Shown: piece by piece, positions 1 through 45,946 of the stretch
Layout: each line of letters opens with the position of its first letter
Position numbering within the stretch: the stretch's first letter is position 1
Assembly: GCA_030690165.1 (NCBI GenBank)
Contig: JAUYHF010000044.1
Span: 1 to 45,946 of the forward strand
Length of the DNA: 45,946 bases
Reading direction: 5' to 3'
Origin: Deltaproteobacteria bacterium
Lineage (GTDB): Bacteria > Desulfobacterota > GWC2-55-46 > UBA9637
The notes under the pieces: model-generated
The model's input: the letters and a program-made list of their open reading frames with translations, nothing else
Database searches by the model: none
What the model was told of the DNA's origin: nothing
Translations under genes and position numbers: made by a program

Positions 1-1
1 T

Positions 2-145
2 TACAGCCATATTGATGCCGCAAGGATAGGGGTATATCTGCATGGATTGGCAGGGGATGAGGCGGCAAAGGAAAAGGGGCAGGTTGGCATGATGGCAGGG
101 GATATATTAAATATATTGCCGCAGGTGATTAACTCATTCATGTAG
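2..145 (+). CDS. nnrD: NAD(P)H-hydrate dehydratase, C-terminal end (partial)
   Basis: Only the last 47 codons are in the window; the gene starts upstream of base 1. The frame reads a glycine/alanine-rich tail with [12 protein letters not shown] followed by [11 protein letters not shown], typical of the C-terminus of the ADP/ATP-dependent NAD(P)HX dehydratase (YjeF C-terminal, ribokinase-like fold), which repairs hydrated NAD(P)H in the cytoplasm. It stops at TAG 143-145, about 100 bases before tsaE. The nnrD-tsaE order is common in bacteria and supports the call. Nothing can be said about the N-terminal epimerase half. Confidence 0.8.
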
Positions 146-242
146 TTGCCCATTTATGGGCGTTTTCAAATGCGTTGATAAATCAGCAACTACAAGATAC
201 GCCGATAAATCGACAAACTGCATGGTATACCGGGGGAAGTTG

Positions 243-671
243 GTGAGTAAAAAAAAAGAGGTTTTTCGAACATCTTCTCCGCAAGAAACTATGGAGCTTG
301 GCAGGAAGATAGGCGAGGGGCTTAAGGCAGGGGATGTGATAGCTCTTATCGGAGAACTTGGCGCAGGCAAGACCGTATTTACGCAAGGACTGGCGCAGGG
401 ATTAGGGGTGACAGGATATGTAAAAAGCCCCTCATTTACCATAGTGAATAAATACGAGGGAAGGCTCCCTGTTTATCATCTTGACCTTTACCGCCTTGGC
501 GATATAAATGAGATACACGAACTTGGTATAGAAGAATATTTCTATAGTGACGGAGTTACCATCGTAGAATGGGCAGAAAAGGCCATTCCGCTTTTACCGG
601 CAAGATATTTGTTGATAAGATTTTTTTATACAGGGGAAAAGACGAGAAAGATAGAAGTAACACAACCATAG
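243..671 (+). CDS. tsaE: tRNA threonylcarbamoyladenosine biosynthesis ATPase TsaE
   Basis: TsaE is the small P-loop ATPase that works with TsaB and TsaD to make t6A37 in ANN-decoding tRNAs. From the GTG at 243 the protein is 142 aa, close to family length. Walker A GELGAGKT lies at residues 37-44; SPSFTIVNKYEG, the HLDLYRL motif and VEWAEKA follow in the usual order. The frame is open upstream to ATG 156 and 222, but those add residues unlike the family. GTG 243 (or TTG 240) follows a G-rich stretch at 232-239 and starts the conserved region. The last codons, FYTGEKTRKIEV, recur twice downstream as non-coding copies near 1590 and 2450. tsaD of the same pathway is at 28.7 kb. Confidence 0.92.
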   Translation: MSKKKEVFRTSSPQETMELGRKIGEGLKAGDVIALIGELGAGKTVFTQGLAQGLGVTGYVKSPSFTIVNKYEGRLPVYHLDLYRLGDINEIHELGIEEYFYSDGVTIVEWAEKAIPLLPARYLLIRFFYTGEKTRKIEVTQP

Positions 672-681
672 TATTTTTTTA

Positions 682-710
682 TTGACAAAAACTACCATAA
701 TAGCTATCTT
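682..710 (+). promoter_or_regulatory. Promoter and possible operator of the first PIN TA module
   Basis: TTGACA at 682-687 and TATCTT at 705-710 are separated by 17 bases, upstream of the Phd-type antitoxin. The palindromic hexamer TAGCTA occurs at 701-706, over the -10 region, and again at 720-725. Two evenly spaced palindromes here fit the usual autorepression of Phd/YefM modules; operator function is inferred. Confidence 0.55.
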
Positions 711-740
711 AATGTCAAGTAGCTATATTACGGAGGTACT

Positions 741-1004
741 ATGAAAACTATGACTGCCAGGGATTTAAAAAATCATACCGGTGAAGTAATGAAGGCTATT
801 GCAAAGAGAGAGGAAGTTGTCGTAACGTTCAGGGGAAGGCCTGCTGCGGTTATACTCCCTTTCGAAGAGACTAAGAAAAAGGCGCGTATGGAAATAAGAC
901 CTTTTGAAGAGGCATGGGAAGATATAGAAGATGCTTTAAAAAGGACAAAACCGGCGTTTAGATCATGGCAGGAAGGCATACAATGGTCAAGAAAGCGTAT
1001 GTAG
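741..1004 (+). CDS. Phd/YefM-family antitoxin
   Basis: An 87-aa protein with the Phd/YefM N-terminal fold: MTARDLKNHTGEVMKAI, then VVVTFRGRPAAVILPFEE, the typical beta-hairpin with the conserved RG-P-A pattern. The C-terminal half is charged and probably wraps the toxin. A strong ribosome site (ggaggt, about 732-737) precedes ATG 741. Its end overlaps the PIN-domain gene by 22 bases, a normal arrangement for coupled TA genes. In this family the antitoxin both neutralises the toxin and represses the operon. The cognate toxin is inferred from position. Confidence 0.85.
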   Translation: MKTMTARDLKNHTGEVMKAIAKREEVVVTFRGRPAAVILPFEETKKKARMEIRPFEEAWEDIEDALKRTKPAFRSWQEGIQWSRKRM

Positions 1005-1444
1005 CCATCATTGACAGCAATGTCTTTATCATAGACCTGCGATACCAAGGCGACAGAAACTTTGCCGTCAACAGCAGATTCCTGAAGCTGGTCGCTGCAA
1101 GGCGGTGCGGCGTTGTATCTCTTGTCAATCTTCTTGAGATAGTTGGGATATTATCCTTTAACCTGAATGAGAGACAGTTGCTGGAGTTCTACGGATACTT
1201 TCCACGCAGATACAATATAGAGGTAGTTCCGTCCATCTCCCTTGATGCCCATCTGCCTGAGTTGAAAATAAAAGATATTATGGATGTCATGACGCTCAAA
1301 GCAAGTTTCGGCGACACCCTGACCATCGCTTCAGTGGCATCGTATATTCCCCACGCCTCGTATTTTGTGACATGGGATAAGGAGCATTTTAGCGGAAAGA
1401 TGAACGCAGAGGTTATAACGCCGGCGGAATTTTTGAGACGGTGA
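983..1444 (+). CDS. PIN-domain ribonuclease toxin
   Basis: A protein of about 153 aa starting at ATG 983, with aggaagg at 970-976 as ribosome site; an in-frame ATG at 965 is less well placed. The PIN-fold acidic residues are visible: IIDSNVFIID near the N-terminus (first Asp), SLVNLLEIVG (Glu), SFGDTLTIAS (central Asp) and FVTWDKEHF near the end (last Asp). PIN toxins of the VapC type cut RNA, often initiator tRNA or rRNA; the target here is unknown. It overlaps the Phd-type antitoxin upstream, so the two should be co-transcribed. Confidence 0.82.
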   Translation: MVKKAYVAIIDSNVFIIDLRYQGDRNFAVNSRFLKLVAARRCGVVSLVNLLEIVGILSFNLNERQLLEFYGYFPRRYNIEVVPSISLDAHLPELKIKDIMDVMTLKASFGDTLTIASVASYIPHASYFVTWDKEHFSGKMNAEVITPAEFLRR

Positions 1445-1456
1445 TATGACATAAAT

Positions 1457-1585
1457 ATGATTGAACTCTATTCACCGGCAAATGCCATAGAACTGGCGTT
1501 TAATAAAATAAGAATGATTCTTGAAGTTTTGTTGTTTGGGTGGTTTATACCTGGCAATAGTAAGCAGGAAACAATGAAAGAGTGA
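1457..1585 (+). pseudogene. Remnant of a DUF2007-like small protein
   Basis: A 42-codon frame begins MIELYSPANAIELAF, which matches the usual start of DUF2007 'putative signal transducing' proteins, then loses resemblance and stops at 1583-1585. Family members run to about 70-80 residues, so this looks truncated. The stop sits directly at the start of the second copy of the tsaE tail, so the break coincides with a repeat junction. The family call is from memory of the N-terminal motif only. Confidence 0.4.
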
Positions 1586-1650
1586 TTTTTACACAGGGGA
1601 AAAGACGAAGAAGATAAATGTTGAGTGGACAGGTAAGGCAGGTAAGGTTT
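1585..1650 (+). repeat. Second copy of the tsaE 3' tail
   Basis: Bases 1594-1608 repeat the 15-mer found inside tsaE at 631-645, and similarity extends on both sides. Read in the tsaE frame it gives FYTGEKTKKINVEW and a stop about 10 codons later, a variant of the real TsaE C-terminus (FYTGEKTRKIEV). There is no start codon or upstream tsaE sequence, so it is not a gene. It lies between the two PIN TA modules. The rest of 1445-1690 shows no other gene. Confidence 0.75.
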
Positions 1651-1689
1651 GAATATTATAAAGAAAACTCCAGATTGCAAAAGCTAAAA

Positions 1690-2121
1690 CTACCTTTCCA
1701 ATTTCACGCCCATCTTTAAAGCAACTTTGGCAAGGGTCTTGTCCGAGCAGAGGAATTTGGCGCCGTGAAGGTTGTGGGCTACTGAAAGATGGATAGAATC
1801 CAGTGTCTTAATGCCATACTTGCCGCCAAACTCCCTTATCAGGTCGGCAGCCTTAAAATAGTGCCTGTCATCAACAGTAATTACCTCCATCTGTCCTGTC
1901 TGGAGGTCGTCAAGAAATGTATTCCATATAACAGTTTCCTTCTCTTTTTCAAGTTCGCGCATTCTCACTTTTTTTGATAAGGCGGAGGCCATCTCCACAA
2001 TAGTCAGGCTGGAGATGTATATCCGCCCGGATTGAAGCAAAATAGCCTCTACTTTGTCGCTGTCAGGTTCAGGATAGTAAAATTTAACCAGAGAGCTGGT
2101 GTCAACAAATAGAGATGACAT
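1690..2121 (-). CDS. PIN-domain toxin (VapC-like)
   Basis: A 143-aa PIN-domain protein. LFVDTSSLVKFYYPE carries the first catalytic Asp, SLTIVEMASALSK the conserved Glu, and KTLDSIHLSVAH plus LCSDKTLAKVA the remaining acidic residues, so the active site looks intact. Start ATG 2121 overlaps the antitoxin stop (TAATG), indicating translational coupling. The family cuts RNA and is silenced by the cognate antitoxin. The module points opposite to the first PIN module and lies between two copies of the tsaE tail. Confidence 0.87.
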   Translation of the reverse strand: MSSLFVDTSSLVKFYYPEPDSDKVEAILLQSGRIYISSLTIVEMASALSKKVRMRELEKEKETVIWNTFLDDLQTGQMEVITVDDRHYFKAADLIREFGGKYGIKTLDSIHLSVAHNLHGAKFLCSDKTLAKVALKMGVKLER

Positions 2122-2360
2122 TAATATGCCTCCTCTTTTCTTGATTCGGCGACAACCTCTGACAATGGCCTCCCCTTTGCAATAATTAAAGCCCTTAACT
2201 CTTTATGGCTCTCCAGATTGCGTCTTGCCTTGTTCTTTATAGGCTTGATTATAGCAATGGGTTCATTCCTTTTAGAGATAATAATTTCTTCCCCCTTTTC
2301 TACTTTTGAAAGGTATTCTGTAAGATGCTGGCGCGCCTCTTTTATCCCCGCAGTAATCAT
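2121..2360 (-). CDS. Phd/YefM-type antitoxin of the second PIN module
   Basis: From ATG 2360 the product is 79 aa: MITAGIKEARQHLTEYL, then EEIIISKRNEPIAIIKP, the standard Phd/YefM DNA-binding fold. The frame extends to 2399, but a clear ribosome site (GGAGGT reading leftward, 2365-2372) sits just before ATG 2360, which decides the start. The C-terminal part is charged and would bind the toxin. It overlaps the downstream PIN gene by one base. Confidence 0.85.
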   Translation of the reverse strand: MITAGIKEARQHLTEYLSKVEKGEEIIISKRNEPIAIIKPIKNKARRNLESHKELRALIIAKGRPLSEVVAESRKEEAY

Positions 2361-2390
2361 AAAATTACCTCCATGTGCATTATGACTACC

Positions 2391-2419
2391 AGTGTACACA
2401 TGATTGTGTTATCTGTCAA
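2391..2419 (-). promoter_or_regulatory. Promoter of the second PIN TA module
   Basis: On the minus strand TTGACA (2419-2414) and TACACT (2396-2391) are separated by 17 bases, upstream of the antitoxin. The -10 hexamer lies within the 8-bp palindrome GTGTACAC, a likely operator for autorepression. Confidence 0.55.
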
Positions 2420-2440
2420 GAAATGTTTTACAAGGGTAAT

Positions 2441-2511
2441 CCTATTTTTTACACAGGGGAAAAGACGAGGAAGATAGAGGTTTATAAAACTACTCAATTA
2501 TGAAGGGTGGG
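2441..2511 (+). repeat. Third copy of the tsaE 3' tail
   Basis: Bases 2454-2468 repeat the tsaE 15-mer at 631-645. The tsaE frame is preserved: it reads FYTGEKTRKIEVYKTTQL and then a stop (about 2501). This is the most complete tail of the three and could be the ancestral tsaE end, separated from the gene by the two TA modules. It is not a gene itself. Bases 2512-2650 otherwise hold only a degenerate attC-like site. Confidence 0.75.
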
Positions 2512-2530
2512 GGATGTTTTGTTTTGGAAT

Positions 2531-2568
2531 GCCTAAACTGCGCAATGGCTATCAGCAATCCGTTATAA
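2531..2568 (-). repeat. Degenerate attC-like recombination site
   Basis: Read on the minus strand it runs from TTATAAC to GTTTAGGC, like integron R'' and R' cores. The plus-strand 16-mer at 2547-2562 (GGCTATCAGCAATCCG) matches the middle of the clearer attC-like site at 4144-4200 (GGCTATTAGCCATCCG) at 14 of 16 bases. One arm is shortened, so it may be inactive. It would close a cassette carrying the three minus-strand genes to its right. Confidence 0.45.
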
Positions 2569-2650
2569 GGGGCTTATTAGACAATTTTCTTATAAATATG
2601 GGAAGCATCGCGTTGTTATTCTCCCTCTGTATTTCCATTTCTACACAACC

Positions 2651-3262
2651 TTAATGATGCGTTGGATTGCTAATTAGCTCTTCTCTCAGCATGGGAATAA
2701 GTTTTTCCAAAATCTTTATACATGGGGCAAGCACTTCAATTTGATCTTGTGAATAACTTTTGCTACCATGAAATGTATTGCAACGAATTGCATGTATGAA
2801 CTCAAGTATCGCTTCCGCTTTTTTCTTTTCATCGCATGATGTCATTTTTTTCAAAAGTATCTCGTCGGCTTGTCGGTCTCCCACCATATCAGGAGCTTTG
2901 AGAAGCACATAAAATGAACCATTTTCTAATATATCCATCAAATTATTGATAGCGCTATTTGTGTTTATAGTGCTTGTCAAATTTTGTATAATAATTTTTG
3001 GATCAAGAAACTTTAGAAGATATCTTGTTGCGGCATTAGTATCTGGAAAATTGTTCTTTCCTGGTTCAGGCAACTTTAGCCTACCATCCTGCCACATCTT
3101 AAAGGTTGCTTCCATATACAGTTTATTATAGACAACGAACAGAGTGAAGAATTTATCAAAATAAGAGGCGAGGTCGTCTTGACTTAATTGTATTGCTTCA
3201 GCCTTCTCAAGCCAACGATCAATGAATGATTCAAATGAGTTAATGTCTAGTGATAATGTCAT
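2651..3262 (-). CDS. HEPN-like protein of unknown function
   Basis: A 203-aa, mostly helical, soluble-looking protein with no signal peptide or membrane segment. Near residue 160 it has AIRCNTFHGSKSY, which fits the R-x4-H signature of HEPN domains, often RNases in defence and TA systems; the long acidic N-terminal part is unassigned. Its ATG follows the sigma-region-4 gene stop by 7 bases, so the two are probably one transcript and functionally linked. The pair sits between attC-like sites. A role in conditional growth arrest or phage defence is inference only. Confidence 0.55.
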   Translation of the reverse strand: MTLSLDINSFESFIDRWLEKAEAIQLSQDDLASYFDKFFTLFVVYNKLYMEATFKMWQDGRLKLPEPGKNNFPDTNAATRYLLKFLDPKIIIQNLTSTINTNSAINNLMDILENGSFYVLLKAPDMVGDRQADEILLKKMTSCDEKKKAEAILEFIHAIRCNTFHGSKSYSQDQIEVLAPCIKILEKLIPMLREELISNPTHH

Positions 3263-3269
3263 TTTTTCT

Positions 3270-3818
3270 TCATCGTTGCTTTTTTGCAGTTTCTGGGAAT
3301 TTAAGAACTACTCCGCTCTTTAACCTGTGTTTTTGGTTCCGCATACTTTTGTATTTCTTAATGCGTTCTATTAAATCCCTAAGAAGCTTAAACCGTACTG
3401 GATGCCTGAGCCTATTAATGGCCCTTCGTTCAATATTATGGACTGCTTGTCGTGAAAGGTGGAAGTCCTTTTGGAACCCAATTTCTTGCAATGTTTTTGG
3501 TTCAGGCCAGACTAAGCCGTAGCGTAGAATAAGGATTTGTTCCTCTCGTGGAGTCAACGTACGGAGAACCTCGTGGATTCTGTTGCCAAATCCGACTCTA
3601 TATTCGTGGAGCCATAGGAAAGCAAGGTCTACTGTTGGCTTCAGGTTGGCAACTTGACATAGAAGTAAAAAGCATCCAAAAGGTGCGTAAGACTCGGCAA
3701 GACGATGAACATCGCCATTGATAAGATCCAAATAAACTGCTATATTTTCCCCTTCGTCATACGAGTGTGTAAATTTCTCATTACAGTTCGGGCACTGTGA
3801 TTCAACTTCATAGCGCAT
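3270..3818 (-). CDS. Stand-alone sigma-70 region-4-like regulator with a zinc-knuckle N-terminus
   Basis: A 182-aa protein. The N-terminus has CPNCNEKF (C-x2-C). Residues about 85-145 read LTPREEQILILRYGL, then TLQEIG and LSRQAVHNIERRAINRLRHP, the helix-turn-helix of sigma-70 region 4.2 that binds -35 elements. Regions 2 and 3 are absent, so it cannot be a complete sigma factor; it may be an anti-sigma-like or activator protein using a sigma-4 fold. A small antitoxin-like gene lies 23 bases upstream and the HEPN gene 7 bases downstream. It possibly regulates its own cassette. Confidence 0.65.
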   Translation of the reverse strand: MRYEVESQCPNCNEKFTHSYDEGENIAVYLDLINGDVHRLAESYAPFGCFLLLCQVANLKPTVDLAFLWLHEYRVGFGNRIHEVLRTLTPREEQILILRYGLVWPEPKTLQEIGFQKDFHLSRQAVHNIERRAINRLRHPVRFKLLRDLIERIKKYKSMRNQKHRLKSGVVLKFPETAKKQR

Positions 3819-3841
3819 ATACGACCTCCCTTATTGTTGGT

Positions 3842-4045
3842 TTATATCCGAACTTCTTCAAGAGATAAAAGGTCGCCCGGAGCAGATTTATATTTTTTGA
3901 GCCTTTTGTCCAACTTCTGCATATGGCTTTGAGGAACAGGCACTGCAGATTCATCCAAAGCAATACTATCCCATAGATCCTCAACCAACAGAATCTTTTC
4001 CGGTGTGCTTAATTTAGTGATTTCTTGAATGTTGCTTATACGCAT
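3842..4045 (-). CDS. Orphan addiction-module antitoxin (TIGR02574-like)
   Basis: From ATG 4045 the product is 67 aa: ITKLSTPEKILLVEDLWDSIA, then VPVPQSHMQKLDKRLKKYK, the typical pattern of the short helical antitoxins paired with ParE/RelE toxins. Similar proteins are at 9920 and 41143 in this window. The frame is open to 4114, but GAAAGGAG just upstream of 4045 decides the start. No ParE-type toxin follows: the next gene is the sigma-like protein. The usual C-terminal WEEV segment is altered to LSLEEV. It is an orphan antitoxin or part of a different three-gene unit. Confidence 0.7.
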   Translation of the reverse strand: MRISNIQEITKLSTPEKILLVEDLWDSIALDESAVPVPQSHMQKLDKRLKKYKSAPGDLLSLEEVRI

Positions 4046-4143
4046 TGCTTGTCTCCTTTCTTCGTGATTACTTAATAATACCATTTTTTTTGGCTTTGCC
4101 GTCAGGTCATTCAATCAGTGTGCATACTTTATGCGCCTACGCA

Positions 4144-4200
4144 GCCCAACGTAAAATTCAGCAGCGGCTATTAGCCATCCGCTGACGTGATTTGTTATAT
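4144..4200 (-). repeat. attC-like integron recombination site
   Basis: On the minus strand the site starts ATATAAC (R''-like) and ends GTTGGGC (R', matching GTTRRRY), 57 bases long. Between them lie short complementary arms CAGC/GCTG and GGC/GCC around a TAATA loop with unpaired bases, as in attC hairpins. No integrase gene is visible in the window. It marks the right border of the block with the antitoxin, sigma-like and HEPN genes. Confidence 0.65.
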
Positions 4201-4325
4201 AAATAAATCAGTCTCCTTTTTAGTCTATAACCCGCCTGCTTAAACTCCTTTTTCACATCTTCCTCAGATATCTTGCTGGCAACTGATTTTTGGCCGCCTA
4301 AGCTGGTTTCACCTTGCCGGCTGGG

Positions 4326-4532
4326 TTATTGCTTGCGGGTAGTAAGCCCAAACAGCAGATACAGCGGGCAAAAGCTAAAGATACTGGTGACGACGAAGAT
4401 GACGGCCAGAATGCCCAGGGCGATAGCCGCCAGTCCGGAAAGATTGCCGTTGATGTACAAAAGAGCGATTACAGCGGCAATCACCATTCGGATGATACGG
4501 TCCAGTGAACCCATGTTCTTGTTTAGTTTCAT
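4326..4532 (-). CDS. DUF2892 small inner-membrane protein
   Basis: A 68-aa protein with the DUF2892 pattern: MGSLDRIIRMVIAAVIALLY, then a second hydrophobic helix ending in FSFCPLYLLFGL. Two transmembrane segments are evident. Members are widespread membrane proteins, sometimes fused to rhodanese domains (YgaP); their function is not well defined. A strong ribosome site (GAAGGAG) precedes ATG 4532. It follows a 34-codon membrane ORF by 23 bases, and both read away from lpd. Confidence 0.85.
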   Translation of the reverse strand: MKLNKNMGSLDRIIRMVIAAVIALLYINGNLSGLAAIALGILAVIFVVTSIFSFCPLYLLFGLTTRKQ

Positions 4533-4555
4533 TGAGTTATCTCCTTCCTCGTTAT

Positions 4556-4660
4556 TTATCGGGTGAGGGATTGAATGAGCATGGCCAACCCGATGACCAG
4601 CCCGATACAGATAAGACAGACCAGAACCAGTTTCAGCAGTTTATGTTTAGCGTTATCCAT
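4556..4660 (-). CDS. 34-aa single-span membrane protein
   Basis: A short frame, MDNAKHKLLKLVLVCLICIG followed by LVIGLAMLIQ: a basic N-terminus and one hydrophobic segment, a plausible single-pass peptide. Its stop is 23 bases before the DUF2892 start, suggesting a two-gene operon. The ribosome site is weak. The composition (positive-inside, leucine/valine/isoleucine core) argues for a real gene, but length gives little statistical support. Confidence 0.5.
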   Translation of the reverse strand: MDNAKHKLLKLVLVCLICIGLVIGLAMLIQSLTR

Positions 4661-4733
4661 CTTTGCATGGTTTGACGTGACGCGGCCAGATGCCAAACAT
4701 TTTTATATCACAATAGCATTTTTATCTGATTTT

Positions 4734-4784
4734 AGGTTAGATAAATAAACCTGTCAAGATAAAACAGGTTAGATAAAACAGGTT
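4734..4784. promoter_or_regulatory. Tandem and inverted repeats between divergent genes
   Basis: A perfect 14-bp tandem repeat (agataaaacaggtt) occupies 4757-4770 and 4771-4784. AACCTGT at 4748-4754 is the inverse of ACAGGTT at 4764-4770 and 4778-4784, so alternative hairpins or a dimer-binding operator are possible. The block lies between the divergent membrane-protein pair and lpd. Confidence 0.5.
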
Positions 4785-4879
4785 AGCATAGCAGTATTTT
4801 CTCTTTAAATATTTTTAAAAATATGTTACCTAACTTAAGCTATCGGGAAGTTGCAAGCTTAATGAATATAGGAGGCAAG

Positions 4880-6274
4880 ATGCAGGAATTTGATATTGTT
4901 GTTATAGGCGGTGGGCCTGGCGGATATGTAGGCGCAATACGGGCTGCGCAAATGGGCGCGAAAGTAGCTCTTATTGAAAAGGATGCCCTCGGCGGCACAT
5001 GCCTCAACAGGGGCTGTATCCCCACAAAGGCGCTTTATTATTCAGCAAAGACAATCGCCACTGTCAAAAAGGCCGCTGAATTTGGTGTAAATACAGGCGA
5101 GGTGGCCTTTGATATCGCAAAGGCTGTTGAGAGGAAAGACGATGTTGTAAAAAAACTTGTGGGCGGTGTTGGCCAGCTTCTAAAAGGAAACGGCGTTACA
5201 GTAATAAACGGAACCGGCTCTATTGAGGCAATCGGCAAGGTCAAGGTTGAGAAAAAAGACGGCACGGCCGATGTTATAACTGCAAAGAATATCATAATAG
5301 CTACAGGTTCCGAGCCGGCAATGATACCGGCATTTAATATTGACAGGGAGAATGTAATTACATCCACAGAGGCATTGAATCTTAAAAAACTTCCAAAGAG
5401 CATTTTGATAATCGGCGGCGGTGTGATGGGGTGCGAGTTTGCGAATATATTTGCGAAATTCGGCAGTTCTGTAAAAGTTGTGGAGCTTCTCCCTACTATT
5501 CTTTCTACAGAGGATAAACAGGTTGTGAAGACTATCGCAAAGGCATTTAAGGACGCAGGCATTGAGGTATTGACAGAGGCAAACGTTGAAAGTATTGTGG
5601 CAACAGCCGATGGCGTTAAGACAAGGCTTAAAGACGGTAAAGAATTTCTTACTGAAAAGGTTCTTGTTACCATCGGGAGGAGTTTCAATTCCACAGGCAT
5701 AGGGCTTGAAAAGGCCGGTGTAGAGGTTGAAAAGGGGCGCATAAAGATAAATAATAAGATGGAGACTAATGTAAAAGGGATATATGCTATCGGCGATGTT
5801 ACAGGGCAGATGCTCCTTGCGCATATTGCGAGCGCAGGCGCAATTGTTGCAGTTGAAAATGCGCTTGGCAAGGATAAATGGATGGATTATTCGGCAGTAC
5901 CAGGAGGCATATTCACAGACCCTGAGATTGCAAGCGTTGGACTCAGAGAAAAAGATGCAGAGGCAAAGGGGATTAAGATAACTGTCGGCAGGTTCCCTTA
6001 TGCTGCAAGCGGAAAGGCCCTTGCCATGGGCGAGACAGAAGGATTTATGCAGCTCATTACCGAAGAGGGAACAGACAGGGTGCTTGGCGCAACAATCGTG
6101 GGCGCGCATGCTACTGATTTAATAGGCGAGGTTGCGGTTGTGGTAAAAGGCGGTGGAAAATTAAAGCATATAACAGAAACCATCCACGCCCATCCGACCT
6201 TGCCGGAGATTGTTCTGGAGGCGGCAGAGGATGTGCATGGAATGGCGATACATAAAATAGGAAGGAGAAAATAA
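4880..6274 (+). CDS. lpdA: Dihydrolipoyl dehydrogenase
   Basis: A 464-aa FAD-dependent disulfide oxidoreductase. The N-terminal FAD motif VVIGGGPGG (residues 7-15) is followed by the redox disulfide C41/C46 in [11 protein letters not shown] second nucleotide-binding motif IIGGGVMG, the FAD motif YAIGDVTG and the C-terminal HAHPTLPE with the catalytic His/Glu are all present. The enzyme reoxidises dihydrolipoamide in 2-oxoacid dehydrogenase or glycine-cleavage complexes; no partner subunits are nearby. The frame is open to 4823, but GGAGG at 4871-4875 and family alignment place the start at 4880. The stop overlaps lysC by one base (TAATG). Confidence 0.93.
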
Positions 6275-7509
6275 TGGCTCTCATTGTTCAGAAATATGGC
6301 GGAACATCAGTCGGCAATGTGGAGAGGATCAGAAATGTTGCCATAAGGGTTGCGCAGACAAAAAAGAAAGGGCACAAGGTTGTGGTGGCGGTATCTGCCA
6401 TGTCCGGCGAGACCAACAAATTAGTTGACCTTGCAAATCAGATGAAGGAGTTTCCCATAGGCAGGGAATACGATATGGTTGTGTCAACAGGCGAGCAGGT
6501 TACAATCGGGCTTTTGGCGCTGGCGCTTCAGGATTTGGGTTTTGGCGCAAAATCGTTTCTCGGCCATCAGGTGCCGATTATAACAGACAGCGCATTCGGC
6601 AAGGCAAGGATTGAGGAGATAGAAACCGGCGCTATATTGTCAGAACTTAAAAAAGGAAATATTGTTGTGGTTGCAGGATTTCAGGGTGTTGATAAGGAAG
6701 GGAATATAACAACACTCGGCAGAGGCGGTTCTGATACAACCGCTGTTGCCCTTGCCGCTGCGCTTAAGGCGGATGTGTGTGAGATATACACGGATGTGGA
6801 AGGCGTTTACACTACAGACCCGAATATCTGTCCTGATGCGAGGAAGTTGAAAAAGGTCTCTTATGATGAGATGCTTGAGATGGCAAGTCTCGGCGCAAAG
6901 GTATTGCAGACAAGGTCTGTTGAATTCGCAAAGAAATATAATGTCCCGATGATGGTAAAGTCGTCTTTTACCGATGCAGAAGGGACGCTTGTTACAAAGG
7001 AGGATAAAGATATGGAGAAGGTGATAGTTTCAGGCGTTACTTATAATAAAGACGAGGCAAAGATAACTATTGCAAAGGTGCCGGACAGGCCCGGGATTGC
7101 GGCAAGACTCTTTGCCCCGCTTACAAAGGCAAATATAAATGTGGATATGATTGTGCAGAATGTGAGCCACGACAGTCATACGGATTTGACATTCACTGTG
7201 TCAAAGGCGGATTTTAAAAAGGCGCTTCAACTGGTGGAAAAAACCGCCAAAGAGATGAAGGCAGGCAAGGTGCTTTCCGATACAAATATTGCAAAGGTCT
7301 CTATTGTGGGCGCAGGCATGAGAAGCCATGCAGGGGTTGCTTCAAAGATGTTTGAAACCATGGCAAAGGAAGGCATAAATATACAGATGATTTCAACATC
7401 TGAAATAAAAATATCCGCTGTGATTGACGCTAAATATACGGAACTGGCGGTAAGGACTTTGCATGATGCGTTTGGGCTTAGCAAGGGAGATGTGGAGGAT
7501 GAGGGGTAA
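6274..7509 (+). CDS. lysC: Aspartate kinase
   Basis: A 411-aa monofunctional aspartokinase, first step of the lysine/threonine/methionine pathway (aspartate + ATP to aspartyl phosphate). KYGGTSVG (residues 7-14) is the kinase signature. [16 protein letters not shown] and [14 protein letters not shown] complete the catalytic domain. Two ACT domains follow from about residue 265 ([13 protein letters not shown] and [17 protein letters not shown]), implying feedback control by lysine and/or threonine. It is translationally coupled to lpd. lysA is 3.5 kb downstream, so an amino-acid biosynthesis run has been split by a TA pair. Confidence 0.96.
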
Positions 7510-7510
7510 G

Positions 7511-7876
7511 ATGACAGATAAAGTTTTAAATAGACTGAAGCATCTGACGGATAAAGAGAAGGCGGCTGTTCAGAGGTTTGAAACCGCAGTCAGGGATATG
7601 CTGTCTCATAATCTTATCCTGCTGGAAGTCTTTGGCTCAAAAGCGAGGGGAGATTACAAATCCGAATCGGATATAGATGTATTTGTGTTGGTTAAGAAGT
7701 TTAGTCCTGATGTTATGGAAAAGATAGCGGCAATATCATCGGAAATAAGTATAGAGCAAGGGATTTTGATATCCGCTGTGGTTTTGAGCGAAAGCGAGTA
7801 TAATAACAACCGCGATGCAAATACTCTCTTTGTTCAGGAGATAGACAAGGACGGAATTATCCTCTATGCGGCATAG
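7511..7876 (+). CDS. MNT-type nucleotidyltransferase antitoxin
   Basis: A 121-aa minimal nucleotidyltransferase. VFGSKARGDYKSESDIDVFV carries GSxARG (residues 42-47) and the D-x-D metal pair (54 and 56). Such proteins pair with HEPN proteins; in the best-studied HepT-MntA pair the MNT protein AMPylates and inactivates the HEPN RNase. ATG 7511 starts one base after the lysC stop; the frame open to 7463 lies inside lysC. It overlaps the HEPN gene by 11 bases. Confidence 0.88.
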   Translation: MTDKVLNRLKHLTDKEKAAVQRFETAVRDMLSHNLILLEVFGSKARGDYKSESDIDVFVLVKKFSPDVMEKIAAISSEISIEQGILISAVVLSESEYNNNRDANTLFVQEIDKDGIILYAA

Positions 7877-8282
7877 CAGCGGATTGGCTAAACATCGTCT
7901 TGAAAGGGCAAAAGAGCATTTCCAGTCTGCAAAGGAATTGCTTGCAAATAACCACCTTCTGGATTCAGTCAGCCGTTCCTATTACGCTGTATTTACCGCT
8001 GCCCGTGCTGTTCTTGCAACCGAGGATATGGATAGCGCCAAACATTCCGGCGTAATATCTCTTTTTGACAAGCATTTTGTCAAGACCGGCAAGATAAGCA
8101 GCGATGCAAGCAAAATTATCCATGAGGGCAAGGAGTATAGGGAAAAGGCGGATTATGCCGACTATCCGGAAATAACCAAAGAAATCGCAGAGAGTGAATT
8201 GGTCAAGGCAGAGAGGTTTATAAAAGAGGTAGAAAGTTATATTGAAAAATTGTTTGGTGGCGATAATGCAGGGAGTAGATAA
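7866..8282 (+). CDS. HEPN-domain toxin (UPF0332-like)
   Basis: A 138-aa helical HEPN protein. SRSYYAVFTAARAVLA and the later EYREKADYADYPEI match the UPF0332/HEPN subfamily, in which the R..ADY segment replaces the strict R-x4-H motif. It overlaps the upstream MNT gene by 11 bases and its stop is immediately followed by the argH ATG with no gap. This fits the toxin half of an MNT/HEPN pair. RNase activity is inferred from the family. Confidence 0.83.
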   Translation: MRHSSGLAKHRLERAKEHFQSAKELLANNHLLDSVSRSYYAVFTAARAVLATEDMDSAKHSGVISLFDKHFVKTGKISSDASKIIHEGKEYREKADYADYPEITKEIAESELVKAERFIKEVESYIEKLFGGDNAGSR

Positions 8283-9671
8283 ATGAAAAAGACCAACATA
8301 TCCAAACCATGGTCAGGTCGTTTTACAGAAGCAACAGATAAACTCGTTGAAGAGTTCAACGGCTCTATCTCTTTTGATAGGCGGCTCTACAGGCATGATA
8401 TCATGGGCTCTATTGTCCATGCGCGGATGCTGGCAAGGGTTGGGATTATTGCGAAGAAAGAGGCGGGTAAGATTATAGCCGGTTTAAAGGCGGTTGAAAA
8501 AGAGATTGAGGCCGGCAGGTTTAAATTCACCTCCGATCTGGAAGATATCCACATGGCAATTGAAAAAAGACTTATGGAAAAGATCGGGCCTGTTGGCGGG
8601 AAGCTGCATACAGCAAGGTCTCGGAACGATCAGGTGGCGCTTGATATACGGTTGTATCTAAGGGACGAGATTAAAGAGATTCACCGTTCGATAAAAAATC
8701 TGCAAAAAACTCTGGCGGATGTTGCAAGGAAAAATCTTGATTGCATAATGCCGGGCTATACCCATCTCCAAAGGGCGCAGCCGCTCTTATTCAGCCATCA
8801 TCTCCTTGCGTATTATGAAATGCTCAAGCGGGATTATGAGCGGTTCACCGATTGCTTTAAGCGGGTAAATGTCATGCCCCTCGGCGCAGGCGCGCTGGCA
8901 GGAAGTCCGTATCCTCTGGAAAGGGATTTTGTTGCAAAGGAGCTGGGCTTTTCAAGGCCGACGGATAACAGCATTGACAGTGTCAGCGATAGGGACTTCT
9001 GCATAGAGTTTTGCGCTGCGGCATCAATCCTGATGATGCACTTAAGCAGATTTAGCGAAGAATTGATTTTATGGTCTTCGCAGGAGTTTGGTTTTATTGA
9101 ATTGTCGGATGCGTTTTCAACCGGCTCATCCATAATGCCGCAGAAGAAAAATCCTGATGTGCCTGAACTTGTGAGGGGCAAGACAGGCAGGGTTTATGGA
9201 AATTTGACGGCCTTGCTTACTGTGATGAAGGGTCTTCCTCTTGCGTATAACAAAGATATACAGGAAGACAAAGAGGCCTTATTTGATACTATAGATACTG
9301 TCAAAGACTGCCTCAGAGTATTTTCTCCCATGCTTGCTGCAATGAGGATAAATAAAGAGAGGATGCTTGATGCAACAAAGCACGGGTTTCTTACTGCAAC
9401 GGATGCGGCGGATTATTTGGTTAAAAAAGGGATTCCGTTCAGGGAGAGCCACCATATCGTCGGTAGTATTGTCGCCTACTGCATCAAGACATCGCAAGGT
9501 TTGGAGGATTTGTCTCTTGATGAATGGAAGGGATTTTCCAAGATGTTTGATAAAGATATTAAAAAAGTAATTTCCGTAGAGGCATCGGCCAACAGCAGAA
9601 AAACAAAGGGCGGAACAGCGCTGGAGACTGTGAAAAAGAGGCTGAAGGAGATTGAGAGGGAGATGAAATGA
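8283..9671 (+). CDS. argH: Argininosuccinate lyase
   Basis: A 462-aa fumarase/aspartase-superfamily enzyme that splits argininosuccinate into arginine and fumarate. It shows [19 protein letters not shown] at the start, [21 protein letters not shown]-type [12 protein letters not shown], and the signature [11 protein letters not shown] near residue 282 with the catalytic serine loop. The start ATG directly abuts the HEPN stop, with gcagggag as ribosome site inside that gene. The stop overlaps a small lipoprotein gene by four bases (ATGA). Confidence 0.97.
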
Positions 9672-9832
9672 TAAACTGTAGTGGTCAGTGGTTAGTGGTC
9701 AGTGGTCAGAAACTAAAAAAGATTTTGGTGTTTTTCTTGCTATTCACTCTCCACTATTCACTGTCCACTGTAGTTATGGGTTGCGGCAAAAAGGCGCCGC
9801 CAAAGCCGCCTGCTGAGTCCGTTTCTCAGTGA
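9668..9832 (+). CDS. LptM-like small lipoprotein with repeat-derived signal peptide
   Basis: A 54-aa frame: basic KKLKK-type start ([13 protein letters not shown]), hydrophobic segment, lipobox VMGC, then [15 protein letters not shown]. Mature CGKKxPP-type tails next to lysA are typical of LptM (YifL), which helps assemble LptD in the outer membrane. The ATG overlaps the argH stop. Heptameric repeats cover codons at 9680-9709 and 9741-9770, so the n-region and part of the h-region are encoded by repeat DNA. An internal TTG could be the true start. The LptM call rests on context and the short tail. Confidence 0.6.
9680..9770 (+). repeat. Heptameric tandem repeats in the lipoprotein gene
   Basis: Four units of the 7-mer AGTGGTC/AGTGGTT occupy 9680-9709. 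Opposite-orientation units (consensus RAGTGRA on the minus strand) occupy 9741-9770. Same-period repeats occur in cdhA, sdhB and tsaD in this window. Confidence 0.75.
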
Positions 9833-9841
9833 TGTTAAGGT

Positions 9842-9870
9842 AAGTAGGGTGGGCATAGCCCACCCTACTT
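9842..9870. repeat. Perfect palindrome, possible terminator
   Basis: 13-bp arms AAGTAGGGTGGGC / GCCCACCCTACTT surround a 3-base loop. It follows the lipoprotein stop and could end the argH transcript, but no T-run follows. The GTAGGGTGGGC type of palindrome is a common dispersed element in many bacteria. Confidence 0.6.
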
Positions 9871-9919
9871 GCTGAAAAATGTTATATTTTGACACATAAA
9901 TTCAAATGGGAGGGGCATC

Positions 9920-10147
9920 ATGAGGTCGAATGAAATCGTAAAAGAGATAGATAAGCTGGGCTTGTCGGAGAAACTGATATTGGTTGAAGACATTTGGGAC
10001 GGCATTGCCCTGCATAATGCGGAGTTGCCGATGCCGGAATGGCAAAAAACAGAATTGGATAAACGATATGGCGAATATAAGAATGGAAAATTAAAACTTC
10101 ACAGTTGGGAAGATACACATAAGAAAATCAGGAATAAATACAAATGA
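9920..10147 (+). CDS. Addiction-module antitoxin (TIGR02574-like)
   Basis: A 75-aa helical protein: LSEKLILVEDIWDGIAL, then LPMPEWQKTELDKRYGEYK and SWEDTHKKI, the conserved layout of antitoxins paired with ParE/RelE toxins. gggagggg precedes ATG 9920. Its last four bases overlap the toxin start (ATGA), so the pair is coupled. It is inserted between argH/lipoprotein and lysA. Confidence 0.85.
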   Translation: MRSNEIVKEIDKLGLSEKLILVEDIWDGIALHNAELPMPEWQKTELDKRYGEYKNGKLKLHSWEDTHKKIRNKYK

Positions 10148-10425
10148 TTCTTCGTTATACGGATAGGTCTATCGTTGATGTTGAGTTGGCTTTTGAATGG
10201 TATGAAAAACAAAGAAGAGGACTCGGTTTTGAATTTCTTGATTGCGTAGAAGTATCGTTAAACAGCATTCTCTCTTTCCCTGAGATGTATGCAATATGCT
10301 ATTCCAATTTCAAAAGGTGCGTGATTAGAAGATTCCCTTTCTCAATATTTTACACTATAGAAGATTGTGAAATTGTAATTCATTCTGTTTTTGATAATAG
10401 GCAGGACCAGAAAAAGCGGCCATAG
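10144..10425 (+). CDS. ParE/RelE-family toxin
   Basis: A 93-aa protein with the ParE/RelE fold: VDVELAFEWYEKQRRGLGFEF (N-terminal helices), ILSFPEMY, CVIRRFPFSIFYTIE and a final VIHSVFDNRQD. The spacing and the RRFPF-x-Y strand are typical of the ParE subgroup paired with TIGR02574 antitoxins. The target could be gyrase or ribosome-bound mRNA; sequence alone does not decide. It is coupled to the antitoxin by a 4-base overlap. Confidence 0.87.
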   Translation: MILRYTDRSIVDVELAFEWYEKQRRGLGFEFLDCVEVSLNSILSFPEMYAICYSNFKRCVIRRFPFSIFYTIEDCEIVIHSVFDNRQDQKKRP

Positions 10426-10529
10426 TTCATTGCCAGATCGTTTTGAATTGATTGTCAGGTTTTGTTTTGGTAAAAGACAGAAACTGGATAATAACTTGTT
10501 AGCCTACAAAAAATACCGCGAGGGTTTTT

Positions 10530-10937
10530 ATGACGAGATCAAGAAAGATAGTTGTAGGCATAGTATTAGTAATTCTACTGTGCGGAGCATTTATGGCTGG
10601 TGGTTTCATTGGATTTAACAACGGTTACGCATTTCGCGTCTTTCAAGCTTCAGTCGCAGAGTCCTATTTCACCATGAGAACACTTGAGTTGCTAAACGCT
10701 GGAGACCTCGCAGAGGCTAAAAAATACCTTGAGAGTGAGCTTGATAGCCATATCATTGAACATTGGAGCGGTCTGATCAACAAGCCTTTGAACTTTACTA
10801 TGCTCTCACAAAACGACGAAGCAATAAATCGACTCATGTCTAAGGTTGTGGCCTATAGAACAATCAATCCTCGTAAAATAGACGATGCAAAAGTTAAAGA
10901 GACTATTGAAACAGTTGTTAATCGATATAAAAAATAG
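10530..10937 (+). CDS. Cassette-borne membrane-anchored protein of unknown function
   Basis: A 135-aa protein with one N-terminal transmembrane segment (residues about 7-27, IVVGIVLVILLCGAFMAG) and a helical, probably periplasmic remainder. I do not recognise the family. gcgaggg precedes ATG 10530. Five bases after its stop begins an attC-like hairpin, and a GTTAGCC core lies 32 bases upstream, so the gene looks like the cargo of one integron-type cassette of about 0.5 kb. Confidence 0.6.
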   Translation: MTRSRKIVVGIVLVILLCGAFMAGGFIGFNNGYAFRVFQASVAESYFTMRTLELLNAGDLAEAKKYLESELDSHIIEHWSGLINKPLNFTMLSQNDEAINRLMSKVVAYRTINPRKIDDAKVKETIETVVNRYKK

Positions 10938-10941
10938 GGTT

Positions 10942-11002
10942 TGTTAACGAGTCGTTCCACGCCGACCGCAAAAAGCGCGGCGGCTGATTTCTGGCGTTAA
11001 GC
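10942..11002 (+). repeat. attC-like integron recombination site
   Basis: It runs from TGTTAAC (R''-like) to GTTAAGC (R', GTTRRRY), 61 bases. Outer arms TTAACG/CGTTAA and inner arms GCCG-CCGC/GCGGCGGC enclose an AAAAAGC loop; the inner left arm has one unpaired A, a hallmark of attC folding. Layout and GAGTCGTTCCACGCCGA-type sequence resemble attC sites of environmental integrons. It follows the 10530 gene and precedes lysA. Confidence 0.75.
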
Positions 11003-11050
11003 CGTCTTTTCCATCATCCCATATATTTTTAACAGGAGGAATCACAAGAA

Positions 11051-12298
11051 ATGCACTTTTTCACCTACAAGAAAAATAAATTTTACGCCGAAGGCGTGGC
11101 CGTAGAAAAGATCGCAAGGGAAGTCGGAACGCCGTGCTATATCTACAGCCATAAAACCCTCATAAGGCACTACACGGCCTTTGATGAGGCGTTTAAAACT
11201 GTGCCGCATCTTATCTGCTATTCGGTAAAGGCCAATTCAAATATTGCGGTGCTGAAAACATTTATAAAAGAGGGGAGCGGCGTTGATATTGTTTCAGGCG
11301 GCGAGCTTTTCAGGGCATTGAAGGCTGGCGCAGATCCAAAAAAGATTGTCTATTCCGGGGTCGGCAAGAAAGAGGATGAGATTGAATATGCGCTTAAAAC
11401 AGGGATTCTTATGTTCAATGTTGAATCGCCTGAGGAACTGCGGGCAATCAACAAGATTGCAGGCAGGCTGAAAAAAAAGGCGGGTTTTGCCATACGGGTA
11501 AATCCTAATGTTGATCCCAAGACGCATCCGTATATTTCAACAGGGCTTAAGAAAAATAAATTTGGCATAGAGACCGAGCAGGCGATTCAGGAATATATTT
11601 ACGCCAGGAACAATCTGAGAAATCTTACCCCTGTTGGTGTTGACTGCCACATCGGTTCGCAGATTACGCAGCTTTCTCCGTTTGTTGATGCGCTTAAAAA
11701 AACAAAGGAGATTATTAACATTCTTCGGAGGCATGGGATTGATATTAAATATCTGGATATAGGCGGCGGCCTTGGAATTACCTACAAAGATGAGGATGCC
11801 CCGCATCCGAGTAAGTATGGCAAGGCTGTTATAGATGAGACAAAAGGGCTTGGAGTAACGCTTATATTTGAGCCGGGCAGGGTGATGGTGGGGAACGCTG
11901 GCATACTTGTAACAAAGGTTTTATATACAAAACAAGGCACAGAGAAAAAATTTATCATTGTTGACGCTGCTATGAACGACCTTGCAAGGCCGAGCCTCTA
12001 CGGGTCTTATCATGTCATAAAACCTATAAAGAAGAACGACTCTGCAAAAGAGATTATCGCTGATGTAGTTGGCCCAATCTGTGAATCCGGCGATTTTTTT
12101 GCAAAGGACAGGGAACTACCTGAATTCAAAGCAGGCGACCTTATGGCAATAATGAGCGCGGGGGCATATGGTTTCTCCATGTCCAGCAATTACAACTCGA
12201 GGCCGAGGGTTAGTGAGGTTATGGTAAAGGGAAATAAATTTAAGATAATCAGGCAGAGAGAATCCTATAAAGACTTAGTAAAAGGAGAGGAGATATAA
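11051..12298 (+). CDS. lysA: Diaminopimelate decarboxylase
   Basis: A 415-aa PLP enzyme of alanine-racemase fold type III that converts meso-diaminopimelate to lysine. The PLP lysine is K60 in LICYSVKANSN. GVDCHIGSQI, YLDIGGGLGI, FEPGRVMVGNAG, PICESGDFFA and the C-terminal SAGAYGFSMSSNYNSRPR complete the family motifs. aggagg precedes ATG 11051 by about 12 bases. It is followed directly by a UbiA-family gene whose ribosome site lies in the last codons of lysA. Confidence 0.97.
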   Translation: MHFFTYKKNKFYAEGVAVEKIAREVGTPCYIYSHKTLIRHYTAFDEAFKTVPHLICYSVKANSNIAVLKTFIKEGSGVDIVSGGELFRALKAGADPKKIVYSGVGKKEDEIEYALKTGILMFNVESPEELRAINKIAGRLKKKAGFAIRVNPNVDPKTHPYISTGLKKNKFGIETEQAIQEYIYARNNLRNLTPVGVDCHIGSQITQLSPFVDALKKTKEIINILRRHGIDIKYLDIGGGLGITYKDEDAPHPSKYGKAVIDETKGLGVTLIFEPGRVMVGNAGILVTKVLYTKQGTEKKFIIVDAAMNDLARPSLYGSYHVIKPIKKNDSAKEIIADVVGPICESGDFFAKDRELPEFKAGDLMAIMSAGAYGFSMSSNYNSRPRVSEVMVKGNKFKIIRQRESYKDLVKGEEI

Positions 12299-13203
12299 AG
12301 CAAAAACTCAAGACCTATTTTTTTGCTACCCGCCCTCAATTCTTTACAGCAATAATCCTTCCTGTCGGTCTCGGCGCTGCAGTTGCATGGTATGAAACAG
12401 GTATATTTTTTCGGGGCTATTTTTTACTGTCTTTGCTCGCGGCTGTCCTTTATCATGCAGGGGCAAATGTATTAAACGACTACTTTGACTATCTCAACGG
12501 CTCTGATAATTTAAACCAGGCAGGCCTCTCCCCATTCACAGGCGGTAGCAGGATGATACAGAATAAAATCATGACGCCCAGAGAGACATACATCCTTGGT
12601 GCTTTGTTTCTTATAACAGGCAGTATAATAGGTCTTTACCTTGCTTACGAGAGGGGTATTTTTCTGCTGTTAATAGGCGCTATGGGGCTATTTTCCGGTT
12701 ATTACTACACTGCGCCGCCCATATTTTTTGCTGGACGTGGACTGGGGGAACTGCTCGTAGGCCTTAATTTCGGTGTTTTATCTGTTGCCGGCTCTTACTA
12801 TGTCCAGACCCAGGATATTTCTTTTACAGCGGTTTTTGCCTCTCTGCCGCTTTTATTTCTAATAGCTGCTATCCTTTATATAAATGAATTCCCTGACTAC
12901 GATGCTGATAAAGCAGTCGGAAAAAACCATCTTGTAGTATATCTTGGGATGGAAAGGGCGAGATGGGGATTCCTTTTTATTGTAGCAGGAGCATATATCA
13001 GCATCATAGCAGGGATCATATCGGATTTATTACCTATTGCTACTCTCTTTGTAATCCCTGCCGCCATATTCGGCATCAAGGCTGTAAAAGGGCTTTTTGA
13101 AAATTATAAAGATACTGTTGAGCTAATACCTTCCATAAAGGCTACTACACTGTGCCATCTTGCAACAGGGCTTGGTTTTATTGTAATATTCCTGCTATCC
13201 TGA
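12295..13203 (+). CDS. UbiA/MenA-family prenyltransferase, probable ATA start
   Basis: A membrane prenyltransferase of about 302 aa. The first Asp-rich motif is NDYFDYLNGSDN (residues 61-72) and the second is NEFPDYDADKAVGK (about 197-210); multiple hydrophobic helices surround them. It probably attaches a polyprenyl chain to an aromatic ring (1,4-dihydroxy-2-naphthoate in MenA). The first ordinary start in frame is TTG 12433, which would delete the first helix. The frame is open with good family sequence (QKLKTYFFATRPQFFTAIILP) back to ATA 12295, which lies 7 bases after AGGAG inside lysA. It overlaps the lysA stop by four bases. A sequencing error turning ATG into ATA is the alternative. 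Confidence 0.8.
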   Translation: MKQKLKTYFFATRPQFFTAIILPVGLGAAVAWYETGIFFRGYFLLSLLAAVLYHAGANVLNDYFDYLNGSDNLNQAGLSPFTGGSRMIQNKIMTPRETYILGALFLITGSIIGLYLAYERGIFLLLIGAMGLFSGYYYTAPPIFFAGRGLGELLVGLNFGVLSVAGSYYVQTQDISFTAVFASLPLLFLIAAILYINEFPDYDADKAVGKNHLVVYLGMERARWGFLFIVAGAYISIIAGIISDLLPIATLFVIPAAIFGIKAVKGLFENYKDTVELIPSIKATTLCHLATGLGFIVIFLLS

Positions 13204-13228
13204 TGTTTTAGTAATTCAAAATTTGTTT

Positions 13229-13459
13229 ATGTGTCTTGCCATCCCAATGAAAATAGTTAAAAAAAACGGTGATACCGGCATTGTGGAAACAATGGGCGTA
13301 AAAAAGACCATTTTTCTGAACCTTGTGGAAGCAGAGGTCGGAGACCATGTGCTTGTCCATGCAGGCGTTGCTATTGGCAAGGTGAACGAAAAAGATGCGG
13401 AAGAGACAGCGGCGCTGTTAAAAGGGTTGCTGGAAAGAGATGTTTCTTATAATGGGTAA
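13229..13459 (+). CDS. hypC: Hydrogenase maturation chaperone HypC
   Basis: A 76-aa protein starting MCLAIPMKI, where Cys2 (after Met removal) binds the Fe(CN)2CO unit delivered to the [NiFe] large subunit. The rest (GIVETMGVKKTIFLNLVEAEVGD, then VLVHAGVAIGKV) matches HypC/HupF. ATG 13229 is chosen because the Cys must follow the initiator Met; the frame opens at TTG 13223. It follows ubiA by 25 bases. The only [NiFe] large subunit here is at 43.5-44.8 kb, and no other hyp genes are nearby. Confidence 0.93.
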   Translation: MCLAIPMKIVKKNGDTGIVETMGVKKTIFLNLVEAEVGDHVLVHAGVAIGKVNEKDAEETAALLKGLLERDVSYNG

Positions 13460-13537
13460 AAAGGTGGTGTTATTCTTAAGTAAGGATAGTGAGCCAAGCC
13501 GTTAGAGGTTCCAATAGAAGATCTATTGAAATAATTT

Positions 13538-14146
13538 ATGACTGTAGCAAAAAAAATCCAAAAACGTTGCGCTTGGCTGAATGATAACCCGCTCATGATC
13601 GAGTATCACGACAAAGAGTGGGGTGTGCCAGTCCATGATGACAAGAAATTATTTGAGTTCCTCATCTTAGAAGGCGCACAGGCAGGGCTCACATGGCAAA
13701 CAGTTCTCAAGAAGCGGGTGAATTATCGCAAAGCATTGAGCGGTTTTGACCCTGCTAAAATTGCTCGCTATGGCAATAAAGACGTGAAACGTCTGCTCGG
13801 CAATCCCGGTATTATTCGCAATCGCTTGAAGATTGCCGCGACAATTCTCAACGCCAAGAAGTTTCTGGAAATTCAAAAGGAGTTCGGTTCTTTTGACACA
13901 TATATCTGGCAATTCGTGAACTTCAAGCCAATCAAAAATAAATTTAAATCATTATCAGAGATACCGCCAACAACAAAAGAATCTGATGCCATGAGTAAAG
14001 ATTTGCTGAAACGAGGGTTCAAATTTGTCGGCTCAACGATTTGTTATGCTTTTATGCAAGCGGTTGGCATGGTCAATGACCACGAGACGGATTGTTTCAG
14101 ATATAATGTAACAAGGTCGAGGGAAAATAGGGCAGCTACCATTTAA
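13538..14146 (+). CDS. tag: DNA-3-methyladenine glycosylase I
   Basis: A 202-aa base-excision repair enzyme removing 3-methyladenine. RCAWL (C11), EYHDKEWG (H24) and NDHETDCFRY (H182, C186) supply the four zinc ligands; EGAQAGLTW and GFKFVGSTICYAFMQAVG are family motifs. It stands alone between hypC and the CODH gene. A GTTAGAG core at 13501 and an AAC...GTT hairpin after the gene (14166-14210) make it a possible integron-type cassette, a weak inference. Confidence 0.95.
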   Translation: MTVAKKIQKRCAWLNDNPLMIEYHDKEWGVPVHDDKKLFEFLILEGAQAGLTWQTVLKKRVNYRKALSGFDPAKIARYGNKDVKRLLGNPGIIRNRLKIAATILNAKKFLEIQKEFGSFDTYIWQFVNFKPIKNKFKSLSEIPPTTKESDAMSKDLLKRGFKFVGSTICYAFMQAVGMVNDHETDCFRYNVTRSRENRAATI

Positions 14147-14165
14147 ACGCATCGCCCGCGACCGT

Positions 14166-14210
14166 AGATAACAGAGTGCTCCCTGTCTGCTACAGGCAAA
14201 GAAGTTGACA
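14166..14210 (+). repeat. Possible small attC-like hairpin after tag
   Basis: It starts AGATAAC, contains CCTGT/ACAGG arms around CTGCT, and ends GTTGACA. The ends resemble integron core sites but the stem is only 5 bp and GTTGACA departs from GTTRRRY. It overlaps the region just upstream of the CODH start and could instead be a simple hairpin. Confidence 0.3.
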
Positions 14211-16247
14211 ATGCCAAAAACAACACAGAATAGATCACTGCATAGCCCATTTCCGGACATCTTTAGTTTCAGGAAATGGGATTTTACATTGCTGGATAGA
14301 TACAAGCCTGTTTTTGGAAAATCTGATAAGGTCTGCCACCTCTGCGGACTTGGGCCTTGCAAGCCGATGAAATCCCCCCAGCCCCCCTTTGCTAAAGGGG
14401 GGAAAGAGGAAGGGTTAGGTAAATGCGGGATTGATGAGACTGGTTTTAAGGCAAGGGCGATATTGCTGGACGCTGTCATAGGCGCCTCAGGCCATACATC
14501 TCATGCTGCAAGGCTTTTAGAGGATTTAATAAAAAGATTTGGCAAAAACTGTCCTGTGTCTGCCGGTTTGCCCACCAATATACCAACCCCAATTACAACG
14601 CTTATAACAGGCCGTAAGCCTGAAAATATAGGGGATCTGAAAGATATTATTGCCTATATAGAAGGGCAGTTAACCCATCTCCTTTCATCCATAAGCTTCG
14701 GCACAGAGGCGTCACCTGAGGACTTTGTGAGCAAGATGCTCCATGCAGGCATGTTGGATAACCTTGCAATGGAGATTGCAGACATTGCCCAGTTATCCGC
14801 CATGAATATGCCAAAGGGCGAATCCAATTCTAAATTGATAAACATAGGACTTGAAACCGTTGACACATCAAAACCTGTAATCCTCATTATCGGACACAAT
14901 TCATTTGTTGCCCATGAGATTATGCGCCTTATTGAAGGAAGAGGTCTTAAGGATAAGATAGAGGTCTGCGGCCTATGCTGCGCTGCTTCTGACGGGGCAA
15001 GGCACAGCCATGATTTTAAGATAATCGGCAACCAGTCTGCGCAATTAGATGTTATTAAATCAGGAATAGCGGATGTGGTTATTTTGGATACGCAGTGCAT
15101 AAGGGCTGATGTGGTTAGAGAGGCAAATAAGATTGGGAGTCTGGTTATTGCTACAACACAGGAGACTGCCCTTGGTTTGAGTGATTTGACAGATGCGCCG
15201 GTGGATAAGGTAAAAGAGCATATCTTAAAGAGTGGGGCTGGAATAATACTTGATAAAAAAATGGCGGCAGAGATAGCGTTAAATATAGGGGTTAGAAAAA
15301 AATCTATAAACAATCAGATAATGCCTTCTGCTCCCGGTTTTTTGAGAATCGGCCGTGGCCCTATTCGGGACAGCGAAATAAGAGGGATTGCGCCGTCTAT
15401 TGTGATGGGAGAGATACCTGGGATTATCGGGATATTCGGGTGCCCGGAAGAAAGACAGGGATCAGGGGTCAGTGGTCGGTGGTCAGTAAAACCTGTACTA
15501 ATCAATTCAGATTCAGCGGCTAAAAGACTTGCAGAAGAATTTCTTGCAAGAGGCTATATTGTTTCAACAGGCGGATGCGCCTCAATGGATGTTGCAAAGG
15601 GTGATTTGTTTAAAGATAATGCCGATTCTTTCGACAGCCGCAACCTCACAAATTTGGGTTCATGCGTGTCTGCTTCGCATCTTATCGGCGCATGCATAAA
15701 GATAGCCAGGATAATGTGCCACAGAAAACTGGAAGGCAATTATGAGGAGATAGCAGACTATATAATAAACAGGGTGGGCGCTGTAGTCATACTGTGGGGC
15801 GGTTTTACGCAGAAGGCATTTTCATCTGCGCTTGGCATGGCAAGGCTTGGAATTCCTGTTATATTCGGGCCGAGGCTTAAAAACTATGGCATCAATTTAA
15901 TGGCAAAGGATAACGGCTGGTGTGTAAAAGACGCAAGGTTCAAAGACATGGTTTCAACAGGTCCTGCGCCTCAGAGCCTTATATGTTATGCCGAAACCGC
16001 AGGAGATGTTCTGCCGCTTGCGGCTAAACTCTGCATGAGGCCCAATGATACAAGCGAGGGGAGGAAGGCAAAACTGAAAAACTATATAGGGCTTTATAAT
16101 AAGGGTAAAAAACGGTTACCTCCTGATATAAACCTGTTTGTCAGAACACATTACGATATACCAGAAGAGGTTGAACAGAAGATTCAGCATTTTTTGCAGA
16201 CCAAAGATTGGCATTCTACCTTTATCCCTGACCCAACAATGCTGTAA
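14211..16247 (+). CDS. cdhA: CdhA-type Ni-Fe carbon monoxide dehydrogenase catalytic subunit
   Basis: A 678-aa protein. N-terminal cysteines C42, C45, C50 and C72 (CHLCGLGPC...KCGI) would bind the B/D iron-sulphur clusters. GHTSHAA follows at 94-100. C-cluster ligand candidates are H229 (GHNSF), C253/C256 (CGLCCAA), C296 (DTQC), C456 (GGCASMD), C485 (GSCVSASH) and C608 (KLCMRPND). NRVGAVVILWGGFTQKA and YEEIADYI resemble the archaeal CODH/ACS alpha subunit rather than bacterial CooS. It is shorter than CdhA (about 800 aa) and lacks a CxxCxxC ferredoxin domain. Two repeat insertions are in frame: a palindrome (about residues 53-70, between the third and fourth N-terminal Cys) and heptamers (bases 15458-15487). 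TTG 14205 is an alternative start. Confidence 0.85.
   Translation: MPKTTQNRSLHSPFPDIFSFRKWDFTLLDRYKPVFGKSDKVCHLCGLGPCKPMKSPQPPFAKGGKEEGLGKCGIDETGFKARAILLDAVIGASGHTSHAARLLEDLIKRFGKNCPVSAGLPTNIPTPITTLITGRKPENIGDLKDIIAYIEGQLTHLLSSISFGTEASPEDFVSKMLHAGMLDNLAMEIADIAQLSAMNMPKGESNSKLINIGLETVDTSKPVILIIGHNSFVAHEIMRLIEGRGLKDKIEVCGLCCAASDGARHSHDFKIIGNQSAQLDVIKSGIADVVILDTQCIRADVVREANKIGSLVIATTQETALGLSDLTDAPVDKVKEHILKSGAGIILDKKMAAEIALNIGVRKKSINNQIMPSAPGFLRIGRGPIRDSEIRGIAPSIVMGEIPGIIGIFGCPEERQGSGVSGRWSVKPVLINSDSAAKRLAEEFLARGYIVSTGGCASMDVAKGDLFKDNADSFDSRNLTNLGSCVSASHLIGACIKIARIMCHRKLEGNYEEIADYIINRVGAVVILWGGFTQKAFSSALGMARLGIPVIFGPRLKNYGINLMAKDNGWCVKDARFKDMVSTGPAPQSLICYAETAGDVLPLAAKLCMRPNDTSEGRKAKLKNYIGLYNKGKKRLPPDINLFVRTHYDIPEEVEQKIQHFLQTKDWHSTFIPDPTML
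14382..14402. repeat. Palindromic insert within the CODH gene
   Basis: 9-bp arms CCCCCCTTT and AAAGGGGGG flank GCT. With flanking sequence it encodes an in-frame MKSPQPPFAKGGKEEGLG segment between the third and fourth N-terminal cysteines. The C-rich/G-rich pair is a common dispersed bacterial palindrome. Confidence 0.75.
15458..15487 (+). repeat. Heptameric repeats inside the CODH gene
   Basis: Four 7-mer units (GGGATCA, GGGGTCA, GTGGTCG, GTGGTCA) are read in frame as part of RQGSGVSGRWSV, between PEE and KPVLINS of the enzyme. The reading frame is maintained on both sides. Confidence 0.75.
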
Positions 16248-16371
16248 TTATATCACTGCCCCGCTGCAGCTTGAGCCGGCGCCTGCAGTACAGCCAATAA
16301 CAGTGGAGGCCTGTTACAATTTGCCTGCCGCTGATTTTAGACAGGCATTCCGATGAGTAATATGTCTTCAT
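16222..16371 (-). CDS. 49-aa Cys-containing ORF, unrecognised
   Basis: It starts MKTYYSSECLSKISGRQIVTG with a strong ribosome site (AAAAGGAGAGG) before ATG 16371, and ends ALLGQG inside the last codons of the CODH gene on the other strand. It contains three cysteines and a basic CRRRLK stretch. A neighbouring minus-strand frame of the same DNA reads STVIGCTAGAGSSCSGAVI and then a stop, a composition typical of small secreted or modified peptides; a one-base frameshift would join it to the N-terminus. It is either a small gene, a frameshifted peptide precursor, or chance. Confidence 0.35.
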   Translation of the reverse strand: MKTYYSSECLSKISGRQIVTGLHCYWLYCRRRLKLQRGSDIITALLGQG

Positions 16372-16561
16372 GGCCTCTCCTTTTATGGGCAGATTATTTA
16401 ATTTAATAACCCCCAAAATTTAACAGATTCAATACGGCGATTCAACTCCAAAAATCAGGATCAGAGTTGTTTCTTTTCCATGCGAATTGTAGTTATTGAC
16501 AGGATATTGCAGTGGTGATAGATTTATGCGTAAGCTCAATCTTTTCTAACTTCACAATAAG
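16248..16561 (+). other. Intergenic region between CODH and SdhB-like genes
   Basis: No plus-strand gene is visible over 314 bases. It holds the 5' part of the small minus-strand ORF, GC-rich sequence near 16260-16300, and the likely promoter of the SdhB-like gene at 16496-16524. The spacing means the CODH gene and the SdhB/SdhE pair may have separate promoters. Confidence 0.6.
16496..16524 (+). promoter_or_regulatory. Candidate promoter of the sdhB-like/sdhE-like operon
   Basis: TTGACA at 16496-16501 and TAGATT at 16519-16524 are 17 bases apart, about 38 bases upstream of the SdhB-like ATG. The -35 is perfect and the -10 matches 4 of 6 positions. Confidence 0.4.
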
Positions 16562-17548
16562 ATGAAGATTAAATTAAAAATTTCACGCTGCGACCCAATG
16601 GGCAAAGAAGGCTGCGAGCCGTTTCTCCAGGCCTATGATATAGAGGCAAAGGAGGGGATGACCATCCTTGATGCCCTTCATTTTGTAAAGGATGAGCAGG
16701 ATGGAACATTGGCGTTCAGACGGTCCTGCAGGAGCGCCATCTGCGGTTCCTGCGCTGTAAACCTAAACGGCATTCCAAAACTTGCCTGCAATACACAGCT
16801 TATTACTGAATATAAAAAAAGCGGAACTATTGTTATTGAACCCCTTCCAAATCACAGGATAATAAAAGACCTTGTTGTTGATTTCAATCCATTCTGGGAT
16901 AAGATAAACAATATAGAGCCGTGGCTGAACTTTGAATCAGCTATCAGCCAGCAGCTATCAGCTATCAGTAAGAAAGACATCTTGAAGATAAACAACTCCA
17001 GCAAATGTATAATGTGCGGTTGTTGTAATGGGGCGTGTAACTCATTAGAGATTGACAGGCATTTTATTGCCCCTGCTGCTTTGGCAAAGGCATGGAGATT
17101 TGTGGGCGATGCAAGAGAAAAACAGAAGAAAAAGAGGCTTGAGAAAATCAGCGAGGCGCATGGGATGTGGGATTGTGTAAGGTGTGTCAGCTGCACAGAG
17201 TATTGCCCAAAGGATGTGGCGCCGCTTCAGGCAATAGAGAGATTAAGGGCAGAGGCGATAAAAGAAGGTATTACAGATAATCATGGCGCAAGGCATGTGG
17301 AGTCCATGGTGGATTCTGTAAAGAGGGTTGGCAGACTGGATGAGGCTGCTATGACATTTAAGACACTTGGGTTTTTAAGGTCTATTGGCATGATACCATT
17401 TGGGTTAAGGATGGAGATGCACGGGAAAATGCCCATGCCGCTTATATTTCCGCAGATTGAGAAGATAGAAGAGGTGAAAAAGATATATGAGGAAGTAGAA
17501 AAGAAGAGGAGAAAAGAGACAGTCAGCGGTCAGCAAGCTGATAGCTGA
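16562..17548 (+). CDS. SdhB/FrdB-like iron-sulphur protein
   Basis: A 328-aa protein. The N-terminal ferredoxin domain has 2Fe-2S ligands C56, C61, C64 (CRSAICGSC) and C76. The alpha-helical domain has CIMCGCCNGAC (149-159) and CVRCVSCTEYCP (205-216) for cubane clusters. A long charged C-terminal extension is seen in class E succinate/fumarate oxidoreductases and thiol:fumarate reductase-like proteins. No SdhA flavoprotein is adjacent; upstream is the CODH and 11 bases downstream the CCG-domain protein, so it may carry electrons from CO oxidation (inference). Heptameric repeats encode FESAISQQLSAIS (bases 16935-16968) and the C-terminal VSGQQADS (from 17518). Confidence 0.85.
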   Translation: MKIKLKISRCDPMGKEGCEPFLQAYDIEAKEGMTILDALHFVKDEQDGTLAFRRSCRSAICGSCAVNLNGIPKLACNTQLITEYKKSGTIVIEPLPNHRIIKDLVVDFNPFWDKINNIEPWLNFESAISQQLSAISKKDILKINNSSKCIMCGCCNGACNSLEIDRHFIAPAALAKAWRFVGDAREKQKKKRLEKISEAHGMWDCVRCVSCTEYCPKDVAPLQAIERLRAEAIKEGITDNHGARHVESMVDSVKRVGRLDEAAMTFKTLGFLRSIGMIPFGLRMEMHGKMPMPLIFPQIEKIEEVKKIYEEVEKKRRKETVSGQQADS

Positions 17549-17552
17549 AAGC
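16935..17552 (+). repeat. Heptameric repeats at two places in the SdhB-like gene
   Basis: Units of CTATCAG/CCAGCAG occupy 16935-16968 in the linker between the 2Fe-2S and cubane-cluster domains. A second block at 17518-17552 forms the last codons and the stop region. Only these two segments are repeats; the interval between them is ordinary coding sequence. Confidence 0.65.
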
Positions 17553-17559
17553 TATATTT

Positions 17560-18450
17560 ATGGCCAATCCCTTAAAATATGCCTACTATCCCGGCTGCGC
17601 ATCCCAGGCAATAACAAAAGAGGCAAATTCAGCAACCCGAAAGATCGCAGAAATCCTTGGGATTGAGCTCCATGATATGCCGAAGGCAAACTGCTGCGGC
17701 GCAGGCCTTTTAACAGACTATAACTATGACCTTTATCTTGCCCTTAATGCGCGGATATTTGCCCAGGCAGAGGAGATGGGTATGGACATAATGACTATAT
17801 GTTCAACATGCCTTATGGTCATGTCAACAGCAAACAGGGATTTGAAAAATGACCCCAAACTCTTAGAAAAGACAAATGAGATACTGGCAAGCGCGGATAT
17901 AAGATACAATGGGACTGTAAAAATAAAACAACTTCTCTGGGTTTTAGCAGGTGATTATGGGCTGGAGGATTTGAAGAAGAAGGTAACAAGGCCGTTAAAA
18001 AACCTTAAGGTAGCGCCGTTTTATGGGTGTCATTCCTTGAGGCCGTCTGACGCATTAGGTTTTGACAACTCTGAAAGGCCGTGGTCCCTTGAGGCTGTGA
18101 TTTCAACGTTAGGAGCGGAGGCAGTGGAGTATAATGGAAAAACAAAATGCTGTGGTTTTCAGGTGGATTTGGTTGCAGAAGATACTGCCATGGAGATGAC
18201 AGGAAAGAGGCTTCTAAATGCCAAAGATGAAGGCGGAAGCTGCATGGTTACGCCGTGCCCATTTTGTCATATAAATCTGGATAATTATCAGGGTATGGCA
18301 GAGAAAAAGGCAGGTCATAAAATAAACATGCCGGTTTTTCATCTTGCCCAATTGGTCGGCCTTGCCCTTGGTATAACAGCAGAGGAATTGAAACTGTCCA
18401 GACATCTCGTATCAGCAAGGGATGTCCTGAAGGAGTCAAATCTTTTATAA
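17560..18450 (+). CDS. HdrB/SdhE-like CCG-domain iron-sulphur protein
   Basis: A 296-aa protein with two cysteine-rich CCG domains. The first has YYPGC (C13), NCCGAG (C45/C46) and CSTC (C81/C84); the second has FYGCHS, KCCGFQ and TPCPFCH. These bind non-cubane clusters in heterodisulfide reductase HdrB and act as the membrane anchor in class E succinate dehydrogenases (SdhE). It follows the SdhB-like gene by 11 bases. The pair without a flavoprotein suggests an electron-transfer module. Its partner is unknown; CODH is the nearest redox enzyme. Confidence 0.87.
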   Translation: MANPLKYAYYPGCASQAITKEANSATRKIAEILGIELHDMPKANCCGAGLLTDYNYDLYLALNARIFAQAEEMGMDIMTICSTCLMVMSTANRDLKNDPKLLEKTNEILASADIRYNGTVKIKQLLWVLAGDYGLEDLKKKVTRPLKNLKVAPFYGCHSLRPSDALGFDNSERPWSLEAVISTLGAEAVEYNGKTKCCGFQVDLVAEDTAMEMTGKRLLNAKDEGGSCMVTPCPFCHINLDNYQGMAEKKAGHKINMPVFHLAQLVGLALGITAEELKLSRHLVSARDVLKESNLL

Positions 18451-18460
18451 GGAGGTTAAT

Positions 18461-19105
18461 TTGAGCCTGTTTATAACATTTGAAGGAGTTGAGGGTAGTG
18501 GAAAAACAACACAGATGGAGATGCTGAAGGAGCATCTTGAATGGAAAAGCTTTCAGGTTGTTTCCACAAGAGAGCCTGGCGGAACGGAATTGGGTGAAAA
18601 GATAAGAAGTATGCTTTTAAATATTGAAGGCATGACAATTGCTCCATGGTCAGAGCTTTTACTTTACGCAGTCTGCAGGGCGCAGATGGTTAATGAAATC
18701 ATAAAACCGGCGCTTCTCGATAAGAAAATTGTTTTATGCGACAGGTTTGCAGATTCCACTATGGTCTATCAGGGCTATGCGAGGGGTTTAGACCTTGAGG
18801 CCGTCACTAATCTTAATAAGTGGGTAACCGAAGGTATATTGCCGACCGTCACATTCATTATAGATTGCCCGCCTGAAATCGGGTTGAAGCGCGCATTGGC
18901 CAGAATAGATACACGCGCAGGAAGCAACAAAGAAGACCGCTTTGAAAGAGAGGATATTGAATTCCATAAAAAGGTGCGGGAAGGTTATCTGAAATTGGCT
19001 AAAACAGAACCTAACAGAATTAAGATTATAAATGGAGACAGAGATATCCCTGTTATTCATAAGGAGATATGTGGTATAATTGAGGAAAAACTTTTGAGGA
19101 TTTAA
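18461..19105 (+). CDS. tmk: Thymidylate kinase
   Basis: A 214-aa dTMP kinase. FEGVEGSGKTTQ is the P-loop, STREPGGTELGEKIR the DR-E-P-G lid region, and DRFADSTMVYQGYARG the conserved substrate motif; FIIDCPPEIGLKRA follows. Start TTG 18461 follows GGAGG by about six bases; ATG is absent at this position. It phosphorylates dTMP for DNA synthesis. holB begins two bases after its stop, the usual tmk-holB order. Confidence 0.95.
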   Translation: MSLFITFEGVEGSGKTTQMEMLKEHLEWKSFQVVSTREPGGTELGEKIRSMLLNIEGMTIAPWSELLLYAVCRAQMVNEIIKPALLDKKIVLCDRFADSTMVYQGYARGLDLEAVTNLNKWVTEGILPTVTFIIDCPPEIGLKRALARIDTRAGSNKEDRFEREDIEFHKKVREGYLKLAKTEPNRIKIINGDRDIPVIHKEICGIIEEKLLRI

Positions 19106-19106
19106 T

Positions 19107-20159
19107 ATGCCGTTCAAAGATATTTTAGGCCACGATAGAGAGATAAATATTTTAAAAAAGGCGCTTTCAAATGACAGGATCGCCCATTCCGTTCTATTTG
19201 TTGGACCGGAAGGCATAGGTAAATGTTTTACTGCCATTTCTCTTGCAAAGTCTCTTAATTGCGCTGCTTCCACGGACAATCCACTCTTGATTAAAGGCGG
19301 GGACACGGGATTTAAAAATGATTTTTGCGGGGATTGTCAGAATTGCAGGGATATAGAGAAGTCCTCATACAGTGATGTTTTTCTGATTGAGCCAAGAGAG
19401 CCTGAATCAAAGGGCGGTGGAGTAGATCATGTGGCCGGCACAATAAAGATTGATGCTGTGAGAGATGCGCAGCAAAGACTGTCTTACAGGGCTGTCAGGG
19501 GCGGCAAGAAGGTATGTATAGTAGATGGCGCGGAAAAGATGAATAAGGAGGCTCAGAATGCCTTTCTCAAGACGCTTGAAGAGCCGCCGCCTGATTCTGT
19601 TATAATATTGGTTGTCAGCGACGTAACAGCCATTTTGCCAACCATAATTTCCCGGTGTCAGAGGATAAATTTTAGACCATTGCCAAAAGGTGTTATGGTT
19701 GGAATAATTAAAGAGCGATTAGGAATGACCGAAGATGCAGCTATGCTTCTGTCTTCTCTGAGCGGCGGAAGTATAGGGAAGGTCTTAAACTGGGATATGG
19801 AATCCATCCTTGAACAGAGGAAAAGGATGGTAGAAATGCTGTCGCGGCTTTCTTTAGCTGACACAGAAGGAATCTTTAAGGCGGCAGAGGAAATATCAAA
19901 AGGTGAGAGGCCTGTGGAGTCTCTGGAATTTCTAAAGACATTATACAGGGATATCGCGATATTAAAGGAGGGGAGGGAGGATATGGTTGTAAACTCCGAT
20001 CTTCTGCCTGTTTTGAGACAACGTGTTGAAGGGCATACATTCTCAAGACTTACGTCGGGTTTTAAAATGATACACAAAGCCCAGGTTGATATTATGCCGC
20101 CGAGATATGCAAATAAACAATTGACTGTTGAGAATTTATTGATGCAGTTGGCGAGTTGA
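19107..20159 (+). CDS. holB: DNA polymerase III delta' subunit
   Basis: A 350-aa clamp-loader subunit of the AAA+ family. GPEGIGKC replaces the strict Walker A GKT; delta' does not need ATP hydrolysis. A zinc module with CGDCQNC follows, with the first Cys (NCAAST) separated by an unusually long loop (DNPLLIKGGDTGFKNDF). EKMNKEAQNAFLKTLEEPP and the SRC motif (IISRCQRI) are typical. ATG 19107 lies next to the tmk stop, and the stop is 14 bases before ricT. Confidence 0.93.
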   Translation: MPFKDILGHDREINILKKALSNDRIAHSVLFVGPEGIGKCFTAISLAKSLNCAASTDNPLLIKGGDTGFKNDFCGDCQNCRDIEKSSYSDVFLIEPREPESKGGGVDHVAGTIKIDAVRDAQQRLSYRAVRGGKKVCIVDGAEKMNKEAQNAFLKTLEEPPPDSVIILVVSDVTAILPTIISRCQRINFRPLPKGVMVGIIKERLGMTEDAAMLLSSLSGGSIGKVLNWDMESILEQRKRMVEMLSRLSLADTEGIFKAAEEISKGERPVESLEFLKTLYRDIAILKEGREDMVVNSDLLPVLRQRVEGHTFSRLTSGFKMIHKAQVDIMPPRYANKQLTVENLLMQLAS

Positions 20160-20173
20160 GGGAGGGTTATACA

Positions 20174-20923
20174 ATGCCTATAGTAGTTGGCGTAAGATTC
20201 AAGAAGGCATGCAAAGTATATGATTTTGATGTCAACAATCTGGAACTCAAGATAGGCGACCAGGTTATTGTTGAAACAGAAAAAGGGATGAATATGGGCT
20301 GGGTTGCGAGAGGTCCGCTTGATAAACCTGCTCCTCCAAGCAGTAAGCAGGGGGAGGCAAGTCTTGTTCAACCCTTTAAAAAGGTAATCAGAAAGGCTGT
20401 AGAGAGCGATATGGAACGGTTCGAGTTCAATAAAGAAAGGGAGGAAGAGGCGGCTTCTATCTGCAATCGGGAGATAGATAAATACGGTCTTGCTATGAAA
20501 CTTATAAATACAGAATACCTTTTTGACTCCAGCAAGGTCGTATTCTCTTTTATCTCCGAAAACAGGGTGGACTTTAGGGAACTTGTCAGGGATATGGCTA
20601 ATGAGCTTCATACGCGCATAGAGATGCGTCAGATAGGGGTCAGGGATGAGGCAAAGATGCTGGGAGGGATTGGCCCGTGTGGCAGGATGCTTTGCTGCTC
20701 CTCGCATCTTGTGGATTTTGAGCCGGTGAGCGTTAAGATGGCAAAGGAGCAGAATCTCTCTCTTAACCCTGCAAAGTTGTCAGGCGTATGCGGCAGGCTT
20801 ATGTGCTGTCTTTCATATGAGGCAGGCCAGAGCGTCGGGAATGCCGCTAATCCAGCTTCCAATTGCTGCCATTCCAATAATAATCCTTCACAAAGCCAAC
20901 CATCCTCTTTACCAGGTGCGTAA
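20174..20923 (+). CDS. ricT: RicT/PSP1-domain protein
   Basis: A 249-aa protein with the PSP1 C-terminal domain: VVGVRFKKACKVYDFD, MGGIGPCGRMLCC-type LGGIGPCGRMLCCSSHL and GVCGRLMCCLSYE, including the paired CxxxxCC cysteines. Its homologue RicT (YaaT) in Bacillus acts with RicA and RicF in a cluster-binding complex affecting RNA processing and phosphorelay. GGAGG at 20161-20165 fixes ATG 20174. holB-ricT-metG is the standard order. The low-complexity C-terminal tail (NPSQSQPSS) is unusual. Confidence 0.93.
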   Translation: MPIVVGVRFKKACKVYDFDVNNLELKIGDQVIVETEKGMNMGWVARGPLDKPAPPSSKQGEASLVQPFKKVIRKAVESDMERFEFNKEREEEAASICNREIDKYGLAMKLINTEYLFDSSKVVFSFISENRVDFRELVRDMANELHTRIEMRQIGVRDEAKMLGGIGPCGRMLCCSSHLVDFEPVSVKMAKEQNLSLNPAKLSGVCGRLMCCLSYEAGQSVGNAANPASNCCHSNNNPSQSQPSSLPGA

Positions 20924-20929
20924 TTCCAG

Positions 20930-22492
20930 ATGCCTCAAAACAAAAAAAACTTTTACATAACAACGCCCATCTACTATGTCAACGATGTGCCACACATCGG
21001 TCATGCCTATACCACTGTTGCGGCGGACTGTCTTGCGCGGTATAAAAGGCTCAAGGGATATGATGTCTTTTTTCTAACAGGCGCGGATGAGCATGGCCAG
21101 AAGGTGGAGAAGGCTGCAAAGGATAAAGCAAGAACTCCTCAGGAACATGCAGACCTGATGGTGGAAAATTTCAGGAATCTCTGGAAGGCGCTGAATATCA
21201 GTGAGCATGCTTTCATTCGGACAACGCAGGATGAGCATAAAAAAGTTGTCAGGGAAATGCTGCAAAGGTTGTGGGACAAGAAAGAGATAGAGAAACGTTC
21301 GTATTCCGGGATGTATTGCACGCCGTGCGAGAGATTCTGGACAGAGAAAGATGTTGTGAATGGCAATTGTCCTGATTGCAAGCGGCCTGTTGAGCATATA
21401 GAAGAAGAGAATTATTTTTTTCTTATGGCAAAATATCAAAACTGGCTCATTGAACATATAAAAAACAATCCCGGCTTTATCCTTCCGGCGACGAGGAGAA
21501 ATGAGGTGTTGGGTTTTCTCGACCCCAAGACCAGAACCCTTGGCGACCTCTGCATATCAAGGCCAAAGGCAAGGCTCGCATGGGGCATACCGCTTCCATT
21601 TGATGAAAACTACACCACCTATGTCTGGTTTGACGCGCTGCTGAACTATTATTCTGCAACAAAATATCTTGATCTTGCTCCGCCGGAAACAGGCCGGTGG
21701 CCTGCTGACCATCATCTCATCGGCAAAGATATTCTCACCACCCATGCAGTTTACTGGTCAACCATGCTCATGGCCCTTGATATGGATTTGCCAAAAAATA
21801 TCTTTGCCCACGGCTGGTGGACCGTGGAAGGGCAAAAGATGAGCAAGTCTTTGGGAAATGTGGTTGACCCGCATGAGATGATAGAAAAATATGGCGTTGA
21901 CCAGTTTAGATATTTTCTTTTAAGAGAAGTGCCGTTTGGATTGGACGGAGATTTTTCAACAAAGGCACTCATTGGACGGACAAATGGTGATTTGGCAAAT
22001 GATTTGGGAAATCTGTTGAGCCGGACGCTGACCATGATCGAGAAATATTGCGAGGGTACAATTCCTGTTTATAGTTCTAATATTAGTATAGAACAGCAGA
22101 GTGAGTTTAATATCAAAAACCGTTTTCCTATTGATGTGAACAGCCACATGGAAAACCTTCAATTCCATCTGGTCTTGTTTGACATCTGGTCTGTCGTTGG
22201 CAGCATGAACAGATATATTGAAGAGGTAGCGCCATGGAAGGTTTACAAAGAAGGAAATAAAACAAAGCTCAACAACATACTTTACACCCTTGCCGAAGGT
22301 CTGCGTATCATCGCTGTTTACCTCTATTCCTTCATGCCATCCACCGCTGAAAAAATATGGCAGCAACTTGGATTGAAAAAAGACTTTAACGATATACTAT
22401 TTGATGATGAGGTTAAATTTAAATGGGGCAAAGATATAAGCGGCACAAAGGTTTGCAAAGGAGAGATGTTGTTTCCAAAAATAGAGACTTAA
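20930..22492 (+). CDS. metG: Methionyl-tRNA synthetase
   Basis: A 520-aa class I synthetase. PHIGHAYTT gives the HIGH signature and KMSKSLGN the KMSKS loop. A CTPCERF...GNCPDCKR zinc knob is present (C-x2-C pairs). The C-terminal tRNA-binding/dimerisation (Trbp111-like) domain found in longer MetRS is absent; the protein ends soon after the anticodon-binding helices. It starts 6 bases after the ricT stop. A pair of palindromes separates it from tatD. Confidence 0.96.
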   Translation: MPQNKKNFYITTPIYYVNDVPHIGHAYTTVAADCLARYKRLKGYDVFFLTGADEHGQKVEKAAKDKARTPQEHADLMVENFRNLWKALNISEHAFIRTTQDEHKKVVREMLQRLWDKKEIEKRSYSGMYCTPCERFWTEKDVVNGNCPDCKRPVEHIEEENYFFLMAKYQNWLIEHIKNNPGFILPATRRNEVLGFLDPKTRTLGDLCISRPKARLAWGIPLPFDENYTTYVWFDALLNYYSATKYLDLAPPETGRWPADHHLIGKDILTTHAVYWSTMLMALDMDLPKNIFAHGWWTVEGQKMSKSLGNVVDPHEMIEKYGVDQFRYFLLREVPFGLDGDFSTKALIGRTNGDLANDLGNLLSRTLTMIEKYCEGTIPVYSSNISIEQQSEFNIKNRFPIDVNSHMENLQFHLVLFDIWSVVGSMNRYIEEVAPWKVYKEGNKTKLNNILYTLAEGLRIIAVYLYSFMPSTAEKIWQQLGLKKDFNDILFDDEVKFKWGKDISGTKVCKGEMLFPKIET

Positions 22493-22496
22493 AGAC

Positions 22497-22544
22497 CTCA
22501 AACCTAAAGGTTTGAGTTACAGTAACTCAAGGCTTTAGCCTTGA
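22497..22544. repeat. Double palindrome between metG and tatD
   Basis: Hairpin 1 has arms CTCAAACC (22497-22504) and GGTTTGAG (22509-22516). Hairpin 2 has arms CTCAAGGCT (22526-22534) and AGCCTTGA (22537-22544). This is a dispersed repeat type and may also attenuate transcription. It reaches to within 9 bases of the tatD ATG and may have displaced its ribosome site. Confidence 0.7.
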
Positions 22545-22552
22545 TAAAAATC

Positions 22553-23950
22553 ATGTCCAATCAATCAAAACTCATTGACACCCATGCCCATCTTGACGAC
22601 CCAAAGTTTGATAACGACAGAGACGAGGTAATTAAAAGGGCGCAGGATGCAGGTTTGGAATATATAATAACAGTAGGCACATGGGAAAAGGCAAAAGGGC
22701 TTAAGCATATTACAGGGCTTGCGGATAAATATCCAATGGTCTATGCCGCGCTCGGCGCCCATCCGCATGAAAGCAAAGATGCAGGTGAAGAAACATTTAA
22801 TGAGATTAAAGAACTTGCATCCCATCCAAAGGTTGTTGCCATCGGCGAAACAGGGCTTGACTACCACTATGAACATTCGCCGAAGGATATACAGAAAAGG
22901 GTATTTATCAGACACATTGAGCTTGCCCGTGAATTGAATCTGCCTCTTACAATTCACAGCAGAGAGGCAGAGAGTGATACATTGGAGATACTTGCGCAGG
23001 AAGGCGTCAAAGATATAGGCGGTGTTCTGCACTGTTTTTCAGGCAGTTATGAAATGGCAAGAAAATGCCTTGATATGGGGCTTTATCTGTCTTTTACAGG
23101 CGTTGTCACATTTCCAAAGGCGGCAAATGTCCATGAGATTGTAAAAAATATCCCGATAGAAAGGATGCTCATTGAAACAGACTGCCCGTATCTTGCGCCT
23201 CTTCCTTACAGGGGCAAAAGAAACGAGCCGTCTTTTGTTGTTGAAGCAGCAAAAAAGATTGCTGATATAAAAAAGCTTTCCTTTAATGATGCGGCAAGGA
23301 TTACCACATTGAATGCAAAGGAATTATTTGGCATAGAGAGAGAAAAAGAGGATGCTAAAATAGCATATCCCATCAGAAAATCCCTTTATCTGAATATAAC
23401 CAACAGGTGCACAAACTACTGCACATTCTGCGCAAAATTCAAATCCTATACTGTCAAAGGCCATTATTTGAGATTGAAAGAGGAGCCGGCATTTTCAGAT
23501 GTAATAAAGGCTGTGGGAGAAAATCCAGCATCAAGATACGATGAGATAGTGTTCTGTGGTTTTGGCGAGCCTCTTATAAGGCTTGACCTTATAAAAAAGG
23601 TTGGCCTGTTTCTGAAAAAACAGGGATGCAAAATCAGGATAGACACAGACGGCCTTGCCAATCTTGTCCACGGGAAAAATTGCCTGCCTGAACTAAAATT
23701 CGTGGATGAAATATCCGTAAGCCTGAACGCCCCTGATTCAGCAACATATCAGAAATTAATAAAAACGCCGTATGGCGACAATGCATTTTCTGCAATAATC
23801 TGGTTTCTTAAAGAGGCTAAAAAACATATTGCAAAGGTTGTTGCCACTGTTGTCGCTGTGCCGGGACTTGATATAGAGGCATGTAGAAGGCTTGCAGAGG
23901 ATGAGATAGCCGTGACGTTCAGGGTAAGGGAATATGATGAAGTAGGGTAA
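22553..23950 (+). CDS. TatD-family deoxyribonuclease fused to a TatD-associated radical SAM domain
   Basis: A 465-aa two-domain protein. Residues about 1-255 are TatD: DTHAHLDD, AIGETGLDYHYEHSP, PLTIHSREA, GVLHCFSG and LIETDCPYLAP supply the metal ligands. From about 275 (YPIRKSLYLNITNRCTNYC) a radical SAM domain begins, with the CTNYCTFC cluster triad and FCGFGEPLIR for SAM. TatD hydrolases act on DNA 3' ends or D-aminoacyl substrates; the radical SAM partner (TIGR04038-like) has no known reaction. Usually the two are separate neighbouring genes. TTG 22541 is an alternative start but lies in the palindrome. Confidence 0.9.
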   Translation: MSNQSKLIDTHAHLDDPKFDNDRDEVIKRAQDAGLEYIITVGTWEKAKGLKHITGLADKYPMVYAALGAHPHESKDAGEETFNEIKELASHPKVVAIGETGLDYHYEHSPKDIQKRVFIRHIELARELNLPLTIHSREAESDTLEILAQEGVKDIGGVLHCFSGSYEMARKCLDMGLYLSFTGVVTFPKAANVHEIVKNIPIERMLIETDCPYLAPLPYRGKRNEPSFVVEAAKKIADIKKLSFNDAARITTLNAKELFGIEREKEDAKIAYPIRKSLYLNITNRCTNYCTFCAKFKSYTVKGHYLRLKEEPAFSDVIKAVGENPASRYDEIVFCGFGEPLIRLDLIKKVGLFLKKQGCKIRIDTDGLANLVHGKNCLPELKFVDEISVSLNAPDSATYQKLIKTPYGDNAFSAIIWFLKEAKKHIAKVVATVVAVPGLDIEACRRLAEDEIAVTFRVREYDEVG

Positions 23951-23961
23951 GATTTTAATAA

Positions 23962-25035
23962 CTAATCTTTGTGTGCTTCAAATATCTTATCAAGCACCGG
24001 CGCCAGTTTAATAAATGTCTTAAGTATTTTCGGGTCAAAGTGTTCAGGTTTTGTTCTTCCATCTCCTTGTGTTATTATCCTGCATGCCTCCTCATGGCTG
24101 AATGGGGGTTTGTATGGCCTTTTGCTCCTTAATGCATCGTATGTGTCAACAATCATGGTTATCCTCCCTTCGGCGGGTATCCCCACCCCCTTTAATCCTT
24201 GAGGATAACCGCTGCCATCCCATTTTTCATGATGCGTTATGGCAATGTTTGCCGCCATTTTAAGGCGCGGATGAGGCGAGTCGGCTAATATCTCCCTGCC
24301 TATGGAAGTATGTGTTTTCATGACAGCAAACTCTTCTTGAGTGAGGGAACCTGGTTTAAGGAGTATATTGTCGGATATACCTATCTTTCCTATATCGTGC
24401 ATGCTGCTTGTAAGGGTTATTGCCTCTGTAAAATCCTCTTCCATATCCAATGCCTCTGCCAGCTTGCCTGAATATGCACCTATTCGTTTGATATGAGCGC
24501 CTGTATCAGTATCCCTGTATTCAGATACCATGGTCAGACGATGCACTATTTCAATGTTCATGCTCTTAACCATGCTGAGCGCTTCAGCAAGCTCCATGGT
24601 TCTTTTTCTTACATCTTCCTCAAGCCTGTGTTTATAATTCTCCTCCATCTCTATAAGCCTGTGGTAATTGACTGCCTTTTTAAGCGAATCGACAAGATAA
24701 TCCGGATTGTAAGGCTTGAGAATAAAATCAAACGCCCCTTTTTTTACGGCCTCAATTGCCGCATCTACCTCTGTATACCCTGTCATTAAAATTACAGGGA
24801 TATTTCTGTTAGTGGAATGTATCTTTTCAAGCAGGTTAATGCCTGACATCCCCGGCATCTGTATATCGGTCAGCACAACATCAAACTGTTTTTTTTGCAG
24901 CTCGGCCAATGCGTCTTCGGCGCTATTGCAGGCAGTAACGAGATAGCCGTAATCCCTTAAAAGCATGGAGATGGAATTAAGGACAGATGTGTTGTCATCT
25001 ACAACAAGCGTTGAAATCTGGGTTTCAATATTCAT
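23962..25035 (-). CDS. Response regulator with HD-GYP-type domain
   Basis: A 357-aa protein. The REC domain (residues about 9-125) contains VVDDNTSVL, the phosphoacceptor in VLTDIQMPG, and a T/K (MTGYTE, LKPYN) pair. A short coiled coil leads to an HD domain with [26 protein letters not shown] and IPAEGRI, the layout of c-di-GMP phosphodiesterases; the GYP motif is intact. Its start overlaps the upstream hybrid kinase stop by four bases, so the kinase probably controls it. Confidence 0.92.
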
Positions 25036-27347
25036 TCCATTAGACCTCCTTTCAAGTCAATCAGCCCTCTGATCTTTACCAAAAGTTTATCCGGCGCTAT
25101 TGGTTTTACAAGAAGTTCAATCCCTGTTTCAAGCAAATCCTTTGCCTTTATCATATCCGCTGTATATCCGCTTATAAAGATGGCCTTGATATTTGGGTCT
25201 ATCTTTTTAATCCCTTCATAGGCCTGTTTGCCGCCTATTTTTGGCATTATTGTGTCAAGGATAAGGAGCTTAACTTCACCCTTCTTCTCCATAAACTTGC
25301 TTATTGCATCGTTTCCATCCACAGCCTCTATAACCTTATAATTATATTCTTCAAGCACAGCCTTTATGATTTTTCTGGTATCAGGGTCATCCTCTGCAAG
25401 AAGGATGGTTTCCATATTGCCTTTTAGCGCGGCAATCTCCGGCTCTTTCTTTTCACCCAAGACGCCTTCTTCTGACAAAGGCAAGTATATTTTAAATACT
25501 GTGCCGTGCCCGGGTTCGCTGTAAACATTTATATAGCCGTTATGTTGTTTAACAGCGCCATATACCATTGACAGTCCCAGTCCTGTGCCTTTTCCAACCT
25601 CTTTGGTTGTGAAGAATGGGTCAAATATCTTTGATTGAATATTTTTATCCATGCCAATGCCTGTATCTGTAAAGGTTATAAGCGCATATTGTCCTTGGAT
25701 ACCGTAATTGTGGGCGTCTATAAATTCATTGTCCAAGTTCACATGGCTGACATCTATGGTTAATTTTCCCCCTTCAGGCATGGCATCCCTTGCGTTTGCG
25801 GCAAGATTTAAGAAAACATGTTCAATCTGAGTGGCATCCATTTTCACTATCATATTTTTATCTGCAAGGATTACCTTAAGTTCAATCTGTTCGCCAATCA
25901 CCCTTGCCAGAATCCTTTCAACCATTTTTATGAGTTCATTCAAAAGAGCAGGCTGGGGGTTTATAGTATGTTTTCTGCTGAATGTAAGCAGGTCCCTGGT
26001 AAGGGCAGCGGCGCGGTTGGCCGAGGTTATTATCTCGCCCGTATATTCATTTACAAGATTGTCGTCGGGGTTTTTTCTAATCAAAAGGGTTCCATATCCT
26101 ATTATTGCCGTCAGGATGTTGTTGAAATCATGGGCAACACTTGCCGCAAGCTGGCCTATAGCCTCCATCTTCTGGGATTGTCTTAATTGTTCTTCAAGTA
26201 TCCTTTTTTCTGTGATGTCCCTGTATACCACCTGGATATCCATAATTTTTCCATCCTTAAAAATAGGGGAACCATTTGCCTCTATAATGAAAGGGGTCCC
26301 GTCTTTTCTTATTGCCTCAAGCGCCACCATCTCCATAGCATTGCCGTTCAGCATACTATAAAAGGCCTGTGAAGCCTTTGGGATATCAGTTTCAGCAATA
26401 AAATACTTGAAGTACTTTCCTATAATGTCGTCGGGCTTGTATCCGGTAATTCTCTCCACCGACGGGGAGGAATAGGTGAATCGCCCCTCAGGATCCAGAA
26501 CATGTATCGCATCAAAATTCCCCTCAACGATGCTTCTGAATCTTTCCTCACTCTTTCTCAATGCTTCCTCTGTATGCCTGTGTTCAATGATTGCGGCCTG
26601 TAATGCTTCATTGGCTTTGGCCAGTTCCGCGGTTCGCTCTGCAACCCGTATCTCTAACTTATCATGTGTCTTTATCAGCGCTTCCGCAGCTTGTTTCCGT
26701 TCCGCTATGTCATGGCTTATGTTGTTGACAACAAGTCCAAGGCCCAGAACAACAAATGCAATTGCAGTATTGAGCGCCATGGGTATTGTTGTCCCGCCAT
26801 AAAGTAATGGCGTACCATAGATGTAACCTAAACAGAAAGCTAAACCAATAAAGGTTGTCAGTACGGCCAGTACCCTTGTTAGAGCATCCGCAAACCAGTG
26901 TCTTTTCAAAGATGTGGCAAGAAAAAGCGCAATGCTTGCAAATATGAAATTGAGGGTGGTAGGCAAAGCCATCTGGCCCATAGGAATAAGACCGAGTTTC
27001 TCCGATGGAACCTTAAAAATCCATTGATCAATATTTAGGTTAATATTTATATTAAATTCTGTGAATCGGATCAGAGATAGAACGAAAATCACGGCAGCGC
27101 CGAATCTTGATAATATAAGACCCCGCTTTCTCTCAGTTATGAATGCACAAAGTGATATGCCAAGCACAATGAAGGAGATGGCTGTGTTTGGCGCCATGGG
27201 GATGTAATCTGCCCGTATATTGGTGAGGATTCTCCATCTCATCAGCCAACCCACAATGGCAATCCCCCCTAATCCTGCCGCAATGAGACCGCAAAGTTGC
27301 GAAAAGAATTTAGAAGGGATTAAAGAATGATTGGATTGAGATGTCAT
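25032..27347 (-). CDS. Membrane hybrid sensor histidine kinase
   Basis: A 771-aa protein. About six hydrophobic segments cover residues 12-210. A coiled coil ([16 protein letters not shown]) and a PAS domain ([20 protein letters not shown]) follow. HisKA contains [20 protein letters not shown] (phosphoacceptor His). HATPase has [10 protein letters not shown] and [18 protein letters not shown]-terminal REC domain has [11 protein letters not shown] and [13 protein letters not shown]. The stimulus is unknown. It is the first gene of a two-gene minus-strand operon with the HD-GYP regulator; a 224-base promoter region separates it from the desulfurase gene. Confidence 0.93.
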
Positions 27348-27571
27348 TGGTTTGTTCCTCTGGCTATCTCATCTGTATTGCTCTCAGCAATTTAACGCAA
27401 GGCAGTTGGTACGTTTCATGCTATTTTATTATTGTTTAATTCGGCAAGACTTGCAACCTGTCCAAAAGAACAGGTAGTAATATATTTCATTTTATGAACT
27501 TTTTGAGTCATGAACTTTTTAAATTATAAATTCTTCCTTGAACTATACATGAGAATTGATATGATAGCATT

Positions 27572-28699
27572 ATGATTTACCTTGACAATGCAGCAACATC
27601 ATATCCAAAGCCGGAATCAGTTTATAAAAGGATAGATTATATCCTGAGGCATATCGGCGGAAATCCGGGAAGGAGCGGCCACAGGATGGCGCTGGACGCC
27701 AGCCGTGTGATATTTGAGGCAAGGGAGTCTGCTGCGAAGTTCTTTAATATCAAAGACGCCTCAAGGATTGCATTTACAAAAAATGCCACAGAGGCCATAA
27801 ATGTGGCATTTAAGGGCATACTCAAGCCGGGCGACCATGTTGTTACCACATCCATTGAGCATAATGCAGTGGTGAGGCCGCTAAAAAGGCTGGAAAGGGA
27901 TGGGGTTAAGGTTATAAGGATTAAGGCTGATAAAGAGGGCTGGACTCTGCCAAAGGATATTGAAAAGGCAATAACAAATAAGACAAAACTTGTATCTGTT
28001 GTCCATGCCTCAAATGTATTCGGCGCACTCCTGCCTGTTGCTGAAATAGGCAGTGTATGCAGAAAAAAAGGCATTATCTTCATGATAGACGCGGCGCAGA
28101 CCGCAGGTGCAATGCCGATCGATATTGAGGCATTGAATGTAGATATATTCGCTGCCACAGGACATAAGAGCCTCTTTGGCCCCCAGGGCACAGGATTTCT
28201 ATATATAAAGGAGGGGATTGAGCCCTTGCCTCTTGTGGACGGCGGTACTGCTGAGGATGATGATATGCTGGAAATCCCGGACAGGCTTGAGGCCGGCACA
28301 ATGAATACTCCGGGCATAGGCGGACTCGGCGCAGGCATTGAATTTCTACTAAATGAAGGCGTAGAAAAGATAAGGAAGCATGAAGAGGGGCTTATAAGGC
28401 AGATATTGGATGGTTTGAAAGGGATAAAGGAGATAAGCATCATTGGTCCGACAGATGAAAAAAAGCGGACATGCCTTGTTTCATTCAATATAGAAGGCAA
28501 AGACCCTTCTGACATAGACTACAGGCTTGATAATGAGTTCAATATCATGCTCAGGTGCGGGCTGCACTGCGCCCCTCACGCGCATAAGGCTGCAGGCACA
28601 TATCCAAACGGCGCAGTAAGGGTAAGCCCGGGGTATTTTAATACATCCAATGAGATAGAGGAGTTTTTGAGGGCAATAAGGGAGATAGCACGCTGCTAA
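27572..28699 (+). CDS. Cysteine desulfurase-like class V aminotransferase
   Basis: A 375-aa PLP enzyme: MIYLDNAATSYPKPESV, KNATEAINVAFKG, SIEHNAVVRPLKRL, and FMIDAAQTAGAMPIDI. The PLP lysine is about K199 in AATGHKSLFGPQG. RCGLHCAPHAHK (C329/C333) carries the active-site Cys for sulphur transfer. It matches the cysteine desulfurase/selenocysteine lyase subfamily and would supply sulphur for clusters or thiolation. Its last codons overlap the tsaD start by 7 bases. Confidence 0.92.
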   Translation: MIYLDNAATSYPKPESVYKRIDYILRHIGGNPGRSGHRMALDASRVIFEARESAAKFFNIKDASRIAFTKNATEAINVAFKGILKPGDHVVTTSIEHNAVVRPLKRLERDGVKVIRIKADKEGWTLPKDIEKAITNKTKLVSVVHASNVFGALLPVAEIGSVCRKKGIIFMIDAAQTAGAMPIDIEALNVDIFAATGHKSLFGPQGTGFLYIKEGIEPLPLVDGGTAEDDDMLEIPDRLEAGTMNTPGIGGLGAGIEFLLNEGVEKIRKHEEGLIRQILDGLKGIKEISIIGPTDEKKRTCLVSFNIEGKDPSDIDYRLDNEFNIMLRCGLHCAPHAHKAAGTYPNGAVRVSPGYFNTSNEIEEFLRAIREIARC

Positions 28700-29805
28700 T
28701 CCTTGGCATTGAATCTTCATGCGACGATATGGCTGCTGCTGTTGTAAAGGATGGCAGGTATATCCTTTCCAATGTTGTATCCTCTCAGGACGAGATACAC
28801 CATAAATATGGCGGCATTGTGCCTGAACTTGCCTCAAGACGGCATCTTGAAACCGTTATCCCTGTTGTAGAAGAGGCATTAAATAAGGCAGGTGTGTCTA
28901 TAAATGATATAGATGCCATTGGCGTAACTCAAGGGCCAGGCCTGGTTGGTTCTATACTTGTTGGCCTTTCCTTTGCAAAGGCTGTTGCCTATGTAAAGGG
29001 GATGCCGTTTGTTGGAGTGAATCATATAGAGGCGCATCCCTTGTCAGTGTTTTTAGAGACAGGGATCAGGGGTCAGGGATCAGGGATCAGAAATGATAAT
29101 ATCCGACCCCCGACCCCCGACCCCCGATACCCTGTTTTCCCTTTCATCGCCCTTGTTGTATCAGGCGGCCACACTACGCTTTTTAAATTCAAGGATTTTT
29201 GTGATTGCGAGATTGTGGGACAGACGAGGGATGACGCGGCAGGAGAGGCATTTGACAAGGTTGCAAAACTCCTCGGTCTCGGTTATCCGGGCGGGGCTGT
29301 CATAGACAGGCTTGCAAGGTCAGGAAATCCATCCGCTATAAAATTTACAAGACCATATATATCAAAGGATACATTTGATTTCAGCTTCAGCGGCATAAAG
29401 ACAGCAGTCTTGAATTATCTTAAGGAAACTGAAAATCAGGGGTCGGGGGTCGGGGGTCAGGGGTCAGGGTTTAAATCAAAAATCAAAAATCAAAAATCAA
29501 AAATCAATATAAATGACCTTTCAGCCAGCTTTCAGGAGGCAGTGGTTGATGTGTTGATAGACAAGGCAGTTGCGGCGTGCAAGGCAAATAATATAAGGGA
29601 TTTGTCAATCTCCGGCGGGGTTGCCTGCAACACGAGACTCAGGGAAAAGCTTGCGGACAAATCCAGAGATAACGGCATAAGACTCTTTCTCCCCGAGGCA
29701 AAACTTTGCAGTGATAACGGCGCGATGATTGCGGCATGCGCGTATCATCTTCTTAAAAAAGGGGGGAGGGGAGAGTTGGATATGAATGCTATGCCAAGTA
29801 TGTGA
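28693..29805 (+). CDS. tsaD: tRNA t6A transferase TsaD, probable CTG start, with repeat inserts
   Basis: A protein of about 370 aa that transfers threonylcarbamoyl to A37. The conserved start LILGIESSCDD lies upstream of ATG 28729, so the gene must begin earlier; CTG 28693 follows aaggga about 7 bases away and gives the family N-terminus. VNHIEAHPLS (metal His residues), VSGGHTTLF, DDAAGEAFDKVAKLLGLGYPGG, FSFSGIKTAV and SGGVACNTRLRE are intact. Two extra segments are repeat DNA in frame: GIRGQGSGIRNDNIRPPTPDPR (two blocks between 29061 and 29127) and a GSGVGGQGSG/KSKIKNQKSK stretch (29435-29507). It is coupled to the desulfurase gene. Confidence 0.93.
   Translation: MLILGIESSCDDMAAAVVKDGRYILSNVVSSQDEIHHKYGGIVPELASRRHLETVIPVVEEALNKAGVSINDIDAIGVTQGPGLVGSILVGLSFAKAVAYVKGMPFVGVNHIEAHPLSVFLETGIRGQGSGIRNDNIRPPTPDPRYPVFPFIALVVSGGHTTLFKFKDFCDCEIVGQTRDDAAGEAFDKVAKLLGLGYPGGAVIDRLARSGNPSAIKFTRPYISKDTFDFSFSGIKTAVLNYLKETENQGSGVGGQGSGFKSKIKNQKSKININDLSASFQEAVVDVLIDKAVAACKANNIRDLSISGGVACNTRLREKLADKSRDNGIRLFLPEAKLCSDNGAMIAACAYHLLKKGGRGELDMNAMPSM
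29061..29127 (+). repeat. Heptameric repeats in tsaD, first site
   Basis: GGGATCA/GGGGTCA units at 29061-29090 are followed by units in the opposite sense (CCGACCC) at 29103-29127. The insert lies between EAHPLSVFLE and the VFPFIALVVSGGH core and keeps frame. Confidence 0.8.
29435..29507 (+). repeat. Heptameric repeats in tsaD, second site
   Basis: GGGGTCG/GGGGTCA units (29435-29470) are followed by five units of AAATCAA type (29472-29507), a change of 7-mer within one insert. It keeps frame between VLNYLKETE and the NDLSASFQEAVVD helix. Confidence 0.8.
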
Positions 29806-29827
29806 AAATCTTATCATAAGTCAAAAG

Positions 29828-30667
29828 ATGAATTACAAAGGCCTCCTTAAATCATACAGTCTTTTGCCAAGGAAGAGATTCAGCCAGAATTTCCTGACTG
29901 ACAAAAATGTTGCGATCAGGATTATTGAATGTCTTGGCCTGAGTGAAGGTGACACGGTTATAGAAATAGGCCCCGGGCTGGGGATATTGACAGAAGGGCT
30001 TTTGGGCAGCGGGGCAAGGGTAATTGCAATAGAAATAGACAGAGACCTTGCAGGAAAACTCAGGGAAAGATTCCGTGATTGCAGTAATCTTGAGATAATC
30101 AGCGCAGATGCCCTCAAGATTTCTTATAAAGAACTTGCGGCGCAGCATAATAAAAGGCTTAAGCTCGTTTCCAATCTTCCTTACAATATCTCAACCCCGA
30201 TTATCTTTAAACTCCTTGAGGAGCGGGAGATTTTTTCAATGTTTCTCTTTATGCTCCAAAAGGAAGTGGCGCAAAGAATCGTTTCCCCTTCGGATACTAA
30301 AGAATACGGGATCTTATCCGTGATGGTTCAGCTGCTTGCTGATGTGAAGTTAGAATTTGATGTTCCGCCGTCATCTTTTTATCCTATCCCAAAGGTCAAT
30401 TCATCTGTTGTTCGATTTAACATACTTGATAAGCCGAGGGTAGATGTTGGTGATGTCGATTTTTTCAAAAAGGTTGTAAAAGCATCTTTTGGCCAAAGGA
30501 GAAAAACTTTATTGAATGCCTTAAAGTTGTTTAATATAAAACATACTCAACTTGTTGAATTATTTAATATAATAAATATAGACCCAAAGAGGAGAGGGGA
30601 GACGCTTACCCTTGAGGAGTTTGCGATTTTAAGCAGTGAATTGAAGAAACTGCAAACAAAGTCGTAA
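29828..30667 (+). CDS. rsmA: 16S rRNA adenine dimethyltransferase RsmA (KsgA)
   Basis: A 279-aa SAM methyltransferase that dimethylates two adenines in the 16S helix 45 loop. PRKRFSQNFLTD is the N-terminal signature; VIEIGPGLGILTEGLL is motif I, AIEIDRDLAGKL motif II, and LVSNLPYNISTPI motif IV (NLPY catalytic). It starts at ATG 29828, 22 bases after tsaD; an upstream frame from 29786 overlaps tsaD and adds atypical sequence. A strong inverted repeat at 30750-30786 lies downstream. Confidence 0.95.
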   Translation: MNYKGLLKSYSLLPRKRFSQNFLTDKNVAIRIIECLGLSEGDTVIEIGPGLGILTEGLLGSGARVIAIEIDRDLAGKLRERFRDCSNLEIISADALKISYKELAAQHNKRLKLVSNLPYNISTPIIFKLLEEREIFSMFLFMLQKEVAQRIVSPSDTKEYGILSVMVQLLADVKLEFDVPPSSFYPIPKVNSSVVRFNILDKPRVDVGDVDFFKKVVKASFGQRRKTLLNALKLFNIKHTQLVELFNIINIDPKRRGETLTLEEFAILSSELKKLQTKS

Positions 30668-30749
30668 CTAAATTAGTGAAAATCTTGCCTGCCTTACGAA
30701 GCCCACAGTCTGAACACCAAGTCCCCAATTGTCCCGTCCCCAATTGTCC

Positions 30750-30786
30750 AAAATGCAAGCATATTGTAAAATAATGCTTGCATTTT
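30750..30786. promoter_or_regulatory. 13-bp inverted repeat, operator or terminator
   Basis: Perfect arms AAAATGCAAGCAT (30750-30762) and ATGCTTGCATTTT (30774-30786) flank an 11-base spacer. The right arm overlaps the -35 of a candidate promoter. The same TGCAAGCAT core recurs at 31272-31280 and 31297-31305, just before the next gene. A regulator-binding site is therefore more likely than only a terminator. Confidence 0.6.
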
Positions 30787-30806
30787 ACTTTGATTTATTC
30801 TATAAT
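30778..30806 (+). promoter_or_regulatory. Candidate promoter of the secreted-protein gene
   Basis: TTGCAT (30778-30783) and TATAAT (30801-30806) are separated by 17 bases, 38 bases before ATG 30844. The -10 is consensus. Confidence 0.55.
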
Positions 30807-30843
30807 ACCAACAAGTGAAAGTAGGTAAAAGGGAGGTGATTTT

Positions 30844-31212
30844 ATGAAGATCTTTTTATTTACACTTTTACTTTTTCTATGCGCACCTGTATGGGCATGT
30901 GAGAATTCTACAGGAGATGTCGAATCTGGAATGGAGATAATATGTCCGGAGGAGGAAGAAACACCAAAGGAATTAGAAGAAATGGGATTGGGATTGGGAA
31001 ATATGATGATTATAGATGAGTTTATTTGTAAAATCCCATCGTCTAATGAAGAAGGGTTGTGGTGTGAGTATAGGATTGATGACACTACCAAGAACCTGTA
31101 TCTTATAATCTATATGGATGAGAGCAAGGAAGAAATCAGGGCGGTATTTATGTTTGAGCCTAAAACTAAAGAGATGAATATGATTTATGCTGGGAAAAAG
31201 GCTGGACTGTGA
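30844..31212 (+). CDS. Small secreted acidic protein, unknown
   Basis: A 122-aa protein with a clear signal peptide (MKIFLFTLLLFLCAPVWA, cleavage after A18) and a mature acidic part containing four cysteines (CENST, ICPEEEE, FICKI, LWCEYRI), perhaps two disulfides. I recognise no family. ggaggtgatttt precedes ATG 30844. It shares the TGCAAGCAT operator motif with the downstream P63C gene, suggesting common regulation. Confidence 0.6.
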   Translation: MKIFLFTLLLFLCAPVWACENSTGDVESGMEIICPEEEETPKELEEMGLGLGNMMIIDEFICKIPSSNEEGLWCEYRIDDTTKNLYLIIYMDESKEEIRAVFMFEPKTKEMNMIYAGKKAGL

Positions 31213-31242
31213 AGATGACCCGCTTTAAGCATTAAATAATAG

Positions 31243-31305
31243 TTGACATTATATGTTTTTATAATGTAATATGCAAGCATAAATTACAAATGCAGGTGCA
31301 AGCAT
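31243..31305 (+). promoter_or_regulatory. Promoter and TGCAAGCAT sites of the P63C gene
   Basis: TTGACA (31243-31248) and TAATAT (31267-31272) are 18 bases apart. TGCAAGCAT follows at 31272-31280 and again at 31297-31305, the second reaching into the start codon at 31304. Placement over the -10 and the start fits repression. Confidence 0.5.
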
Positions 31306-32323
31306 GCGCAAGGACAATTATAGTAAAGCAATAGGTGGTTACGCACGAGCAGCAAAATTAACCCCTGAAGAGCGGTCAGCAATAGCGCAAAAAGCCGCAA
31401 AAGGAAGATGGGACACAGACCTAAAGATACCAAAAGCTGTCCATCTTGGCGTAATAAAGCTTATTGGCATCAAAATACCATGCGCTGTTCTTGATGATGG
31501 AACCCGTATTCTTAGTGAAAGAAGCGTAGCAAAGGCATTAGGCAACGGCAACAAGGGAGAAGGTTTTTACTTGCAGATGGTAAAAAACGCCTCTCATAGT
31601 AATAATGGATTATTGCCGGAATATATTTCCATAAGGAATTTAGAGCCTTTTATCGGTCCAGAAATAAGGGAAAAACTCTTAAATCCAATAAGTTACAATA
31701 CAGAAACAGGAGCAAGTGTGCATGGAATTTCCGCTGCCCTATTGCCTGAAATATGTCAAATATGGCTATCGGCGCGTGAAAAAGGCGTCCTTACGGAAAA
31801 CCAATTAGCAACAGCAGCAAAAGCAGAAATATTAATGCGAGGTTTTGCCCAGGTGGGCATTGTTGCATTGGTTGACGAAGCTACAGGCTACCAAGAGGTT
31901 AGGCCGAAAGATGCTTTGCAGGCGCATTTAGAAACAATCATCGCTAAAGAACTTGTTGCATGGGCTAAAAAGATCCCTGATGAATTTTATGAAAACATAT
32001 ATAGACTCAAAGGCTGGCCGTGGCCAGACATTAAAAAGAGCCGATTCAGTGTTGTTGCACGATATACACGGGATTTAGTCTATGAAAGAATTGCGCCTTG
32101 GCTGCTAAAAGAATTAGAGAAAAAAAGCCCGCCAGATGAAACATGGAAGGGGATAAACAGACGTCGTCAATGGCGCACCGAGGATTTTGGAAATTCGATA
32201 TTGACCCAGCATTTAAATTCTTTGGTAATGTTTCAACGGCTTGCATTGTCTAACAATTACAAATGGAGAAGGTTTATTAATATGGTAGATAAAGTATTGC
32301 CAAAAAGGGGAAAGACCTCCTAA
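31304..32323 (+). CDS. P63C-domain protein
   Basis: A 339-aa protein with LVDEATGYQEVRPKDALQAHL at about 190-215, characteristic of the P63C domain found in phage and mobile-element proteins. The N-terminus (SKAIGGYARAAKLTPEERSAIAQKAAKGRW) and a middle part that aligns with bacterial P63C proteins (VLDDGTRILSERSVAKALG) are present. The biochemical role is unknown. It sits in an accessory stretch behind the TGCAAGCAT motifs, so it may encode or respond to the same regulator. Confidence 0.75.
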   Translation: MRKDNYSKAIGGYARAAKLTPEERSAIAQKAAKGRWDTDLKIPKAVHLGVIKLIGIKIPCAVLDDGTRILSERSVAKALGNGNKGEGFYLQMVKNASHSNNGLLPEYISIRNLEPFIGPEIREKLLNPISYNTETGASVHGISAALLPEICQIWLSAREKGVLTENQLATAAKAEILMRGFAQVGIVALVDEATGYQEVRPKDALQAHLETIIAKELVAWAKKIPDEFYENIYRLKGWPWPDIKKSRFSVVARYTRDLVYERIAPWLLKELEKKSPPDETWKGINRRRQWRTEDFGNSILTQHLNSLVMFQRLALSNNYKWRRFINMVDKVLPKRGKTS

Positions 32324-32390
32324 TTTATACCCCAATCTTGAGTTTAAGCCCGTCCTGCCTTAGCCGCCTTTATTTATGCCTCCTTTATAA

Positions 32391-32418
32391 TTGACAACTG
32401 TATCAAGTATGATACATT
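32391..32418 (+). promoter_or_regulatory. Promoter and palindrome at the cutA start
   Basis: TTGACA (32391-32396) and TACATT (32413-32418), 16-base spacer. The interval contains TGTATC/GATACA (32399-32404 and 32411-32416), an inverted repeat with a 6-base spacer. Transcription would begin near the ATG at 32425, and no ribosome site is visible, so the mRNA may be leaderless. Confidence 0.4.
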
Positions 32419-32424
32419 TTGCTC

Positions 32425-32745
32425 ATGAAAGATTATATCCTTGTTCTCATAACCGTTGGTTCTATAAAGGAAGGAGAAAAGATAGCCTGCGCTCTGGTTG
32501 AAGAAGGGCTTGCGGCATGTTGCAATATCATACCCGGAATAAAGTCTGTATTTAAATGGAAAGGCAAAGTTTGTAAAGAAACAGAGGTCTTGCTTATGGT
32601 GAAAAGCAAGGCGCCTGTCTTTGAAAAACTCAAAAAAAAGGTCAAAACACTCCACAGCTACGAAACACCTGAGATTATAGCATTTTCCATAAAAGACGGG
32701 CTGCAGATGTATCTAAACTGGATTGATGAGGCGATTAAGACATAG
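32425..32745 (+). CDS. cutA: Divalent-ion tolerance protein CutA
   Basis: A 106-aa protein of the CutA1 ferredoxin-like trimer family: ILVLITVGSIKEGEKIACALVEE, AACCNIIPGIKSVFKWKGK, ETEVLLMVKSK and SYETPEIIAFSI. Associated with copper tolerance and other roles; exact activity is unclear. The stop is followed two bases later by a short fragment of a glycosyltransferase start. ATG 32425 is chosen over TTG 32419. Confidence 0.93.
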   Translation: MKDYILVLITVGSIKEGEKIACALVEEGLAACCNIIPGIKSVFKWKGKVCKETEVLLMVKSKAPVFEKLKKKVKTLHSYETPEIIAFSIKDGLQMYLNWIDEAIKT

Positions 32746-32747
32746 AT

Positions 32748-32819
32748 ATGACCCTCGCTGTTGTAACCCCGACCCTGAATGAGGAAGGATGCCTGAAGAA
32801 GACACAAAAACTTACCTAA
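32748..32819 (+). pseudogene. 5' remnant of a family-2 glycosyltransferase
   Basis: A 23-codon frame reads MTLAVVTPTLNEEGCLKKTQ and then stops. The VVTPTLNEE-x-x-L pattern is the GT2 N-terminus and resembles the intact glycosyltransferase at 35048 (MSISVIIPTLNEEHNLEDTL). It starts two bases after the cutA stop. Probably an old cutA-glycosyltransferase junction, cut by rearrangement; the fragment is too short to exclude chance. Confidence 0.45.
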
Positions 32820-32983
32820 TTAGGGAAGGGAAAAGGGAGACCAAAGAAAGGCGGGGAAGAGGGAAAATACAACCGTCCCTTTTTACCTTTTTACTTTAAG
32901 AGTCCATATCAATCATTTCCTTTGATGACTTTTTCACTATTGTTTGATAGTATTTTACCAATTAATTAAATGAGGTATAGAAA

Positions 32984-34848
32984 ATGAAGATAGAATTTAA
33001 AGACTTATTAAACTTTACTTTAGGAATATTATTGGCAGCCATTATTTTTAAACCATGTTCTGCAGAAGTAATCATTGGAGACAATACTAAAGGAGGGTAT
33101 GCGCGAAAACTTTTTCTTAAAGACAACTATCTTTATCTTGCGGATTGGTATTCCGGCATGCATATTTACGATGTAACCTTACCTTATAAACCGGTTCATA
33201 TTTCAAATATTCATACCCCCGGATCGCCAAAAGGCGTATATGTGTAAAAGGGAATATTGCCTATGTCGGTGATGATGACCATGGACTGCAAATTATAGAT
33301 GTAAGCGATCCAATTAATTCTAAGATTATCAGTAATGTCCCTACTAAAGGGCTTTCACATATTGTTGATATGGTCGAAGATTATATCTATGTGGCCGATC
33401 ACGAAGGCGGAATCTATATTATTAATGCAAGTGATATCTATCATCCAGCATTAATCAGCAGATTTGAAACCAAGGGATTTGCATGGGGAATAAAGATAAA
33501 GGATGGATATGCCTATGTAGCGGCAGATAGAGGAGGATTATTGATTATAAATGTCAAAAACCCTAAAAATCCGGTACTTGTCGCCAGTTATCCTGCCGCT
33601 ATTAATGCGGAAGATGTTAAAATTAAAGATAATTTGGCTTATGTTGCTTCTTATAGCACTGGTTTACATATTATTGATATAAAAAATCCAGAAAGACCTA
33701 AAGTTAAAAGCGTTTTGAAAACACAGGGTAATCCAAGAGGGGTTTTTGTCTCCGGTAACTATGCATATATTGCTGACTGGAAAGCGGGGCTTCAAGTCAT
33801 AGATATTAGCAATGCGGAAAAACCTGAAAGAATAGGAGGGTATGATACCAGCGGAATGGTCTGGGATGTTACTGTAAGAGGCAACTATGCTTATCTGGCG
33901 GATTGGGAATCCGGGATTAAAATAATAAATGTTTCCAATCCTAGAAAACCTTTTGAAATAGGAGGATATGGATATTACGGTTATGCCCGACAGGTTTATA
34001 CAAAAGGAATTTTTGCTTATTTGCTGAATGGTTCACAGGGGCTTGATGTAATTGATATAAGCAATGCCAGCAACCCTACATGGATTACAAGTGTCGATTT
34101 GCCAGGCGATGCACAGAGCCTTTTTGTAAAAGACAATACTGCTTTTATCGCTGCAGGCGATGCAGGATTGCATATTGTTGATATCAGCAATTCTTATAAA
34201 CCTGAACGGGTCGGCGGATATGACACCCGCGGAATAGCCAATAAAGTTTTGATGGAAGGCAATTACATTTATATTGCCAATGAAGAAGATGATTTGCAAT
34301 TATTAGATATCTCCGAACTGGCAAAACCTAAGCCTGTAAGCAACTATAAGCCTGGCGGATATATAATGGACATGTGTATTTATAAAAATTATTTATTGAT
34401 AGCAGAGAGGGATTCGGGATTGGAAATAGTGGATATCAGCAATCCCGAAAAATTGAAAAAAATCAATTTATTATCTGGAAAAGGTGTAACTAAAGTAAGA
34501 ACAAAAGATAATTTTGTATTTACTTCCATTGGTAAAAATAGTCTGCGCATCCTTGATATTAGCGATATTCAATCTGTTAAAGAGGTAAAGAATATCGAAA
34601 TAGGTTCTTTGATTAGAGATATTTACCTGAAAGAAAATAATCTGTATATTGCATCAGAAAAAGAGATGATTAAATTAGATGTTTCTGATCCTGCAAATCC
34701 CGTTATATCCCAAAAGGACGGAATGAATATTAGTGCCTCCTCTATATTTGTGGGTGATGATAATAACATTTATGCAGCAGCAGGAAATGACGGTTTAAGG
34801 GCTATATTTTTCGTTATGCCCCCTATACCTAAGGGAAGGTTTAAATGA
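32984..34848 (+). pseudogene. LVIVD-repeat secreted beta-propeller protein, frameshifted
   Basis: The first frame (32984-33247) has a signal peptide (LNFTLGILLAAIIFKPCSA) and the first repeat, then stops. The second frame, from about 33244 to 34848, continues the repeats. Removing one TG from tatgtgtaaaa at 33240-33247 joins GVYV and KGNIAYVGD perfectly, so a 2-base insertion separates them. Repeats of about 40-45 residues contain NYAYIADWKAGLQVIDISN-type strands. LVIVD repeats build extracellular propellers of uncertain function. The cause is a sequencing error, a true lesion or reversible slippage. Confidence 0.75.
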
Positions 34849-34909
34849 CCATAAGTACTGCAATCTCACTTTTTCCACCATATCACAGCTTATTTTTTAA
34901 GAAAAGAAG

Positions 34910-34933
34910 AAAAGGGGACAACCGTCCCCTTTT
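34910..34933 (+). terminator. Rho-independent-type hairpin
   Basis: Perfect 10-bp arms AAAAGGGGAC/GTCCCCTTTT with a 4-base loop are followed by a T-rich tract. It ends the LVIVD gene. A decayed copy (ccgtccctttttacc) lies near 32872, so the hairpin may also be a dispersed repeat. Confidence 0.75.
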
Positions 34934-35047
34934 CCTTTTTCCTTTTCGTCAGTGGAGGTCAAAACAGGCAAAAGGAAGATAATATAATTCTTCCTCTCGC
35001 CTATTGTGAAATATTCAAAAGAAAGCCTGACGCTGAGATAATTTAAT

Positions 35048-35734
35048 ATGTCCATTTCCGTCATAATCCCAACCTTGAACGAAGAACATAATCTTGAGGA
35101 TACGCTGAAGTCAGTTGGTCAGGGTGTGGAGATTATCATCGTAGACTGTGGAAGTAGGGATGCAACAAGGGAAATAGCCAGAGGTTTTACAGAAAAAATC
35201 ATCATTACTGAAAAGGGGAGGGGGATTCAGATGGACATGGGCGCAAGGGAGGCGTCCGGTGATATACTTCTTTTCCTTCATGCCGATACATCCCTTCCAG
35301 AAAATTGGAGGGGTTGCATTGAAAATGTTTTACTGGGGACAGATTTTAAATCTGTCCCCACATTGGTTGTTGGCGGAGGGTTCAGCCTGAAGATAGATTC
35401 AAAGGGTTTTTCTTTTCGTTTAATAGAGGCCGTTGCCAATATACGCGCAAAATATCTTGGCCTCATCTACGGCGACCAGGCCATATTTGTAAGAAGGGAT
35501 GCCTTCTTCTCATCAGGCGGTTTCATGGGCCTTCCGCTAATGGAGGATGTGGATTTTATAAGAAGGATTAGAAAGAAGGGGAAAGTCCTTCTGCTAAATG
35601 CAGATGTTTCCACATCGTCGAGACAGTGGCAGAAAAAAGGGATACTGAAGACAACAATCGGAAATTTGTTTTTCCTTTCCCTTTATTATGCCGGTGTTTC
35701 GCCGCAGAGGTTATACAGGTTATATTATGCGTAA
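35048..35734 (+). CDS. TIGR04283-like family-2 glycosyltransferase with palindrome insert
   Basis: A 228-aa GT2 enzyme: VIIPTLNEEHNLEDTL, VDCGSRDATREI, RGIQMDMGAREASGDILLFLHADT (nucleotide-sugar Asp residues), LPLMEDVDFIRRIRKKG. It resembles TIGR04283 transferases often linked to radical-SAM/selenodomain neighbours. The substrate is unknown. Between IENVL and LVVGGGFSLKID, an LGTDFKSVPT segment is encoded by a palindrome (35334-35360). The gene overlaps pyk by 8 bases. Confidence 0.87.
   Translation: MSISVIIPTLNEEHNLEDTLKSVGQGVEIIIVDCGSRDATREIARGFTEKIIITEKGRGIQMDMGAREASGDILLFLHADTSLPENWRGCIENVLLGTDFKSVPTLVVGGGFSLKIDSKGFSFRLIEAVANIRAKYLGLIYGDQAIFVRRDAFFSSGGFMGLPLMEDVDFIRRIRKKGKVLLLNADVSTSSRQWQKKGILKTTIGNLFFLSLYYAGVSPQRLYRLYYA
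35334..35360. repeat. In-frame palindromic element in the glycosyltransferase gene
   Basis: Arms TGGGGACAGATTT (35334-35346) and AAATCTGTCCCCA (35348-35360) are perfectly complementary around one T. It encodes GTDFKSVPT, a peptide seen when this palindrome family invades genes. It behaves like Rickettsia palindromic elements, though unrelated in sequence. Confidence 0.85.
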
Positions 35735-37175
35735 AACAAAGATTGTTGCCACACTTGGGCCAGCCACAGAAAAGGCATCTGCTGTAAGAAGGCTTATTAA
35801 CAGCGGGGTTGATGTGTTCAGACTTAATCTTTCCCACGGCAGCCTATCGTGGCATGAAGAAAGGGTTAAAATAATTCGCACAGCCTCCAAAGAGGCAGCT
35901 AAGCCTGTCTCCATCATCCTTGACCTTCAGGGGCCAAAGATCAGAACAGGGCTTTTGAAAGACGGAAAGCCCATCAATCTCAAATCAGGCGATATTGTTA
36001 CAATAACAATAAAGCAAAAATATGGCGCTCCCGGCATTATCTCAACACCTTATAAATCCCTTTTAGGAGATGTGAAAAAAGGGGACAGGATACTTCTGGA
36101 TGACGGCACAATGGAGTTGAAGGTTTTAAGTTCATCCGATGCTGATATAAAATGCAAGGTCGTAACAGGCGGCCTCCTTAAAGAGCATAAAGGCATGAAC
36201 CTTCCAGGTGTCAGGCTGAGCGTCCCATCTTTGACAGAAAAGGATAAAAAGAATCTTAAACAAGGGCTTAAGTGGGGCATAGATTATGTTGCCCTTTCAT
36301 TTGTTAGAAGCGCCAAAGATGTGAAGGCAATAAGGAATTATATCAAAAGGCTCGGATTTTCTCTTCCTGTAATAGCCAAGATAGAAAAACCAGAGGCAGT
36401 GGAGGATATAGATAATATACTTGATGAGGCCGACGGTGTTATGGTGGCGAGGGGCGACCTTGGTGTTGAGATGGAGCCGCAGAGGGTTCCCCTCATCCAA
36501 AAAGATATAATAAAAAGGGCAAATAAAAAAGGAAAGGTGGTCATAACAGCAACACAGATGCTTGAGTCCATGATTAACAGTCCGAGGCCCACAAGGGCAG
36601 AGGCAAGCGATGTTGCCAACGCCATTCTTGACGGGACTGATGCGGTTATGCTTTCAGGCGAGACATCTGTTGGAAGATATCCGATGGAGGCTGTGGAGAT
36701 GATGTCAAAGATTGCATCTGAGGCAGAGAACGGGCTTATATCATCGGATTTCAGGCGGCGCAGGTCTGAGTTGATGTTTTCAGCCTACGATACTGGTTCC
36801 GGAAAATCCTCAACATTCCCATTAGCCATTGCCTATGCAGCGCTGGATGCATCCATAGAGACAGACGCAAAGGCAATATTAGCCTATACCATATCAGGAA
36901 GGACTGCGCAGCTTGTCTCAAAACTTAAGCCAAAATGCAAAGTGTTTGCCCTGACGCCTGAAAATACCGTCTATTGCAGGCTTCCGCTTTTATGGGGAGT
37001 TGTACCGGTAGTCATCCCTTTTGGAGATTCTACAGACAGGATGTTGGATATTGGCGAGAGGGCGCTTATCAAGAGAAGGCTCTTGAATAAGGGCGATGTA
37101 GTTGTTATAGTTTCAGGGACATCGGCCCAAATGGGCGCAACAAATATGATGAAGGTGCACAGGGTGGGAGAGTAA
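35727..37175 (+). CDS. pyk: Pyruvate kinase
   Basis: A 482-aa glycolytic enzyme: TKIVATLGPATEKASAVRRLI, LNLSHG, DLQGPKIRTG, KIEKPEAVEDIDNILDEADGVMVARGDLGVEM (catalytic Lys and metal Glu/Asp), ATQMLESMINSPRPTRAEASDVANAILDGTDAVMLSGETSVG and a C-terminal allosteric domain ending VIVSGTSAQMGATNMMKVHRV. ATG 35727 overlaps the glycosyltransferase end by 8 bases; the open frame from 35688 is inside that gene. Confidence 0.97.
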   Translation: MRKTKIVATLGPATEKASAVRRLINSGVDVFRLNLSHGSLSWHEERVKIIRTASKEAAKPVSIILDLQGPKIRTGLLKDGKPINLKSGDIVTITIKQKYGAPGIISTPYKSLLGDVKKGDRILLDDGTMELKVLSSSDADIKCKVVTGGLLKEHKGMNLPGVRLSVPSLTEKDKKNLKQGLKWGIDYVALSFVRSAKDVKAIRNYIKRLGFSLPVIAKIEKPEAVEDIDNILDEADGVMVARGDLGVEMEPQRVPLIQKDIIKRANKKGKVVITATQMLESMINSPRPTRAEASDVANAILDGTDAVMLSGETSVGRYPMEAVEMMSKIASEAENGLISSDFRRRRSELMFSAYDTGSGKSSTFPLAIAYAALDASIETDAKAILAYTISGRTAQLVSKLKPKCKVFALTPENTVYCRLPLLWGVVPVVIPFGDSTDRMLDIGERALIKRRLLNKGDVVVIVSGTSAQMGATNMMKVHRVGE

Positions 37176-37261
37176 AATGCCGGCTTAAGATTGATCGATG
37201 AAGGTATAAGAAAAGGATTTTTTCCTTCAACCTTCAGCCTATTCTAAACAGGAGGGCTTCT

Positions 37262-38707
37262 ATGGAACTTAAGAAAAAGGTTTCGGACATTCACGACTGC
37301 CTGAAAGGGATTGTAAAAATAGAAAAAGACAATGTGGCGGTGCAGGACGAAAAGAGGCTGATGGAGGCGGTGGACTGGCTTGTTTATAATGCGGTGTTCA
37401 ATGCCGATAATGAGATAAAGGCCAATTGCAGGTGGCTTATAAAGGCTGCGGCTTTAGCTTTGGGTATAAGGTCTGCGTCTATTCAGGGGCTTTACGAGGC
37501 GATGGGGAGGGGAGAGGTGGCTGGTTTTACCGTGCCTGCGGTGAATATAAGAGGGCTTACTTATGACACTGCGCGGGCATTATTTAGGTCAGCCCTGAAA
37601 AACAAGGCCGGCGCAATTATATTTGAGATAGCAAAAAGCGAGATGGGTTATACAGACCAGAGCCCTTATGAATATTCAACAGTTGTCATTGCGGCAGCAG
37701 TAAAAGAAGGCTACAAAGGCCCTATCTTTATTCAGGGAGACCACTTTCAGATAAACCCGAAGAATTATGCCCAGGACAGGGAAAAGGAGATTGCCGGATT
37801 AAGGGAGCTTATAAAGAAGGCGGTCGGCGCGGGTTTTTACAATATAGATATTGATTCGTCAACGATTGTGGATTTAAACAAGGCATCTGTTGCAGAACAG
37901 CAGAGGCCTAATTTTGATGTTACAGCGCAGCTTACTGAATTTATACGGGATATAGAGCCGGAGACAACGCCGATATCCATCGGCGGAGAGATAGGCGAGG
38001 TGGGGGGTAAAAACTCTACCGAGGAAGAATTAAGGACATTTATGGACAACTATCTCTCAACCCTTGCGCGGATGGGCAACAACATGAAGGGCATAAGCAA
38101 GATGAGCATCCAAACCGGCACAAGCCACGGCGGCGTTGTCCTGCCGGACGGCACAATCGCAAAGGTGAAGGTTGATTTTGATACCATTGAAAAACTTTCC
38201 AATCTGGCGCGCAAGGCCTACGGACTTGCGGGCGTTGTCCAGCACGGCGCATCAACCCTGCCAGATAACGCCTTTGACCTCTTCCAGAAAAGAGGCGCGG
38301 CAGAGGTGCATTTGGCAACCGGTTTCCAGAATATGCTCTATGACAGCAAAAACTTCCCTGAAAGCCTTAGGCAGGAGATTTATAAATATCTGCATACCCA
38401 TATGGCAAAGGAGAAAAAGGAAACTGAGACTGACGAGCAATTTATCTATAAGACAAGGAAAAAGGGATTAGGGCCTTTTAAGGAGAAATTCTGGAATCTG
38501 CCCCTGAGCACAAGAGAGAAAATTGGAAGGGAACTGGAGGAAAGGTTTGACCTCTTGTTAGGCAAGCTGAAGGTAATCAATACATACGATATCGCCGCAA
38601 GATGGGCTAATCCGGCAAATATTGCTTTAAAACTTGAGAACGAGATGGCTGGAGTTGATTCTGAAGGCAAAAAAATAAAACAGGAAAAGGGAGAGAGGGG
38701 GGAATAA
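37262..38707 (+). CDS. Class II fructose-bisphosphate aldolase-type enzyme
   Basis: A 481-aa protein longer than standard FbaA (about 340-360). The zinc site is visible: GPIFIQGDHFQIN (His), GFYNIDIDSSTIVD, GGEIGEVGG, TGTSHGGVVLPDG (His) and VQHGASTLPDNAF. N-terminal (1-75) and C-terminal (about 385-481) extensions are helical. It probably interconverts fructose-1,6-bisphosphate with triose phosphates or a related ketose-1-phosphate; the long class II form is known in many anaerobes. aggagg precedes ATG 37262. It lies 86 bases after pyk. Confidence 0.85.
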   Translation: MELKKKVSDIHDCLKGIVKIEKDNVAVQDEKRLMEAVDWLVYNAVFNADNEIKANCRWLIKAAALALGIRSASIQGLYEAMGRGEVAGFTVPAVNIRGLTYDTARALFRSALKNKAGAIIFEIAKSEMGYTDQSPYEYSTVVIAAAVKEGYKGPIFIQGDHFQINPKNYAQDREKEIAGLRELIKKAVGAGFYNIDIDSSTIVDLNKASVAEQQRPNFDVTAQLTEFIRDIEPETTPISIGGEIGEVGGKNSTEEELRTFMDNYLSTLARMGNNMKGISKMSIQTGTSHGGVVLPDGTIAKVKVDFDTIEKLSNLARKAYGLAGVVQHGASTLPDNAFDLFQKRGAAEVHLATGFQNMLYDSKNFPESLRQEIYKYLHTHMAKEKKETETDEQFIYKTRKKGLGPFKEKFWNLPLSTREKIGRELEERFDLLLGKLKVINTYDIAARWANPANIALKLENEMAGVDSEGKKIKQEKGERGE

Positions 38708-38720
38708 AAAAGGAGGTTAT

Positions 38721-39164
38721 ATGCCAATAGAACGGATTCACCCAATGATAGTGCATTTCCCTATAGCGCTTTTGATTACAAGCGTTTTTCTTGATTTCTT
38801 GAGGTTGGTGACAAAGAAGGACGATTTTGAAAGGAGCGCCTTTCACCTTTTATTTCTGGGAGCTCTCGGCGGCATAGTTGCCATTATCTTTGGCCATTTT
38901 GCAGCGGATGTGGCGTCAGACAGGCCTAATATAGCCGATACTATTGAGACGCATGAAGCCCTTGCATTTACCACCGCGCTTTTATTTATAATCCTACTTA
39001 TTGTCCGCTATATATTCGTGAGAAATGATAATTTCAGCAAGATAAGGCCATACTATTTGATAGCCGCAGTTATGGGGATTGGCCTGCTTCTTACAACCGC
39101 ATATTACGGTGGACAATTAGTATATGATTACGGCGCAGCGGTAAGCGCTGCAATCCTGAAGTGA
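38721..39164 (+). CDS. DUF2231 membrane protein
   Basis: A 147-aa protein with four hydrophobic segments and the DUF2231 start RIHPMIVHFPIALLITSVFLD, then DRPNIADTIETHEALAF with the conserved His. Function is unknown; similar proteins often bind haem or accompany redox genes. aaaggagg precedes ATG 38721, 13 bases after the aldolase stop. Confidence 0.87.
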   Translation: MPIERIHPMIVHFPIALLITSVFLDFLRLVTKKDDFERSAFHLLFLGALGGIVAIIFGHFAADVASDRPNIADTIETHEALAFTTALLFIILLIVRYIFVRNDNFSKIRPYYLIAAVMGIGLLLTTAYYGGQLVYDYGAAVSAAILK

Positions 39165-39166
39165 AT

Positions 39167-39300
39167 TACCCGCCAGCAAGCTGGTGGGTATCTAACCTAA
39201 AATCTCCCCTCCCTTGACGGGAGGGGACTAAGGGGAGGGTGTGCAGTATTACAAAAAGTTTTCACCCCCACCCTGCCCTCCCCCGTCAAGGGGGAGGAAA
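39167..39300. repeat. Cluster of palindromic repeats
   Basis: Three hairpins: TACCCGCCAGC/GCTGGTGGGTA (39167-39190, one mismatch), TCCCCTCCC/GGGAGGGGA (39205-39227) and CCTCCCCC/GGGGGAGG (39277-39297). The last two are inversely related to each other. A minus-strand 60-codon frame over this DNA is repeat sequence, not a gene. Confidence 0.8.
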
Positions 39301-39401
39301 ACTTTAGGTAGTATTGCTGATTGCAAAAATTTTTCCATTTGACAATTTTTTTCTGCTTGCAATAATTGCCACGGTTCATAAACTACGATTAGACTGCTTA
39401 T

Positions 39402-39974
39402 ATGAATAATCAAGAAAAGATTTATTCCATATTGCCTGCGCTTCTAATTATCATTGCGATATTTTGTTCTGTCAGGGCGCGGGCTGATATGTATAAATAT
39501 GTTGATGACAAGGGCACTCTGTCTATTACTGATGATTTGGCAAAGGTGCCGGAAAAATACAGGTCAAAGACAGAGGCAATCAAAGAACAGAAGATACAGG
39601 TAATAGTGGCGCCGGCAGAAAAAGAAAAAATGTCAGGCAGTAAAGAGCCGGCAGCAATAGGCGGCGGAATAACTGCGGAGGGTTTAAAATCCCTTGCGGC
39701 AAACAAGAAGATTTTGGCTGTTGCTCTTGTTTCATGTTTAGGATTATTGGCTGCAATGATATTTATTTTAAACAAATATGTCAAGAACAGGATGGTAACC
39801 AGACTCATCTTTGTTGCGATAGCAGCAGTGCTTATGGTATTCCTTTATAAGACATATGCCGAAAATGTTTACAGGCAATTTTCCGATGCAAAAAAAACTG
39901 CTGAAGATGCAAAAAAACTTATTGAGCAGAAGCAAAAAGAACAGATGAAAGGATTGGATGATATTGTGAAGTAA
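39402..39974 (+). CDS. DUF4124-domain membrane protein
   Basis: A 190-aa protein: N-terminal hydrophobic signal (LPALLIIIAIFCSVRARA), then DMYKYVDDKGTLSITDDLAKVPEKYRSK, the DUF4124 core (W/Y-K-Y-V-D-x-x-G). Two more transmembrane segments follow (about 106-126 and 135-150), and a charged coiled tail (AKKTAEDAKKLIEQKQKEQ). DUF4124 is a periplasmic module of unknown role. Confidence 0.82.
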   Translation: MNNQEKIYSILPALLIIIAIFCSVRARADMYKYVDDKGTLSITDDLAKVPEKYRSKTEAIKEQKIQVIVAPAEKEKMSGSKEPAAIGGGITAEGLKSLAANKKILAVALVSCLGLLAAMIFILNKYVKNRMVTRLIFVAIAAVLMVFLYKTYAENVYRQFSDAKKTAEDAKKLIEQKQKEQMKGLDDIVK

Positions 39975-40319
39975 AGAAAAACAAAGGAAATATAATCAGC
40001 CTGCTTTTGCTGTTCAATGTTTTGATTCCGAAAATACCCCATCCCCACCCTGACCCTCCCCTTGAAGGGTAGGGAATATTTCCTCTCCCTCAGGGAGAGC
40101 TTTCACACTTTAACTCCCTCTCCCTCAGGGAGAGGATTAAGGTGAGGGTGGGGTAATAAGCATGGTATGTTATCAAGAAACAGGCTATGCATGAAAATTG
40201 TAATGTTATCCAACCACATAACTATAATGAAATTCAATAGTTGCGTCAATTTTATTTTTATAATTTGGTTGACATGGTTCAATAAGTTGGATAAAGTCCA
40301 AAAACTGTATAATTACTAG
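39975..40319. repeat. Gene-free interval with composite palindromic repeats
   Basis: Outer inverted arms (TACCCCATCCCCACCCT near 40035 and AGGGTGGGGTA near 40145-40156) enclose two copies of CTCTCCC-TCA-GGGAGAG (40083-40099 and 40118-40134). No coding frame is credible. An AT-rich 160 bases follow, then the first integron-like boundary at 40319. Confidence 0.75.
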
Positions 40320-40730
40320 TTAGGCGGCGTTGTCGTTATCCTGAAAGGGGGTCTTCAAGTGGCAACTTCAGTCAATTCCCTCGGATTGATCCTGGACGTC
40401 CTCGGCGCAATTCTTCTGCTCAAGTTCGGCATTCCACCGAAGATCGATCCCCAGGGCCACATCTATTTCATCGCAGAGCAGGTAGATGAAGCCGAAATCG
40501 CCATGGGAAAGCGCTACTGCTTCTGGTCCAATGTAGCAGTAGTCCTCCTGATTGCAGGATTCGCTCTTCAACTTGTCAGCAACTACATCAAGTGATCACC
40601 CAACGCCGCCTAACAACTCGGTGGAGGCGACCCGCCTACGTGCCGCAAACGGACACTTGTCTTGCCCATCAGGCTGACGTAGAGTGAAGGGAGCCTCGCC
40701 CACGACGACGGGCGACTCACCTCGAAGCCG
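40320..40730 (+). mobile_element. Integron-type gene cassette 1
   Basis: The left edge is GTTAGGC (40319-40325), a canonical R' core. The cargo ORF is followed by attC. GTTAGGCGGCGTTG (40319-40332) is the exact reverse complement of CAACGCCGCCTAAC (40601-40614), as expected for the two ends of one circular cassette. No integrase is visible. Confidence 0.8.
40359..40595 (+). CDS. Cassette-borne two-helix membrane protein
   Basis: A 78-aa protein from GTG 40359 after gaaagggg. Two hydrophobic helices (LGLILDVLGAILLLKFG and the C-terminal WSNVAVVLLIAGFALQLV) flank a polar loop. Similar small membrane proteins are common integron-cassette cargo; function is unknown. The stop is 13 bases before the attC R'' core. 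Confidence 0.75.
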   Translation: MATSVNSLGLILDVLGAILLLKFGIPPKIDPQGHIYFIAEQVDEAEIAMGKRYCFWSNVAVVLLIAGFALQLVSNYIK

Positions 40731-40736
40731 TTATGA
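40608..40736 (+). repeat. attC site of cassette 1
   Basis: It runs from GCCTAAC (R'') to GTTATGA (R'-like), 129 bases. Inner complementary parts include CTACGT/ACGTAG and GCGACCCGCC-type against GGGCGACTCACCTCG, with mismatches as usual for long attC sites. Confidence 0.7.
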
Positions 40737-40799
40737 TGACAGCGCTATAATGAATTGTGAAACGTTTCTTATGGCATCTGGCCTTCGGGGGATACGGGT

Positions 40800-40827
40800 G
40801 CAGGTTCTATTCCTGCAAGGCAATCCA
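40800..40827 (+). other. tRNA 3'-end-like fragment
   Basis: GCAGG-TTCTATT-CCTGC forms a T-arm, followed by AAGGCAA-T-CCA like an acceptor strand, discriminator and CCA. Position 57 is T rather than purine and no matching 5' half lies upstream, so it is not a tRNA gene. Bases 40737-40916 show nothing else clear. Confidence 0.25.
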
Positions 40828-40916
40828 ACTCTGACTGTAAGCCGCAACCTAATCCATCTTGGAAGAACATAAACGCAGAGATGTCCGTTGGCATTAAACA
40901 GGAGAGGGAGGCGCCT

Positions 40917-41066
40917 ATGAAAGTCAGAACGATCAATAAACTGGTCAAGAATACAGTCATAACAGTCAGATTTAAAGCAACGTTATTGGCTGCGGCTTTG
41001 GTCAGTTGCTTGTTGAATGCCCCGTTGACCAGATCCCATAAGATTTGGACAGGACAGGCAGTATAA
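40917..41066 (+). CDS. Possible 49-aa signal-bearing peptide
   Basis: ATG 40917 follows ggagagggagg. The product has a basic start (MKVRTINKLVKN) and a hydrophobic stretch (ATLLAAALVSCLLNA) resembling a signal peptide or single span. No family is recognised. The ribosome site argues for translation; the short length leaves doubt. Confidence 0.4.
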   Translation: MKVRTINKLVKNTVITVRFKATLLAAALVSCLLNAPLTRSHKIWTGQAV

Positions 41067-41142
41067 ATTGACACCACTCCAACGAACTGATATGCTGTGA
41101 TTTAACTGAGATCCCAAAGAATATGGAGGTGTAATCTCGGAT

Positions 41143-41367
41143 ATGACAAGTGCAACGCAAACTATTTTTGAGCAGGCGCTTCGCCTCAACCCGGTAGAAC
41201 GAGCGGAACTAATCGACGAACTCTTTCACAGCTTTGATAAAAGCCATGATGAGCGGATTGATGCTCTCTGGGCCGTTGAGTCAGAGTCAAGAATTGATGC
41301 ATTCGATGCTGGACAGATAAGTGCCGATTCCGCTGAGGCTGTATTTGAGCGGATAAGCAAACGATGA
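41143..41367 (+). CDS. Addiction-module antitoxin (TIGR02574-like)
   Basis: A 74-aa protein: FEQALRLNPVERAELIDELFHSF, then RIDALWAVESESRIDAFDAGQI. This is the helical antitoxin type paired with ParE/RelE toxins. ggaggtgtaatc precedes ATG 41143. It overlaps the toxin start by four bases. Its sequence differs enough from the 9920 antitoxin to be an independent acquisition. Confidence 0.85.
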   Translation: MTSATQTIFEQALRLNPVERAELIDELFHSFDKSHDERIDALWAVESESRIDAFDAGQISADSAEAVFERISKR

Positions 41368-41669
41368 AAATCCGTGTTCTCTCCTGCGCAGAACAAGAAT
41401 TAGCAGAGACCGTCGACTACTATAACGAACAGTGTCCCGGACTTGGCTATGAATTCGCGGCAGAGGTTAAGAACACATTTTATCGCATTAAATCCTTTCC
41501 TGAAGCATGGCCCCTTATATCCAGCCGCTCAAGACGCTGTATTACCAATAGATTCCCTTATGGAGTTTTGTACCATTTCAGGCAGGAGTTTATCCTTGTC
41601 TCTGCAATAATGCACTTAAAACGTGATCCGAAAAAGTGGCAGGAACGAATAAAGAAAACGCTCAGATAA
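41364..41669 (+). CDS. ParE/RelE-family toxin
   Basis: A 101-aa protein: VLSCAEQELAETVDYYNEQCPGLGYEF, IKSFPEAWPLIS, RRCITNRFPYGVLYHFRQ and IMHLKRDPKKW. The RRFPY-x-Y strand and the final H-x-x-R-x-P-x-x-W are characteristic of this toxin group. The TAA stop (41667-41669) lies within the attC R'' core. Confidence 0.88.
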   Translation: MKIRVLSCAEQELAETVDYYNEQCPGLGYEFAAEVKNTFYRIKSFPEAWPLISSRSRRCITNRFPYGVLYHFRQEFILVSAIMHLKRDPKKWQERIKKTLR

Positions 41670-41745
41670 CAAGCCGCTCCACATTGACGCTGCTGCTTGC
41701 AAAAAAACCGCAAGCCAGACGCGCAAGTGAGCTTAATCATTATGA
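41664..41745 (+). repeat. attC site of cassette 2
   Basis: It runs from AGATAAC (R'') to ATTATGA, 82 bases. Nested arms pair well: AAGC/GCTT, CTC-CAC-ATTG-ACGC/GCGCAAGTGAG with extrahelical bases, and CTGCTTGC/GCAAGC-AG around a poly-A loop. This is the best-formed attC in the window. Confidence 0.8.
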
Positions 41746-41781
41746 TGACAGCGCTATAATGAATAATGTAAAAAATCGTTC

Positions 41782-43152
41782 TTAATGTTTTTTTGTTGCA
41801 TTAACGGCCTTTATCTCAATTGGCGATGAGGGGTTATTGCTGATTGGTATTGTAAACCTAAAAATAGTTCCTTTTCCCAATTCGCTTTCTATTGAAATAT
41901 TGCCTCCGTGCCTCTCAATAATATATTTTGCCAGAGAAAGGCCCAGGCCTGTGCCTTTTGTTGTTTTTGCAACATTGCCGGCCCTGAAAAATTCCTCAAA
42001 CATGTGCGGCATATCCTCTGCCGGTATGCCTATCCCCGTATCTTTTACCTCAACAATAATAAAACCATCGCTTTGTGAAACTTTTACCAGAACATTTCCG
42101 CCCGACGGTGTATATTTGAAGGCATTGGCAATAAGGTTTGCAAGGACATGGATTATCAGTTCTTTGTCCGCTTCTATTTCCGATGTCTCCTCATCAACTG
42201 CAACTTTTAATTCTATCTGTTTTTCTCCTATTTTAGGCAGCACTATTTCAGCGGCAGTATATATCAGATCTTTGATATTCAATCTCTGAAGATTGAGATT
42301 TCTCTCTGCCCTGATTCTGGATAGATCAAGAAGGTCTTTTGTATAATGATGGAGAAACTCTGTTTTTTTATAAATCCTCTGCAAAATCTCTTTTGTCTTT
42401 TCATCAGCAACTCCGGCAAATCCGCCAAGTATAACCTCCAAAAGGCTCTGGATAGAGGCGAGGGGGGATTTTAAATCGTGGCTGACCATCTTTACATATT
42501 CGTCTTTCTGTCTGTCTTTTTCCAACAGTTTCAGGGCGATCTCTTTTAACTCATTTTCCTTAAGCCGGAGTCTTTCTGATACAGATGCGGTGAAGAAGGT
42601 GGCAATAAAGATGGTGGATGAAAATACAAATGATATGGCTGTCAGATATGCAGAGTTTTTATAAATATCTGTATTCAGAAATCCTCTTACAGGGTAATGA
42701 GGCATGGCATCCAGATACTCAAATATAAAAAGCCCAACTACCAGAAAACAAATAATGCCTGCCTGAATATAGCTTTCCTTTTTTGAAAGGAGCATGCTTG
42801 TAAATATGGTGTGAAATATAAAATAGAATATAAAAGGGTTTTCAGCGCCGCCTGTAAAATGGATAAGGATGGTCAGGCTGATTATATCCAGCATACTCTG
42901 GATAATTGCAAACCTTCTAATGTTAGCGGTTGAAGGGGTTTTATGTTTTAAATAAAGCTTAAACCCTGCATTATAAATAGCGATAAATAATGCGAGCAAG
43001 AAGATAATCCTGGCAGGGAGGATAATCTTAAACAGGTTTAGGGCAGTTAGAAATAAGAGAATGATAAAAACTATTGCGGCCCATCTTATATAGATGAACC
43101 ACTCAAGTCTTTGTAAAAGCTCCTCTTCCAGCAGGTTAGTTGTTTGCTTCAC
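41782..43152 (-). CDS. Membrane sensor histidine kinase
   Basis: A 456-aa kinase. About six hydrophobic segments lie in residues 18-195. HisKA has YVKMVSHDLKSPLASIQSLLE (phosphoacceptor His). HATPase has HVLANLIANAFKYTPSGGN (N box), VKDTGIGIPAEDM, GTGLGLSLAKYIIERHGG. No PAS or periplasmic sensing domain is evident, so the signal probably enters through the membrane part. It overlaps the upstream response regulator by four bases and lies third in a hydrogenase-regulator-kinase run. Confidence 0.92.
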   Translation of the reverse strand: MKQTTNLLEEELLQRLEWFIYIRWAAIVFIILLFLTALNLFKIILPARIIFLLALFIAIYNAGFKLYLKHKTPSTANIRRFAIIQSMLDIISLTILIHFTGGAENPFIFYFIFHTIFTSMLLSKKESYIQAGIICFLVVGLFIFEYLDAMPHYPVRGFLNTDIYKNSAYLTAISFVFSSTIFIATFFTASVSERLRLKENELKEIALKLLEKDRQKDEYVKMVSHDLKSPLASIQSLLEVILGGFAGVADEKTKEILQRIYKKTEFLHHYTKDLLDLSRIRAERNLNLQRLNIKDLIYTAAEIVLPKIGEKQIELKVAVDEETSEIEADKELIIHVLANLIANAFKYTPSGGNVLVKVSQSDGFIIVEVKDTGIGIPAEDMPHMFEEFFRAGNVAKTTKGTGLGLSLAKYIIERHGGNISIESELGKGTIFRFTIPISNNPSSPIEIKAVNATKKH

Positions 43153-43535
43153 TTTTGTTTAAGAAGTTTCTCAATTTTTACGAGCAAGTCCTTGGGTTTT
43201 ATGGGTTTTTCAATAAATTCTTCAACGGGCAGATAGTCTGCATCGGTTTCTTTATTGAATCTGAAGCCGGTCTCCCTTCCCACTGAGGTGAGCATTAGAA
43301 TTGGTATCTTTGAAAGTTCCGGGTTGTTTTTTAATTTATAGCTTATCTGAAACCCCTGATCCTTTGTCTTCATCATCACATCAAGTATTACAAGGTCAGG
43401 TCTTTCCGCTTCAGCCTTTTTATAGCCTGCATCGCCTTCATTGGCGGTTATAACAGCGTAACCTTTGCTCCCAAGCACTATCTTTACTGCCTCTACTATA
43501 TCTGCATCATCGTCAATGATTAAGATTTTTGCCAT
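43149..43535 (-). CDS. Single-domain response regulator
   Basis: A 128-aa REC-only protein: ILIIDDDADIVEAVKIV (acidic pair), LVILDVMMKTKDQG (phosphoacceptor Asp), ILMLTSVG and FIEKPIKPKDLL (conserved Lys). No output domain follows, so it signals by protein contact or as a phosphorelay step. It is translationally coupled to the kinase and starts 9 bases after the hydrogenase stop. Confidence 0.92.
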   Translation of the reverse strand: MAKILIIDDDADIVEAVKIVLGSKGYAVITANEGDAGYKKAEAERPDLVILDVMMKTKDQGFQISYKLKNNPELSKIPILMLTSVGRETGFRFNKETDADYLPVEEFIEKPIKPKDLLVKIEKLLKQK

Positions 43536-43544
43536 AAAGCCTCC

Positions 43545-44834
43545 TCATACAAACCTTACATCCATTATATGCGTGGAGCAGGATATGCATGGATCGTATG
43601 CCCTTACAAGGGATTCTACGCCCCTTGTTATTTCCTCTTTGGGTCTATTAAGGATTGTCGGGATGAAGTTTCTTAAATCATCTTCTATGATAGCAAGGTT
43701 TTGGGCTGTTGGGATAATGCAGTTTGCGTCTTCTACAATCCCGTTCTTGCTGATTGTGTATTCATGATAGAGAGAGCCTCTCGGCGCCTCAACAACGGCT
43801 GCGCCCCTGCCGTATTTTTTTGGTTTTTTTAATTCCTCTTTTTTGAGGCTGCCTGACAGGAGTTTATCAATTATCTTTATTGCATCCTCTGCGCAATGGA
43901 ATGTTTCAACAAGTTGCGCGATATTGTTCATAAACGGGTTGTGTGTATCCGGCGCAAGGCCGAGTTCTTTGGCTGCCTTCTTTGCCGCAGGGGAGAGTTT
44001 CGTGAAATTGTTGCACACCCTTGCAAGTGCGCCAACCATGAAGATACCTTTTCTGCTTCTGGCATGTTTTGCAGTGGATTGCGGGACGATGTTTTCCTTT
44101 ATGACCTTCCTGTAATCGCCGGGTTTTGCAGTGTATTTTTGGCTGGACGATATATTTCCGCTGTAGAATGCGTATCCGCCGTCTTCCTTAAGCGAGATAT
44201 ATTCCCTTTTTTTGGAATATTGAGGGACATTAAAGGTTTTAAACATCTCAAGGGTTGCATTCAGGTCTTCAAATGATTCCTCAAGCCCTTTCTTTAATTC
44301 TTTCAACTCGCCCTTTTTCGGGATATGCGCAACCCCGCCTGGGAAGAATGATATGGGGTGTATGTGCCTTCCTGCAATAACCTCGCATATTTTATTGGCA
44401 AGTTTTTTAAGCCTAAGGCCGCGCGCCACTATTTCAGGATGGCTTTTGGCAAGAGGGACTATGCTTCCTGCATTGAAGAAGTCCGGCAATATCAGGAAAT
44501 AGAGGTGGAGTATATGGCTCTGGATGGTTTCGCCGTGGAACGCAAGTTTTCTTAAAAGCGCCGACTGGTTTGTTATGGCAATGCCCATGGCAGATTCAAT
44601 CGCCTTTACTGAGGCGAGGGTATGGCTTACAGCGCATATCCCGCAGATTCTGGACATAATGTGCTGCGCCTCGTCATACCTCCTTCCCCTGAGCATTGCC
44701 TCATAAAACCGCGGCGATTCTATAATATCAAAACGGAGTTCTTTTATTACGCCCTTTTTTATGTCTATTACAATATTGCCGTGTCCCTCAACCCGTGTAA
44801 TATGGTTTATGTTTATATTTATGTTTTTATGCAT
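43545..44834 (-). CDS. [NiFe]-hydrogenase large subunit (group 3-like)
   Basis: A 429-aa catalytic subunit. HITRVEGHGNIVIDI starts the fold; L1 has RICGIC (C64, C67) and L2 has DPCISCSTH (C416, C419, H422), giving all four Ni-Fe cysteines. Seven residues (IMDVRFV) after H422 form the expected cleavable tail. It resembles MvhA/sulfhydrogenase-type subunits. No small subunit lies beside it: upstream is a divergent unrelated gene and downstream come a response regulator and a kinase. GAGG before ATG 44834 supports that start; GTG 44858 is possible. Maturation would need HypC (13.2 kb) and others. Confidence 0.9.
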   Translation of the reverse strand: MHKNINININHITRVEGHGNIVIDIKKGVIKELRFDIIESPRFYEAMLRGRRYDEAQHIMSRICGICAVSHTLASVKAIESAMGIAITNQSALLRKLAFHGETIQSHILHLYFLILPDFFNAGSIVPLAKSHPEIVARGLRLKKLANKICEVIAGRHIHPISFFPGGVAHIPKKGELKELKKGLEESFEDLNATLEMFKTFNVPQYSKKREYISLKEDGGYAFYSGNISSSQKYTAKPGDYRKVIKENIVPQSTAKHARSRKGIFMVGALARVCNNFTKLSPAAKKAAKELGLAPDTHNPFMNNIAQLVETFHCAEDAIKIIDKLLSGSLKKEELKKPKKYGRGAAVVEAPRGSLYHEYTISKNGIVEDANCIIPTAQNLAIIEDDLRNFIPTILNRPKEEITRGVESLVRAYDPCISCSTHIMDVRFV

Positions 44835-44936
44835 ATCGTTATCCTCGCCTTCCGTCACATTTTTATTTTCATAGAATTATACTATCAGATTTGATAACAT
44901 TATTTACAATAAATATTTGTTAAAAGGAGAACTGTG

Positions 44937-45428
44937 ATGAGAAAATACATTATTCCCATTTTTATGATAGTATTTTTCCCTGCTTTTATCAATGTTCGGG
45001 CGCAGCATCTGGAAGAAAAGACAGACGCTGGAAAGGCAAAATTTACAAAACATTTCAATGAAAGCCTTTTCAGGATTACAGAGAAGGAAGAGTTCAGCGT
45101 TGAGGTTCTGCTTGATGATAAGGAGTACAAAATAGGCAAGGGTGTGATTGGCATTGTAGTCCACGATAAAAATGACAATGATGTTAAATTTGCCGACATA
45201 AAAATCAGCTATCAAGACATGAAGGAATCCCCTGTCGTAATAGAAAAGGGACACGGGGTTTATGTAGTCTCAAACCTTAATATTAAGAGAGAAGGGAAAT
45301 GGGAGCTCAACATAAAAGTGAAACAGTACAGAAAAGTAGACAAGACAACATTTATATTTCCGGATGTCTTGAACAAACCTCTGCCTGCAGGCGAATATAA
45401 TTTGGATACAGCCGGCAAAACTAAATAA
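44937..45428 (+). CDS. Secreted FixH/YtkA-like domain protein
   Basis: A 163-aa protein with a signal peptide (MRKYIIPIFMIVFFPAFINVRA). The mature part looks like a FixH/YtkA-like beta-sandwich: EEFSVEVLLDDKEYKIGKGVIGIVVHDKNDNDV, ending GHGVYVVSNLNIKREGKWELNIKVK. The G-x-Y...G-x-W-x-L pattern fits periplasmic domains linked to metal or redox functions. ATG 44937 has AAGGAG seven bases upstream. It is divergent from the hydrogenase gene, sharing a 100-base promoter region. Confidence 0.65.
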   Translation: MRKYIIPIFMIVFFPAFINVRAQHLEEKTDAGKAKFTKHFNESLFRITEKEEFSVEVLLDDKEYKIGKGVIGIVVHDKNDNDVKFADIKISYQDMKESPVVIEKGHGVYVVSNLNIKREGKWELNIKVKQYRKVDKTTFIFPDVLNKPLPAGEYNLDTAGKTK

Positions 45429-45511
45429 TCAAAGTAAAAACAAATAAATCTGTCCCCATTTCCCACTCATTCCCCACTCTTGCCCCAAAAATAAAAAATG
45501 CTTTTTTCGGG

Positions 45512-45807
45512 TCAACGTATTACTTTCTTCACATTCTCGATCGCCTTATCATAATCAGGATGGTTTGACATTTCAGGCACAATCTCAACATATTTGATTA
45601 GATTATTTTTATCAATAATAAATATGGAACGCGCAAGTAGCCTCAATTCTTTGACTAAAACGCCATAAGCAGCGCCGAAACTTGCATCCCTGTGGTCGGA
45701 TAATGTCTGAACCTTGTCTATGCCTGCTGTGGAGCAGAACCTGGAAATGGCAAAGGGAAGATCCATACTGATGTTCATCAACACTATATCTTCCGACAGC
45801 TTTCCAG
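45512..45807 (-). pseudogene. tpx: Thiol peroxidase, 5' truncated by an IS element
   Basis: Reads LSEDIVLMNISMDLPFAISR, FCSTAGIDKVQTLSDHRDASFG, VKELRLLARSIFIIDKNN and VEIVPEMSNHPDYDKAI: the C-terminal two thirds of Tpx, including the resolving Cys (RFC). The N-terminal part with the peroxidatic Cys is missing; it is replaced at 45808 by transposon sequence. It cannot be active as it stands. Confidence 0.87.
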
Positions 45808-45946
45808 TGGACTTCCCCCGAATTTAAGGACACTAAGTTAGGTTAGGCTACCATAGATTCGAGCTCATAAGATACTGGAGAAAGATACCCCAGTGTTGAG
45901 TGACGTCTCTTTCGATTATAGAATATTTCAATATAATTAAAAATAC
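45808..45946 (-). mobile_element. IS3-family insertion sequence, end (partial)
   Basis: The element edge begins TGGACTTCCCCCGAATTTAA at 45808 (IS3-type TG end), inside tpx. It includes the transposase C-terminus and continues past the window. The left end and any target duplication are not visible. Confidence 0.8.
45843..45946 (-). CDS. IS3-family transposase (OrfB), C-terminal end (partial)
   Basis: The frame reads [20 protein letters not shown] followed by [10 protein letters not shown] and a TAA at 45845-45843. The YN-x-x-R-x-H-x-x-LGYLSP motif is diagnostic of the DDE integrase of IS3-type elements (catalytic E just upstream of the window edge). Its remaining sequence is outside the window. 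Confidence 0.9.

What the first reader, a model, noticed from the sequence alone, without database searches (positions are those of the whole stretch)
41782..44834. [NiFe]-hydrogenase large subunit without small subunit, followed by regulator and kinase
All four active-site cysteines and a cleavable tail are present, but no small or accessory subunit adjoins. The gene leads a tight run with a REC-only regulator (9-base gap) and a membrane kinase (4-base overlap). It may be part of a split hydrogenase, or an H2-responsive signalling unit unlike HupUV/HoxBC.
Basis: partly seen in the sequence, partly recalled or inferred. Interest (0 to 1): 0.6.

Follow-up and report, generated by a model that had tools for sequence, protein, structure and literature searches.

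The report
Hydrogenase operon with linked redox two-component pair
The gene is the catalytic subunit of a complete, ordinary hydrogen/NAD(P)H enzyme whose partner subunit was hidden by a transposon-caused gap in the assembly; the interesting part is that the sensor kinase and single-domain regulator behind it belong to a pair that accompanies such hydrogenases in many bacterial phyla, a link I did not find described.

Summary
The large subunit (43545-44834, -) is the alpha subunit of a group 3b NAD(P)-coupled [NiFe]-hydrogenase. Its small subunit exists. The window is a whole contig that ends inside an IS3-family element inserted in tpx; the other half of tpx lies at the end of contig C9, just after a group 3b small subunit in the same orientation. 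Joining the flanks gives a 3-bp target duplication and an intact tpx frame. Without the IS, small and large subunit genes lie 1,419 bp apart. Beta/gamma subunits, HypD and a maturation protease are on other contigs.

The large-REC-kinase order is real and conserved: in all family relatives examined and in other families of the class. Beyond that, REC-only regulators of one family and RegB/PilS-like six-helix kinases accompany group 3b hydrogenases in about ten phyla, and hox (3d-like) operons in four genomes of the phylum. The window kinase carries GGAENPF, RegB's quinone-binding heptapeptide. Best reading: a bidirectional hydrogenase wired to a redox-sensing two-component pair; signal and output are inferred. 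HydDB describes no such link for group 3b, nor did the papers I found, apart from one figure legend naming a nearby phoR-type kinase.

The parts
43545..44834 (-). [NiFe]-hydrogenase group 3b large (alpha) subunit, 429 aa (possible GTG start at 44858)
   Evidence: NCBIfam ShyA 299 bits, HydA 272, VhuA 176, FrhA 154 (all below the equivalog cut-offs); best solved relatives are sulfhydrogenase I alpha chains; Ni ligands invariant
43149..43535 (-). Stand-alone receiver (REC) domain, 128 aa
   Evidence: Response_reg 2e-18 and nothing else; phosphorylation-site residues present; conserved next to the large subunit
41782..43152 (-). Membrane sensor histidine kinase with RegB/PilS-like membrane domain and GGAENPF motif at residues 101-107
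   Evidence: HisKA, HATPase_c, 6TM_PilS; ActS/PrrB/RegB profile matches the sensor part below cut-off; motif and hydrophobic segments
44835..44933 (-). Divergent intergenic stretch, the likely place of the promoter of large-REC-kinase
   Evidence: Inference from gene layout; a sigma-70 scan found no more sites than shuffles
44934..45428 (+). YtkA-like protein gene on the opposite strand, between tpx and the large subunit
   Evidence: Pfam YtkA 1e-5; not seen in this place in relatives
45512..45807 (-). 3' part of tpx (thiol peroxidase), interrupted by the IS; its 5' part is on contig C9 (L006 up to 10181)
   Evidence: Only two tpx matches in the genome, one at each contig end; CTG duplication and restored 163-codon frame on joining the flanks
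45808..45946 (-). Right end of an IS3-family element at which the assembly breaks
   Evidence: The same 139 bases recur in full at eight other places of the genome, mostly the first bases of contigs; ends pair with those on C9

Best explanation
SHOWN from sequence: this is the alpha subunit of a complete group 3b cytosolic bidirectional [NiFe]-hydrogenase (H2 <-> NAD(P)H). The delta (small) subunit lies 1.4 kb upstream (contig C9:76967-77731), beta and gamma are on contig C10, HypD on C60 and a maturation protease on C14. The apparent orphan state is caused by an IS3-family element in tpx that broke the assembly. Also shown: the REC and kinase genes are conserved partners of this enzyme, as one REC family and one kinase-sensor type, across the lineage and in many phyla. 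INFERRED: alpha, REC and kinase are co-transcribed; the membrane kinase reads the redox state of the quinone pool through its RegB-like GGxxNPF motif and phosphorylates the stand-alone REC; REC has no DNA-binding domain, so it acts through protein contact, on the hydrogenase or on another signalling protein such as the GAF-diguanylate cyclase that follows the same operon in related families. The pair would thus tie H2 production or uptake to membrane redox balance.
For: Small subunit and IS junction. Beta/gamma. HypD; protease. All four subunits match P. furiosus-type sulfhydrogenase I chains best. hydB-hydG-small-large-REC-kinase contiguous in G008 (L047). Large-REC-kinase kept in all seven other f1 genomes and two of three f2 genomes; sensor domain in 18 of 63 class genomes, all with the hydrogenase. 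68 wide loci: REC downstream 19, kinase 17, just upstream 1 and 0. Linked RECs match the window REC better than any other own-genome REC, 26 of 26. Broad sensor model: 25 genomes at 119 bits or more, all with a group 3 large subunit, against 67 of 122 of the rest. GGXXNPF as RegB quinone site: PMC8191878.
Against: Most wide-sample group 3b loci have no REC or kinase nearby, and family f7 of the same class has lost or never had the pair, so the enzyme does not need it. The kinase lacks RegB's redox cysteine (only C135, in a membrane segment). Outside the class the motif is often GGxxSP rather than GGxxNPF. Adjacency is not proof of function, and no output target of REC is known. The C9-C44 join is inferred, not sequenced.
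Confidence: 0.6

Rival explanations
1. The group 3b hydrogenase is itself the H2 sensor: turnover at the alpha/delta pair changes the kinase through protein contact, as HupUV/HoxBC does with HupT/HoxJ.
For: Conserved gene order; HydDB names kinase-linked [NiFe] groups as H2 sensors (group 2b).
Against: The enzyme has a full NAD(P)H electron-transfer set, as a catalytic hydrogenase does; the kinase has its own membrane sensor domain with a RegB-like motif; the pair also follows hox (3d-like) hydrogenases.
Confidence: 0.12
2. The pair controls transcription: phospho-REC passes the signal to a DNA-binding regulator elsewhere, and the hydrogenase operon is one target among many.
For: RegB-like systems elsewhere are global redox regulators that include hydrogen use (PMC8191878).
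Against: The stand-alone REC has no output domain, and no DNA-binding partner is conserved next to it.
Confidence: 0.2
3. The large subunit is a true orphan or sensor subunit with no partner in this genome, as first proposed.
For: No small subunit in the window; the IS prevents direct assembly of the junction.
Against: The two tpx halves are unique and lie at exactly these two contig ends, with a CTG duplication and a restored frame; the C9 small subunit is 85-90% identical to those upstream of the large subunit in relatives of the same family.
Confidence: 0.03
4. REC and kinase are mere neighbours kept by chance or shared descent, with no functional tie to the hydrogenase.
For: Many group 3b loci lack them; counts are not corrected for relatedness.
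Against: Recurrence in scattered clades of the large-subunit tree, placement also upstream of hydB in Planctomycetota and behind hox genes, and strict co-occurrence of the strong sensor type with group 3 large subunits.
Confidence: 0.1

Closest known systems
Group 3b NAD(P)-coupled [NiFe]-hydrogenase / sulfhydrogenase (Pyrococcus furiosus-type SHI; PDB 9nez, 5yxy)
   Same: All four subunits have this enzyme's chains as best solved relatives; Ni ligands intact
   Different: Genes spread over three places in this genome, and a REC-kinase pair follows the alpha subunit; HydDB names no such link for 3b (PMC5037454)
RegB/RegA (PrrBA, ActSR, RoxSR) redox two-component system
   Same: Hydrophobic membrane domain matching the ActS/PrrB/RegB profile, the GGxxNPF heptapeptide, H-box
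   Different: No redox-box cysteine; the regulator is a bare REC, not RegA with a DNA-binding domain
HupUV-HupT / HoxBC-HoxJ regulatory hydrogenases (group 2b)
   Same: A [NiFe]-hydrogenase with a linked histidine kinase
   Different: Different hydrogenase group, with a diaphorase set; membrane kinase with its own sensor domain; no HupR/HoxA-type regulator next to it
PilS-type kinases
   Same: Same Pfam membrane domain family (PF25323)
   Different: PilS-like copies score 82 bits or less with the hydrogenase-linked sensor model, linked ones 119 or more
Diguanylate cyclase-linked (group 2c) and kinase-linked [FeFe] C1 hydrogenases
   Same: Hydrogenase genes tied to signalling genes; a GAF-diguanylate cyclase follows the large subunit or kinase in relatives
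   Different: Other hydrogenase groups, in HydDB's description (PMC5037454)

Membership tests
Group 3b [NiFe]-hydrogenase | Large subunit closer to group 3b than to 3a, 3c, 3d by profile and solved relatives | tested here: met
   ShyA 299, HydA 272, VhuA 176, FrhA 154 bits; SHI alpha 247, MvhA 205, 5xf9 NAD-reducing hydrogenase 169 bits
Group 3b [NiFe]-hydrogenase | Ni-binding CxxC motifs and C-terminal His with cleavable tail | tested here: met
   RICGIC, DPCISC, H422, tail IMDVRFV; cleavage itself not tested
Group 3b [NiFe]-hydrogenase | Small subunit with SHI-delta-type C-terminal part | tested here: met
   L006:8968-9732 aligned over residues 5-249 to SHI delta; junction to the window inferred
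Group 3b [NiFe]-hydrogenase | HydB (Fer4_22) and HydG (FAD/NAD-binding) partner subunits | tested here: met
   C10 orthologues, 78% and 74% to in-operon copies
Group 3b [NiFe]-hydrogenase | Reversible H2/NAD(P)H activity | not testable with these tools
   Needs enzyme assay
RegB/RegA two-component system | GGXXNPF quinone-binding heptapeptide in the membrane domain | tested here: met
   GGAENPF at 101-107 of the window kinase; definition from PMC8191878
RegB/RegA two-component system | Redox-box cysteine in the cytosolic part of the kinase | tested here: not met
   Single Cys, C135, within a hydrophobic segment; none after it
RegB/RegA two-component system | RegA-type response regulator with DNA-binding domain | tested here: not met
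   128-aa bare receiver
Group 2b regulatory hydrogenase (HupUV/HoxBC) | Group 2b large subunit in a two-subunit sensor without diaphorase | tested here: not met
   Large subunit matches group 3 models best, and diaphorase subunits are in the genome

The most novel reading that the evidence does not exclude
A widespread, old signalling module dedicated to bidirectional group 3b and 3d hydrogenases: a RegB-like quinone-sensing kinase phosphorylates a stand-alone receiver that binds the hydrogenase (or its maturation machinery) and sets its activity or direction after translation, a form of control I know of for no [NiFe]-hydrogenase.
Probability: 0.22. Interest if true: 0.75.

Novelty: new variant of a known kind. 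Interest (0 to 1): 0.5.

Why it matters
Group 3b hydrogenases are common in anaerobic and subsurface microbes, yet what decides whether they make or use H2, and what regulates them, is poorly known (my knowledge). A recurring REC-kinase pair attached to them in many phyla is a ready candidate for that control, and the RegB-like motif makes a specific, testable prediction (quinone redox state as the signal). HydDB lists kinase-linked hydrogenases only as [NiFe] group 2b and [FeFe] group C1 (PMC5037454). For the scan itself, the case shows how an insertion sequence at a contig end can imitate an orphan subunit.

Tried and rejected
1) Orphan or sensor large subunit: rejected by the C9 small subunit and the IS junction. 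2) Small-subunit candidates on C7 and C62: NuoB-type proteins of complex-I-like clusters. 3) A paralogous large subunit elsewhere: none. 5) Promoter/terminator scan: no more than chance. 6) My first REC control run used wrong strands for minus-strand loci; it was redone with the same outcome. 7) Literature: searches for group 3b or hox hydrogenase with histidine kinase, sensor kinase or two-component gave papers in whose searched passages I found no description of the link; one figure legend names a phoR-type kinase near hydrogenases of an actinobacterium (PMC7325909). A 2025 neighbourhood survey lists kinase and REC clusters near [NiFe] large subunits in general, not tied to group 3b in the passages found (PMC12727194). 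Only open-licence papers were searched, and most hits were not read in full. 8) No structure prediction was run; it would not have settled the open questions.

Full report
WHAT IS THERE. The large subunit has both cysteine pairs, the conserved glutamate and arginine, and a seven-residue tail after the last histidine. REC is a bare receiver domain; the kinase has a PilS-like membrane domain, HisKA and HATPase_c.

THE MISSING SMALL SUBUNIT. The window is an entire contig (C44) of a 2.2-Mb, 70-contig genome with a single [NiFe] large subunit. Of three PF01058 proteins, those on C62 and C7 belong to complex-I-like clusters, and the third, C9:76967-77731, is a full-length group 3b small subunit. 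Contig C9 ends 588 bases after it, inside the start of an IS3-family element that interrupts tpx. The window ends in the other end of such an element, next to the rest of tpx. These are the only two tpx matches in the genome. The 139-base IS end recurs in full at eight other places, mostly at the first bases of contigs, which explains the assembly break. Joined without the IS, the flanks share a CTG duplication and give one uninterrupted 163-codon frame. So the order, all in one direction except ytkA, is small subunit - tpx::IS - (ytkA, opposite strand) - large subunit - REC - kinase, with 1,419 bases between small and large subunit genes if the IS is left out. The junction is inferred, not sequenced.

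THE REST OF THE ENZYME. HydB and HydG orthologues lie together on contig C10, 78% and 74% identical to copies that sit upstream of the small subunit in relatives. The best solved relatives of alpha, beta, gamma and delta are the four chains of sulfhydrogenase I. HypD (C60) and a HycI-type protease (C14) are present. The enzyme looks complete and ordinary; what is unusual is the scattering. In G008 (L047) the six genes hydB-hydG-small-large-REC-kinase are contiguous, and L049 and L087 are nearly so; in the class generally small and large are adjacent. In the window's genus the small subunit stands next to a divergent LpxL-like gene instead of hydBG, in the window's genome and in L043.

THE TWO-COMPONENT PAIR. 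Large-REC-kinase is kept in all seven other f1 genomes examined and in two of three f2 genomes; in the third (G010) REC and kinase sit together on another contig (L248). REC+kinase also follow in f4 (L061) and f13 (L085), and the kinase alone or with a broken REC in L052, L054 and L076. Families f7 and f10 mostly have a GAF-diguanylate cyclase in that place, which also follows the kinase in L061, L054 and L249. A diguanylate cyclase orthologue persists elsewhere in the window's genome (C62:71123-71701, 65%). The window-type sensor domain occurs in 18 of 63 class genomes, all with the hydrogenase and nearly always beside it.

BEYOND THE CLASS. In 68 further group 3b loci from many phyla, selected only by their large subunit, REC lies downstream in 19 and this kinase type in 17; just upstream there are 1 and 0. 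Carriers include Chloroflexota, Fidelibacterota, Krumholzibacteriota, Ignavibacteriota, Myxococcota, Armatimonadota, Caldisericota and Scalindua (Planctomycetota), with REC alone in Calditrichota, Fermentibacterota and Spirochaetota and the kinase alone in Omnitrophota. In other Planctomycetota REC and kinase stand upstream of hydB, beyond the range counted as upstream above. On the large-subunit tree the trait is scattered over several clades, so it is old or was recruited repeatedly. All 26 linked RECs have the window REC as best match among 32 own-genome RECs, and the own paralogues fall on a separate starred branch; that set was preselected by a model built from the window's clade, so the test is supportive, not independent. 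A broader sensor model separates strong matches (119 bits or more; 25 genomes, all with a group 3 large subunit) from PilS-like ones (82 or less). Four of the strong matches lie at hox-like loci: hox genes - protease - REC - kinase in L243, L244 and L246, and in L245 with the kinase on the other strand. That these are group 3d was judged from gene order and subunit sizes, not from a classification search.

MECHANISM. The kinase has GGAENPF, the RegB heptapeptide reported to bind ubiquinone (PMC8191878, PMC10525716), between two hydrophobic segments, and the ActS/PrrB/RegB profile matches the sensor part, well below its cut-off. It lacks a RegB-like redox-box cysteine, and the partner has no DNA-binding domain, so by definition it is not a RegB/RegA system, though it may sense in the same way. 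Outside the class the motif is often GGxxSP. I infer that the pair reports membrane redox state and that phospho-REC acts by protein contact on the hydrogenase or on a diguanylate cyclase. None of this has been tested.

LINEAGE. Contig lengths and coordinates identify G002 and G007 with 'Deltaproteobacteria' groundwater MAGs (JACRNJ010000032, JACPZB010000022) and G059 with Deltaproteobacteria bacterium GWA2_54_12 (MGPK01000051). The window comes from an uncultivated relative in the same genus as G002.

LIMITS. ORFs in relatives were called by a simple script; counts are not corrected for relatedness; the 80 wide loci are the best 80 of more matches; adjacency does not prove function.

Noticed in passing
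L243:3237-5648, L244:4375-7022, L246:5022-8957, L245:3113-4966 and 10860-11237: REC and RegB-like kinases of the same types also stand next to hox (group 3d-like) hydrogenase genes in four genomes of the phylum.
   Followed up: partly
window 45808-45946 and C9 end (L006:10182-10320): An IS3-family element with many copies in this genome has broken the tpx gene and causes many of the contig breaks.
   Followed up: yes
L053:10803-11927, L061, L249:1511-2644; own C62:71123-71701: A GAF-diguanylate cyclase follows the large subunit or the kinase in several families of the class, suggesting c-di-GMP output.
   Followed up: partly
L008:1431-8720 (own contig C7): A group 4-like membrane complex whose large-subunit-like protein (551 aa) seems to lack the Ni-binding cysteine pairs, like 'Ehr' hydrogenase-related complexes (from memory).
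   Followed up: no
L043:1-1294, L054:10316-12160: The kinase frame in relative G004 and the REC frame in relative G025 appear broken, by decay or by assembly error.
   Followed up: no
window 41364-41669 (+): A ParE-like toxin gene just downstream of the kinase gene, on the opposite strand.
   Followed up: no
L044:12021-14627: In one relative an MHYT-PAS-GGDEF-EAL protein gene stands between hydG and the small subunit, a further c-di-GMP gene in the operon.
   Followed up: no
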